NCBI RefSeq assembly: GCF_000002985.6
Contig: NC_003283.11
Span: 17,361,501-17,425,500, forward strand
Source: Caenorhabditis elegans
Lineage: Eukaryota; Nematoda; Chromadorea; Rhabditida; Rhabditidae
DNA length: 64,000 nt
Direction of reading: 5' to 3'
Of the stretch, positions 1 through 64,000 are shown in pieces (the stretch's first letter is position 1; every line of letters starts with the position of its first letter). A program made the position numbers and the translations under genes. The notes under the pieces were generated by a model. That model searched no databases. It saw nothing but the letters and a program-made list of their open reading frames with translations, and was not told the origin of the DNA.

Positions 1-40
1 TTTCTGCAACTTTCAGATTCTAATTTTGAAATTTCAGAGG

Positions 41-2194
41 ATGCTCTTGTTAAGAGTACGGATATTTTCATTTCTTGTATTCGGAATATGTACAACAGCT
101 ACTAAACAAGTTTCGAGAATTGAGAGACAGTCGGGTTAGTGGTTTGATTAAAAGCTGCCGTTACTTCTGATTGTGGCGATTTCTGAAATTTTCTGGAGAA
201 GATTAGTGTAGTGAAGGCGCTCCATAAACAAGAATCGACGGCACGCTATGAACCCACGGAGTTCTGGCCTTCCTCATTGCATTTCTCGCGCTCCATTGAT
301 AATTGTCTGCTGGAGAACGCGTGTGAAAGTCGTGTACTTCACAGGGACACGTAGATTTAGTTTTACAACTAAAACCGAGCCGCGACGCGACACGCAACGC
401 GACACGCAACGCGACACGCACCGCGACACGCAACGCGTCGTCAATAGACCCCAGAAATGGCCAAACCAAAATGGCCTAGTCCGACAAAATCTTCCGTTTC
501 TCTTTCCGAGAGAAGCCAGAACCGCGTGGATAATAGCCGATAAATTCAATTTGAAGTTATCCGGTAGCCAATTTTTTTGTAAACACACACCGGCGAATTA
601 CATGGAAGTAGTTCTGGGCACTTTGAATAAAATCCTTACAAATACCATCCCATTATCAAATCCTTTCCTCAATTTTTTTTCATTTTCAGCATCCTCGGCT
701 CTCCAGCAAACAGTCGAAAACTTCTCATCCCTTTCACGCCTTGTCAATGCAATTTCCCTTCAACAAGCTCTGCTCGATGGATCTGCAAAGCCGAATGACG
801 TCATTGCTGAGCTTCTTGATATTGAGTCCGGAGACGCTGTTGCAAAAATGATTGGAACTGAGATTGATGCCAACAAGATCAAAGGAAATCTTGATAAGAC
901 TTATCAGCACGTGAGCAAACATAAGGATAATCCGGTAAAAGATTCATCGAAAGTTCGGGAAGCGATTCTCAATTTAGAGTTTATGAAAACTCGAGTTGAT
1001 GATTTAGAGAAGGCGGTCGACGTTCCGGATTTGGCCACAAAGGCAAACGACTACATTTCTTCAATCGCGAGTTATATGGTGTTCCAAAACATTGGAAAAT
1101 TCAAGAATGTGTTGAATAATTTAAATTCTCTGAAAAACAATTCTCTTGATTCGAAAAATGCTATATTACTTTCAGAAGCCGTCACCGCTTTCAATCAGTT
1201 ATCCATTGATTTACCTACGTTTCAAACAGAAATTTCGCAATTTTTAAGTCATGAGTCAAATCTGAAGGATTTCTATGCTCAAAAAGATTTCTATAAAGTT
1301 TTTGATCCTACTTTTGCTATAAGCAAAGTAGGTGAAAAATATAAAGATTCTTTCAATGCATTAAGCAATCTTCAGTCAACTTTAAAAGCTGTTCAAGAAG
1401 ATTCAAAGTTATTAATACCAATTATGAAGGAACATAATACATATTTCAATACTGCCCAGTCTATTGAAAAACTTGTTATTTTCTTAGGTACTCTGGATAA
1501 CGAGAGAAAAACCTCTAAGGTATTTCCTTATGGAGCCAGTGATATTCTGCAGATTCAAGACAACTTGAAAAGTGCATGGCTTAAGGAAACGTTAGCTGAA
1601 GGAGGCGATATGTCCAAACTTTTAACATCGTTGGATTCTGTTGCAAACATTGGTGAATTGGCTAAAGGTTACGTCGAAAGTTGGAAAAAGCTTCAAAGCT
1701 TTTCAGACTCTTCCACAAAGATCGCTAATTTTAGTACCAAAAGCGTAAAGGATTTGAAGCCTATCAAAGGATCTCCCATGTTTAGTGATTTTGAGAAAAT
1801 TTACAACAATGTGAAAGAAGTGGGCGATGGAGCGGCTTTCGTTGAGAAAACATATAAAAGTGCATTATCCGGTGAGCACAAGGATGTATCATCAATTGTG
1901 AAGTCTTTGAGATCAGCATTATCAGGTGCTCAAGAACTTACAGTTGCGGATGAAATTTTTGAAGGGTTAAGAAGGTTAGAGAAATTAAAAGATTTTGACA
2001 AGCTCCTATCTTTTATTAATGCAGTTGTTAGCAAGATAAAACCGGAGTTCTCCGCCAGATTAGACGAGATCTCAAAACCCACATACAACTGGGATTCTAT
2101 TGCATCTGTTCATAAAAGTCTGGCTGACACAGGATTGGTAGATGCATTGAAAAGTTTTTTTTTTTTTTTTTTTTTTTTTTTGATGGAAATTTAA
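41..2194 (+). CDS. WSN-domain secreted protein, 3'-truncated duplicate (copy 1)
   Basis: Two exons fit: 41..134 and 690..2194. Exon 1 starts at an ATG followed by a hydrophobic signal-peptide-like stretch (key part VRIFSFLVFGIC). It ends in phase 1 before a GTTAGT donor, and exon 2 follows a TTTTCAG acceptor in the matching phase, giving about 532 codons. Just after the junction comes the nematode WSN-type domain (ALQQTVENFSSLSRLVNAIS), then a long helical, Lys/Ser/Leu-rich region of unknown function. WSN proteins are known as secreted or membrane nematode proteins without an assigned activity. The reading frame runs into a 27-T tract at 2155, giving a short Phe run and a stop, at the point where copy 2 continues with SLKSANPDAS. 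It is therefore a truncated duplicate. It may be expressed as a secreted fragment or be a pseudogene. Confidence 0.6.
376..441. repeat. 12-bp GC-rich minisatellite, short allele
   Basis: About five copies of a unit of the form ACGCAACGCGAC in the first intron of WSN copy 1. It is the counterpart of the longer array at 3206-3351. In frame it would read Arg-Asp-Thr-Gln repeats, but it lies between the donor at 135 and the acceptor at 689. Confidence 0.75.
2155..2181. repeat. T27 homopolymer at duplicate breakpoint
   Basis: 27 consecutive T directly where homology between WSN copy 1 and copy 2 stops. It truncates copy 1. The stretch 2182-2726 after it holds no recognisable gene. Confidence 0.85.
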
Positions 2195-3205
2195 TGTTTC
2201 ATACAGTCATATAACGCAAATTGAAAATATAAGGCGATCAAAAGAATTTGAAATTAAAATTTGGAAAAGTAGCGAAAAAAGATATACGTAGTAAACAGTA
2301 TTTTCCCAAAGTTTGAAAGGTATTGTGGAGTTGTACAACGCCCTAGGAATGTATTTGCGTGAAAATACCTCCCCCCTTTTTATCATTAGAGCTAAGTTTC
2401 ATTTCGAACTGCAAAGTTTACGTTATCTGAAAAAAAGAGCTGCACAGCACTGTTCCAGATATCTTCGGCAACATTCTTGTCCTTTTTCAGTTCATTAAAC
2501 GATGCTGGAAAAAAAAGTGATAAGTTAATCCACGCGGGAATTTTATTTGTATTTCTATTAAATTTCCATTTTAAAAATTCAAGAAAATAAATAAATAATC
2601 TCCGTGACATTGAACTTTATTTGTTTTCCTCACGTTATCTAACATTTGATTTCTTCTTTCTTTCCTCTTCACTCATTCTCATTTTTTTCCACGAGTTTGT
2701 GCTGACAAATCATTTCTCAATTCATCTTCAACTTTCGAGAATTGAGAGACAGTCGGGTTAGTGATTTGATTAAAAGCTGCCGTTACTTTTGATTGTGGCG
2801 ATTTCTACAACTTTCTTGAAGTTTGCTGCAGAAGATTAGTGTAGTGAAGGTGCTCCAAAAATGAGATTTGGCGGCGCGCTGTGGTTCATGATACTCAGCC
2901 TGGAAACCTATATTGGCTACTATCTCGAAAACCATCACAAAATCGATTTTGCGATGCATATAAGAAATGACCGCAATGAAATTATCTATCTTTATTTGTG
3001 ATGAATTTTCGATTTTGTACTTCCTGGCCAAGTTATACACGTTTGTTCGGTGGGGCGCGTTTGCACCCATCTAGCAACTGAACCCCCGTGGTTCTGGCCT
3101 TCCTCATTGCATTTCTCGCGCTCCATTGATAATTGCCTTCTGGACAACGCGTGGGAAAGTTGTGTACTTCACAGGGACACGTAGATTTAAAACTAAAATC
3201 GAGCC

Positions 3206-3351
3206 GCGATACGCAACGCGATACGCAACGCGATACGCAACGCGATACGCAACGCGATACGCAACGCGATACGCAACGCGATACGCAACGCGATACGCAA
3301 TGCGACGCGCAACGCGACACGCAACGCGACACGCAACGTAACACGCAACGC
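3206..3351. repeat. 12-bp GC-rich minisatellite, expanded allele
   Basis: About twelve tandem copies of ACGCAACGCGAT with variants, at the same relative place as the five-copy array in copy 1. The copy-number difference shows expansion or contraction after duplication. Confidence 0.85.
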
Positions 3352-3648
3352 GCTGTCAATATACCCCAGAAATGGTCGAGTTAAAAGGCCTAGTTCGGCA
3401 AACTCTTACATTTCACTTTATAAGGGAAGCCAGAACCGCGTGAATAATAGCCAATTGCCAACTTTTTGGCAGTGAGGCTAATTTGAAGTTATCCGGTAGC
3501 CGATTTTGCCCGAAAAAAGCCGATAGTAAACACATGTGGCGCACCGGTTAATTCTGAGCACCATGTAATTAGTTCTGAGCACTTTGATATAAAATCCTAC
3601 AATTACCAGTCCATTATCAAATCCTTTCCTCAATTTTTCCATTTTCAG

Positions 3649-6600
3649 CATCCTCGGCTCTCCAGCAAACAGTCGAAAACTTCTCATCCCTTTCACGTCT
3701 TGTCAATGCAATTTCCCTCCAACAAGCTCTGCTTGATGGATCTGCAAAGCCAAATGACGTCATCGCTGAGCTTCTTGATATCGAGTCAGGAGATGCTGTT
3801 GTAAAATTGATTGGGACTGAGATTGATGCGAACAAAATCAGAGGAAATCTCGATAAGACTTATGAGCACGTGAGCAAACTTAAGGATAATCCAGTGAAAG
3901 ATTCATCAAAAGTTCGGGAAGCGATTATTAATTTAGAGTTTATGAAAACTCGAATTGATGATTTAGAGAAGGTGGTCAACGTTTCGGATTTAACCACGAA
4001 GGCAAACGACTACATTTCTTCTATCGCGAGTTATATGGTATTTCAAAACATTGGAAAATTCAAGAATGTGTTGAATAATTTAAATTCTCTGAAAAACAAT
4101 ACTCTTGATTTGGAAGATGCTAGAGCAAGTGCAGGTGCCATAACTGCGTTTGATCAGTTATCCATTGATTTACCTACGTTTCAAGCAGAAATTTCGCAAT
4201 TTTTAAGTCATGAGTCAAATCTGAAGGATTTCTATGCTCAAAAAGATTTCTATAAAGTTTTTGATCCTATTTTTGCTATAAGCAAAGTAGGTGAAAAATA
4301 TAAAGATTCTTTCAATGCATTAAGCAATCTTCAGTCAACTTTAAAAGCTGTTCAAGAAGATTCAAAGGTATTAATACCTATTATGAAGGAACATAATACA
4401 TATTTCAATACTGCCCAGTCTATGGAAAAACTTGTTCTGCTCTTAGGTACTCTGGCTAAAGAGAGAACAACTTCAAAGTTATATTCCTTGGGATTTCCTC
4501 ATGGAGCCAGTGATATTCTGCAGATTCAAGACAATTTGAAAAGTGCATGGCTTAAGGAAACATTAGCTGAAGGAGGCGATATGTTCAAACTTTCAACATT
4601 GCTTGATTTTGTTTCAAATATTGGTGAATTGGCTAAAGGTTACGTCGAAAGTTGGAAAAAGCTTCAAAGCTTTTCAGATCCTTCGACCAAGATCGCTAAT
4701 TTGAGTATGCTGATTAAAAGTCTATCGACGGCTGGAAAAATCCTTGCCGGTAATACTGACGTAGGAAACTCGATTGGCACCCTTACCAAAAGCGTAAAGG
4801 ATTTGAAGCCTATCAAAGGATCTCCCATGTTTAGTGACTTTGAGAAAATTTACAATAGTTTGAAAGAAGCGGGTGATGGAGCGGCATTCATTGAGAAAAC
4901 ATATAAAAGTGTGTTATCCACTGAGCACAAGGATGTAGTATCAATTACTGTTTCTGTAATGTCAGCATTATCAGGTGCTCAAACCCTTACAGTTGCGGAT
5001 AAAATTTTCAAGAAGGTTAAAAAGGTTAGGGAAGTTAAAGATTTTGACAAGCTCCTATCTTTTATCAATGCGGTTGTTAGCAAGATAAAACCAGAGTTCT
5101 CCGCCATTTAGACGAGATCTCAAAGACCACGTACAACTGGGATTCTATTGCATCTGTTCATAATAGTCTGGCTGACACAGGATTGGTAGCTGCATTGAAA
5201 AGCTTGAAAAGTGCAAACCCTGATGCGAGCAAGATTGAGAAAATGCTGGAGTTTGGACTGAATGTTCGGGAAATCAAGAAAGGCGAAGTTCAGAGTGTGA
5301 AGAGTATAGTGGAATCGACTGAGAAGTTGAAAGCGAGTCTGACAGCCATGAAAGAAGCGATGGATCGTAAAGGTGCAACATCAAAACCCAAAAGAGCAGT
5401 AAGCCTGAAGAAGATGGAAAACTCTCTGTCTTTGATGAAAGAGTTCGCAACTGGAATAAATTCTCTAAGGAAGCTATCAGATGTATTGGCTAAAAAAGTT
5501 GTGGTGTCAACTGCTGCAGATTCACCAAATGAAGTTAACAGTCTGATAGCTGGTTTACCGGAAATGCAGTCATCCTGGATCCAGGAAAATCGAGACGGAA
5601 TGAAAAAGTTGTTGGATGATTTGACGATGCTGGATAAATATGCAAAGGATCACAGCAGTAATAAGGATCTCATTAAATATGGATCAATACTCTCAAAGGC
5701 TTCTGAAATAACAGGAGTTCCGATTGATACGTCGCTGATCAGAAAATCAGTTGTTCCAGCTCTTCAAGCGTCCCAACACTCAAAGATGAAAGGAGCAACA
5801 CCTACATTCACAGAATTGAGTCAACTGGAACTTGATTATTCCAAGCACAGTGTCAGTATCAAGTCGTCTTTCTTGAGCTTGGTTCCAATCCGCAAGTATT
5901 TTGATGATGTCTTCGGTATTCAGAGGAATCCATCAGGAGCAGTTGGTGCACATAGTAGCGGAATGTGGGTGACTTCTGTGTTTTTTTTCAATAATCAATA
6001 AATTTTAGCTCGTTCAAAACCTTGATGTTCATTTGTGGAGGTGCCCTGGGTGCGATTCTGCTTGTAGTGGCAGGCGTGTTCCTGTTCTTGAAAATCCGCA
6101 AGTATAGACGTAAGCAGACACTATTTCAGCTGTAGTTTCATGAATTTACTTTTTCAGAATACTCGAAGCTTCTTCATGATCCAGAATATTGGGTGCTTTT
6201 ATCTTATACGAGGGAGAATGAGCCAGTAGACTTTGGAAGTGGTACCTCTATTCCAGCTTACATTCATATTCTGAGAAACAACTATGGAGCATTCAAAAAG
6301 TGTCTGAAGAACGGAGCATATGTGGATGCGAAAGGTAATCCCTAAGAGTTGACCGACAAGTATTTATTAAAAATTTGCAGTCCAAAGTCACAAGCAGTCG
6401 AACACAATGCTCCATGGGTGTGTAGCCCAAGGAAAGACGAAATACATTGAGACATTGATCAAGTACGGTGCAACTACTAAAATATTGAACCATGAAGGGG
6501 AAACACCGTATGACATGGCAAAGAGGATGAAAAAGACAAAATGTGTGAAGATGTTCAAGAAGTATGAGGGCAAATCGTATAGAATTGTGCTCCCCGAGCC

Positions 6601-7794
6601 AGTGTCGAAGCATGACTATTTGATTGAAGTGGAGAAGGCGATTCCAGCCGAAGAACATTACAATGCAGATTTCTTTCGAAAGTTCCCGCAATACGTGAGT
6701 TGGCTGTAGATGTAGATAGCCAAATAGTTATTTAAATTTTAGGTACTTCCCGATAAAAAGAGACCGACTCATTATGTGGCGAAGACTGATAAGAACAATG
6801 TCTTGCACGTCCGGGAATATCATCTTCAACATATCTTCAGGTACGGTTGGGGCTGATCTCATTACACATGATCAAGTTGGACAAGTAGGCTGAGGCTTAG
6901 GCTTAGGTTTAGACTCAGGCATACGCTTATGCTGGGCTTATTTTATTAGATTCTGCTACTTCGGTCGCTGTATGCAAACGTCTGCGTCTTTATCAGCTGT
7001 ATAGGTTTTTGGTTATGTGGTGACTATATAGGTATTTTTCAATTGAAATGTCAGAATAAGTGTGTAGATCAGTTCAGATCTAGGTCGTACTGATTTATAC
7101 CAACGTTTTCAGCGCTTCCATGATCATGGGACATCGTTGGCTCAAGGCATGTATTGATAAGTCTTCTACTATCACTGACAATATGGAGTTCCGTGTCACT
7201 AAGATGCTCTTCCAAGGCAAAGAGTATAAAACTTTGATCGAGATCAAGAATTTCATCAATCGAATGAATGTTCCGTACCTTATGAATTCGGGTGTCTCGT
7301 ATAACGAGTTTGTCATCCAGCCGGAATGTAAGTTTACACATATTTCCTGATGTCTAACGATTCATATGCTTTCAGGGGCAACGCTGCGCATTGTTTGTTC
7401 TCAACTTGGAGTTTACGATGGAACAGGAGACTTTCCGGCAACAAATCCAAAGAAAGGACCGTCATATCATCGAGAGGAAAAACCGAAAAACATTTTCTTG
7501 TACCGCCCGCGGAGTTGGGATCAGGTCCGATTGAACTTCAAGCAAGTGTGGCTCGAGAATCCGAAATTTTTCTTCATGAGCACGGACAAGTTTACCCATT
7601 TCCTGCTCAGTTTCAAGATCACTACGGAGAATGTTTTGAAATATGAGAAGTATGGTAAAAACAGATCTGCACTCAAAAACAAGAAGACGCTTACGAAGGA
7701 AGATGAGAGTACTTCAAGTCAACCCGAGTTGAGCAACACTGCTGGCTCTCAAGTTAATACACTGACCGTGACTGGATCTGCCGCAACGCCGTAG
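3649..7794 (+). CDS. WSN-domain / transmembrane / ankyrin / BRCT-like protein (copy 2, frameshifted)
   Basis: Exons inferred from splice signals: 3649..5964, 6009..6109, 6158..6334, 6381..6694, 6743..6840, 7113..7327 and 7376..7794. Order of parts: WSN domain, long helical ectodomain, one membrane segment in the second exon (key part GAILLVVAGVFLFLK), an ankyrin-like segment (TMLHGCVAQGKTKYIETLIK), then a region with BRCT-like features (THYVAKTDKNNVL, later MGHRWLKACIDKS), and a Ser/Thr-rich tail. Two defects are visible. Relative to copy 1 it has a one-base loss near 5105, which creates a TAG at 5109-5111 and shifts frame. It also lacks a signal-peptide exon, since the duplicated segment starts inside exon 1. 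The downstream exons are open and in phase, so the lesion may be recent, a sequence error, or bypassed by splicing. BRCT assignment is by motif resemblance only. Confidence 0.6.
6887..6920. repeat. interstitial telomere-like repeats
   Basis: GGCTTAGGCTTAGGTTTAG plus flanking degenerate units match the nematode telomere hexamer TTAGGC. They lie in the intron between exons ending at 6840 and starting at 7113. Confidence 0.55.
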
Positions 7795-8422
7795 ACCAAA
7801 TAGAAGAATACTGAAGCCCCATATAGTAGATGAAAGAAGGAAATAATAATGATATAATGTGTGATGGTTTAAAGGTTTTGATTAAATGAATTTTTGATAG
7901 AAATCCAATTTTACTTAATTTTTTTCACACCTTGAAGAGCGGCAGCCGACGTTGTAACGATTGTTTGTAGGCTGAAAATATGTTCACAAAAAGTGCGAAG
8001 CTTTATTCTAGAATTGTTTATTTTGTTTACATGCCATATTTTTTTGAAAGCTTTTCCGATCAAACATAACTCGGCGCACATTAAAAATTAATCAAATTGA
8101 ATTTACTAGTATCTACGTATGTATTTGCAAATACTTGGAAGACTACACACGTCAAACACACACCTGGTTGCAACATTACTTAATTTTTTCAGTTTTTCAG
8201 TTTATGACTTCCAGATGAACACCACCCAGGCTTCTATCACCGATGTTCTGCGGAACGTAAAAGGAGACCCGGTTACTGTAATTCTTATTGGTTTTGTGGC
8301 TCTGATTTTAGTGTATACTACATTACTTCCATTTTATTTGCGGATTAATAAAGTTAATAAGGAGCGGGATAAAAAAGTAAGCCTGGAAAACTTTCTTTTG
8401 AAAAATTGGCAAATACTGAGTA

Positions 8423-8691
8423 CACGTGGTGTCAGGCTGCCCCATTACGGTTTGATCTACAAAAATTGCGGGAATTTTTTTCCCAAAAAAATGTGACGTC
8501 AGCACGTTCTTAACCATACTAAATCAGTTCGTCTCAACTCCTGCAGTTTTTGTAGATCAACGTAGGTCAAGCTGAAATGAGACACTCTGACACCACGTGC
8601 ATGGTTAAGAGTGTACTGACGTCACATTTTCCTGGGAAAAAATTCTCGCATTTTTTGTAGATCAAACCACAATTAAACTGTCTGACACGTG
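8423..8691. mobile_element. palindromic MITE (TTTGATCTAC family)
   Basis: Terminal inverted repeats start CACGTGGTGTCAGGCTG and end in CTGTCTGACACGTG. Inside, TTTGATCTACAAAAATTGCG pairs with its inverse near 8650. TA dinucleotides flank both ends, which suggests a Tc1/mariner-type insertion. It sits in the first intron of the srz pseudogene. Confidence 0.7.
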
Positions 8692-9444
8692 AGTATGGGA
8701 AATATTTTGCGCTTCTCAATCCCTATCTTTTGCACTTTTCCATAGAATTTCCAAGTAAAACATATAATTTCAGACCCTCTTCTTCCCTATCACGAATCAC
8801 TTCTGTTTTATGGTCAAAGCTTCCTATTTCTTATTTGTGATCCTTCTTATTGATTCCACACTTCTTATGAAATTTCCCCAGGCGTAAGGATCAGTTAGGA
8901 CCCTCGCAAGACTAAATATTTTTCACATTTTCAGAGTGATCCAATTTGATGTCTCATTGCAAATACTTATGCTTTTCCTGTTCTACGTGCTTTATATCTG
9001 CATGCAAGCCTTCCACTTGTTGATATTTTTCCTATCTATTGGACTATGATAACAATGATGACATCGATAAAGCATCTTCCCGTGTGAATTTGGGATTTGG
9101 GGTAGGTGTTCTACATATAAAGTCCGACTTCAATTTGAACAAAAAGTTCTGTAGATCACTTGTCTAGTGCTCAGTGTGTTTATATTTGTCTCTGCAATTC
9201 TCTACATCCCAATTATGCTTAGTGTTCGAAAGCAGTCGAATCTGAAAACTTTCAAGAAGGATAGGCCGCAGACTTATATATTCTGGCAGACAATGGTTGT
9301 GTTGATTTTCAAGTCCGTAAGTTTAAGATAGGGTTTTTAAGCGACCGACGTTACACGGGATTTGCTGATTGGCCTTTAAAAATTCGAGCTTCGCCAAATT
9401 TCCGATTATTATTATTCAAAATAACTGCAGAATTAGAAAAAGTA

Positions 9445-9660
9445 AAAAAAAAGATTATAGGACTTTCCAAAGTTTTTAGAAAGTTCTAAAACTTTCCAAA
9501 TTTTTTCAGAAAATTCTAAAAGTGTCCAGTTTCTTTTCTACACAGTTCTAGGAGTTTCCAGTCATTCTAGATAATTTTGAATTTCCCGCCATGGTCTCGC
9601 AGCGAAAATGGGCTTGTTTGACCCCTCCCATGACGTCATAGTCAGCAGACGTCAAATTTT
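9445..9660. mobile_element. degenerate heat-shock-like/TTTCCCGCC repeat fragment
   Basis: The intron contains AGAAAGTTCTAAAACTTTCC, AGAAAATTCTAAAAGTGTCC and TTGAATTTCCCGCC, a degraded version of the repeat pair seen intact at 59.3-59.8 kb. Probably the remnant of the same transposon family. Confidence 0.4.
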
Positions 9661-10104
9661 TTTTAAAAATATGAACGATGATGATTGTCAAAAGTCATTT
9701 TCAGACCTATATCCCATTCTTCATTGCCTCAATGCGTGGCGGTGAGTTCTCCATGAGCACTTTCATTCACTTTATTTTACTATCCGACTTTGTCACAATG
9801 CCACTGATCATTCAAGTATCATATTTGGCCTGCAATAAGCGAAACTCGAATATGTTGTGTTCTTCACTCAGATTCCAACAGTTTATGAGAAATAGTGTCT
9901 ATGTCAGTTCATCGGTACGGCCCGCGAACGCTGTTGAAATTATTTCAAGTCAAGTTTCTCAGGCATAACAGTAGTATATTTCTCCATAGTTTTTCACAAT
10001 CGAATAAATATCCTTCAGAATAGTAATATTTATTTACATATTGATGTACAAAACTCTATACTATAATACAACAAATCCTTGAATTTAAGTTAAGACTTGA
10101 CGTT

Positions 10105-11145
10105 TTATTGCTCCCAACGTAGCGTATTTGCTGGAACATCGGAAATCTCGACATGGGAAAACACAAAGACTGTGATCTCCCTTTCTCCTGCGATACGCTC
10201 TAGATAATCTATACAAACTGCTCTCTGTCTGTCTATTTTCATTTTAAAAAACCACTTTTTATGTATGACACCTTCTTTGGTGTCACTAGACGATGCACCA
10301 AGAGTTGGCACCAAATCTCCTGCATCGAATGACCTGGATTTAATGTTGAAATTTCGATTGGCGGATGAGGTTTTGAAGATCTGAAATTTATACCATAGAT
10401 AACCATCAATTACTTGTATTATGCCTACCTCCTTTAGATAAACCAAGTCTTCAACGGAAATTGTGCGTAAAGTGACTTCAACTTTCAGAAAATGCCCGAT
10501 ATTTTCGACGGAAAATGAAAGTCCGCAGTCAAGGACCCGAAGCTCTTCTGCCATTTTCCATTGATCCAATTCCACAAGTTTAGTAGTGTCAAGCTCCTCT
10601 TCCTCAACTCTACTATATGCGTCATAGTTCAAGAAAATCATTTTCAGCTCATTTTTATCCAAATAAGACAGGATCCTTCTTATGATCGGTAGATCAACGC
10701 CCAGCATGACAATGCACTTGACTTTTAGTGGAGTTTCGTGAGCCTTCAGAATTTCCTTCAGCTTATGAATGTACTCATCATCTATAGAACGCAGGGTGAA
10801 AGCGAGTTTGCTGATGGGGGTTTTCTGATGCTTCAGAATTTGTTTCAAGTCACTCATACAACAGTCTAACGGTGTATTGTCTGGCATCATCCGAGTTGCA
10901 ATGAAATCAGAACCGTAAGGTATTGGCGGATATGCAAGAAGTTTGCAGCCGATCGGATTTTTTTTATAGGTAAGGGATGTTTTCCCCTCGGGGGTTATTA
11001 TTTCGAGCATTGAATCTTTTCCATCAAAAGTTATCCAAATATTCCGTTCGGGGAAGTCAAAATGTGCGGTGTCGATGAAATTGCGGAGGTTTTTACAAAC
11101 TTTTCGAAGCGACAAGCTAAAATTCATAAAGTAAGAAGTGATCAC
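10105..11145 (-). CDS. FTH-domain (F-box A family) protein, F-box exon not found
   Basis: The coding strand is open from 11145 to 10105. A 48-nt intron (10381..10428, GTAGGC...TTTCAG) is a multiple of three and is probably spliced. A likely acceptor precedes 11116, after which LSLRKVCKNLRNFID matches the C-terminal end of a nematode F-box. Then comes the FTH/DUF38-type region (KLKEILKAHETPLKVK, VELDQWKMAEELRV, VEDLVYLKEV). These proteins are predicted substrate adaptors of SCF ubiquitin ligases. The N-terminal half of the F-box should be in an upstream exon, which I could not recognise in 11146-11450, so the gene may be 5' truncated. Three such genes lie on this strand in a row. Confidence 0.65.
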   Translation of the reverse strand: MITSYFMNFSLSLRKVCKNLRNFIDTAHFDFPERNIWITFDGKDSMLEIITPEGKTSLTYKKNPIGCKLLAYPPIPYGSDFIATRMMPDNTPLDCCMSDLKQILKHQKTPISKLAFTLRSIDDEYIHKLKEILKAHETPLKVKCIVMLGVDLPIIRRILSYLDKNELKMIFLNYDAYSRVEEEELDTTKLVELDQWKMAEELRVLDCGLSFSVENIGHFLKVEVTLRTISVEDLVYLKEVGIIQVIDGYLWYKFQIFKTSSANRNFNIKSRSFDAGDLVPTLGASSSDTKEGVIHKKWFFKMKIDRQRAVCIDYLERIAGEREITVFVFSHVEISDVPANTLRWEQ

Positions 11146-12010
11146 GCAACAGAAAATTTACATTGTGACAAAGGAGCACTTTTCTATGATACTTTTCATA
11201 GCTTGATAGTTAGTCGATATGAGAGATAGCAAGTTGAAGTCAGAGTTTACGTGTTGTGGATTTACCTGGAAAATTACGAATTATTATCAAGATAATTTTC
11301 TCACGTTATCTTTACATAGCTTGGCAGCGTCTGAAACTTACCAGGGACTATGGAAGAGCACAGGTATTTACAGGAGCTCGATGCGTGCCGGGCTTTGCGA
11401 CAAGTAGTGTTGCCACAACGTTTGGACGTATTTTTGGCAGCATAGTATGAACTATAAGACTACTATAAGACTACTATAGGACTATAAGACTACTATAAGA
11501 CTATAAGACTACTGGCGAACTAGTTCTCAAGGCGACCTGCGATTTGGCAGCCTATTAAGCTTTCGTCATGTCTCATTAAGGCTCAGGTCGGAGATCGCAT
11601 TGAGAGGTAATTTTTTGGTTTTTTTTTTGTTTTTTGTTTTTTGTTTTTTGGTTTTTTTGGTGTATTGACGAAAATTCGTTTTTTTTTTGGTTTTTCGAAA
11701 ATTTCAATTTTTTTGTTTTTTGGTTTTTTCGGTTTTTCAAAAACTTCAATTTTTTGGTTTTTTGTTTTTTGGTTCAAAATTTTTTTTGGTCCCAGCCCTG
11801 ATTGATACAGAGGATGCCAGTCCGCACAGCCGCCAGGCCGCTAGGTCTCCAAGCCGCTAGGCCGTCAGGCCATCAGGCCGCCAAGAACTAGGTCCAGGTT
11901 TGCCTTAATGAATACCGCTTTGAAAAAGTACTATGTAGTAGTTTCAGGGAAACAATATATGTACAACAAATTCAACAATTTCGAGCGATTTAAAAATAAT
12001 CTCAAGTTTT
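11146..12010. other. intergenic, low-complexity DNA
   Basis: No gene recognised. It holds short tandem ACTATAAGACT repeats (about 11452-11515), a long T/G-rich low-complexity tract (about 11610-11790) and CCGCTAGGCCGTCAGGCC-type short repeats (about 11825-11885). Confidence 0.6.
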
Positions 12011-12014
12011 GTCT

Positions 12015-12994
12015 CTAAAAACTAACCTCTGCCTCCACAAATCCAAATTGAAACGTATAATCCTTTGTATTACAGTATTCAATCCGAAGATCATACGAAG
12101 TATGAACCTCATGTGGAAAATACCAGATCTTTCTGTAAAGCTCTTCGCCGTTCTTGTATTCAACATGCTCCGTTTCCCCAAACACCTCGTGTGGTTCAAC
12201 GTTGTTGGTGTCATTTGAAATTTCAGAGGTTTTCGCATATCGGTTGAAGTTGAGCTCAAAAGTAGAAGGCTTTTCGTTGACGAGGAAGTGCTGAAAGACT
12301 TTATTATTATGTTTCCTAATTCGAATTCTGACTAATTTACCTCCTTTAACATAATCAAATCATCGTAAGTTAACTTTGCGAAGGTTACTCGTACTTCTTG
12401 AAAATGCAGGAAATTCGAAATTGCAGCTTTCACATAAAAATTGTTGATGGACAATAAAGATGCATTCTTCCACTGCTCCAAGTTCACTAGGCCATCACAA
12501 TGAAGCTCACCTTTATCGCCCGTCAAAATTATTTCCTTTAGAACTCGAGGCTCCAGACAAGCCATGATTCCTGGCAGATGCTCATTGATTGGTTTTTCAG
12601 ACAGTGTGACTACAAACGTATTAACTTTAAGTTTAGAGCTTCTCTCTCTGAGCATTGTTTCGACGGTGTCTAGCAAGGTTTTGTGGATTTGAAGTAGGAT
12701 CTCATTGGATCCATCGAGCTCCAGATTTGTGATAGAGGCAATCGAGAAGCTCCAAAGAACTGGTATAGATCTCAACAGGTATTCAAGGTGTAATACTGAG
12801 ACTTTGCAAACGGGTGACTGTGAAACTTCCTGCTTTTGATCGCTGTCAATAATACACCAATCTCCTCTTGGCTTGTATGATATTCTTATATTTTTAGTCT
12901 CGTTCATTGTTTGCGTGGTAACTGCTCTTCGAATATAATTTGGCACCGCTGCTAGAATCATATCGATCATTATTTGGCTCTCGTGGATCATCAA
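12015..12994 (-). CDS. FTH-domain protein, second of the row
   Basis: Two exons: 12341..12994 (and perhaps slightly upstream) and 12015..12290, joined across a 50-nt intron with GTAAAT and TTTCAG ends. The first exon reads through KVSVLHLEYLLRSIPVLW, VNLEQWKNASLLSINNFY and TYDDLIMLKEV, the FTH pattern also seen in its two neighbours. The second exon starts HFLVNEKPSTFELNFNRY and ends near FQFGFVEAEVSF. No F-box is visible; an acceptor-like sequence lies upstream around 13025, so a 5' exon may be missing. The last coding exon could instead use the GAG/GTTAGT donor to continue downstream, as the third gene does. Role by family: probable ubiquitin-ligase adaptor remnant or paralogue. Confidence 0.6.
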
Positions 12995-13079
12995 GGCGAG
13001 GGCATGATCTTCCGCGTTTTCTATTTCAGTTTTGATAGGCGGAAGGATGGCTGATCGGGTGATTATTGGACTACAGAAT

Positions 13080-13640
13080 TATTAAGATTAGAGGGTTCCC
13101 GATGCGCCCGACATCTACCGGGTAGAACCTAGCCACTAGTGTGGGACCGAGAGGAACCGGCCGGGACTAAACAAGTTTTGAGGCGAACGGCTTTTGATTA
13201 GCTCAAAAAATACGAATCAGTTCGGCTAGAAACCAGTGAGATGTCAGAAGTGGTCCCTGTCATACTACTCACAAGGAAAGTATTTCAACTTAATCCTGGG
13301 CTTTGAAAAAAAAGAACATTTTCTAAATAGGTCCCTACAAAAAAATAAGCTGTATACGGGCACTTTCTACCAGAAAAAAGCAGATCTAAAATTGCTTTCA
13401 GGTCATTTTTTCCTAAAATCAATAGTTCATAAAATGACGCAGATGAGATTTTTCGGGACTAATCTTGATGTTAGTAAGTTTGCTAGACATGGGACCATTT
13501 TGAAACGTTTTCAATTAAAAAAAATATCGGAAAAATTTTTGAAATTTTCTGGTTAAAGCCATGTAAAAATGGGCTACTGGGCTTTTTCAAAATGGGCCTA
13601 AAAATAGGCCTTGTGGAACTTTTCCCGTTATCAAAAATCA
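13080..13640. other. intergenic, nothing recognised
   Basis: A/T-rich sequence with no ORF that resembles a known family and no clear repeat; a short GC-rich stretch is at 13098-13165. Confidence 0.5.
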
Positions 13641-13641
13641 C

Positions 13642-15017
13642 TCACTCTGTTGGAACACGGTTCTGATCTTCATTGCCAACTTCTGGATCCTGGAAAACGG
13701 TTATATAATATTTTTTGGCATCTTTTAAGTTGTGGCATCTTTCAAGATCCACTGGGGTCGACCAAAAAGTAGCAGACTTACCGGTGGCTTGTCCGCTGCC
13801 TTAACTCGCCTGAACACAAACTGCGTCCCGTTTTTCCGTTTCGGACGATATTTCACAAGAACATAAAATTCTTCGCCATCTCCCACCGGAAAGTACCATT
13901 TCTTGCTGTACAGCTCGCCATTTGGCTGGAGCTTGACATGGAAGAGCTTTCCGAACAACTCGCTTGTTTTCACTACACGTCTGTTATTGAAACTTTCAGG
14001 GTAGTTCAATTCAAAGTACTCTGGTGTTTCGTGGTTTAGGAAATGCTGGAATTATTAGTTTGAGAGTATTTTTTATTTATTTTAAGCCATCACGTGGTGT
14101 GAGAGTGTCTTATTTTGGTTTGATCTACGTAAATTTACAAAACTGATTTTGCATGGTTAAGAACATACTGACGTCACATTTTCTACGCGAAAAATTCCCG
14201 CATTTTGTGTAAATCAAACCATAATGGGACAGCCTGACACCTCGTGAGCCATAAAACAATATATACTTACGTTTTTCAGCAAAGTCAGCTCGCTATAAGT
14301 ATTTGGGTACATTCCAGTGCTAACTTTTGCAAAATGAAAAAAGGCATCAAATTTCAAGTCAGTGGAAAGGTTGTTCATTTTAACCTCCTTTCCATTGAGC
14401 CACTGCTCCAAGGTAACAATAGCGTCCAGTTTCAGATGAGTTCCCGGGATTGGGGTGCTCAGAATTATAGTATTGAGCAAGTTGGAGTTGAGGTGGGACA
14501 TCATAATTGCAGCGTGATTGTTGAATGGTTCTTGCCATAAGTTTACTTCAAAAGCGAAAGCGTTTAGTGGTTTCTGCCGGGATGTTAGCATTCGGTTCAG
14601 GTTCTCTAAAAATATTGCATTTGTTTGAAGATCCTGGACACTGGGAGTTGGTTCATCTTGAGATTTTTTAACCGAAATCACTGAGAATTTCTTGAGCACA
14701 TCCATAGTACCAAGGGCATGCTCCAAGTGCAAAACGGAGACATCAAAAAATTCCAGGCGGTCCACAAACTCTTGTTGGTCATTATTCTCAATCAAGCATC
14801 CATTGTCGGTTGGTCTGTAGGCAATCCAAACATTTCTCACTTCAATTGTGCCAGACTTTAGAGGTGTTTCAGTTTCCAATATCAGCTTTATCTGATCTTC
14901 TCGAATTTCCAAGCGAACATCGATATCTTGGAATGCGTCGAGCTGAGCTAGTGATGATTGGAGGATTTGGGATTGGTCGGCAGAGTAGCTGAAAGAGAAT
15001 TGCTCGTGATAGTGCAA
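13642..15017 (-). CDS. FTH-domain protein, third of the row
   Basis: Exons 14271..15017, 13782..14045 and 13642..13689 fit with phase-0 junctions and GTAAGT donors. The first exon carries the FTH-type region (DVSVLHLEHALGTMDVLKK, TLEQWLNGKEVKMNN, SELTLLKN). The second starts HFLNHETPEYFELNYPE and contains ELYSKKWYFPVGDGEEFY, aligned with the second gene. The last is a short Asp/Glu-rich tail (DPEVGNEDQNRVPTE). No F-box is seen upstream of the chosen Met at 15017; either an upstream exon is missing or the gene lost it. The 14046-14270 intron carries a MITE of the same family as the one at 8423. Function is inferred from the family only. Confidence 0.65.
14089..14247. mobile_element. internally deleted copy of the TTTGATCTAC MITE
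   Basis: CACGTGGTGTGAGAGTGTC at the left and ACAGCCTGACACCTCGTGAG at the right are inverted relatives; inside are TTTGATCTACG and GTAAATCAAACC. Same family as 8423-8691, in an intron of the third FTH gene. Confidence 0.6.
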
Positions 15018-15439
15018 AAAAAGTTAAATTTTTCTAAATTCAACCCGGTAGGTGTCGGGTGCATTTCAACCTCCAAAAATTGCCGAGCGCTTCGAGTGAA
15101 AGACAATGAGCGGCCGACATTTTATGGGTTTTGCAAAATATTCATGCAGTTATAGTTTGAAAAATATTTTGTTTTAAATCATAACTTACTCATTTTCTGT
15201 CATTTTCCAGTCAAATATGTAACTCTAGGCTCTCTTTTAGAGTTGTTCATGCGAAAAACCAACCTTTAGAAAAATCAATATTGAAGAAGAATGTTGTTTA
15301 CGAAAAAAGAGAAAAACTGATAAGAATACGGCAGGAAAGACCTATGGTCATTGTTGAAAACTGATAAGGAGTTCAATTAACAATAGTATAACTTTTATTT
15401 TATGACAAATTCAAGCCTAGATTAGGCAAATTCGGCCAA

Positions 15440-15735
15440 TCCGCAATTTGCCGGAAATTTTTAATTCAGGTAATTTACCGACTTGCAGCAAAATGTTTAA
15501 ATCCGACAATTTGCCGGTTTGCCATTTTGCCGCAAAATTTTCTATTCCGGCAATCTGCCTGTTTGCCGACTTGCTAGAATTTTCAATTCCGACAAATTGC
15601 CGGTTTGCCGAACTTTCTTTTTTTTTTGGCTAATTGCCGATTTGCCGCAATATTTTCAATTCCGGTAATTTGCCGGTTGGTCGAGTTGCCGGAAATTACC
15701 AGTTGCTGCAATTTGCCGGTTTGCCGCCCATCCCT
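15440..15735. repeat. degenerate TTTGCCGG / GGCAATTTGCCG repeats
   Basis: About ten imperfect copies of a CGGCAATTTGCCGGTTTGCCG-like motif in tandem, a common short nematode interspersed repeat. No gene seen in 15018-15439, or here. Confidence 0.6.
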
Positions 15736-15825
15736 GACTCACAGCACGTAAAGATTCCAAATGAGATGAATAATATCCAGACACACCTGTCTCTGTTTTT
15801 GTTCATCGTAGTAGGCGGGAGAGAA

Positions 15826-15880
15826 GGGGGGGGGGGTCACTTCCCACAAGAACGGTACGCCCCCCCCCCCCCCCCCCCCC
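15826..15880. repeat. G11 tract and C21 tract
   Basis: Eleven G at 15826-15836 and twenty-one C at 15860-15880, 63 bases before the F-box start codon. Long G/C homopolymers can form quadruplexes. The tracts also create artefactual Gly-rich and Pro-rich ORFs here. Confidence 0.8.
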
Positions 15881-15942
15881 GTCTGTCCCTCCACCTCGAT
15901 GTGGCAAAAATAGTTTCTTCATTCTTGCTCGGTTTCCCCGTA

Positions 15943-17677
15943 ATGAGGGGGGACTCTTTTCCAATCCTCCAGCTGCCACCCAATGTTCTACACAAAACAC
16001 TCCGGAGTATGCAGTTTTTCGATTTGTAAGTTTTATTCAAAAATCTTTTAAAGTGTCTTTTCAAACTTAAAATGGTATAAAATTACCGAATTTCTCCATG
16101 AAACGTTTGAAAAAGTTTTCTAAAAAAAAACAAAAAAAAAGGAAATTTTCAGCTAAACTTTAAAAATTTTCCAATTTGTCCAATGTGTCGTAGCGGCTAA
16201 AACCTAATTTATATTTTATCATCACCCTTTAAAACATATTTTAGTTGTTTAAACGTTGATTGAATTCGATAAATTTAGTTTTGGCAAATTGCCAAAATTT
16301 GGAAAAATCAGGGCTTTTGAGGAAATCCAAAGCAATTTTGCGTGTACCGACCCCTACAATTAATAATTAATTAATTAATAATTGAAACAAAATTACAGTT
16401 TAAAAAATGTAGGAAAAAACATTTTTTGGTGGACTTCCAAAATTATGAGTGGCAAAAAGTTATTGTCACCTTTTCACGGTAAATAAAAAATTTTCAAAAC
16501 GTTTTATTATGATATTCGGTCATTTTGGCACCAAATATGTAGTTTTTCACACGTTCCGCACTAGTGCTACTCTACCTTTAAAGGGTGATAATAAAAGAAA
16601 TAGGCTGCTGCGACACTGAAAAGTTGGCAAAATTTAAATTATTAGCTAAAAATAGGCAACTTTTTCCAAAACTTTGAGCCGCCATAACTTTATTTTGAGA
16701 AATTTATCTGTATGTCTCATTACGAAATTCGATATATTTGCCTATTTTGGGTCATATCTAGCCTATAACTACCTTTTTTCAGAATGATCTTCTCACTTGT
16801 ATCAAAAGCGACTAGAAAAGCCACACAGGCGCTCGAATTAGCGGCTCTCGGAATTTTGGTGAAGATTGACCAAGACTTGAAAATCACCATTTACAACGGA
16901 TCAATCGGGTTCTATTTGGACATTTACTATGATAGAGTTGCAAATACTCGATTGGAAGGCGGGAATGTTGGTATAGGAATCGAAAGATTGCCAACTGGCA
17001 CAGTTTATCTGAAACGTTCTGATCTTTCTCCGCGACAATGCCTCGATCACTTCCAAGAAGTTTTTTGGCATTACAAGAAGATTTTTATTGAAATTGATCA
17101 TACCGTAACCGACTACCAATCGATTTATGAAGAATTTAAAGGTATCAAGTTCAACTCCCTGACGATGTTGATGAATCGAGCAAATGGAGAAGATGAATGG
17201 GCTCGAAAATGCGCAATGAACTTTTCCCGGCAGTGTGACGAGATTGACTTGGACGGCGAGCCACTATTCACGCACACTGCTTGTGAATTTCAAAACCTTG
17301 CTTGTCAGAAATTCAAACAATTTCATTCGTCCAAGAAATGTACATTGAACGATTTGCTGGTTATGGAAGCAAAAGATTTTGTTTCGTCGATTGATTTTGA
17401 GGAGCTCAACTTGTTTCTGAAATTCTGGATCAAAGGATTTATTCAACATCTGAAATGTGTGGAGTTGTACGTGGAAAGTGATACATCTGATCTACAAAAC
17501 ATTGCGATCTTATTCAAAAACATCAGTTATGAGGAGGCACCTAATGATAAGGTGTTTGAGTACAAATATCGACTGGTTTGTAGAGGAGGACGGTATATTC
17601 AAAGCAATGATGGGATTACGGCAGTGGTCGGATTTGATGACTTTGATAATTGTGTGAAGCTAATTGTGTTGGATTGA
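15943..17677 (+). CDS. F-box protein with FBA_2-type associated domain
   Basis: Exons 15943..16025 and 16783..17677 join in phase to give about 325 aa. The first exon supplies the start of an F-box (SFPILQLPPNVLHKTLRSMQ) and the second completes it with MIFSLVSKATRKATQ; neither piece alone is a whole F-box, which supports the splice. Downstream, residues about 180-300 show the nematode F-box-associated pattern: CTLNDLLVMEAKDFVSS, ELNLFLKFWIKGFIQHLK and a C-terminal GGRYIQSNDGITAVVGF. Family role: SCF ubiquitin-ligase substrate adaptor, F-box binding Skp1. The 757-nt intron contains a piece of the GTGGAGTAGCGCCA MITE family. A close paralogue follows 1 kb downstream. Confidence 0.8.
16270..16592. 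mobile_element. partial GTGGAGTAGCGCCA MITE in F-box gene intron
   Basis: Parallels the complete element at 17948-18382: TTGCCAAAATTTGGAAAAAT, GACTTCCAAAATTATGAGTG, TTTTATTATGATATTCGGTC, and the degraded end GTGCTACTCTACCTTTAAA. Confidence 0.6.
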
Positions 17678-17947
17678 TTTTTTATTCTTGTGAGGTGTTT
17701 TTGAGATTGTGAATGAATATTTGATGACTGAGATGTTACTGGTGAACATTAATTGCAGAGACGGCTTGAAAATTGTTACCTTAATGCAATTGTTTTTGTG
17801 ATAGTGAGTCAACTGTTTCTTTAGCTTAAGAAAAGAAGATCAGACAAATTTCTACAAAATGGGTTTTTCAAATCGCTCGATTTTCGGATGTTTATGTTAA
17901 CCTGAGAACTACTTTAGGTGCTCTCAAGAAAAGTTCAATTTTTCGTC

Positions 17948-18382
17948 AAAGGTGGAGTAGCGCCAATGGAGATTTTGCCTAAATGCACTCATAATGATTC
18001 AAAACAACCGACTATCATCATAAAGCACTCCAAAAAAATTTAGATGTTTCATAATTTTTGGTCAAAGTTTTGGGAAATTGCCAAAATTTTGAAAAATATG
18101 AGCTTTTGACGAAATTTAAAGAAATGTCGCATGTTTCGACTTCTTTAATGTTTTAATTTAAATAATTTACACAAAATTAAAAAATAAAAAATGTCGAAAA
18201 AAATTTATTTTTTTGGTCGACTTCCAAAATTATGAGTGGCAAAAATTGAGTAATTTCCACTTTTTGACAGTTAATAAAACATTTCAAAAAATTTTTGAGA
18301 ATTTTTATTATGATATTTGGTCATTTTGGGACTATAGGAGTGCTTTCTAACAATTTCCCCACTGGCGCTACTCCACCTTTAA
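17948..18382. mobile_element. GTGGAGTAGCGCCA-family MITE
   Basis: Terminal inverted repeats AAAGGTGGAGTAGCGCCA at the left and TGGCGCTACTCCACCTTT at the right, about 435 bp long, A/T-rich inside with no ORF. It lies between the two F-box paralogues. The F-box intron holds a partial copy and 58.19 kb an isolated end. Confidence 0.75.
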
Positions 18383-18731
18383 AAATAGAATACAGAAATT
18401 TAAGAAAAAAAAGTTATGACGGTTTAAACGTTTTGGAAAAAGTCCTATTCTCAACTAAAACCTCAAATTCTTCCATCTTGACAAAGTCAGGACTTGTGGA
18501 AGTAAGCTCTTCTCGGTAGTTTTGTGCCATTTTGGGTCTAGAAACTTAACAGATGTTATTGAATTCCAGATTGATTCAAGTATCTAGAGGGTATAAATAA
18601 AATAAATGGCAAAATCGCACAGATACACCTGTCACTTGTAGAGAGGTCACTTCCCACCCTGTGCCTACCTTCCATCTGTCCCTCCGCATCGCTATGACAA
18701 AACAAAAAAACTACACGAAACACTCCGGAGT

Positions 18732-19619
18732 ATGCAGTTTTTCAATTTGTAAGTTTTGCTATACATATGTATATTATTGTTTATTTTCAGGATGACCTTC
18801 ACACTTGTCTCAAAAGCTACTATAAAAGCGACACAGGCGCTGAAATTAGCGACTCGGGGGATTTTCGTGCAGATTGGCCAAGACTTGACAATCAGCATTT
18901 ACAATGCATCAGAGGGATCCGACTATTTGGACATTTGCTATGGTACAGTTGCAAACACTCGATTGAAAGGCCTTTCTGTAAAATCCCCTTATCAGTCTCC
19001 CCGACAATGCATCGATCACTACCAAGAGGTTTTTTGGCATAAAAAAAAGATTTTCATTGAAATTGAGCGTACCGCAACCGACTACCAGTGGATTTACGAA
19101 GAATTTAAAGATATCAAGTTTGAATCCCTGAATGGGCTCGAATGGGCTCGAAGATGCGCAATGAACTTTTCCCGGCAATGTGACGAGGTTGACTTGGGCG
19201 GCGAGCCACTATTCACGCAAACTGCTTGTGAGTTTCAAAACTTTGTTTGTCAAAAATTCACCGATTTGAAATCGGCCAAGAAATGCACATTGAACGATTT
19301 GCTGGTTATGGAATCTCAAAACTTTGTATCATCGATTGACTTTGAGGAGCTCAACTTGTTTCTGAAATTCTGGATTGAAGGGTATTTTCAACAACTGAAA
19401 TTTATGGAGTTGTCTGTGGAAAGTGATATGTCTGATCAGGAGAATATTGCGATCTTATTCAAAAACATCAGATATGAAAAGGCACCTAATAATAAGGTAT
19501 TTGAGTACAGATATCCATGGAGTTTTCGAGGAGGACGGTATATTCAAAGCAAAGATGGAATTACTGCCGTTGTCGGGTTTCGATTTCTTAAATGTGTGAC
19601 GTTAATTGTGTTGGAGTAA
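18732..19619 (+). CDS. F-box-associated (FBA_2) protein, F-box truncated paralogue
   Basis: Exons 18732..18748 and 18791..19619. It is a near copy of the gene at 15943: MTFTLVSKATIKATQALK, NFSRQCDEVDLGGEPLF, CTLNDLLVMESQNFVSS, ELNLFLKFWIEGYFQQLK and GGRYIQSKDGITAVVGF. The 5' exon is homologous only from LHETLRSMQFFNL on; upstream text jumps from the promoter-like GTCTGTCCCTCC block directly to ACTACACGAAACACTCC. The segment encoding the FPILQLPPNV part and its start codon is therefore deleted. The nearest in-frame Met is at 18732, giving a protein with half an F-box that may not bind Skp1. It could be a pseudogene or an F-box-less decoy. It has also lost about a dozen residues around TGTVYLKRSD. 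Confidence 0.7.
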
Positions 19620-19979
19620 TTTTTTTTATATTTTTGAGATCTTTTTGAGATTGTGAATAAATATTTGATAAATGAGATATAATTGTTCAACATTCATTAG
19701 CAGAGACCGAAAATTGGTGGAACCTAAACGCAATTAGTATGTATATCTCTTTTGTGATAGTGAATGAAATTTGAAAAAAGAAGATCAGACAAATTTCTAC
19801 AAAATGGACACGCAAGACTAATTGTTGAAAATTGTCTTAGAGAAGTTTTTCAAGTCTGTTCTCGAGTTTCTGACGTTTAGATTATCTAGGGTACGATTTT
19901 TTTGAATTCGAAATGGCCCAAAGCTGCCGAACTCCGTAATGTAAGCTTCTGTAAAGTAATTTTTTAGTTATGGCGGTTC

Positions 19980-20425
19980 TGTAGGGTTTTACCCTTTTTC
20001 TCTTTTATTTTTCCCTCAACGCAAGCTCTTTTGTCATTTTGACACGCCAAAACCTCTGATTTCCTGCTCAACAAGTTTCGCGCCTTGCGATCTTGTTGAC
20101 GCACTTTCCGTGCCTTGCGCACACGGCGACGCGAATCCAAGAATTCTCATCACTTCTCCCGCAAGAACGGGTGCAAGCCGGTCGACGCCGTGAGGCTCGC
20201 CGTTTTTTCCATTGTTTTCTAGGTTTCAAGGTTTTAATTGTTTAAGGTTTAAGGTTAAGGAGAAGATTTATTGTTTTTCTCCTTGTGTTTGGTATCTTGG
20301 TCTCGAATATTTCGAGATATTATTGTTTCTCCTGGTCTTAAAAGGTCTCTTGCTAATAAATTCATTAGTAAGATATCAAAAAGTCTTCTGTTTCTTTTGC
20401 CTTGTCTTCTTGTTTCAGATTTACA
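19980..20425 (+). repeat. 5' LTR
   Basis: Left copy of the terminal repeat, starting TGTAGGG. It contains the GAGAAGATTTATTG and CTTGCTAATAAAT segments shared with the 3' copy; the latter includes an AATAAA-type polyadenylation signal. Confidence 0.7.
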
Positions 20426-20449
20426 GCTCGGGAAGATTTATACTTCTCC

Positions 20450-20494
20450 GACTTGGGGGCCGAACCTTTTCTTGAAAGGTTCGGCCCCCAAGTC
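20450..20494. other. perfect 20-bp hairpin after the 5' LTR
   Basis: Arms 20450-20469 and 20475-20494 are exact reverse complements (GACTTGGGGGCCGAACC plus TTT and inverse) with a 5-nt loop. It lies where a primer-binding site or packaging signal is expected; the inner TGGGGGCCGAACC could pair with a tRNA 3' end, but this is speculative. Confidence 0.75.
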
Positions 20495-20589
20495 GTTCTT
20501 GAAACTCCGAGATTCTTGAAACTCCGAGAGCTATTCCGCAAGAGTCTGCACTCCAGGAGATAACAGTTTTAAAAGTAGAAGAGCAAACA

Positions 20590-21873
20590 ATGGTTACAGA
20601 TGATACACGATCGGATGAAATTTTGGAGTTTGAATCTCTGTTAATTCAGAAAGGTCAAACGTTGTCGGGTTATTGCGATTGCATCGAAATTGTGACTAAT
20701 AAAGAATTAAGTAATTCTCGTTCCGAGCAAAAAGTAATGGTCACTGATGAGAAATCTACAATGTCAGAGGTTGATACCAAAACTTTGAAAGAGCTTGATT
20801 TCATTATGAAAAAGTTAAACCTGAACTCTATAAGTGAAGTTGAGGAAAGAATTCAAGAAAGTTATCGTTCAGATGATGCTCTTGAAAAGATTGTTCAAAT
20901 TTATGAAGAGTCACAGAAAGAGTTACAAGAGTTACATGCCAAATTCAATGCAACACAACATGAGCTAAGAAATCTTGAAGAGAAGTTGAAAATAGAATAG
21001 TATGATCATAAGAATGCAATTGCAAAATATGAGAATGCATTAAAATGTTCTAATATAAGTGATGTACAGTACTTCGAGAATGTTACAGACAATTGTGAAG
21101 TGGAAACAAGCATGAGATTTTCACATTCTCCAAAGGAATCTTGTATTGAAAGTTATGGAATTGACACTGATCACATAGAAAATGCTTTTGAAAAGGAGAA
21201 AGTGGACCAGAAAGCCAAGGATACATACTTGGGTCCCCCACTGAACTCCAACATTTTGGAAAATTTTCAAAATTGTGATTCTATGTCTATTGTTACAACT
21301 GAATGTTCCAAAACTGATTATGAGATTGAAAATATGACTCATATTATTGATTCTCCAGATATTGACTATAAGAATGAAGACACTGATGCCATTCACAAGG
21401 AAAGCACACAAATTATGTCATTTACGGAAAAATCCTGTGACAATGAAAATGATAAGATTGAGCACATTATGCACAACTCATTGAACAATCAGATACAAAA
21501 GGCCGGACTACAAAAGCCGGGAGATGTCGCCTGTGGCGGATTTTTTGACAAGAAAATGAAGCGTAGAGTCAATGATGAAATGCGTCCACGTACAGATCCA
21601 CCAACTGACTTGTCACAACAAGCATGCTATGGTACGGTATCTGATATGTTGGATTGGAATAATTGGAGTCATGAGAATTGGAAGGATATGAGTTGGCAAA
21701 GATTCGTTCGAGAATCACGTCCTCGCAAGGATCCACCTTGGAGTTCGTGTCGTTCGGAAGTTGGCATGTGTTATGGATGGAGATGGGATGTTAGTCAAGT
21801 TCCATCATGTCTTCAAGACTACGGAAGTCGTCACGTCTTGTTCACCCCTCGCCAAGCTGCAGAGGTTCAGTGA
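20590..21873 (+). CDS. LTR-element internal protein, interrupted by in-frame TAG
   Basis: The frame opens at ATG 20590 and reads 136 codons of acidic, coiled-coil-like protein (SISEVEERIQESYRSD, KIVQIYEESQKELQELH). It meets TAG at 20998-21000, then continues open in the same frame for another 290 codons to 21873. The distal part is acidic, then Trp/Arg/Pro-rich near its end (MLDWNNWSHENWKDMSW, then RPRKDPPWSS), with two similar RPR(T/K)DPP boxes. I recognise no enzyme or zinc-knuckle motif. It may be a Gag-like or accessory protein, with the TAG either a suppressed stop or an inactivating mutation. Continuous coding on both sides suggests the stop is recent or read through. Confidence 0.5.
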
Positions 21874-22204
21874 CTCCATCATTCCTATGTGTAGTTCAAT
21901 ATCTTTTTATTTTTTTTATTTTTTATCAGTTTATTATTTCCCCATCCCTTAAGAGTAGTAATTTTATTTTAAGTCTAGGTTCCCACATTTTCATCAATTC
22001 TTATATTTCTTTTCCCCACCCTTTTAAGTCTAGGAAATTATATATTTAAGTTAGGTCCTGTGCTATTATTCTTCATTTTCTCATTCCCTATTAGGTCCCG
22101 TAGAGTTTTTGTTTAATTATTTTGTATTCCCCATATGGTAGTAGCTGAAGCCCATTTTCTGTGTGTGTCGGGATCAGGGAGGCGGAGCTCGAAAAAGCCG
22201 GGGA

Positions 22205-22672
22205 TGTCGGGTTTTACCCTTTTTCTCTTTTATTTTTCCCTCAACGCAAGCTCTTTTGTCAGTTTGACACGCCAAAACCTCTGATTTCCTGCTCAACAAG
22301 TTTCGCGCCTTGCGATCTTGTTGACGCACTTTCCGTGCCTTGTGCACACGGCGACGCGAATCCAAGAATTCTCATCACTTCTCCCGCAAGAACGGGTGCA
22401 AGCCGGTCGACGCCGTGAGGCTCGCCGTTTCTCATAGGTTTTAAGGTTTTAAATTGTTACAAGTTTAAGGTTTTTATTGTTTTTTATTAAGGTTTAAGGT
22501 TAAGGAGAAGATTTATTGTTTTCTCCTTATTTTCAGTGTCTTAGTCTCGAATATTTCGAGATATTTTGTTTCTTCTGGTTTAAAAAGACTTTTTCTTGCT
22601 AATAAATCCGTTAGTAAGATATCAAAGGTCTTCTGTTCTCAGTTTTCTCAGTTTTCAAGGTTACAGGTTACA
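22205..22672 (+). repeat. 3' LTR
   Basis: Right copy of the terminal repeat, starting TGTCGGG after a purine-rich tract, with small insertions relative to the 5' copy (around 22440-22500). The two copies are clearly diverged, so the insertion is not recent. Confidence 0.7.
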
Positions 22673-22711
22673 ATTGTCTAATTAATAAGGTCTTGATTTA
22701 TCAAAACCTTA

Positions 22712-25700
22712 CTGTTTTCAAAATTTTTAAAACCGAGAATTATGGTGAATATGGAAATTCAAGACTTCACTGGTTTTCAAAATTTTTAAAACCGAAAATT
22801 ATGGTGAATATGGAAATTCAAATGTGCACTGGTTTTCAAAATTTTTAAAACCGAGAATTATGGTGAATATGGAAATTCAAGACTTCACTGGTTTTCAAAA
22901 TTTTTAAAACCGAAAATTATGGTGAATATGGAAGTTCAAATGTGCACTGGTTTTCAAAATTTTTAAAACCGAGAATTATGGTGAATATGGAAATTCAAGA
23001 CTTCACTGGTTTTCAAAATTTTTAAAACCGAGAATTATGGTGAATATGGAAATTCAAATGTGCACTGGTTTTCAAAATTTTTTAAAGCGAGATTTATGGT
23101 GAATATGGAAATTCAAATGTGCACTGGTTTTCAAAATTTTTTAAACCGAGAATTATGGTGAATATGGAAATTCAAATGTGCACTGGTTTTCAAAATTTTT
23201 TAAACCGAGAATTATGGTGAATATGGAAATTCAAGACTTCACTGGTTTTCAAAATTTTTAAAACCGAGAATTATGGTGAATATGGAAATTCAAATGTGCA
23301 CTGGTTTTCAAAATTTTTAAAACCGAGAATTATGGTGAATATGGAAATTCAAGACTTCACTGGTTTTCAAAATTTTTAAAACCGAGAATTATGGTGAATA
23401 TGGAAATTCAAGACTTCACTGGTTTTCAAAATTTTTTAAACCGAGAATTATGGTGAATATGGAAATTCAAGATTTCACTGGTTTTCAAAATTTTTTAAAC
23501 CGAGAATTATGGTGAATATGGAAATTCAAGACTTCACTGGTTTTCAAATCTTTTAAAACCGAGAATTATGGTGAATATGGAAATTCAAATGTGCACTGGT
23601 TTTCAAAATTTTTAAAACCGAGAATTATGGTGAATATGGAAATTCAAGACTTCACTGGTTTTCAAAATTTTTAAAACCGAGAATTATGGTGAATATGGAA
23701 ATTCAAATGTGCACTGGTTTTCAAAATTTTTTAAACCGAGAATTATGGTGAATATGGAAATTCAAGATTTCACTGGTTTTCAAAATTTTTTAAACCGAGA
23801 ATTATGGTGAATATGGAAATTCAAATGTGCACTGGTTTTCAAAATTTTTAAAACAGAGAATTATGGTGAATATGGAAATTCAAATGTGCACTGGTTTTCA
23901 AAATTTTTTAAAACCGAGAATTATGGTGAATAAGGAAATTCAAATGTGCACTGGTTTTCAAAATTTTTTAAAACCGAGAATTATGGTGAATAAGGAAATT
24001 CAAATGTGCACTGGTTTTCAAAATTTTTTAAAACCGAGAATTATGGTGAATAAGGAAATTCAAATGTGCACTGGTTTTCAAAATTTTTTAAAGCGAGATT
24101 TATGGTGAATATGGAAATTCAAATGTGCACTGGTTTTCAAAATTTTTAAAACAGAGAATTATGGTGAATATGGAAATTCAAATGTGCACTGGTTTTCAAA
24201 ATTTTTTAAAACCGAGAATTATGGTGAATAAGGAAATTCAAATGTGCACTGGTTTTCAAAATTTTTTAAACCGAGATTTATGGTGAATATGGAAATTCAA
24301 ATGTGCACTGGTTTTCAAAATTTTTTAAAGCGAGATTTATGGTGAATATGGAAATTCAAATGTGCACTGGTTTTCAAAATTTTTTAAAGCGAGATTTATG
24401 GTGAATATGGAAATTCAAATGTGCACTGGTTTTCAAAATTTTTTAAAGCGAGATTTATGGTGAATATGGAAATTCAAATGTGCACTGGTTCTCAAAATTT
24501 TTAAAACAGAGAATTATGGTGAATATGGAAATTCAAATGCGCACTGGTTCTCAAAATTTTTAAAACAGAGAATTATGGTGAATATGGAAATTCAAATGTG
24601 CACTGGTTCTCAAAATTTTTAAAACAGAGAATTATGGTGAATATGGAAATTCAAATGTGCACTGGTTTTCAAAATTTTTAAAACAGAGAATTATGGTGAA
24701 TATGGAAATTCAAATGTGCACTGGTTTTCAAAATTTTTTAAAGCGAGATTTATGGTGAATATGGAAATTCAAATGTGCACTGGTTCTCAAAATTTTTAAA
24801 ACAGAGAATTATGGTGAATATGGAAATTCAAATGTGCACTGGTTTTCAAAATTTTTAAAACAGAGAATTATGGTGAATATGGAAATTCAAATGTGCACTG
24901 GTTTTCAAAATTTTTAAAACAGAGAATTATGGTGAATATGGAAATTCAAATGTGCACTGGTTCTCAAAATTTTTAAAACAGAGAATTATGGTGAATATGG
25001 AAATTCAAATGTGCACTGGTTTTCAAAATTTTTAAAACAGAGAATAATGGTGAATATGGAAATTCAAATGTGCACTGGTTTTCAAAATTTTTAAAACAGA
25101 GAATTATGGTGAATATGGAAATTCAATTGTGCACTGGTTCTCAAAATTTTTAAAACAGAGAATTATGGTGAATATGGAAATTCAAATGTGCACTGGTTTT
25201 CAAAATTTTTAAAACAGAGAATTATGGTGAATATGGAAATTCAAATGTGCACTGGTTTTCAAAATTTTTAAAACAGAGAATTATGGTGAATATGGAAATT
25301 CAAATGTGCACTGGTTTTCAAAATTTTTTAAACCCAGAATTATGGTGAATATGGAAATTCAAATGTGCACTGGTTTTCAAAATTTTTAAAACCGAGAATT
25401 ATGGTGAATATGGAAATTCAAATGTGCACTGGTTTTCAAAATTTTTAAAACCGAGAATTATGGTGAATATGGAAATTCAATTGTGCACTGGTTTTCAAAA
25501 TTTTTTAAACCCAGAATTATGGTGAATATGGAAATTCAAATGTGCACTGGTTTTCAAAATTTTTTAAACAGAGAATTATGGTGAATATGGAAATTCAAAT
25601 GTGCACTGGTTCTCAAAATTTTTCAAATGTACACTGGTTTTCAAAATTTTTTAAACCGAGAATTATGGTGAATATGGAAATTCAAGACTTCACTGGTTTT

Positions 25701-28700
25701 CAAAATTTTTAAAACCGAAAATTATGGTGAATATGGAAATTCAAATGTGCACTGGTTTTCAAAATTTTTAAAACCGAAAATTATGGTGAATATGGAAGTT
25801 CAAATGTGCACTGGTTTTCAAAATTTTTAAAACCGAGAATTATGGTGAATACAGAAATTCAAATGTGCACTGGTTTTCAAAATTTTCAAAACCGAGAATT
25901 ATGGTGAATAAGGAAATTCAAATGTGCACTGGTTTTCAAAATTTTTAAAACCGAGAATTATGGTGAATAAGGAAATTCAAATGTGCACTGGTTTTCAAAA
26001 TTTTTAAAACCGAGAATTATGGTGAATATGGGAATTCAAATGTGCACTGGTTTTCAAAAATTTTTAAAGCGAGATTTATGGTGAATATGGAAATTCAAAT
26101 GTGCACTGGTTTTCAAAAATTTTTAAAGCGAGATTTATGGTGAATATGGAAATTCAAATGTGCACTGGTTTTCAAAATTTTTTAAAGCGAGATTTATGGT
26201 GAATATGGAAATTCAAATGTGCACTGGTTCTCAAAATTTTTAAAACAGAGAATTATGGTGAATATGGAAATTCAAATGTGCACTGGTTTTCAAAATTTTT
26301 AAAACAGAGAATTATGGTGAATATGGAAATTCAAATGTGCACTGGTTTTCAAAAATTTTTAAAGCGAGATTTATGGTGAATATGGAAATTCAAATGTGCA
26401 CTGGTGCTCAAAATTTTTAAAACAGAGAATTATGGTGAATATGGAAATTCAAATGTGCACTGGTTTTCAAAAATTTTTAAAGCGAGATTTATGGTGAATA
26501 TGGAAATTCAAATGTGCACTGGTTTTCAAAATTTTTTAAAGCGAGATTTATGGTGAATATGGAAATTCAAATGTGCACTGGTGCTCAAAATTTTTAAAAC
26601 AGAGAATTATGGTGAATATGGAAATTCAAATGTGCACTGGTTTTCAAAATTTTTTAAAGCGAGATTTATGGTGAATATGGAAATTCAAATGTGCACTGGT
26701 GCTCAAAATTTTTAAAACAGAGAATTATGGTGAATATGGAAATTCAAATGTGCACTGGTTTTCAAAATTTTTAAAACAGAGAATTATGGTGAATATGGAA
26801 ATTCAAATGTGCACTGGTTTTCAAAATTTTTAAAACAGAGAATTATGGTGAATATGGAAATTCAAATGTGCACTGGTTTTCAAAATTTTTTAAAGCGAGA
26901 TTTATGGTGAATATGGAAATTCAAATGTGCACTGGTGCTCAAAATTTTTAAAACAGAGAATTATGGTGAATATGGAAATTCAAATGTGCACTGGTTTTCA
27001 AAATTTTTAAAACAGAGAATTATGGTGAATATGGAAATTCAAATGTGCACTGGTTTTCAAAATTTTTAAAACAGAGAATTATGGTGAATATGGAAATTCA
27101 AATGTGCACTGGTTTTCAAAATTTTTAAAACAGAGAATTATGGTGAATATGGAAATTCAAATGTGCACTGGTTTTCAAAATTTTTAAAACAGAGAATTAT
27201 GGTGAATATGGAAATTCAAATGTGCACTGGTTTTCAAAATTTTTAAAACAGAGAATTATGGTGAATATGGAAATTCAAATGTGCACTGGTTTTCAAAATT
27301 TTTAAAACAGAGAATTATGGTGAATATGGAAATTCAAATGTGCACTGGTTTTCAAAATTTTTTAAACCGAGAATTATGGTGAATATGGAAATTCAAATGT
27401 GCACTGGTTTTCAAAATTTTTTAAACCGAGAATTATGGTGAATATGGAAATTCAATTGTGCACTGGTTCTCAAAATTTTTAAAACAGAGAATTATGGTGA
27501 ATATGGAAATTCAATTGTGCACTGGTTCTCAAAATTTTTAAAACAGAGAATTATGGTGAATATGGAAATTCAAATGTGCACTGGTTTTCAAAATTTTTAA
27601 AACAGAGAATTATGGTGAATATGGAAATTCAAATGTGCACTGGTTTTCAAAATTTTTAAAACAGAGAATTATGGTGAATATGGAAATTCAAATGTGCACT
27701 GGTTTTCAAAATTTTTAAAACAGAGAATTATGGTGAATATGGAAATTCAAATGTGCACTGGTTTTCAAAATTTTTTAAACCGAGAATTATGGTGAATATG
27801 GAAATTCAAATGTGCACTGGTTTTCAAAATTTTTTAAACCGAGAATTATGGTGAATATGGAAATTCAATTGTGCACTGGTTCTCAAAATTTTTAAAACAG
27901 AGAATTATGGTGAATATGGAAATTCAAATGTGCACTGGTTTTCAAAATTTTTAAAACAGAGAATTATGGTGAATATGGAAATTCAAATGTGCACTGGTTT
28001 TCAAAATTTTTAAAACAGAGAATTATGGTGAATATGGAAATTCAAATGTGCACTGGTTTTCAAAATTTTTAAAACAGAGAATTATGGTGAATATGGAAAT
28101 TCAATTGTGCACTGGTTTTCAAAATTTTTTAAACCCAGAATTATGGTGAATATGGAAATTCAAATGTGCACTGGTTTTCAAAATTTTTTAAACCCAGAAT
28201 TATGGTGAATATGGAAATTCAAATGTGCACTGGTTTTCAAAATTTTTTAAACCCAGAATTATGGTGAATATGGAAATTCAAATGTGCACTGGTTTTCAAA
28301 ATTTTTTAAACAGAGAATTATGGTGAATATGGAAATTCAAATGTGCACTGGTTTTCAAAATTTTTTAAACCGAGAATTATGGTGAATATGGAAATTCAAA
28401 TGTGCACTGGTTTTCAAAATTTTTAAAACAGAGAATTATGGTGAATATGGAAATTCAAATGTGCACTGGTTTTCAAAATTTTTTAAACCCAGAATTATGG
28501 TGAATATGGAAATTCAAATGTGCACTGGTTTTCAAAATTTTTTAAACCGAGAATTATGGTGAATATGGAAATTCAAATGTGCACTGGTTTTCAAAATTTT
28601 TTAAACCGAGAATTATGGTGAATATGGAAATTCAAATGTGCACTGGTTTTCAAAATTTTTAAAACAGAGAATTATGGTGAATATGGAAATTCAATTGTGC

Positions 28701-31700
28701 ACTGGTTTTCAAAATTTTTTAAACCCAGAATTATGGTGAATATGGAAATTCAATTGTGCACTGGTTTTCAAAATTTTTAAAACAGAGAATTATGGTGAAT
28801 ATGGAAATTCAAATGTGCACTGGTTTTCAAAATTTTTAAAACAGAGAATTATGGTGAATATGGAAATTCAAATGTGCACTGGTTTTCAAAATTTTTAAAA
28901 CAGAGAATTATGGTGAATATGGAAATTCAAATGTGCACTGGTTTTCAAAATTTTTAAAACAGAGAATTATGGTGAATATGGAAATTCAATTGTGCACTGG
29001 TTTTCAAAATTTTTTAAACCCAGAATTATGGTGAATATGGAAATTCAAATGTGCACTGGTTTTCAAAATTTTTTAAACCCAGAATTATGGTGAATATGGA
29101 AATTCAAATGTGCACTGGTTTTCAAAATTTTTTAAACAGAGAATTATGGTGAATATGGAAATTCAATTGTGCACTGGTTTTCAAAATTTTTTAAACCCAG
29201 AATTATGGTGAATATGGAAATTCAAATGTGCACTGGTTTTCAAAATTTTTTAAACCGAGAATTATGGTGAATATGGAAATTCAAATGTGCACTGGTTTTC
29301 AAAATTTTTTAAACAGAGAATTATGGTGAATATGGAAATTCAAATGTGCACTGGTTTTCAAAATTTTTTAAACCCAGAATTATGGTGAATATGGAAATTC
29401 AAATGTGCACTGGTTTTCAAAATTTTTAAAACAGAGAATTATGGTGAATATGGAAATTCAATTGTGCACTGGTTTTCAAAATTTTTTAAACCCAGAATTA
29501 TGGTGAATATGGAAATTCAAATGTGCACTGGTTTTCAAAATTTTTTAAACCGAGAATTATGGTGAATATGGAAATTCAAATGTGCACTGGTTTTCAAAAT
29601 TTTTTAAACAGAGAATTATGGTGAATATGGAAATTCAAATGTGCACTGGTTTTCAAAATTTTTTAAACCCAGAATTATGGTGAATATGGAAATTCAAATG
29701 TGCACTGGTTTTCAAAATTTTTAAAACAGAGAATTATGGTGAATATGGAAATTGAAATGTGCACTGGTTTTCAAAATTTTTAAAACAGAGAATTATGGTG
29801 AATATGGAAATTCAATTGTGCACTGGTTTTCAAAATTTTTTAAACCCAGAATTATGGTGAATATGGAAATTCAAATGTGCACTGGTTTTCAAAATTTTTT
29901 AAACCCAGAATTATGGTGAATATGGAAATTCAAATGTGCACTGGTTTTCAAAATTTTTTAAACAGAGAATTATGGTGAATATGGAAATTCAAATGTGCAC
30001 TGGTTTTCAAAATTTTTTAAACCCAGAATTATGGTGAATATGGAAATTCAAATGTGCACTGGTTTTCAAAATTTTTAAAACAGAGAATTATGGTGAATAT
30101 GGAAATTCAATTGTGCACTGGTTTTCAAAATTTTTTAAACCGAGAATTATGGTGAATATGGAAATTCAAATGTGCACTGGTTTTCAAAATTTTTTAAACC
30201 GAGAATTATGGTGAATATGGAAATTCAAATGTGCACTGGTTTTCAAAATTTTTTAAACCCAGAATTATGGTGAATATGGAAATTCAATTGTGCACTGGTT
30301 TTCAAAATTTTTAAAACAGAGAATTATGGTGAATATGGAAATTCAAATGTGCACTGGTTTTCAAAATTTTTAAAACAGAGAATTATGGTGAATATGGAAA
30401 TTCAAATGTGCACTGGTTTTCAAAATTTTTTAAACCCAGAATTATGGTGAATATGGAAATTCAATTGTGCACTGGTTTTCAAAATTTTTAAAACAGAGAA
30501 TTATGGTGAATATGGAAATTCAAATGTGCACTGGTTTTCAAAATTTTTAAAACAGAGAATTATGGTGAATATGGAAATTCAATTGTGCACTGGTTTTCAA
30601 AATTTTTTAAACCCAGAATTATGGTGAATATGGAAATTCAATTGTGCACTGGTTTTCAAAATTTTTAAAACAGAGAATTATGGTGAATATGGAAATTCAA
30701 ATGTGCACTGGTTTTCAAAATTTTTTAAACCCAGAATTATGGTGAATATGGAAATTCAATTGTGCACTGGTTTTCAAAATTTTTAAAACAGAGAATTATG
30801 GTGAATATGGAAATTCAAATGTGCACTGGTTTTCAAAATTTTTAAAACCGAGAATTATGGTGAATATGGAAATTCAAATGTGCACTGGTTTTCAAAATTT
30901 TTTAAACCGAGAATTATGGTGAATATGGAAATTCAAATGTGCACTGGTTTTCAAAATTTTTAAAACAGAGAATTATGGTGAATATGGAAATTCAAATGTG
31001 CACTGGTTTTCAAAATTTTTTAAACAGAGAATTATGGTGAATATGGAAATTCAAATGTGCACTGGTTTTCAAAATTTTTTAAACCGAGAATTATGGTGAA
31101 TATGGAAATTCAAATGTGCACTGGTTTTCAAAATTTTTAAAACAGAGAATTATGGTGAATATGGAAATTCAAATGTGCACTGGTTTTCAAAATTTTTTAA
31201 ACCGAGAATTATGGTGAATATGGAAATTCAAATGTGCACTGGTTTTCAAAATTTTTAAAACAGAGAATTATGGTGAATATGGAAATTCAAATGTGCACTG
31301 GTTTTCAAAATTTTTTAAACCGAGAATTATGGTGAATATGGAAATTCAAATGTGCACTGGTTTTCAAAATTTTTAAAACAGAGAATTATGGTGAATATGG
31401 AAATTCAAATGTGCACTGGTTTTCAAAATTTTTAAAACAGAGAATTATGGTGAATATGGAAATTCAAATGTGCACTGGTTTTCAAAATTTTTAAAACAGA
31501 GAATTATGGTGAATATGGAAATTCAATTGTGCACTGGTTTTCAAAATTTTTTAAACCCAGAATTATGGTGAATATGGAAATTCAAATGTGCACTGGTTTT
31601 CAAAATTTTTAAAACAGAGAATTATGGTGAATATGGAAATTCAAATGTGCACTGGTTTTCAAAATTTTTAAAACAGAGAATTATGGTGAATATGGAAATT

Positions 31701-33026
31701 CAATTGTGCACTGGTTTTCAAAATTTTTAAAACAGAGAATTATGGTGAATATGGAAATTCAATTGTGCACTGGTTTTCAAAATTTTTAAAACAGAGAATT
31801 ATGGTGAATATGGAAATTCAATTGTGCACTGGTTTTCAAAATTTTTTAAACAGAGAATTATGGTGAATATGGAAATTCAAATGTGCACTGGTTTTCAAAA
31901 TTTTTTAAACCCAGAATTATGGTGAATATGGAAATTCAAATGTGCACTTGTTTTCAAAATTTTTTAAACCCAGAATTATGGTGAATATGGAAATTCAAAT
32001 GTGCACTGGTTTTCAAAATTTTTAAAACAGAGAATTATGGTGAATATGGAAATTCAAATGTGCACTGGTTTTCAAAATTTTTTAAACCCAGAATTATGGT
32101 GAATATGGAAATTCAAATGTGCACTGGTTTTCAAAATTTTTAAAACAGAGAATTATGGTGAATATGGAAATTCAAATGTGCACTGGTTTTCAAAATTTTT
32201 TAAACCCAGAATTATGGTGAATATGGAAATTCAAATGTGCACTGGTTTTCAAAATTTTTTAAACCGAGAATTATGGTGAATATGGAAATTCAAATGTGCA
32301 CTGGTTTTCAAAATTTTTTAAACCGAGAATTATGGTGAATATGGAAATTCAAATGTGCACTGGTTTTCAAAATTTTTTAAACCGAGAATTATGGTGAATA
32401 TGGAAATTCAAATGTGCACTGGTTTTCAAAATTTTTTAAACAGAGAATTATGGTGAATATGGAAATTCAAATGTGCACTGGTTTTCAAAATTTTTTAAAC
32501 AGAGAATTATGGTGAATATGGAAATTCAAATGTGCACTGGTTTTCAAAATTTTTTAAACCGAGAATTATGGTGAATATGGAAATTCAAATGTGCACTGGT
32601 TTTCAAAATTTTTTAAACAGAGAATTATGGTGAATATGGAAATTCAAATGTGCACTGGTTTTCAAAATTTTTAAACCGAGAATTATGGTGAATATGGAAA
32701 TTCAAATGTGCACTGGTTTTCAAAATTTTTTAAACCGAGAATTATGGTGAATATGGAAATTCAAATGTGCACTGGTTTTCAAAATTTTTTAAACAGAGAA
32801 TTATGGTGAATATGGAAATTCAAATGTGCACTGGTTCTCAAAATTTTTCAAATGTACACTGGTTTTCAAAATTTTTTAAACCCAGAATTATGGTGAATAT
32901 GGAAATTCAAATGTGCACTGGTTTTCAAAATTTTTAAACCGAGAATTATGGTGAATATGGAAATTCAAATGTGCACTGGTTTTCAAAATTTTTTAAACCG
33001 AGAATTATGGTGAATATGGAAATTCA
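22712..33026. repeat. 59-bp satellite array, about 175 units
   Basis: Tandem head-to-tail units of 59 bp (some 58 or 60) built from ACTGGTTTTCAAAATTTTT, a variable junction (AAAACCGAG, AAAACAGAG, AAACCCAG or AAAGCGAG), AATTATGGTGAATATGGAAA and TTCAAATGTGC. Variants are clustered: GACTTCACTGG forms dominate the left edge, AAAGCGAGATTTATGG forms about 24.1-24.8 and 26.0-26.9 kb, and TTCAATTGTGC forms alternate with AAACCCAG at 28-32 kb. No gene lies within. The unit length is not a multiple of three, so ORFs in it are accidental. Confidence 0.97.
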
Positions 33027-33036
33027 ATTTTTTTTT

Positions 33037-33092
33037 TATTCACCATAATTCTGGGTTAAAACAATTTTGAAAACCAGTGCACATTTGAATTG
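33037..33092. repeat. single inverted satellite unit at the array end
   Basis: Directly after a T-run, TTCACCATAATTCTGGG...CCAGTGCACATTTGAATT is the reverse complement of almost one satellite unit. The array therefore ends in an inverted junction against the srz gene. Confidence 0.85.
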
Positions 33093-33129
33093 TCATGTGT
33101 GCATATTTCCATCCCGCGCAGGCACTTAC

Positions 33130-33966
33130 CAATTCAATTGCGCCTCCGAGAATTGTCTGGCAGAAGATGTATTTTTGTAGGCTATTCTGAAGAATTATAG
33201 TTTGATGATTTTGCTTGTGCAGATATATAATAGAAACACGCAAAATGATCGATAGAAAAGTGATAAAACTGATTATATAGAAGAAATTCGAAACCTTGGA
33301 CACTTTATTTCTGGAATCCAATTCTGAAGGTCGATAATAAGCATAAAACCAAATAAAAGCATTTAATAGGGTGAATATCCAATAAAAATGTTTTGCTAGG
33401 TTTTTAATAACTCTTAAACTGCAAAGCTCAGCACTCGGGAAAAAGTAAACGGCAATTAATTGAAATGCTAGTGTAAATATAATGAACTGAAATACTTGGT
33501 CCATAATCGTGAAGAAAAAAGTGAATATTGCAATTATTACGATAATACTAGCGAAAAATATTGTTTTCACCGGGCTTACAACCGGATCGTAATTAAGTGC
33601 ATATGGGTCCTTTTGATTTTCAACTAGTTGCCAGTTAAGCAGATATGAACCAAAAAGTAGTACTAATATAATGATGCTTCCTATACTCATCACTTTGAAA
33701 ATATGATTTATGATTGGGAAAAGATGCTCCTGAAATTAGATGTTACTGAGAAGGTAATTTTTCAGAAAATTGAAAAATATTTAGGTGGACTATGTTTGCA
33801 GTTAAATTACCTTTCTATCAATATTGCGATTTTTATTGAACACGTAAACATAAACAAGTAACAAAGGAAAACACATAAGAAATAAAGATATATGAACAAA
33901 GAGCCATAATGAATCATTTTCTTCCGAGTAAAGAGATGCAACTGTAAAAAAAATTGAGCTTTTCAT
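33130..33966 (-). pseudogene. srz-class chemoreceptor lacking its last exon
   Basis: Exons 33811..33966 and 33130..33729, phase 0, minus strand, 252 codons. It starts with an ATG at 33966 and shows TM1 ending LVYVYVFNKNRNIDRK, then LFPIINHIFKVM, AVYFFPSAELCSLRVIK and KYIFCQTILGG. The last aligns with KYIFLQTMVVFTFKS of the srz copies at 43-46 kb. A perfect GTAAGT donor follows the codon for Leu at 33130. In relatives the next exon encodes TM6-TM7 and the CNKRN tail; here the DNA beyond the donor is the inverted satellite unit and then the array. The gene is thus 3' truncated unless a far exon beyond 10 kb of satellite is used, and none is seen at 22.4-22.7 kb. Confidence 0.75.
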
Positions 33967-34062
33967 TGTTTTTTTGTTGTAAAATAGACAAAATTTGTAG
34001 TGTATACAATTAGATCATATGTTACAGCAGGTGAAATTGAATCAACAGGCAAACTGGTATAA

Positions 34063-36534
34063 ATGGCATTACAAACATCTCAACAACATAAGATTTTGAA
34101 TTTCACCTGTTTCCCATTTCTACATATGTCCTGCGGTACCTGCTTTTCCCTTATTAACCCAAGTTTTCATGAAATGCGATCAGCTATAGAGGAGTATTAT
34201 GCAACAAATTATTCGAACTGTAATTTAACATACAATTTACTTGCTTCTTGGCAATCCATCAGCTATTCATCTCGTGTTATTCAACTTGTCGCATTGCCAT
34301 TTCAAATTCTCGCTTTCTACGTTATTCTTTACAAAACCCCTATTGCTATGAAGATCTCTAAAACTCCATTGTTAATCAATCACTCTTCGTGTGTTATATT
34401 TGATTTTGTGTTATGCACTCTTTGTACACTATATGTATTTTTCCCGATGTATGCGTTTTCCTTTATTGGAGTACTTGCCTGGATTGGAGTACCTACATTA
34501 TTGCAAATTATTATTATTTTTGTGGCAATGCTCTGTGAGTCTTTCTGACATGCTCGAATTCTCAACCACATTTTTCTTGTCGTGAAACTACTTTTCTGCT
34601 AGAACTTTTACAAACAACTGACTAGGAAATAAAAAATTATTTCGGAAAAAAAAGCCACAGGGTGCTTTTTAGTTGAAAACAATACTTGTGATTTCTGAAA
34701 ATAGTTTTTTGGTAAATTATCAAAATCTTCACGCGTTCAGTTTTTTGAAAAATGTCAGTTTTTACCAAAAGTATTCAATTTTGCACCACTGAAATACACG
34801 AGATAATTTTGACATTTCTATTTTTCTATGATTGTTGAGTTTGTTTTTTACTTACATTGTTGAAAACTCGATTAAAAACATGTTCAGTCAATTTCTGACT
34901 ATTATAAAACAATTTTTTAAAAACTTTTTCACCAATTTTTTAAAAAGATTCGCCAAATTATTAATTTAGAATGATACTAAAGTTATGTCAGTTCTGATAA
35001 ACCGTACATATTTCTACGCGGGGATAAAGGTGCAGACTCTATGCGCCAGGTGATTCAATAAAATAAGTATGATAGTGTGGCACCTGGAAATTATTAAAAT
35101 GTGATGAACATTTTTTTTCCAAAATATAAACTCGAGCAGCGATTTTCTTTCAAATTCAAATTTTTATTGCAGGTGCTTTCACATGACCTTGAAATATGTA
35201 CAGTTCACCAGAACTGGCATACTGCTATTCTAATAAATCTTCGGAAAAATAATAATTAAGAAATGTTTTTGGTGCCGACACCTGAAAAGTTTTTTTTTCT
35301 CTGAAACTGAAGTATATTGTGAATAAACGTTTATTTTCCACTGAAAACTAGACTATCATAATTAAATTTTCAGCAATTATGGTGAATAATGTAAACTTTA
35401 ATGTGTATCTCTCATCTCATGAAAAACCAATCAATTTACAAATTTCACGGTTTCCTGCATAATCCTATAAAATTTTTGATTTTGTTTTGCACAAGAATTG
35501 TCTGACACTCACTGGACATGTGTTGATACTATTTATAGAAATATGAGTTTAGAAGAAACAAAAAACTCAAAGGAATCTCGTATATTTTAGTGCAAAATTA
35601 AAATTATTAGTTGCAAACGAAACTTTTTCAAAACCAAAACGGGTGTAGTTTTTGAAAATGCACCAAAACTAAATTTCAGCCATTTTTTTATATTTTGAAC
35701 TGAACATACTGAATACCAGCAGGACTATTACTTTAAGATAGTCTAAAATTACAAATCTGAAACTTTATCAACAACTCACATTTTCCAGGTGCCACTTTAT
35801 CATACATTTATCTTTTTGAAAGCCGTGCCAGTTCACTACTAAACAATAGATTCCGAATAACCAATAATAGATCAAGAATCGTTTACAACTGCGTAATATT
35901 GTTCCCACTGATACTCGTACTACCGTTTCTCTTTTTTGTTCGTCTGGACCAAGACACTGCGAAGCTAGACGCGCTGAAGAATTATTGCCCAACTCGCGAG
36001 TTTTTCACCACTTCGGTGTTCATCGTTCTCACTGATAAGACTCTGATGAGTTATATTTTAATTCCACTTATACTGTTTGTGTTAAGCGTAGTCGGACATT
36101 ATCTATTCCAGATGGGTTGCCTTGTGTATTATATTTATATTGTTCCATCGAGAAGCGTCTCCAGAGAAACACGAGAAATGCAGAAAACATTTTTGATCAG
36201 CATTTTGTTGCAAACTTCAGTGCCTTTTTTTGTGGTCATTCCAGCAGTGACAGTGTTCTTTTTGTATTCATATGGCTATTATTCCCAAAAATTCATGAAC
36301 TCGGTCATTTGCTGCATTCAAAATCATGGTATTGTTGAAAGTATTAGTGTCATATGTGTTCATAAACCATATCGAAACGATATTGCAATAAAAATAAAAA
36401 GCTTAAAGTGTCAAAGTACGGCTTTCTAGGTGGCAAAATGAAAAAAATCTGATCTAATTTCAGCAACAAGAAATGTGATCCCTGTCGAACGACCAGAAGG
36501 AAATCTGACAAAGAGACAGTGGCAATGGCGATGA
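34063..36534 (+). CDS. srh-class chemoreceptor, apparently intact
   Basis: Exons 34063..34534, 35789..36415 and 36464..36534 join in phase to 389 aa. If the weak donor at 36416 is not used, the second exon runs to a stop at 36429. Srh features: YATNYSNCN, QLVALPFQILAFYVILYKTP, an exon-2 start YIYLFESRASSLLNNRFRI, DQDTAKLDALKNYCPTREFF, EMQKTFLISILLQTSVPFF and VHKPYRNDIA near the end. Predicted seven-TM chemosensory GPCR. The exact start Met is uncertain; upstream 33970-34062 has no clear signal. The first intron is 1,254 nt. A close but broken copy follows immediately. Confidence 0.75.
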
Positions 36535-36848
36535 TGTTTGAACTTCATTTGAAATTTTCAGTACTCGATGATAGTGGAAACGAACTGTGTGAAATTTCAT
36601 TTTTTAATGAAGCACGATCTGGTATATGCCTTTTATTTTAAAAGAACGAATATATTCTCGGCATAACGCGGCTTTTAGAGCGTTTTTCTCGAGAATTTTC
36701 CAAAATCGGTCCCGTCCGCGCTCCAAGAGGGTCATTTGGCCGAGTACTTAGACAAAAAATTTTCTTTGAAAGTTCACAAGTGAGCACCAACAAGTCTAAC
36801 ATCTATCCATTTAAAAAATAATCGAACAAGAAGTCTACTCAAACTTTT

Positions 36849-38503
36849 ATGAATATTAATTTTAAGATTTTCAATATCACCTGTTTCCCATTTTTGTCCT
36901 GCGGTACGCGTTTTAGATTTTATAATTCAGAGCCTAACCCAAGTTTTGAAGAAATGCAATCAGCTATAGAGGAATATTATGCAACAAATTATTCAAACTG
37001 TAATCTAACATACAATTTTCTTGCTTGTTGGCAATTAATAGGCTATACATCTCATGTTATTCAACTTGTCGCATTTCCATTACAAATTCTCGCTTTCTAC
37101 GTTATTCTTTACAAAACCCCTATTGCCATGAAGATCTCTAAAACACCATTGTTAAATAATCACTCTTTTTGTGTTATAACGGATTTCGTCTTATGCACTC
37201 TTTGTACAATATATGTATTTTTCCCGATGTATGCAATTTCCGGTATTGGAGTACTTGCCTGGATTGGAGTACCTACATTATTACAAATTATTATCTTTGT
37301 TGTGGCAATGTTCTGGAAGTCTGCTAAAAAAAAGAATTTCTAACATCCTTTCTGACATATTCGAAATCACAACCACATTTTTCTTGTCGTAAAACAAGTT
37401 TTCGGCTAAAACTTTTACAAACAACTGATTAGAAAACAAAAATAAATCTCGGTAAGTAACCACAGAACGGGTGTTTTTTTTAGTTGAAATTAATATTTAA
37501 GACGGCTGAACATTGTTTTTGGTAAATTATCAAAGTTTTTAGTTTTTACCGAAAGTCTTCAGTTTTGCACTGAAATATACATCTATGCAACGGCAAGACT
37601 CAGTGTTTTCAAAACCGTGTATGACAAAAACTACAATTAAAATCCCAAACGTTATCAACATCACATATTTTCCAGGTGCCACTTTGTCATACATTTATCT
37701 TTTTGAAAGCCGTGCCAGTTCACTACTAAACAATAGATTCCGAATAACCAATAATAGATCAAGAATCGTTTACAACTGCGTAATATTTTTCACATTGGTA
37801 CTCTCACTTCCGTTTCTTTTTTATTTTCGTTGGGATCAAGACGCCGCGAAGCTAGACGCGCTGAAGAATTATTCATGCCCAACTCGCGAGTTTTTCAATC
37901 ATAACCGGTTATGTTTTTCTTATCATATTCTTTTTGTTTCCATGATGAATAAATAAAAAAATTTAAAAAAATAAATCATCGACATTGCCACTTTCTCTTG
38001 TCAGATTTCCTTCTAGTCGTTCGACATGGATCACATTTCTTGTTTCTGAAATTAGATCAAACTTTTTTTGTTTAATCACTTAGAAAGCCGCATTTCCACA
38101 CTTCAAGCTTTTGATTTTTATTGCGATAGCGTTTCGATAAGGCTTATGAACACATATGAGACAAATACTTTCAACAATACCATGATTTTGAATGCAGCAA
38201 ATGACCGAGTTCATGAATTTTTGGGAATAATAGCCATATAAATACAAAAAGAACACTGTCACTGCTGGAATGACCACAAAAAAAGGCACTGACGTGTGAA
38301 ACAAAATGCTGATCAAAAAAAGTTTTCTGCTTTTCTCATGTTTCTCTGGAGACGCTTCTCGATGGAACAATATAAATATAATACACAAGGCAACCCATCT
38401 GGAATAGATAATGTCCGACTACGCTTAACACAAACAGTATAAGTGGAATTAAAATATAACTCATCAGAGTCTTATCAGTGAGAACGATGAACACCGAAGT
38501 GGG
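36849..38503 (+). pseudogene. srh pseudogene split by an internal inversion
   Basis: 36849-37905 is a plus-strand copy of the first half of the neighbouring srh gene, up to CPTREFF. The rest of exon 2 and the C-terminal exon are present in inverted orientation at about 37975-38503 (EKSRKLFLISILFHTSVPFF, VHKPYRNAIA on the minus strand). The first splice donor has also changed from CTGTGAGTC to CTGGAAGTC. The intron is shortened to about 350 nt. The gene cannot encode a receptor as arranged. Confidence 0.85.
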
Positions 38504-38740
38504 CTCAGAATTTGTATGTTCTGTTCGATCTTATAGTCAGTTGGGAGAAACTTCTAGAATTCAGTGGTTTTAGTGCAAATAGAGAATTTGAAAAATCTTT
38601 CCAACATTGGTACAAAAATTTATCATGTTGGGATTGGTGAGACGCTGTCGATGCAATTTTTGACAGTTGAGCTATCTTCTGAAAACGATGGTAAAATATT
38701 GCAGTTGACAATTAGAATTCCTCATTGTACAACCGACGCC

Positions 38741-40274
38741 TCAAAAGATGTCGGCTGCTTTAATTGAAAAACACAACTCACTTATCTTTATCCGTCGAAA
38801 TATCGTTTGTGAGAAGCCCTTGTTGAAGCTCAATGTGATTATTCTGAAAAAAAATTAATTTGTTCAAAACTGTTCTCATCAACTAACTTACCCATCTATG
38901 GTATGTACCAAAGCCCATGCAACTGTCGATAGAATGAATCGAATCCATTTTTCGGTTGGATCAATTCTGGGAGTTATCAGGAAATACGTAACAAGCTCGC
39001 AAGTAAATACAAACGCCTGAAGACATGCCTGCTTCAGAAAACTCATTTCAAAATGTGTCTTCTTTGCCGACTGGGATGATCCATTGAACCTGAAAACAGT
39101 TCCTTATCACTTCCCCAAAATCCAAACCTAGCATACCTTTGCCTTATAACTTCTAACTTTCGATACGGTTACCACGTCAATCATCGCAATCAGGATAACA
39201 ATCGCGTTGAATTTCACAAAATCCGCATACCAGGAGATGGTCAAGCACACCGGTGTAGTGGAAAACGCAAATAGCCAAAACTCTTGAGACCACGAGTACT
39301 TGCAGTCGTCTGAAATTGGTAGATCAATTCAGGCAAAATGGGATTTTGGTGGTACTGTAGACGTAGAGGTAGAATGATGGGAGAATGGTCAGGGTCCAGG
39401 AGAATATAATGAGTCTCATGGTGTTGGATGCGCTGGAAACAGGTGTTAAGAGTTCAAAAATTAATTCTAATAGGGTTTCTATTGCAGTGAGGAGGTAAAT
39501 ACGGGCCTCGCGGATCCCGCCGCTCTTCCGGAATATGGCGTAAAGTTATTGGTGTTTGCACGACCTAGTGCTATTGATAGTTGTTTTGCAGGAGCCGACA
39601 TTTTTTGAGTTCATCGCTTTGCAGCGGCCGACACTTTTTGAGTTCATTTACAGTAACTTTTCAGCAATATCTCATAAAGGTCTTACAGTACTGCTGTATT
39701 ACCTGAAAATCGACTCGTACCTGACTGGAGCCACAATCGAACAGAACCGATTCAATGAAATGCACAAATGCGAATATGTGGAGATCTCGTAGGCTATTAT
39801 CAAGATGTGACCAATGATTGAAGAATTGGATTTTAAGTCTTCCAAATCACTGGAATTTTAAGAGCTGAAAGATTTTAATGCTTAGACTTACAAGAAGCAC
39901 ATCGGAGAGATGACGAATGCAAAAATCGTAGAGATCGTCGCATCACCAAATGCTTGAGAAGCAGTTAGGGATCCGAAGGAGTTATTGAGTGATGGGAGCT
40001 TGTGGATCAGAATCGTGACTGTCCAGTTGGCAAGGACACCGACGAGTGCGATCTGAATGAGTAGGTGCCAGGGGTATGCGGCAAATTTGCCGAATTTGAC
40101 GAATATGCCGTTTGCCGAGTACGGCAAATTTCAAAAAAGTAGATTTCCCCGAATTTGCCGAGCTCGGCAAATTTTGAGATTTGCCACACACCCCTGGTAG
40201 GACCTTGCGCACCAAAAAATTTATTGACCTACCGGAAAAAGCACCAATCCTGCGATTCGGTCGTCTTGGAGCAT
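38741..40274 (-). CDS. srx-class chemoreceptor, left palindrome arm
   Basis: Mirror copy of the gene at 41024, reading leftward. The start ATG is at 40274 (MLQDDRIAGLVLFP), followed by the exons with LANWTVTILIHKLPSLNN, ASQAFGDATISTIFAF, SHLCISLNRFC, SQEFWLFAFSTTPVCLT and KWIRFILSTVAWALVHT. Two sequence differences from the right copy matter. The donor after the KVR-containing exon is a good GTATGC here. The stop after SQTIF is CGA here, so the frame runs on to a TGA at 38741, adding about 17 residues, unless the GTGAGT that follows is used as a donor. The family is predicted seven-TM chemosensory GPCR. The gene looks intact. Confidence 0.7.
40073..40194. mobile_element. CGGCAAATTTGCCG MITE in srx intron 1 (left arm)
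   Basis: Starts CAGGGGTATGCGGCAAAT and ends ATTTGCCACACACCCCTG, flanked by GTAGGTGC and GTAGGACC, which fits an eroded 8-bp hAT-like target duplication. The same insertion is in the right arm at about 41101-41228, so it predates the palindrome. Another fragment is at 54892-54935. Confidence 0.65.
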
Positions 40275-40464
40275 ATTTGTCAAAGGAAATTATCTGAAAC
40301 TTTGCAATTAAATTCAGCAAGCTAAATTCAGCAATTCAGCATTTAATTTCAGCAAGAGCATTCTTAAAAACGACAAAAATCTGTTTGAGCATAATAGTAT
40401 GAAAACACTACGACATCAAGATAACAATTTGTTTTTGTATATGTGCATCTTTATATACTTTTCC

Positions 40465-40628
40465 ACAGGGGATGGAATGTCTTACAAACTCAAAAAATTT
40501 TTCAAAAATTCACATCACAAGCAAGACATTTGGCTTTCTGCAAAATAAACTTCCTCAACGAAATATCACATTTTGAATAGCTCAATTACTCGGTGTATTT
40601 GTCATGGAATTTGTTGTTGTCTGGAATT
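40465..40628. other. palindrome spacer
   Basis: 164 bp of A/T-rich DNA between the arms, with no ORF or repeat recognised. It would be the loop if the palindrome folded. Confidence 0.7.
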
Positions 40629-41023
40629 GGAAAAGTATATAAAGATGCTCATATTCAAAAACAAATTGTTATCTTGATGTCGTAGTGTTTTCATACTATT
40701 ATGCTCAAACGGATTTTTGTCGTTTTTAAGAATGCTCCACAATCCAACAACCGACGTACAGACTCCCATAAGAACCGTTCATTCATATTTATCGTTACAT
40801 GTGGTTCCACTAACTCGTGTACACAAAATATTTTTGTAATGTGTCTTTTTTACGTCACGTCTAGACAAGTTTTACGTTGCCATTGCTCATCAAAAACTAA
40901 ACGGTTGTTTTGAAAACAATTGAGTTTACCTGCTTCAGTGAAACTATAAATATTTGTTCAAGTTTCTTTTAGTTAGCTTGCTGAATTTAATTGCAAAGTT
41001 TCAGATAATTTCCTTTGAAAAAT

Positions 41024-42514
41024 ATGCTACAAGACGACCGAATCGCAGGATTGGTGCTTTTTCCGGTAGGTCAATAGGTTTTTTGGTGCACAAGGTCCTA
41101 CCAAGGGTGTGCGGCAAATCTCAAAATTTGCCGCGCTCGGCAAATTCGGGGAAATCTACTTTTTTGAAATTTGCCGTACTCGGCAAACGGCAAATTCGTC
41201 AAATTCGGCAAATTTGTCGCACACCCCTGGAACCTACTCATTCAGATCGCACTTGTCGGTGTCCTTGCCAACTGGACAGTCACGATTCTGATCCACAAGC
41301 TCCCATCACTCAATAACTCCTTCGGATCCCTAACTGCTTCTCAAGCATTTGGTGATGCGACGATCTCTACGATTTTTGCATTCGTCATCTCTCCGATGTG
41401 CTTCTTGTAAGTCTAAGCATTAAAATCTTTCAGCTCTTAAAATTCCAGTGATTTGGAAGACTTAAAATCCAATTCTTCAATCATTGGTCACATCTTGATA
41501 ATAGCCTACGAGATCTCCACATATTCGCATTTGTGTATTTCATTGAATCGGTTCTGTTCGATTGTGGCTCCAGTCAGATACGAGTCGATTTTCAGGTAGG
41601 ACAATAGTACTGTGAGAAAATTATGTGAATTTGCTGAAGGGTTACTGTAAATGAACTCAAAAAGTGTCGGCCGCCGCAAAGCGATGAACTCAGAAAATGT
41701 CGGCCGCTGCAAAACAACTTCCTATTGCACTACGTTGTGCAAATACCAAGCCTATGATTTCACGCGAAATTGCGGACCAGCCAACCGGGGTGAGGTCCGT
41801 ATTTAGCGCCTCACTGCCATTGAATCCCTACATAGTTGAATGAATTTTTGAACTCTTAACACCTGTTTCCAGCGCATCCAACACCATGAGACTCATTATA
41901 TTCTCCTGGACCCTGACCATTCTCCCATCATTCTACCTCTACGTCTACAGTACCACCAAAATCCCATTTTGCCTGAATTGATCTACCAATTTCAGACGAC
42001 TGCAAGTACTCGTGGTCTCAAGAGTTTTGGCTATTTGCGTTTTCCACTACACCGGTGTGCTTGACCATCTCCTGGTATGCGGATTTTGTGAAATTCAACG
42101 CGATTGTTATCCTGATTGCGATGATTGACGTGGTAACCGTATCTAAAGTTAGAACTTATAAAGCAAAGGTGTTCTAGGTCTTAATTTCGGGGGAAGTGAT
42201 AATGATCTGGTTTTCAGGTATTCAATGGCTCATCCCAGTCGGCAAAGAAGACACATTTTGAAATGAGTTTTCTGAAGCAGGCATGTCTTCAGGCGTTTGT
42301 ATTTACTTGCGAGCTTGTTACGTATTTCCTGATAACTCCCAGAATTGATCCAACCGAAAAATGGATTCGATTCATTCTATCGACAGTTGCATGGGCTTTG
42401 GTACATACCATAGATGGGTAAGTTAGTTGATGAGAACAGTTTTGAACAAATTAATTTTTTTTCAGAATAATCACATTGAGCTTCAACAAGGGCTTCTCAC
42501 AAACGATATTTTGA
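41024..42514 (+). CDS. srx-class chemoreceptor, right palindrome arm
   Basis: Seven exons: 41024..41065, 41246..41406, 41449..41595, 41873..41949, 41996..42168, 42218..42417 and 42466..42514. The phases agree at every junction and give 282 aa. Srx landmarks: MLQDDRIAGLVLFP, LANWTVTILIHKLPSLNN, ASQAFGDATISTIFAF, ISTYSHLCISLNRFCSIV, WLFAFSTTPVCLTISWYAD and LVTYFLITPRIDPTEKW. Intron 1 carries the CGGCAAATTTGCCG MITE. The donor after the fifth exon is GTGTTC, weaker than GTATGC in the mirror copy, so splicing there may be impaired. Predicted chemosensory GPCR, divergently arranged with its twin around the palindrome centre. The two genes share their upstream region as the palindrome core. Confidence 0.75.
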
Positions 42515-42807
42515 CGGATAAAGATAAGTGAGTTGTGTTTTTCAATTAAAGCAGCCGACATCTTTTGAGGCGTCGGTTGTACAATGAGGAATTCTAATTG
42601 TCAACTGCAATATTTTACCATCGTTTTCAGAAGATAGCTCAACTGTCAACAATTGCATCGACAGCGTCTCACCAATCCCAACATGATAAATTTTTGTACC
42701 AATGTTGGAAAGATTTTTCAAATTCTCTATTTGCACTAAAACCACTGAATTCTAGAAGTTTCTCCCAACTGACTATAAGTTCGAACAGAACAGACAAATT
42801 CCGAGCA

Positions 42808-43110
42808 CTGTCAAAAAGGAGTAAAACGTTCATTTTCCTCTTATGCCATGATAGGGCTGAAATTTGGACGTAAAAGTTCAACTAAAAGCATTTCATCTGT
42901 GGTCATAAGTTAAGAAATATACGTCATTGTGCTTGTTTTTGAAATTTAAACCAATCCGGCAGTTTCTAAAGAAAGCAAGTTTTGTGAAAACCTACACATT
43001 CTCCTCCCTTTCTTTTTTGATTGATCAGCTTTTCTCGAAGTTGTCCAATTTTGTGGTGGTTCCTTTTGATACCCGCTCGGAAATACCATTGAAACCTAGA
43101 ACCAAATTCC
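42808..43110. other. intergenic, nothing recognised
   Basis: A/T-rich DNA between the palindrome edge and the next srz start. No gene or repeat family was recognised. Confidence 0.4.
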
Positions 43111-44323
43111 ATGTTGGCTGACGATATTGAAAGAATCAATACTCATGCGAGTATTGGAAACTTTAACCCCGTTTTTGCTGGATTATATGGTCTTTTGTTC
43201 TTTGCATGTATTATTATTTATACTATTGTACTTCCATTTTATATTTATGCCAATAAAGTGAACCACGAAAGAGATAAAGAGGTGAAAATTGTGAAGTGAG
43301 CGTACCAAGGCCCTATCTTATGAGCATTTAAAACATATTTGCGCAAACTGAGAGTCGAATTGTAGATTTTGATCTACCCAATTACAAAACACTTTTATCA
43401 AATGGTAATAGTATACTATCTTATATTTATTTCAACATGCTTCAGCGTCTTCTTTTACCCTTATTTATCGTGAGTATACAAGATTTTCATAACAACATTA
43501 ATGAAATTTAGCTGTTCAGAGACAGCATCGTACTCATATCATTTATTGTTCAGGGTTTATTTAGTTCACTCAACATAATTACTCAAGTCTTTCACGTGCT
43601 ACTGTTTGTACTCTCAGTTGAACGGTTTTTTCTCTACTTTTTCCCATCCAGCGAAAAACTATTCAAATTCACGCAAAATATAATCAAGTACTTGTAATTT
43701 TTTATAATTACAAAAGAAGTTTCATGTGCCATATTCTCAGTTTGGAAGTACCAGACTGTTCAAAATATGTACTGGACTAATTTTTTCCTTTGCGTATGAA
43801 TATTTCCAAGGCATTTTTGAAAATAATTTTATTTTACTTTAGATAACGTGCTCTATCAATGATGTTCTTGTATTTCTCTCGGCTATTTTATATATTCCGA
43901 TTGTTATAAGTATTCGGAAGTTTGTAAATTTACAGTCAGCTCAACATTCCAAGCCGCATAAATATATTTTCTTGCAAACAATGGTGGTTTTCACATTCAA
44001 ATCGGTTAGTTTAATGATCGCATGTTGCCAGAAAATCGTGAACTTCAAAAACAAATCAAGGTTTCCAGATTCAAGTTCTCGTATACCTTATGACAAACCA
44101 TACTGGTATTTCCTTAACTAGTTTATTCATATACGCTATAGTAACATCAGACTATATCACCACACCGTTAATAGTCCAACTGTCATACCTGTCATGCAAT
44201 AAAAGGAACGTGAAACTTTTGCTCTCCTCGATGAGTGCTCGGAAGTTATTCCATGTCCTGTTCAGAACGGGTGCCACCGTGTTGCCACGTTCATCTACAA
44301 ACTACTCCACATATATGATCTAA
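43111..44323 (+). pseudogene. srz-class chemoreceptor with one nonsense codon
   Basis: The ATG at 43111 opens an exon ending IYANKVNHERDKE before a GT donor. Following exons give YPITKHFYQMVIVYYLIF (from about 43367), then FSSLNIITQVFHVLLF and VERFFLYFFPSSEKLF, then FVNLQSAQHSKPHKYIF with FLQTMVVFTFKS, and a last exon with PLIVQLSYLSCNKRNVK ending at 44323. All parts of a class Z receptor are there, in order, with good splice sites. The third coding exon has TAA at 43695-43697 where the downstream paralogue has TAT (KYLYFF). This single change makes it a probable pseudogene, or a null allele if other strains carry TAT. Confidence 0.75.
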
Positions 44324-44329
44324 ACATCT

Positions 44330-44800
44330 TGTTCAGTTAAATACATATATTTCAACTACAATCGTTTAAAATTTAACAAATAAACCGTACAAAATTCACA
44401 AGAAACCTGTTTTCCACAAATAGCTCAACCGGAAACAAGTGCCTTGACGGCACATCCTCTATCCAAAAATTATATTTTCAAATGTTGGAAACTATTTTTT
44501 TAAATCAAAATCTGTTCATATGTGTTCATATATAAATTACAAAATTTTCAGAAAAAAACAGACATTGCCGACTGATATAATTTTTGAAAAAAAAAACCTT
44601 TAACTAACAAAATGTTAATAACGACTAAAAATTCTTGATTTATAGGTGAAAACTTGAAAACAGGAATTTCAGCATGTTTTCTCAAAAAACGACTAACTTT
44701 CCTAACTTTTTTTTTGGCTAATCAGCCATTTTCCAATTCGCCTAACTTTGTGAGTATCCAGAAATACAACGCGAAAAATATCAAAAAAATCCTGAACAAA
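44330..44800. other. intergenic, nothing recognised
   Basis: Between two srz copies; very A/T-rich, no family signal. Confidence 0.4.
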
Positions 44801-44805
44801 ATACC

Positions 44806-46003
44806 ATGTTGGCTCAAGATATTAAAAAGAATCAACTATTATTCAAATCTCAAAAATTTTGATCAAATTTTGATAGGATTATATGGTCTTTTATTTTTTG
44901 CGTGTATAATTATTTATACTATTGTACTTCCATTTTATATTTTTTTGGTGAAAATTGTGAAGTGAATGTACCAGGACCCTGTCTTGACATTTTAAACATA
45001 ATTTTACAATACTGGCAATCGAATTTTAGATTATCATCTACCCAATTACAAAACACTTTTATCGAATGGTAATAATATACTATTTGATATTTATTTCAAC
45101 ATGTATTTTCGCCTTGTTTTACTATTATTTACCGTAAGTACCGTTTGAAGGAGTATTAACATAATTTAGTTATTCAGAGACAGTGTGGTACTCACAACAT
45201 TAGTTTTGCATGGGTTATTCGTTTTTTTATTTTTTTAATTATATTCACTCAACATAATTACTCAAGTTTTTCACGTGCTTCTGTTTGTACTCGCAGTTGA
45301 ACGGTTTTTTCTCTACTTTTTTCCATCCAGTGAAAAACTATTCAAATCTTCGCAAAATATAATCAAATACTTGTATTTTTTTATAATTGTAAAGGAAGTT
45401 TCATGTGCCATATTCTCATTTTGGAAGTATCAGACTGTTCAAAATACATTCTGGTTTAATTTTTTCCTTTGCGTATGAATATTTCCAAGGCTTTTTTGAA
45501 AATAATTTAATTTCACTTCAGATAACGTGCTCTATCAATGATGTTCTTGTATTTCTCTCGGCTATTTTATATATTCCGATTGTTATAAGTATTCGAAAGT
45601 TGGTGAATTTACAGTCAGCTCAACATTCCAAGCCGCATAAATATATTTTCTTGCAAACAATGGTGGTTTTCACATTCAAATCGGTTAGTTTAATGTTCAC
45701 ATTAAATAATCGCGAACTTTTATAAAAAATCAACTTTTCCAGATTCAAGTTCTCGCATACCTCATGACAAATCATAATGGTATTTCCTTAACTAGTTTAT
45801 TCATTTGTGCTATAGCAGTGTCAGACTATATCACCACACCGTTAATTGTCCAAATGTCATATCTCTCATGCAATAAGAGGAACATGAAGCTTTTGCTCTC
45901 CTCGATCAGTGCTCGGAAGTTGTTTAATGTTCTGCTCAATCTCCAACCGGGTGCCACCGTGCATCCACGTTTATCAGCAAATTACTCTACACACATGATC
46001 TAA
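44806..46003 (+). pseudogene. srz-class chemoreceptor pseudogene, multiply broken
   Basis: Tandem duplicate of the gene at 43111. The first exon is frameshifted after MLAQDIKKN and has lost the segment coding YANKVNHERDKE, so TM1 ends FYIF directly before the donor. A small insertion with a TAA (TTTATTTTTTTAATTATA, about 45225) interrupts the third exon. Other exons are well preserved, including VERFFLYFFPSSEKLFKSS, KYLYFFIIVKEVSCAIF, FLQTMVVFTFKS and QMSYLSCNKRNMK, ending at 46003. Confidence 0.8.
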
Positions 46004-46084
46004 ATTTCTTGTTCAATGAAAAACATAAAAATATAGTTCAACTACCATCTTTACTCACTCAAAATTTAACAAATAAAACTCCAA

Positions 46085-46225
46085 AAATGAAGGTCTCGAT
46101 CATAGATATTTTGTATTGATTATTTACTTTGTCATTTATTGAATGTTGTACTATCGTACTTCTATTTTATATTTATTCCAATAAAGTGAACCACAAGAAA
46201 TGTAAAGAGACAAGCTAGTGAAGAA
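46085..46225 (+). pseudogene. srz first-exon remnant
   Basis: Reads CTIVLLFYIYSNKVNHKK in one frame, matching TIVLPFYIYANKVNHERD of the srz genes just upstream. No further exons follow. Confidence 0.6.
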
Positions 46226-46470
46226 AGTTATATGAACGTACCAATACTCTATCTTGTGAATACGAACAATGTTGTGAAATATGTTTCTTTCACCTATTAT
46301 TTTATTGAATCTTCAGTGAAAAAACTGCAAAAAATAAACAATTGTTTTGTCGAGATAAATAAATAATCATTAATTTCTTTTTAGCATCCTTTGAAATCAC
46401 ATTTAATTGCAGTTAGGTCATATCTGAAAATTAATTGAATTATCTTCGATATCCTCTAACTTCTACAATC

Positions 46471-46930
46471 TCACAGTTCTGTTCCACTCTCGGTGATTGA
46501 TAATTTTCCGTTTTTCCTGCACGTTACATCCCACGAAGCCTGATTCACATCATATCTGGTGTAAATGGACACGCTTCAGGAGATGCTTTTTTACATGTAA
46601 TGGTTGTCTTTACACATCCCTCACTGTCTGCAGGTTGTACACTACTGGTGAATTCGTACGGACTGCCCAATACGGGAGCAATCGCATTTAGATCACACGT
46701 GACGGATGTATCACACTCCGATGCTGGAAAAAGAGTTTGAACAGAGCATGAAATAGTTGTTGTTGTAGTGGTAATTGGGGTTGTTGTGATAGGTGCTTCT
46801 GTGACTGGAGTCTGAGGTTTCGGAGTTGTCGATGTCGTCGGAGTTACCGGTTTCTTAGTAACTGTCTTCGTAGACCTAGATGGATGGCATGAATAAACAA
46901 CTGGTACAAAGAATATTAAGAGACTTATGC
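46471..46930 (-). pseudogene. Thr-rich C6-domain-like secreted protein remnant
   Basis: On the minus strand, a hydrophobic stretch (SLLIFFVPVVYSCH) is followed by a Thr/Pro-rich stalk (KPVTPTTSTTPKPQTPVT) and a domain with six Cys in the order and spacing of the nematode C6 domain (CSV, CDTSVTCDL, GCVKTTITCKK, CPF). The frame stops at TGA after CPFTPDMM, but the next frame continues YDVNQASWDVTCRKNG to a TGA at 46471-46473, giving the expected domain end. So there is a frameshift or a very short intron near 46560. No start Met was found upstream of the hydrophobic segment. Such proteins are secreted or mucin-like with no known biochemical activity. Confidence 0.5.
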
Positions 46931-46933
46931 ACT

Positions 46934-47143
46934 GTTATGATTATGAGCAACAAGAACTACCGCCAAGTTTTGAAGGATAAGCTCTCAAAATTGTTCAGGT
47001 AAATACATAATCACACTAGAGCATTACATTTGAAAGTTAATTCCAGACTATCTCGGCTAACTGGAAATCAGATTGGAAGTGAAGTGGAGCCAAGTATGAT
47101 GAGGACGTCTAATCACTTAGTAGTAATCGATCCGGTTTCTTAA
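46934..47143 (+). pseudogene. GPCR C-terminal tail fragment
   Basis: IMSNKNYRQVLKDKLSKLF, a donor-like GTAAAT, a short intron with a CCAG acceptor, then LSRLTGNQIGSEVEPSMM to a TAA. It looks like the cytoplasmic end of a seven-TM receptor (MSKNYR-type helix 8). No membrane segments precede it; the C6 remnant starts right next to it on the other strand. Receptor class uncertain. Confidence 0.4.
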
Positions 47144-47680
47144 TTTGTGTTCTTGTGTTTTTACAGTGTGTGTGATTCAGATATGTTTATTGAATAAAAA
47201 TACTTTAACAGTTATTATTTTTGAAAAGGATACATTAAGGCGCCCACATGGAGCCCTAGATACAACAAATGCAGAGTAGTTTGGATATGAAGCGATGTTT
47301 GACCGTTAGATTTTGACTAGCTATCACAAAAGTGTTATAGTGGCTTTCACAGAATTCGATATCCGAAATTCCACCCACGCCAACGAAAGTGCATAATTGC
47401 ATAAATGTGTTCGTACAGTGCTGACCATAAAGTTATGGCAAAACGATGTTTCCGTCAATCAAGTTCAGTAATAAAACAATCATAAATCGAAAACTAGAAC
47501 ATGTTTTAAAAAACCGTCAACAGACAAAATGTGGCCCCTTATATGGTATGTAAGCTTTAAGAACTTATTTTATGAGCGCGTTTCTGTGAGAAGCGTTACA
47601 GCGGCCGACATCTGACCGATAAGTTTTTAAAAGTCTAATCAGAAATCAGCTAACACTTATGAATGAAGGTGCCCTAGAAG
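47144..47680. other. intergenic, nothing recognised
   Basis: No coding signal or clear repeat, except a short GCGGCCGACATCTGACCG motif of a type also seen near 15.1, 39.6 and 41.7 kb. Confidence 0.4.
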
Positions 47681-47684
47681 GTCA

Positions 47685-47780
47685 GAAAATGCGGCTGGCG
47701 ACGCTTCCTTGATGGTTATCTCAAATATTGTGGACATTCAACGGTCCAGAAGGTTGTCAAATAGGATTTGAGATAGGTTT
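47685..47780 (+). pseudogene. srh 3'-end fragment
   Basis: GGTCAGAAAATGCGGCTGGC, ATTGTGGACATTCAACGG and CAAATAGGATTTGA parallel the 3' coding end of the srh gene at about 50111-50205, where TCAGAAAATTCGGTTGGCG and ATTGTGAATATTCAACGGG occur. Only the C-terminal tail is present. Confidence 0.65.
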
Positions 47781-48030
47781 TGTTTGGTGAATAATAAACT
47801 ATCACATATGTCTTTCTCTTTTGATTTGCTAAATCGGCACATCTGTTCACTAAACATATGACTAAACAAAACAACAAAAAACAAAAACTAAACAAACAAC
47901 AAAAAACTAAACAACAGTGGACTGCAATGTGTGAGACGTCACACTTTACGTCCAAGTTTCTATATTTAAATATTCCGTTTACGTATACAAACTTTTGAAA
48001 ATTAAAAAAAAACCTTTACATAGTTTGCAA

Positions 48031-48688
48031 CAGAGGTGGGCGGATATTTTTTCGGATATTTTCTAATAATGAATTTATCAATTAGTATTGATGTAGTTAT
48101 TCTGGAAGAAATGTATCCGAACCAAAGAGTAACTATTAAGCAACATTTTAATATGATAAAACCTAGAAAAATTCTACAAGTTTTCCTTACCGAGACCTTA
48201 AAACTTATTAGCCGAGCAACATCGGATATCGGATATTACGGATATTACGGATATCGGATAATGGACTTGCATATCGTTTATACAGAAAACTTGTAGAATT
48301 TTTCTAGGTTTTATCATATTAAAATGTTGCTTAATAGTTACTCTTTTGTTCGGATACATTTCTTCCAGAATAACTACATCAATACTTATTGATAAATTCA
48401 TTATTAGAAAACCAGCCGTGGACCGCACCTTCGGCGCGGCCCCCGACTTCTGGGGCTGAAAATTAATTTTTTATGAAACTACCGTAACCCTACAGTATTC
48501 CTACCGTACCACTATTGTACCACTACAGTACCCCGACTATATCCCTACACTAACCCTAACTCACTATCCCTCCAGAAGCCAAAACTTCACAGACTACAAA
48601 GACTACATAGACTACAAACTATGGACACACAGAATAAGCGCTTTATATATAGTAAATGATATCCGAAAAAAATATCCGCCCACCTCTG
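48031..48688. mobile_element. foldback hAT-type MITE with 8-bp TSD
   Basis: 658-bp element starting CAGAGGTGGGCGGATAT and ending ATATCCGCCCACCTCTG. It is flanked on both sides by the identical 8 bp GTTTGCAA (48023-48030 and 48689-48696). The inner region is also an inverted repeat: about 48058-48180 pairs with 48290-48413. An 8-bp duplication and CAG-GTG termini are typical of hAT transposons. There is no transposase. Confidence 0.9.
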
Positions 48689-48754
48689 GTTTGCAACAGG
48701 TGAAATTTGACAATCACTTCTCAACTTCAACACAAACGGCGTTTTGCGTCCCCA

Positions 48755-50205
48755 ATGTGCATCTGGAGAAATTCCTCTTACGAACTTGACACATTTGCCC
48801 CATATCTGCTACATAGATTTGCGATCGTTGAAATTCCACTTCACGTTCTAGCGTCATATATCGTTATATTTAAAACTCCGTCGAGAATGGCGTCCGTTAA
48901 ATGGATGATGGTTTTCCTACATTTTTGGTAAGAAGCTACACTATTTACTACGGAAAACAAAATTTTCGCATTTTTCCAGCAGCGCCTTTCTGGACCTCTT
49001 CATCGCCATTTTCTCCACACAATATTACCTCGTACCTATCGTCGGTGGATATACGCGTGGAGTATTGTCAGATATTGGTATTTCCACTGACATACAAGGT
49101 CATTTATTCATTACTACCATGTGTATAGTTGGCATGTCAATTCTCGGATTCTTTGAGAGCCGCTATAACACTGTCGTTAAAGGAAACCGGGAAAACATTT
49201 TAAAAGCGAAAGGACGATTGTTTTATTTGGGAATGCATTATCTCTATGCATTGATGTTCACGCTTCCCTTGTGCTATAACCAGCCAGATCAAATGGAAGG
49301 GAGAAAATTTGTGAAAAGGGTTGGTTATATTTGATTTTGTAAAATGGAAGGTCCTTGGCAAAACTGTTGTCCCATCTTGAGTAAACTTTGGATTGCAACT
49401 AAATTGTACACTCGAGGAGGTATCGTAAGAATTCCCATTTCTTGTCCAATTTTGGAGGTGACACCTCTCAGAAATCCGATCCAAGGGTTTCAGGGTAGTG
49501 TTGCTTGAAAAGTTGAACAAGGCGGGAATTCTAATACCGGACCAAGAGCGAAAATCAAACAAAACGTTGACTCTCATCAAATTCAGACCCTTCCCTGTGT
49601 ACCCGAATCAATAATTGATGACCCCGACTTTCACATTTGGCTTGAGGAACCAATGATCTATGCAATACATTACGCTATCACCGCATCAGTTATTACGTTG
49701 GAAGTCATCTACTATTTCGTGCATACTGCCTTATTTCTCTCGAGTACCAAAGCAAAATCACAGAAAACGCACAAAATGCAAGTGCAATTTTTCATCGCGT
49801 TGACGATTCAAATAGCGGTTCCACTGTTTATTGTGATCTTTCCACTTTCGTATCTTATTACGGCATTCATAACATTGCATTTCGATCAGAGTGAGTTTTT
49901 CTGTTAGTACCATCTTGTTTCGTGATGCTTAAAAAACAGCGCCCACAGTAGAACATCACTCACATATTCCAGTGTACAACAATCTTGCTCTGAATTTCAT
50001 CGCACTCCACGGCCTGGCCTCCAGTTCAGTGATGCTAATAGTTCATAAACCATACCGAGACGCAGTTGCAGACTTGCTCCGTCTCCGTGTTATTTGGGCA
50101 AAGTGTCATAGAAGATCAGAAAATTCGGTTGGCGACGCATCATTAATGGTGGTCTCGAGTATTGTGAATATTCAACGGGAGAGGAAGGCATCGAATAGGA
50201 TTTGA
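48755..50205 (+). CDS. srh-class chemoreceptor, apparently intact
   Basis: Exons 48755..48927, 48981..about 49312, 49587..49890 and 49973..50205. The ATG at 48755 opens WRNSSYELDTFAPYLLH, followed by EIPLHVLASYIVIFKTPS, DLFIAIFSTQYYLVP, GFFESRYNTVVKGNREN, LPLCYNQPDQMEGRKF, KMQVQFFIALTIQIAVPLF and VHKPYRDAVADLLRLR, the srh pattern. The end of the second exon is uncertain: the frame also reads on to a TGA after VGYI, and the donor is weak. Predicted seven-TM chemosensory GPCR. The hAT MITE ends about 66 bp before the start codon, so promoter function may be altered. Confidence 0.7.
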
Positions 50206-50486
50206 TTTTTGTGTTAATAAATAATGAAATTTTTCAGTGTATTGTTTGTTGACAACATTTATTTCCAGAATCTTACTTCAAGGGCGGTAGGGCTCTTACT
50301 TCCAGGGCAAAAGGCCTAGAAGCCAAGCGCATTTAATCCTGCAGCCACCGTCTGTAAATCATGGTTTTAAGGGTCAAAGGACAATCTGTTCTTCGAGCGC
50401 TATGCACTGCGGATAAGGAACTCAGGTGCACTGCATGGGGGTGATCCACTGGGCTATAATTTTTCAATCATGAATTGCTCCTCTTT

Positions 50487-50945
50487 TCAATAGAGGATGG
50501 GTGAACCTAGGAGTGAGGCCGGACTTGAACTCGTGACCACCAGATTGCTAGCGGCCACCACTAGCAATTTTTTTTTTCGTGTAACAATCTATTTTTCGTG
50601 TAACCATCTATTTTTCGTGTAACAATCTATTTTTCGTGTAACAATCAATTTTTCGTGTAACAATCTATTTTTCGTGTAACAATCTATTTTTCGTGTAACC
50701 ATCTATTTTTCGTGTAACAATCAATTTTTCGTGTAACCATCTATTTTTCGTGTAACCATCTATTTTTCGTGTAACAATCTATTTTCGTGTAACCATCTAT
50801 TTTTCGTGTAACAATCAATTTTTCGTGTAACAATCTATTTTTCGTGTAACCATCTATTTTTCGTGTAACAATCAATTTTTCGTGTAACAATCTATTGAAC
50901 TTTGCCAGTGCCAACTGAGCTATCCCGTTCCCGACGCGCAAACCC
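50487..50945 (-). other. tRNA-like element split by a minisatellite
   Basis: On the minus strand an A-box-like TAGCTCAGTTGG (in GGGATAGCTCAGTTGGCACT, near 50930-50911) and a B-box-like GAGTTCAAGTCC (50532-50521) flank the 19-bp array. Their spacing of about 380 bp is far beyond a tRNA gene. It resembles a tRNA-derived SINE or tRNA pseudogene expanded from the anticodon/variable-arm side. A functional tRNA is unlikely. Confidence 0.55.
50577..50896. repeat. 19-bp minisatellite, about 17 copies
   Basis: Units CGTGTAACAATCTATTTTT with variants CCATCTA and CAATCAA, without spacers; inserted between the two tRNA-like boxes. Confidence 0.92.
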
Positions 50946-51099
50946 CAGACAAGGGCTGACAGGCTTCCATGGGGGTGCTCCATGCGTGCTTTGCAAACGC
51001 AGCAAGTTGGTCAAGTAAATAAACATACTCTCAGTTATGCAATCAAGATTATTACAAAAGAAAATACATGAAATATAAAGAATGTACTGTTGGCATGAT

Positions 51100-51692
51100 C
51101 GTCATGTCAAAACAGATGAAGCAGCAACTTGGAAGAGACTACGCCGATTTCTGAAAAAAGTTTTGATCTACGTTTTCAAGTTTTTTAAAAGAGTGCTTAC
51201 ATTCTCAACTTTTTGAACAAGTATCGGCGATATGGCGGAAAGAAAATGAACATAGAAATCATGTTTATTGTAGAATGACAGGTCCACAGCACAAACATGA
51301 TTCTCGCAATAAATTGTCCATTCTCGAGTTGAAAAGCTAGAACGAAGGTCACACCGAACAGTGGCAGCGCACACAGACCGGCGACGAACATCTGAACAAT
51401 TAGGCTTTGAATAGCCTCCACGTGTTTTTGGTAGTTCTGCGGTGAGATTTGGGGCTTCAATCGGACCATCAAGCGAATCAGGTCAGTGTTGACAAACACC
51501 AAAGATGCAAAAATAGTTCCCATTGTTAGCAAAACCACAGCGTAAACGCTGTACAGCAGAGGTGTCTCGAGGTAGATTGCAAAACGATATACGACGCTAG
51601 AACGTGAAGTGGAATTTCAACGAGGAATTTCGACGGAATTTCAACGCCGTTTGTGTTGAAGTTGAGAAGTGATTGTCAAATTTCAGGGGGAA
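51100..51692 (-). pseudogene. rearranged Str-superfamily chemoreceptor
   Basis: A good exon (51538 to about 51188) encodes LIVQMFVAGLCALPLFGV, VLWTCHSTINMISMF and FFPPYRRYLFKKLR, the last two TM segments of a nematode Str-superfamily receptor, perhaps class I or H. A GTAAGC donor and a TTTTTTCAG acceptor lead to a short final exon (NRRSLFQVAASSVLT, stop about 51109). Upstream, 51580-51692 is the inverted and internally deleted copy of the first exon of the srh gene at 48755 (CACTTCTCAACTTCAACACA and GAAATTCCACTTCACGTTC are shared). So 5' and 3' parts of different receptors are juxtaposed and the middle TM segments are missing. Confidence 0.55.
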
Positions 51693-51738
51693 ATTGCGAT
51701 GACAGATAAGTCCCTCAGTTTTCTGGTCGCCGTGGTCA

Positions 51739-51935
51739 ATGTTCACAGCTTATCTTATCCTTTCTTTCCGCTTTTTCACGGGTAGGCTTATCAGTGCATG
51801 TATACCTACGCAACAAGTGGAAAGTAATTGAACCCAGAAGTTTTTGTCTTGAAATTTTAAATGCTTTCAGCCACTTTTGTTCCTGTGACTACAACGACGG
51901 CTTCGGTGGTACCTGTGACCACTACTAGCATTGGT
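51739..51935 (+). pseudogene. C-type lectin 5' exons (duplicate or alternative first exons)
   Basis: The ATG at 51739 opens a signal-peptide-like exon (FTAYLILSF...) ending ACIPTQQVE before a GTAATT donor, the same ending as CIPTQQVE in the lectin gene at 52046. A TTTCAG acceptor leads to a second exon coding FVPVTTTTASVVPVTTT before GGTGAG. No lectin domain follows before the next gene, so this is either a 5' remnant of a tandem duplicate or an alternative first-exon pair spliced into the downstream lectin exons. Confidence 0.5.
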
Positions 51936-52045
51936 GAGATGGGAAGAGGGGTTCAAATATTATCACACGCGGAATCCGGTGTTTGATTGCGCGATATAAG
52001 ACGGAGACAAAAAGTGTGAATGGATTCTGATTTGAAATATTCAAA

Positions 52046-53249
52046 ATGTCGGTTTCCCTTTTTCTTGTGTTTACTTTTAGTACTATTTTCGTTAATTCTT
52101 GCATTCCGACTCAACAAGTCGAAAGTAAGTTTTCTGTTGCAATAATTAATTTTTTTTTCGATACAGACTTTTGCCATTATTGAATTAAAAAAAACAAAAT
52201 TTACAAAATTCGTTCAAAGTTGGCATTTGACCCAAAAATTGTGCTTTAAATGTACTAGATTATTTGGAAAATCAAGAACTGTTTGAATTAATTTGATACT
52301 AAGTTAGGTGTTTGAAAATTGTAGTTTGTAGTTTGTATTAGAGTTTCCATATAAAAGAGAAACAAAAAAACCTTATTTCAGACACTCCGGCAGTAGTAAC
52401 TACTACAACAACTACAACAACCACGACAATGACGACCACTACAACGACTGCTAGTTAGTTTTTCTAAAAAAAAATTTTTTTTAATTATACTTTTCAATTT
52501 TTAGTACCGTGCCCGACTGACTGGGAAGAATTTGTGATATTTGGAGATCAGCCAACCGCGGCTGGTCTATGTGGTGGTGAGGGAGCAGTTCTTACCTCGA
52601 TTCAGAGTCAAGAAGAGCTGGACTTTATGAGAAGTACGTATTTTGTATCCAATAAGCTCGAAATACTCTGTTAAACTCCACCATTACCAGGCTCTTATGT
52701 TTCCTTTGTCGCGCTCTTGGATTTTTCTGGATTGGGGCTCAGAGGACAGGCGCATGCATATCATCAGGATTGACTGCGACATGTACCGCATTGAATTCGT
52801 TTTCATGGACAGATGGTTCCGCGACCGGCACAGCTGGATTTGTTTGGAATACAGGACAACCTGATAACGGAGGGGCACTTCTTAAATAAGTTCCTCTTCT
52901 GCTCTGTTTGAAAGTAGCGTTTATTTTTTCTCAAAGTTTTATTTTTTGTTGAAATATTACACTTTAATCTTGTGAAATTCTTAGTTACAAATATGAATTT
53001 TAATGTGTTTTTACAATACGGAGAACATGATACATCAATAGTTCATTTTATAAATTTTCATTAAAATTGGATTTCCGTAACACTTTTCCAATTTCAGCGA
53101 ACCTTGCGTCACGTTAAACTACCTTGGTTTATTATCTGATGATGCGTAAGTTTCAGGTTCACAAAACCATGTCTTAACTACAAGTACAAATTTTCAGATG
53201 TGATAGATATAATGGTTTTGGGTATGCTTGCAAAAATGAGCCAGTGTGA
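52046..53249 (+). CDS. secreted C-type lectin-like protein, possibly disrupted
   Basis: Exons about 52046..52124 (signal peptide, SVSLFLVFTFSTIFVNSC), 52382..52453 (Thr stretch), 52505..about 52633, 52691..about 52889, about 53099..53142 and about 53198..53249. The domain starts CPTDWEEFVIFGDQPTAAG, then AVLTSIQSQEELDF, the hallmark FFWIGAQRTGACIS, SFSWTDGSATGTAGFVWN and TGQPDNGG, and ends with CVTLNYLGLLSDDACD and GFGYACKNEP, as in nematode CLEC proteins. Family role: secreted carbohydrate-binding or immune-associated protein. Two doubts: the main lectin exon needs a donor at AC/GTATTT rather than the stronger GTACGT to stay in frame, and it meets TAA after GGALLK before a clear donor. It may therefore be a recent pseudogene. 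Confidence 0.6.
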
Positions 53250-53770
53250 GTTCGTTTCGTGGATTGGCAATAACTTATAATTTTTTGTGCAGTTTGTTTA
53301 CAGCAATAAAGAATTCCAACATTTTGTTTTAATTTTGTTTACTGTTTTCTATATACTTGCTTGCAAAAATAAAACACAATAACCAAATATTGTAGCACCA
53401 CATTTTGTTGAAAGGCGATTTGCTTATGGTTTTTCATCATATATCTGGTGTTTTGTTATCAGAAAATCACTTTTTTTTCAGCGAGAGTTTAATCCCGAAA
53501 ATTTTTCTATCTTGAATTTTCTAAACTTTATGTTTTCAAAAATCTTTTTTGGTGCTCATTTTATTTCCCCCATGAAACCCATCAAAAAAACTAGTGTTGA
53601 AGACTTAAATTTGGAAAATTCTCACATTTGATCATAATCTAGAACGGAGATAACGGCTTTATCGAAGATTGCATCTTAAGACAGCTTCTGCCAGGTGGAT
53701 TTGTAAAACCGTCTTGTTATATTTTATATTGTTACGTCAACATATTTTTTTTTCAGTAGAACCTATACAT
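53250..53770. other. intergenic, nothing recognised
   Basis: A/T-rich spacer between the lectin and the sulfotransferase-like gene. AATAAA signals at about 53306 and 53370 may end the lectin transcript. Confidence 0.4.
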
Positions 53771-53777
53771 TTTTAAG

Positions 53778-55243
53778 ATGGAAGAACGAATTTTGAAAAT
53801 CGGTTTAATTATTTCACTAATTATTTTCATGTGCAAAATGCATAACTTTATTCTAACTGTTGACAATTGCAAAAAATTTAATACGTCAGTTAACAATGTC
53901 TCTGAAGGATGTAAGTGCTTATCTTTGGCCTTAATCTCAAAATATGACTATTTTAGCAAACGACTTCATTGTTCCATTTATTAATTACACAAAGTATTTC
54001 ATTGTGAGTATTCAATGTCAACATTTCTTTACAATAAATCAATTATCAGACTGCACCAAGGAACAAAATAATAATGTGTGGGATCAGAAAGTCGATGTCC
54101 CTGTTGTCAACAAATATAATGTGCTTACTTAATAATGTTGACCCGTTTTTTGCAAATAACGACGCATTGAACGAGGACTGGAAAGTGGAAAGGTAGTTTT
54201 TAATGGGTTTAGAAAATAGACCAAGATGTGTCGGTGCGCTGTGAACTCCGTCACAAGTCAGGCTTCCAGAAGTTGTCAACGGAATCATTCGTTTTATTTT
54301 CCACCGTCTGAATTGCTCAATGACAGTAACACAGTTAGATTGGCGTTTATAAGGGATCCATTTCAGCGTTTTGTCTCATTTTATCTAGACAAATGTGTGA
54401 AGTGAGTTTCAGTTTTTATCCTCAATCTTCACATTAACACTGCAAAAGTAACCATTTTCCAGCTCCAATATGTGCCAATCTTGCGGAACCAACATGACAT
54501 GTGTAGTGGACAAGATCTATACGGGACTCAGAAAGATTCAGACCAACTGGAATGGGACCGTACCGTTTACGGATCGAATGATTTTGCACACGGCAACATA
54601 TTCTTGGTAATTTTTGGAGCATTTCATTACTTTTTGGCCTATAATCAGAAATTAACTTAGTGTGGTTACGTTAGAAACTGTGATCATTTTCTTCAGGAAC
54701 TGTGACTTTCGCAAAGATTTTTCAAAATGGGAGTTCATATACATTGAACCTGAAAAACATGAACGAATCAGAGCGATAAATCATCTTTCAAGTGTTATGA
54801 AAAAACAGGGAGTCAACGAAACTGTTATTGGGAGATTCCAAAATGACATGAAAAGTAAGAGTTCAAATTGAATTCCAGAATATGAATATCAGGGGTGTAC
54901 AGCAAATTTGCCGAGCACGCCCCCGTACACACCACAAATTTAACAGAAAAAATTGACCAAAACTATTGATTTTGTTCCAAAAAGTTTAGTAAAATAACAC
55001 AAAATTTTAATTTTTTTAAATTCTACATGCCCACATTTGTTTATTAAAAACGAAGTATTGGTATTTTCAGATGGAGAAATTTCTTATGCAACGTACAAAT
55101 CACAAAAAAGAGCTGAAGCATTGCGACTTGTACAAGAGGATCCATATATTCGAAATATTCTTCATAAAATCTATTATTTCGATTATGTTTTATTTCAATT
55201 GAAAAAAGATGCACTGGATGCACAATTTAGGAGCACAATTTAG
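53778..55243 (+). CDS. nematode carbohydrate sulfotransferase-like type II membrane protein
   Basis: Seven exons fit exactly: 53778..53910, 53957..54003, 54050..54192, 54270..54401, 54463..54606, 54697..54854 and 55071..55243, 309 aa. An N-terminal signal anchor (KIGLIISLIIFMCKMH) precedes the catalytic region. It has a 5'-PAPS-loop-like segment IIMCGIRKSMSLLSTNIM, the 3'-phosphate-binding RLAFIRDPFQRFVSFYLDK, then CVN/SNMCQSCGTNMTC, HTATYSWNCDFRKDFSK, and a C-terminal DPYIRNILHKIYYFDYVLF. This is the layout of the Sulfotransfer_2-type family (chondroitin/HNK-type) expanded in nematodes; these transfer sulfate from PAPS to glycans in the Golgi. The loop residues (RKSMS, RDPxxRFVSFYLD) are present, so activity is plausible. 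Substrate cannot be told. Confidence 0.8.
54892..54935. mobile_element. fragment of the CGGCAAATTTGCCG MITE
   Basis: GGGGTGTACAGCAAATTTGCC and CACGCCCCCGTACACACC are short inverted ends like the element in the srx introns; inside the last intron of the sulfotransferase-like gene. Confidence 0.5.
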
Positions 55244-55656
55244 AAAAAAAAATCTTCCAATATTCACACTCACAGGTTGAAAAGGAACGGCCTGAAACGC
55301 AAGAGCCAGCCTGAACAAACTGAGGCCTTTAAGCTGTTTCCGTCTCTTGGGCATCCACTCACAATCAGAAATATCAAAAGTTCACCAGCTTATCAGTTTT
55401 CCGTTTAAAAAGTTCATACCAATGACACATACATTAAAATTTCCGTTTTTGCGGTGATCAAGCATTGCGTACACCCGATGTGTTCCACGATATTTATTGA
55501 TGATATCATAAAAAAGAATGTAGTTTTAATCAGATGTTCTCATTATCAAGAACTTTTCCCAGCCAACCTGCGTGTGTGATGACGAACTCATCTGATAACG
55601 ATGCTTTATAAACTTGTGAATAGTGTTGTTTGAAGAACATTTTCAACTCAACAAAT

Positions 55657-56891
55657 ATGGCGACTGCCAAGCGTTTGTTCTTTACTGTAGTCACCATTGA
55701 CGCAATGACCTGCAACTTTTTTGGTGTACTCTCGATCGCTTGGGTAACAGATTGGAGTGGAAGCATCGGGCTTTTTCCACTTTGGGTCGTAAGTTTTACT
55801 TGAACATAATTTACGCACCCTCACGTAAAAATAAAACCAACTCCCATTCTCATAATACATTTCCGGAGGATCACGCCTATGAAGCAGTGCACTCTGTATC
55901 TGACAGAGTCAATCTTTCTGTCAGATCTCCCTTGGTAGGCAGACATGTTGTCGTGCCTATGCCTGTTAATAGGGTGGAAGAGGCCATCCATATTAAAAAA
56001 ATAAACTCATTCCCGGTAAAAAAGAACAGGTTCAAGGACGTTTGGGGACGGGGCTCTCGTCCATTTTGTCGCACCGACCTCAACTTTGCCTACTTACTTG
56101 AGGCAGTCCAGCTTTCCTCACAGTTTTACTATAATTACATATAGAGCCTCAATATTTTCAGGTCACCATTGGATGGTATGTCGCTGCGAGTTTGGTGATG
56201 GAAGTCTCCCTCCTTTGTACCGTCTTAGTGCTCATTCAGCTGATAGTCACATCGTATGTTTTATGATTCTCTTCATGAACAACTTATCATTTTTTATAGA
56301 AATACCATCAGAAGGAACGGTTACTCTCCCACGCAGAGAGGGAAATTTATTTCAATTGCTGTTCTGTCACTGTTCATCACTGTTTTAACAGTTGTTGGTG
56401 TTACTTTAATTGGAGTTAACTTGCCACATATGAACAGGAAGTATAATGATAATGCTACAGTAAGTTGATTCCGGTATACAGATATGATATAAATTTTTCT
56501 GTGTAAGTGGGCGTAGAATTACTTAAGAGATAGTGTGTATATAGTATATATTTTGCAGCCAGCCAAAACTCCTAACCTATGTTTTACTATATTACAAGGT
56601 TTAACTATGTATGTTACTGTAGGGAACGCTAAGAGTACTGTAGGATTAGCTTAAGTGTAGTATTTAATCAATGCGACAGATTTTGAAAGAAATAGGCCAG
56701 GGTTACTGTATACGTTTGCGTAGCAGCAAAAGACACACACTCTATTCACCCTAAAATTTCAGCTTGGATACTCTGCATGGATCAGTGTAGCCGGTGCAGT
56801 TTTCTACCTCGTTGTTGCGGGATTATCGATTAGCTACGCATGTGTAGAGTGCAGTTCTACCAAGTCGCACGAACCATCTTCTATCATCTGA
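55657..56891 (+). CDS. four-TM claudin/Clc-like protein
   Basis: Supported exons: 55657..55788, 56162..56253, 56300..56459 and 56763..56891, plus a second exon ending near 56140 whose acceptor is unclear (a phase-0 start near 55868 is possible). TM1 is KRLFFTVVTIDAMTCNFFGV with a following WVTDWSGSIGLFPLW, like the W-GL-W signature of the first claudin loop. TM2 is WYVAASLVMEVSLLCTVLVL, TM3 SIAVLSLFITVLTVVGVTLI and TM4 WISVAGAVFYLVVAGLSIS, followed by a short cytoplasmic tail (CVECSSTKSHEPSS). Four TM segments with a long first loop fit the nematode claudin-like or Clc-like family, membrane proteins of cell contacts or channel regulators. Loop cysteines are few, so assignment is tentative. 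The region 55250-55650 upstream holds no recognisable gene. Confidence 0.55.
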
Positions 56892-56899
56892 AGAATTTT

Positions 56900-57640
56900 T
56901 CTCTTGTAGTTAATTGCTCATAAAGTTTCAAATTTAAAAAAAAGATCATCACTAGACAAAATATTGATAACAGACCATAAGGCAGCTTTATCCTGATCCT
57001 TGTCTGTGATAGAGCGGATTTAGCATTGTGTCGTAATATTGTTGGACTTTATGATAGAATTGATAAGGGAAAGCAAAGAACATAGAAAAACTTAGTCAGT
57101 GCAGTCAATGATCAAACTGGACGTGAAACGTTGTGTTTCCTGTTGATTGTTTTAGATCGAATAGTGTATTTGTTCTCCAAGACGGACGGAGCTTTCGAGT
57201 TTCGTGCTTCGGCACGTCTCTCGGAGAGCCAAGACAAATCCAAGTCAAAAACCAAACAAATCAAACTATGGTTAACAGAAACAACATGACATGCAGCTGC
57301 AGCCACTGTGCATCCATCGGTGTTTGTGGAAGATTCCCTAAAAGTGCGGAGTCTTAATGGTTTTGAGCTAACTGAGTTTTCAATTGCCTTTGCAAACGGC
57401 ACTGGCTAGGCTAGAGAATCCGGCTGAATTTTTTTCTGTCATTGAGGTCATTCAACCCAGCTGAATCAAGAGAAAATGCGTGTTTGCTGGAAAAGTAAAT
57501 CAGAGACAGGAGGGAAGTGAAATCAGTTCAATTCTGCATTTCAATCAAATTTGGTCTGCAGTTATTCTTTCCAGCTGCCGATTTTATAACAAGGGCTTCT
57601 TTTCCTGTCAAAATACTGCTTCTCGATATCAAACGTATCA
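56900..57640. other. intergenic, nothing recognised
   Basis: No supported gene; an ORF at 57133-57357 is short and without family resemblance. Confidence 0.4.
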
Positions 57641-58868
57641 AATATTCAAGGCTCAGTGTCAGTGCAGGATTACTATGCGACATCCTATTTGACGTGTAAC
57701 GTCGAATATAGTTTCTGGGCTTCATGGAAAGGAGTTGCCTATCCAACACATGCCATGCAACTATTTTCTTTCCCACTCCAAATCCTGGCATTCTACATAA
57801 TCATCAAAAAAACTCCGACAGTAATGAAAAGTGTTTAATGGCTTTTGTAACTGAACCACTCATTTTGTGCTGTATTAGATTTTGGAGTGTGCAGTGGAAG
57901 TACACCCTATGTTTTTCTCCCAGTTGCTGGCATTTTTGGACTGGGAACACTTAGTTGGTTGGGAATACCATTCATCATACAACTATTTGTTGGATTTATA
58001 ATAGGAAACGGTACATTTTTATCATTTAAATAAACACGGGATAATTTGAAGGCTAACGCAGCGGTGCTTCCTCTGCGTCGTAGTGTGTTCAAAATCTTGA
58101 GGGGGAGGCTGAAGTTGAACCCTTCAGCCTATAAATGTCTTAAACTACTAGCTATCTGCCTTTCTCGCATTAAAACACTATTTAAACGTGGAGTAGCGCC
58201 AGTGGGGAAATTGCTTTAAAACACGCCTAACAAGGTACCACAATGACTGAATATCATGGTAAAAAAGTTCAAAAACATTTTCTAGATTTTATATGATTTT
58301 TTGAAAATTGAAAAATCTCAGTTTTTGCCTAATTCCTAATAGACTTACCGCCAATTGGATTTGTTCGATGGAGCCCACTTGCACGTTTTTAAATTTATTT
58401 ATTTTATTTTTTGTTATTTTCTACCGATTTTTAATATTTTCGGTGTAATTTTGCTTGAATTTTAAAGAAAAAGTCAAAATAAATGCAAACTTTCGATTGG
58501 AATCGATCATTGAAAATGAAACGTAAAATATGTGTCCTTCAGGTGTCATATGCTCTTACGTGTATCTTTTCGAAATCCGTAGCAGTTCCCTACCACAAAA
58601 TCGGTTCAAAATAACTCAAAAGTCCACTTGACACTCTACCATGCAACTGTTTTTTTCTACAACAACATCTGTCTTCTTTTCTTTTTGACAAATCCTGCAG
58701 ATCAAGAAGCTGCCAAACTTCATGCATTGACTCGTTGCCCATGTCCCACAACGGAATTTTTCGAATTTCAAGTTGAAATAATATTTTCTGATCAAATTCT
58801 AAATTTTCTAAGCCTTCTTTGCAGATGGAACGTTTTTTCCCTGGTGACCGGAAAATTTCGAGCAACAT
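57640..58868 (+). pseudogene. srh-class chemoreceptor pseudogene
   Basis: First exon: VQDYYATSYLTCNVEYSFW, QLFSFPLQILAFYIIIKKTP, then two in-frame TAA codons (about 57837 and 57849) before LNHSFCAVLDFGVCSGS and FGLGTLSWLGIPFIIQLF. After a GTACAT donor and a TTCAG acceptor, a second exon reads SYVYLFEIRSSSLPQNRF, then loses frame by TGA and frameshifts before DQEAAKLHALTRCPCPTTEF. The receptor core after that is missing. The intron contains one end of the GTGGAGTAGCGCCA MITE at 58190. Confidence 0.75.
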
Positions 58869-59260
58869 AAATATTATATAACTAAGTTCTGAGCAATTAC
58901 AACTTAAAACCTCAAGTTTCCTGGAACTATTTCTAAATTTCTTGAACGTATAATTTTCTCTATGTTCTTCAAATCATATGAAACATTTTCCGGTCCTTTC
59001 CGAAAGTTTTTGGCGAGCGTTTCTGAAAATTATAACAATTTTTGATATTTTTTTAAAATAATTGAAACTTCAGAATATTCTAGGAGTATCAAAACTTGAA
59101 GAAACACCGTCACGCGCAAATGCATACACTTTTTTCAACGCGCTGCGTGAAAATTCCTCTTGCGATTTCAAAGTTTTTTCCCGCCATTTCAGTGTCCAAT
59201 GGAGCGCGGGGTCGAGCCAGAACCCCGTGTAGAACTTTGCAGAAGTTTCTTGAATTTTTC

Positions 59261-59620
59261 CACGAAATTGAACATTTCAGAATTTTATCGAATTTTTTAG
59301 AGAGTTCTGGAACATTGCAGACTTTTCCCGATTTTTCTAGAAAGTTCTGGAATATTCCAGAATTTTCCCGATTTTTCTAGAAAGTTCTGGAATATTCCGG
59401 AATTTTCTCGAATTTTCTAGAAAGTTCTAGAACATTGCCGACTTTTCCCGATTTTTCTAGAAAGTTCTGGAATATTCCAGAATTTTCTCGAATTTTCTAG
59501 AAACTTCTGGACCATTCCAGAACTTTCTAGAATTTTCTAGAAAATTCTGGACCATTCCGGAATTTTCTCGAATTTTCTAGAAAGTTCTAGAACATTGCAG
59601 ACATTTCTCGATTTTTCTCA
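59261..59620. promoter_or_regulatory. 40-bp tandem array of heat-shock elements
   Basis: Nine units on an exact 40-bp period (unit boundaries at CTAG, positions 59340, 59380, 59420, 59460, 59500, 59540 and 59580). Each has TTCTAGAAAGTTCTGGAATA followed by TTCCAGAATTTTC. That is alternating TTC and GAA every 5 bp, up to seven pentamers in a row, matching the heat-shock factor consensus nTTCnnGAAn. Upstream units are more degraded. It is probably carried by a transposon, as the next repeat is the TTTCCCGCC type. Whether it drives any gene here is unknown. Confidence 0.75.
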
Positions 59621-59626
59621 GAAATT

Positions 59627-59795
59627 GGAATTTTCCGCCAAAATTTTTTTCACTGAAAATTTGAATTTCCCGCCAAAATTTTTTTTCACTGAAAATTTGA
59701 ATTTCCCGCTAAAATTTTTTTCACTGAAAATTTGAATTTCCCGCCAAAAATTTTTCACAGAAAATTTGAATTTCCCGCCAAAATTTTTTACACTT
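59627..59795. repeat. TTTGAATTTCCCGCCAAAA tandem repeats
   Basis: Five copies, about 33-36 bp apart, of TTTGAATTTCCCGCCAAAA followed by TTTTTTCACTGAAAA, directly after the heat-shock-like array. The pairing of both repeat types recalls Helitron-derived repeats described in Caenorhabditis. Helitron ends were not identified. Confidence 0.7.
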
Positions 59796-60289
59796 GTAAT
59801 TAAGAGACTGCTATTTTTTTGTAGGTGTGTGATGTGTAGGAATGTATTGCGTGTACCTAATGCGTGAATATTGATTATACTGGATGTGTCGGGTCGATTT
59901 TTGGAACATGAAAAATGTAGGTATTTTTTGAAAAATGTTTGGAGAACAGTTGAATTCCCGATCCCTCGTCGTGTTGAGTCCTCCTCCATCCAATCAATAT
60001 CATCACCTTCCCACATCTCCACATATGGACAGCCATGCTCCCACATCTCTACATATTTTCGATTTGGACCGTTCTCCAACATGGATGAACCGATTTTCGA
60101 ATTTCTTAAGATTTTTGTCTCCCCGAAAGGAGACGTTCCAAAATTTATAGCTAACGCCAAATTTCTTTGGGTCAGATTCAAGGCGAGCCTGGGTCGCAGT
60201 AGTGGCAAGAACCCGAATTATCGGGACCACCAGCTGCTAGGGAGGTTTATGGTTGTGGTGGGCCATTATGAATTTTAGATCCGAGGATC

Positions 60290-61751
60290 GTACATACCAT
60301 ATTGCGGGGTCAGGTAGAGGGAAACACCCGCCAACAGATTGGTCCACCCGCATAATCACTGATTTTGTGACTGCAGTCGGTGGTCTGTCAACAGGCTTAA
60401 CCCCCTACCCGCCCATCCTTCACACTCCATCCAGGGTTCCTCTTAGCCAGGGCTGTCGTGATCCGAAGATCAACTAGCGTCTGGCCGAGTTACCCGCCTG
60501 AGGCCTCACGGCCTTCCCGTCCATCCTAAGCCTCACAGCCATCAAGAAGGGGAACCTATCCGTTCTTTTCGTTCCAGCGAAGCTTTCCTTTCCCTTCCAC
60601 CGTGTAGGTTTCAACACATGTGTGGTTGGTTCCGGTAGTTCTTCGATGAATGTGAACTTTTTAGAGATTGGACAGTGTGGTGGCGCCTTTGCCTAGTGCC
60701 GAAGCACCCGTCAATGCCAATTGTCCTCACTTTCGCCAAGGCGTAACCCCCTAAGGGACTCATTTTCTAGTCGGCCCTACCACAATTGTGCTAACTTGTG
60801 CAAGCTTTCGCCTCGTCGAGGTTGGTTCTAAGAAACACGACTCGGCTCCGGCAAGCATACCCGTCCACAACCATGGCGACCCATAAGGTCTAAGAGCTAA
60901 CTAGGGCGAGGGCACCTTTCAAGTCTACTTGACTGCTTGGGGAGCGTCATCCACAGATGAAGCGTACTAGCATCAAGTCAGCTATCCCAAACAGTAAAAC
61001 GACCATTCAACTTGAAAGGTAGGAGAACACGTTACTCTCCCAACTGCTTTCGGACCTTAGATAAGCCGTCATCTTGAATGGTCGATTGAGACCTTTCGCG
61101 ATTCGAGCAAATCCGGCCCTCGGCAGTAAAACGCAGAGAGAGCAACGAGCAGTACCGAAGTACTCTTCCATTCCATCATCAACCGCAAGGGTTTCAGGAC
61201 TGGGAACTCCCTCTAGCTCTTGCTAGAAGGAGCTTCCGCCTCTTCAGCAACCTCCCCGGGGAGGTCTCCAAGGCGGGACTCCTCTCTGACCGAAGTCAGT
61301 GAGGAGAATTGGACCTGCTGCCTTTTAATCCTTTGACCCCTAAGGATCTCCGGATTGGTGCTTCCTCTTAAAAAGAGAAAGCCAGCAGCCCCTCCCGTCT
61401 ATTGACCCCCGTGGGGATCTCAAGACAGGGCAGCCCTTCTAGCTCCTGCTAGAAGGTGCATCTGATCTCTCCTATGACGCCCGGGATGGACGCCTCAAGA
61501 ACAGGACTTCCTTCTGACCTTGTCAGAAAGAAGAATTTCTTCTGCTCTTGCAGCCTCCGGAGAGCTTACAAGAACAGGACTTCCCCACATGGGAAGAATT
61601 TTGGAGGGAAAAGGTGAAGGAGCTTTCACCATTGTGGTGTTGGAAGCACCGAGAAGACTTGAAGAGAGTGGAGAGTTTGTGGAGTTGATTGACGTTTGAT
61701 GTTATTTGCAGAGTTATGCCAGGACTTTTGGCGTGCGGCGTGCCCTGGAGG
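60290..61751 (-). other. probable 3' UTR of the NeSL/R2-type element
   Basis: 1.46 kb downstream of the reverse transcriptase stop, without ORFs, GC-richer than the surroundings and full of short stems. On the minus strand three UUCG tetraloops closed by C-G occur (plus-strand CGAA at 60700-60703, near 61155 and at 61291-61294). An 11-bp stem joins 61000-61010 to 61074-61084. The left end of the element is not clear; no poly(A)-like T-run is seen at 60.25-60.30 kb. Confidence 0.5.
61147..61600 (-). ncRNA. tandem array of structured hairpin modules in the retrotransposon 3' region
   Basis: Stems (plus coordinates): 61207-61232, 61279-61306, 61361-61381, 61435-61456 and 61507-61533 are single hairpins with stems of 9-12 bp. 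They alternate with two-strand stems 61236-61242/61270-61276, 61327-61331/61352-61356, 61394-61400/61423-61429 and 61542-61550/61569-61577, which enclose inner GC-rich hairpins. The stem sequences differ between units but pairing is kept. Imperfect positions are nearly all A-C on plus, G-U on minus. It is an RNA-level structure on the minus strand by inference; it is not a known RNA family to me. Confidence 0.55.
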
Positions 61752-64000
61752 CTAGTTGGTAGGCCTCACAGGGGCCTTCTGCAATCTTTCCTTTTTCCAT
61801 CCATTTCCAGCAGGTTTTGCGTGTCCGTTTCGCATTGGATTTGGTATGTACGCTTCACCGAAGATGTGATTCCAGTACGTATTCTTACTGTGTTCGAGAA
61901 CAGTAGCACAGAGTTCTGGAATGGCACTGTTGATCACGCTTCCCTTGATTCCCAATTCCTTGAGACTGTCACCTGTCGGTTTCCACCATGATCCAAGTGA
62001 CCCGATTATAATCGGAAGGACGGTCAGCTTGGTTCCCGATTTCCGCAGGTGGGCGAATCCCGTCTCGTATTTGTCGATTTTTGCCTGCCAGCTCCTTTCC
62101 ATCGCTTCTACTCCATGCTCATATGGGCATGCGACATCTGCCAAGATGATTTGTTTTTCATCAGGGCTTTTGAGGCAGATATCTGGACGGAGTCTGCTGA
62201 ATCCTGGAAGTTCTTCATCAATCTTCATTGTCCAATTCTTTTTTCCACCGCTTTCAATGAGAGTTTTGACCTTGTGCAAGACGGCATCATGCCTCTCAGT
62301 GATCTTCTTTGAGAAACCAAACGGACAGTTTTGCAGTATGTGCCACTGCGTCTCCAGATCCTTCCCACAACGCCTACAGACTTTTGATTTGGATTTGTCG
62401 TAGTTGTTGTAGTTGCAGGCCAGTAGATTCAGACGTGCTTTATGCACAAAGCGGTGACATGCAAGGCTCAGGTTGCCACCTTTTGTGACAAACCTGTTGC
62501 TTGCTGGGTGCTGTTGCACGACTCGGACGACTTTGCTTTTCACTACTTTGGTGGTGTTGAATCGATGTTTGAGTGCTTTGTTCACTTGATCCTTCAGTGA
62601 GCGCTGCAGCTTTTTCGCATCTTCTTCCGTGTAGATCCTTTCCATGCTTTCGCTTGTGGCTTGGACGAGCAAAGCGATTTTCCCGTTCTTTACTACCATT
62701 TTCAGCCTGTAAAGTGGGGAGTCGCCAGTGATGGCCAAGTTCCTCATCACATCCCGCAGTCTCGTAATGGAATTGTACCCAAATTCGCTCCTATTGATCC
62801 TCTCCTCAACGTTGAGATAGTCGGCTATATCATCCATAGTGACTGTGCTCTTCTTTGACTCTTTCTTTACTACTTCTTCCGCCAGTGATGTGAATAATGT
62901 TTTGATGTATTCATCATCTGACCAGAGTTTTTTAAGAGTAGAGACAAGGAACGTAATCATGCAGGTTGTCTTGGGACATGCTACACCAAGCCCTCCATCC
63001 TTCACTGGAAGATGGATGTACTCCAGTGGTGACCCTCGGACTGGGATTCTATGCATCACTTTGACTCCTCGAATGACGATATTTGCAAACATTTTTATCT
63101 CCGTGATCAGTGGTATGGAATTTCCATACATGTATGTCAGTTTGGACAGCGTGAATGTTTTAAGACAGTCCAGCTTTTGCGGCGGCGTCAGGTCACTTTT
63201 GACCACGCATTCAAGTTCCTTCGTGACTTTCTCCAGTAGATCCATTGCTGAAATTCTTGCTGCCGAACCCGTCTGAACTCCCAAATATTTGTAAGTGGTG
63301 TTCTCGTCAAGGCATCGAATGGCGTTTCCTTTAAGCTTAATTGATGCGCTCCGCACAACTCCTTTTTGGATCACAAGTGATGCACATTTTGCTGGCTTGA
63401 AAATAAGATTCAGGGGCGTGCAATCATTGTCTAGCTTTGACAGTTCTCGCTGGAGCTGGTCGGGGGAATCCGTTAAAATCGCCATGTCGTCGGCGAACGC
63501 CAGTACCTTAATTCTTGTTTTGAGGCACTGGTGACCATTTGCAGACTCCAGGTGTCTTCTAATCACAGTTTCCAGGCATATATTGAAAAGTGTTGGTGAA
63601 ATGGGATCGCCTTGTTTCACCCCAGACATTATTGGGATTCGATCGCTTTTTTCCGTCGCGTTCTTAACCCTCATTGATGCTCCCTGGTACATATCTTTGA
63701 CCACATCGACGACCATTTGCGGAAATCCATACGCTGTCAGCGCGTACTCAATCAATTCGTGCGGGATGGATCCAAACGCGTTCGTCAGATCCAGCCATGC
63801 CACCGCCAGGTTTCTTCGTTTTCCTTTGGCCACGTCGATTGCTGTTCTGAGTATTGCTAGACTCTCATTGCAACCTTCGCGCTCCTGGAACCCTCGCTGA
63901 CATTTGCTCAACACATTTGGTACAGCTCTAATTCTCCGGTTCCACAGACTGGAGTAAAGTTTGTAGATCACAGGCATCAGGCTAATTGGGCGCCAGTTTT
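61752..64000 (-). CDS. NeSL/R2-clade non-LTR retrotransposon reverse transcriptase-endonuclease (5' cut by window edge)
   Basis: The frame is open from the right edge (NWRPISL precedes the first Met at 63977, a conserved RT segment, so the start lies outside) to the stop at 61752. Counting from that Met: motif A WLDLTNAFGSIPHEL (61-75, Asp63), motif B GVKQGDPISPTLFN (119-132), catalytic FADD (161-164) and thumb-side YKYLG. Further on are CRRCGKDLETQWHILQNC, a C-x2-C-x8-H-x4-C zinc knuckle, and RPDICLKSP with ADVACPYE and KIDKYE, the restriction-like endonuclease core. This order is that of R2/R4/NeSL elements, which insert by target-primed reverse transcription; NeSL of Caenorhabditis targets spliced-leader genes. 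No frameshift or stop is seen in 749 codons, so the element may be young. Confidence 0.92.
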   Translation of the reverse strand, partial: NWRPISLMPVIYKLYSSLWNRRIRAVPNVLSKCQRGFQEREGCNESLAILRTAIDVAKGKRRNLAVAWLDLTNAFGSIPHELIEYALTAYGFPQMVVDVVKDMYQGASMRVKNATEKSDRIPIMSGVKQGDPISPTLFNICLETVIRRHLESANGHQCLKTRIKVLAFADDMAILTDSPDQLQRELSKLDNDCTPLNLIFKPAKCASLVIQKGVVRSASIKLKGNAIRCLDENTTYKYLGVQTGSAARISAMDLLEKVTKELECVVKSDLTPPQKLDCLKTFTLSKLTYMYGNSIPLITEIKMFANIVIRGVKVMHRIPVRGSPLEYIHLPVKDGGLGVACPKTTCMITFLVSTLKKLWSDDEYIKTLFTSLAEEVVKKESKKSTVTMDDIADYLNVEERINRSEFGYNSITRLRDVMRNLAITGDSPLYRLKMVVKNGKIALLVQATSESMERIYTEEDAKKLQRSLKDQVNKALKHRFNTTKVVKSKVVRVVQQHPASNRFVTKGGNLSLACHRFVHKARLNLLACNYNNYDKSKSKVCRRCGKDLETQWHILQNCPFGFSKKITERHDAVLHKVKTLIESGGKKNWTMKIDEELPGFSRLRPDICLKSPDEKQIILADVACPYEHGVEAMERSWQAKIDKYETGFAHLRKSGTKLTVLPIIIGSLGSWWKPTGDSLKELGIKGSVINSAIPELCATVLEHSKNTYWNHIFGEAYIPNPMRNGHAKPAGNGWKKERLQKAPVRPTN

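Follow-up and report, generated by a model that had tools for sequence, protein, structure and literature searches.

A tandem array of predicted two-hairpin RNA modules at the start of the 3′ UTR of a NeSL-1-type retrotransposon in Caenorhabditis elegans

We found that the 3′ UTR of a NeSL-1-type element of C. elegans begins with an array of six tandem, diverged RNA modules at 61163-61600 on the minus strand. The array is an unusual RNA domain in a known element and is most likely under selection. The reading we prefer, with a probability of roughly 0.45, is that it constitutes a selected domain of the sense RNA that would act in cis on the coding RNA and would be non-essential for target-primed reverse transcription (TPRT), the signal for which would reside in the last ~330 nt of the element. 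Positions are those of the window, by which we mean the whole 64-kb stretch of DNA analysed. An earlier note on this DNA had described tandem two-hairpin modules in this region. These proved real and resolve into six units of 62-80 nt running from 61600 to 61163, and the hairpin it had quoted, CCTTCTAGC-TCCT-GCTAGAAGG, was located at 61435-61456.

The element lies on the minus strand, with its ORF stop at 61752 and its end at 60182 against an SL1 gene remnant. Its 3′ UTR therefore extends from 61751 to 60182 (1.57 kb), and the array forms the first part of it. The window contains the C-terminal part of a single ORF, comprising the reverse transcriptase (RT) and the C-terminal region (61752-63998, minus strand); the ORF runs past the window and was read as a whole, with 1693 aa, in the extended locus L046. 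Pfam models identified an RT domain (RVT_1, PF00078, E 2.3e-35) and an Ulp1-type cysteine protease (Peptidase_C48, PF02902, E 4.8e-5, 23.7 bits against a cut-off of 20.7). For a C-terminal restriction-like endonuclease there was no Pfam match; residues resembling its cysteine-histidine motif were noticed by eye in the translation. Among proteins of known structure, R2 (9nl3, E 8e-54) comes closest in sequence, and R2 or R2-like proteins take the top five places among ten such relatives in this tree-free comparison. Searching viral and prokaryote collections for relatives of the RT returned none. An SL1 exon is present upstream of the element (L046 7712-7733), a 5S rRNA gene is found near it (L046 7879-7997), and the SL1 repeat unit resumes downstream from 60181, so that the 3′ flank consists of a remnant of this unit, the target site (59990-60181, minus strand). 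The combination of an Ulp1-like protease and RT, R2 relatives, an SL1 exon upstream and an SL1 unit from 60181 therefore indicates a NeSL-1-type element. Judged from its sequence, it is almost certainly NeSL-1 of C. elegans, a member of the NeSL clade in the R2 group that was reportedly described by Malik and Eickbush in 2000.

Each module comprises a hairpin A followed by a helix B with an internal loop, as predicted by folding the units separately. All lie on the minus strand, and in its 5′-to-3′ direction they are U1 (61539-61600), with A1 at 61596-61580 and B1 at 61577-61542; U2 (61459-61538), with A2 at 61533-61507 and the upper stem of B2 at 61494-61476; U3 (61386-61458), with A3 at 61456-61435 and B3 at 61429-61394; U4 (61311-61385), with A4 at 61382-61360 and B4 at 61356-61327; U5 (61235-61310), with A5 at 61306-61279 and B5 at 61276-61236; and U6 (61163-61234), with A6 at 61233-61206 and B6, whose lower stem is weak, at 61203-61168. 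The minus strand of 61147-61620 has a predicted folding energy of -221.0 kcal/mol against -175.6 for shuffled sequences (z -7.2), compared with a z of -3.9 for the plus strand and of -1.7 to +0.4 for either strand of three ORF stretches used as controls. Folding was better on the minus than on the plus strand in all six units. In the ensemble of the full 3′ UTR, mean pair probabilities reached at least 0.76 in 11 of the 12 module stems tested (B2 being represented by its upper stem only), and the lower stem of B6 had a mean of 0.07. In B2-B6 and not in B1 (five of six helices, as cut by hand), the internal loop carries a common NGA on its 5′ side, which ends in GA. The internal loop of B5 may resemble a k-turn, a tentative likeness seen in B5 and B6 and not in B2-B4. 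Rfam covariance models run against 60150-61760 gave 0 matches up to an E of 1. A covariance model built from the six N-padded modules recovered only U5 and U2 among its own six units, probably because the pads were counted as letters, and was discarded as evidence.

The stem sequence differs from module to module, and the earlier note had claimed that the two arms change together. This was borne out by seven A hairpins (six from the window and one from the relative L037, their arms aligned by hand), in which 71 of 72 cells pair; swapping arms between modules lowered pairing to 70%. The six modules were also aligned by structure; this alignment, hand-made to fit the structure and N-padded, leans towards it, and in it 97.6% of 127 cells pair and double changes occur in 20 of 28 pairs. 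None of 500 shuffles reached any of the five measures computed on this alignment. MAFFT, which uses no structure, still aligned the B parts, from which RNAalifold predicted nine pairs, seven showing double changes. When entire modules were aligned from sequence alone, the A hairpins were misaligned, and these alignments were rejected.

A DNA search identified at least three more copies in which the array is mostly present, namely L036 and L035 (5S/SL1 cluster) and L038 (contig 3). Of the base pairs, 140 of 141 are kept in L036, 138 of 141 in L035 and 105 of 112 in L038, which is without most of unit 2 and where 29 pairs were dropped for gaps. When the 24 stem substitutions of L038 were placed at random, 98.7 pairs (sd 1.4) were kept on average against the 105 observed (P 1e-4), in a test whose structure was taken from the window, a choice that leans towards that structure. 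Changes from Watson-Crick to A-C pairs, which are tolerable to an antisense fold only, numbered 2 in L038 against 8.4 expected; those to G-U pairs numbered 5 against 7.3, and double changes 2 against 0.6 (P 0.10). Stem sites of L038 changed at 24 of 224 positions and unpaired sites at 26 of 158, a trend only (P 0.12). Counting covariation across the four copies yielded just two double-change pairs, and 63 of 500 shuffles did as well; with so few copies, covariation between them is weak in the array.

Conservation of the array was compared with that of its surroundings. Between the window and L036 the array is identical at 453 of 459 sites (98.7%), against 191 of 237 fourfold codon sites (81%, P 3e-17) and 77 of 93 sites in the spacer between stop codon and array (P 4e-9). 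Between the window and L038 it is identical at 343 of 395 sites (87%), against 76 of 170 fourfold sites in the part of the ORF compared (45%, P 3e-24) and 35 of 54 fourfold sites where the ORF ends next to the UTR (P 2e-4). Here similarity to L038 rises, and recombination is possible. In L038 the identity of the array does not significantly exceed that of the whole spacer (113/140, P 0.10); one half of the spacer (61704-61605), picked post hoc, is identical at 68 of 93 sites (P 0.002). The stretch by the stop codon (61751-61705) has 45 of 47 sites in common with L038 and 42 of 47 with L036. A short hairpin is predicted directly 3′ of the stop codon, at 61718-61748. Downstream of the array, the middle of the 3′ UTR (60521-61145, minus strand) is conserved, with identities of 298/322 to L038 (over 61145-60819) and 320/327 to L036; for the terminal part the corresponding identities are 261/326 and 337/338. 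In the comparison with L038, the array is better conserved than this terminal domain (P 0.015). Judged by these identities, constraint covers the whole 3′ UTR and not the array alone. Gene conversion among copies could add to this conservation.

We further asked which strand folds, having identified helices strand-symmetrically and counted G-U and A-C pairs on the minus strand. Under a permissive rule, the window array has 12 G-U against 4 A-C pairs (one-sided P 0.038), the rest of the window 3′ UTR 13 against 12, and the L037 module 1 against 2. The earlier note had put the asymmetry at six of seven imperfect positions, which overstates it: an excess of G-U is present in the window and absent within L038. 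Equal frequencies in other copies, which the same note had regarded as speaking against a minus-strand fold, were seen in L038 (8 to 8 under the permissive rule and 1 to 2 under a stricter one) and not in L035 or L036, each of which, like the window, has 4 to 1 under the stricter rule. In the sense folds of the window and L038, changes from Watson-Crick to G-U outnumber those to A-C by 15 to 7 (one-sided P 0.067), a count that pools both directions, so that pairs overlap; the antisense folds likewise gave 15 to 7. Three observations make minus-strand folding the better reading: this 15-to-7 excess, the location of the array within the sense transcript, and the fact that each of the six units folds better on the minus strand.

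L037 is a diverged and degenerate relative, with an RT piece that is 66% identical and contains one internal stop. It has one A+B module, at 5129-5062, about 80 nt after the end of the ORF. A DNA search with the stretch containing this module returned only itself; compared as a possible counterpart of U6, the module had local scores of 34 against U6 of L038, 34 against U2 of the window and 21 against U6 of the window. A descriptor scan, designed after the L037 module was known, recovered this module, four of the six window modules and one module in the L038 array. Its other matches were seven in the 64 kb of the window, both strands counted, and single ones outside the element parts in L037, L039, L041 and L043. 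The module probably predates the split from the L037 lineage and was then amplified in the NeSL-1 lineage; module loss in the L037 lineage is a possible alternative.

The 3′-terminal domain (60182-60520, minus strand) is the best candidate for RT recognition, with a predicted fold that covaries in eight copies. Over its terminal ~330 nt RNAalifold predicted 99 pairs, 16 with double changes, in eight copies that were selected for holding this domain, 5′-truncated copies retaining the 3′ end anyway. The domain, without an Rfam match, is a candidate new RNA family. Its role was approached through L042, where positions 667-1928 (contig 1, 6770666-6771927) represent an SL1-headed, non-autonomous NeSL-like element. 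It looks full-length, starting exactly with a complete SL1 exon (one mismatch), continuing with a stretch like the 5′ end of the window element and finishing with the standard 3′ end, the terminal ~330 nt included, and it is inserted outside the SL1 cluster, flanked by a target-site duplication of 38 bp (36 of 38 matching); no second SL1 sequence was found at the insertion site. BLAST matched it to the window element at both ends only, with no ORF or array detected, and the module descriptor had no match on its sense strand. For the middle ~850 nt, nothing corresponding was detected in the window element. About 925-1200 of L042 matches a dispersed repeat with more than ten further sites, at some of which it is tandemly arranged with a spacing of about 104 bp. 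An RNA with no detectable ORF or array was thus retrotransposed, presumably by a NeSL-type protein. In R2Tg the last 65-67 nt of the 3′ UTR are enough for TPRT (PMC12222951). On the strength of this short requirement and of the insertion of L042, which lacks a detectable array, we assign the TPRT signal to the terminal domain, within whose ~330 nt RT recognition would probably reside. L042 is a single case and may belong to another NeSL family. It provides genomic evidence for how NeSL-type RNAs begin, at the SL1 start; a 2013 paper states that, to its authors' knowledge, the transcription of NeSL elements had not been addressed by experimental data (PMC3636483).

The function that we propose starts from what was observed: where the array lies, which strand carries the ORF, the homology among the tandem units, their predicted fold and their conservation. 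A two-hairpin module 3′ of the stop codon and 5′ of the RT-recognition domain would have undergone tandem duplication into the six-unit array, which would fold in the sense, SL1-driven NeSL-1 transcript. There it may stabilise the coding mRNA, support its translation or help to package it as an RNP. No poly(A) tract closes the sequence of the element, from which we infer that the mRNA acted on is tailless, and the TPRT signal, likewise placed by inference, would lie apart from the array in the terminal domain. A role tied to the coding RNA is suggested by L042, since this element has the SL1 exon and the 3′ domain and shows neither ORF nor array. A multivalent version, in which the six-fold array would act in cis in protein loading, protection and translation of the SL1-headed tailless mRNA, separately from the TPRT signal, is put forward more tentatively. 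The earlier note had suggested that the modules stabilise the RNA or serve as RT docking sites, and the first half of this suggestion is close to our preferred reading. Docking would mean that the modules bind the NeSL-1 ORF protein, several per RNA, favouring cis use or TPRT, and we consider it rather unlikely. It agrees with an R2-group RT encoded upstream on the same strand, with a modular array whose pair retention and sense-strand fold are signs of selection, with the NGA that repeated modules share in five of six B helices and with the better conservation of the array than of the terminal domain in L038; moreover, R2 proteins bind structured 3′ UTRs (PMC12222951). Docking for TPRT is weakened, however, by the insertion of L042, where no array was detectable. 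R2Tg requires just the last ~65-67 nt (same source), and the diverged relative L037 shows a single module, both of which also argue against docking. The modules may still bind the ORF protein in addition to the terminal domain.

Two truncated insertions at the edge of the array raise the prospect that it stops the RT or marks an RNA cut site, as a role or as a side effect. L039 and L040, on different contigs and with different flanks, both start at CTTGAAACC (locus positions 2884 and 2111), which lies 3-7 nt past the A6 stem, with BLAST matches ending at 61203 and 61199. Over 277 aligned sites there are no changes private to both, indicating that two independent events ended at one place. These are only two events, however, and neither has a recognisable target-site duplication. 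The RT can pass the array, as L035, which starts at 61782, and L038, which reaches at least 63431, extend beyond it, and L041 is truncated far downstream, at 60596. We regard a barrier as improbable. Still less probable is a selfish or neutral tandem duplication of fold-prone sequence, conserved through recent common origin or gene conversion. Such an origin would fit the tandem structure and the varying number of units (six in the window, a single one in L037 and U2 largely absent from L038), gene conversion could occur among copies that share a 5S/SL1 cluster, and the array does not differ significantly from the whole spacer in L038. Yet in L036 the spacer (77/93) falls below the array (453/459), pairs in L038 are retained above the null, and the arm sequences are distinct while their pairing is kept.

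The 3′ UTR RNAs of R2 (R2Bm, R2Tg) are comparable to that of the window element in being structured 3′ UTRs of a related element. Whereas recognition in R2Tg lies in the last ~67 nt (PMC12222951), the window element has tandem modules upstream of its terminal domain, for which we found no parallel in the accessible parts of the R2 literature surveyed. Its layout is reminiscent of the tandem xrRNA and dumbbell structures of flaviviruses and of the upstream pseudoknot domain of TMV; this is a likeness of layout only, as the folds differ, and no homology is claimed. Flavivirus and TMV RNAs are without poly(A), and in tailless viral RNAs tandem structures serve stability, translation or packaging. 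In the 3′ UTRs of these viruses, RNA structures, some of them duplicated, precede a terminal replication element (PMC6466055, PMC4683447). If our preferred reading is true, the array would be the retrotransposon counterpart of duplicated 3′ UTR elements in RNA viruses. To our knowledge, it is poorly understood how R2-group elements without poly(A) tails achieve RNA stability, translation and handover of the RNA to their own protein. A repeated, conserved RNA domain that precedes the presumed TPRT signal, and does so in a model animal, lends itself directly to tests by deletion and binding, and R2 proteins are under development for gene insertion (PMC12222951). No description of the array was found in the literature searched, including the accessible parts of PMC4640811, PMC7650587 and PMC3636483, with the founding NeSL-1 paper outside this search. 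Elsewhere in the window, a 59-bp repeat array of about 171 copies spans 10 kb at 22714-32852, and 57170-57353 matches the Rfam ceN115 sRNA, a C. elegans family.
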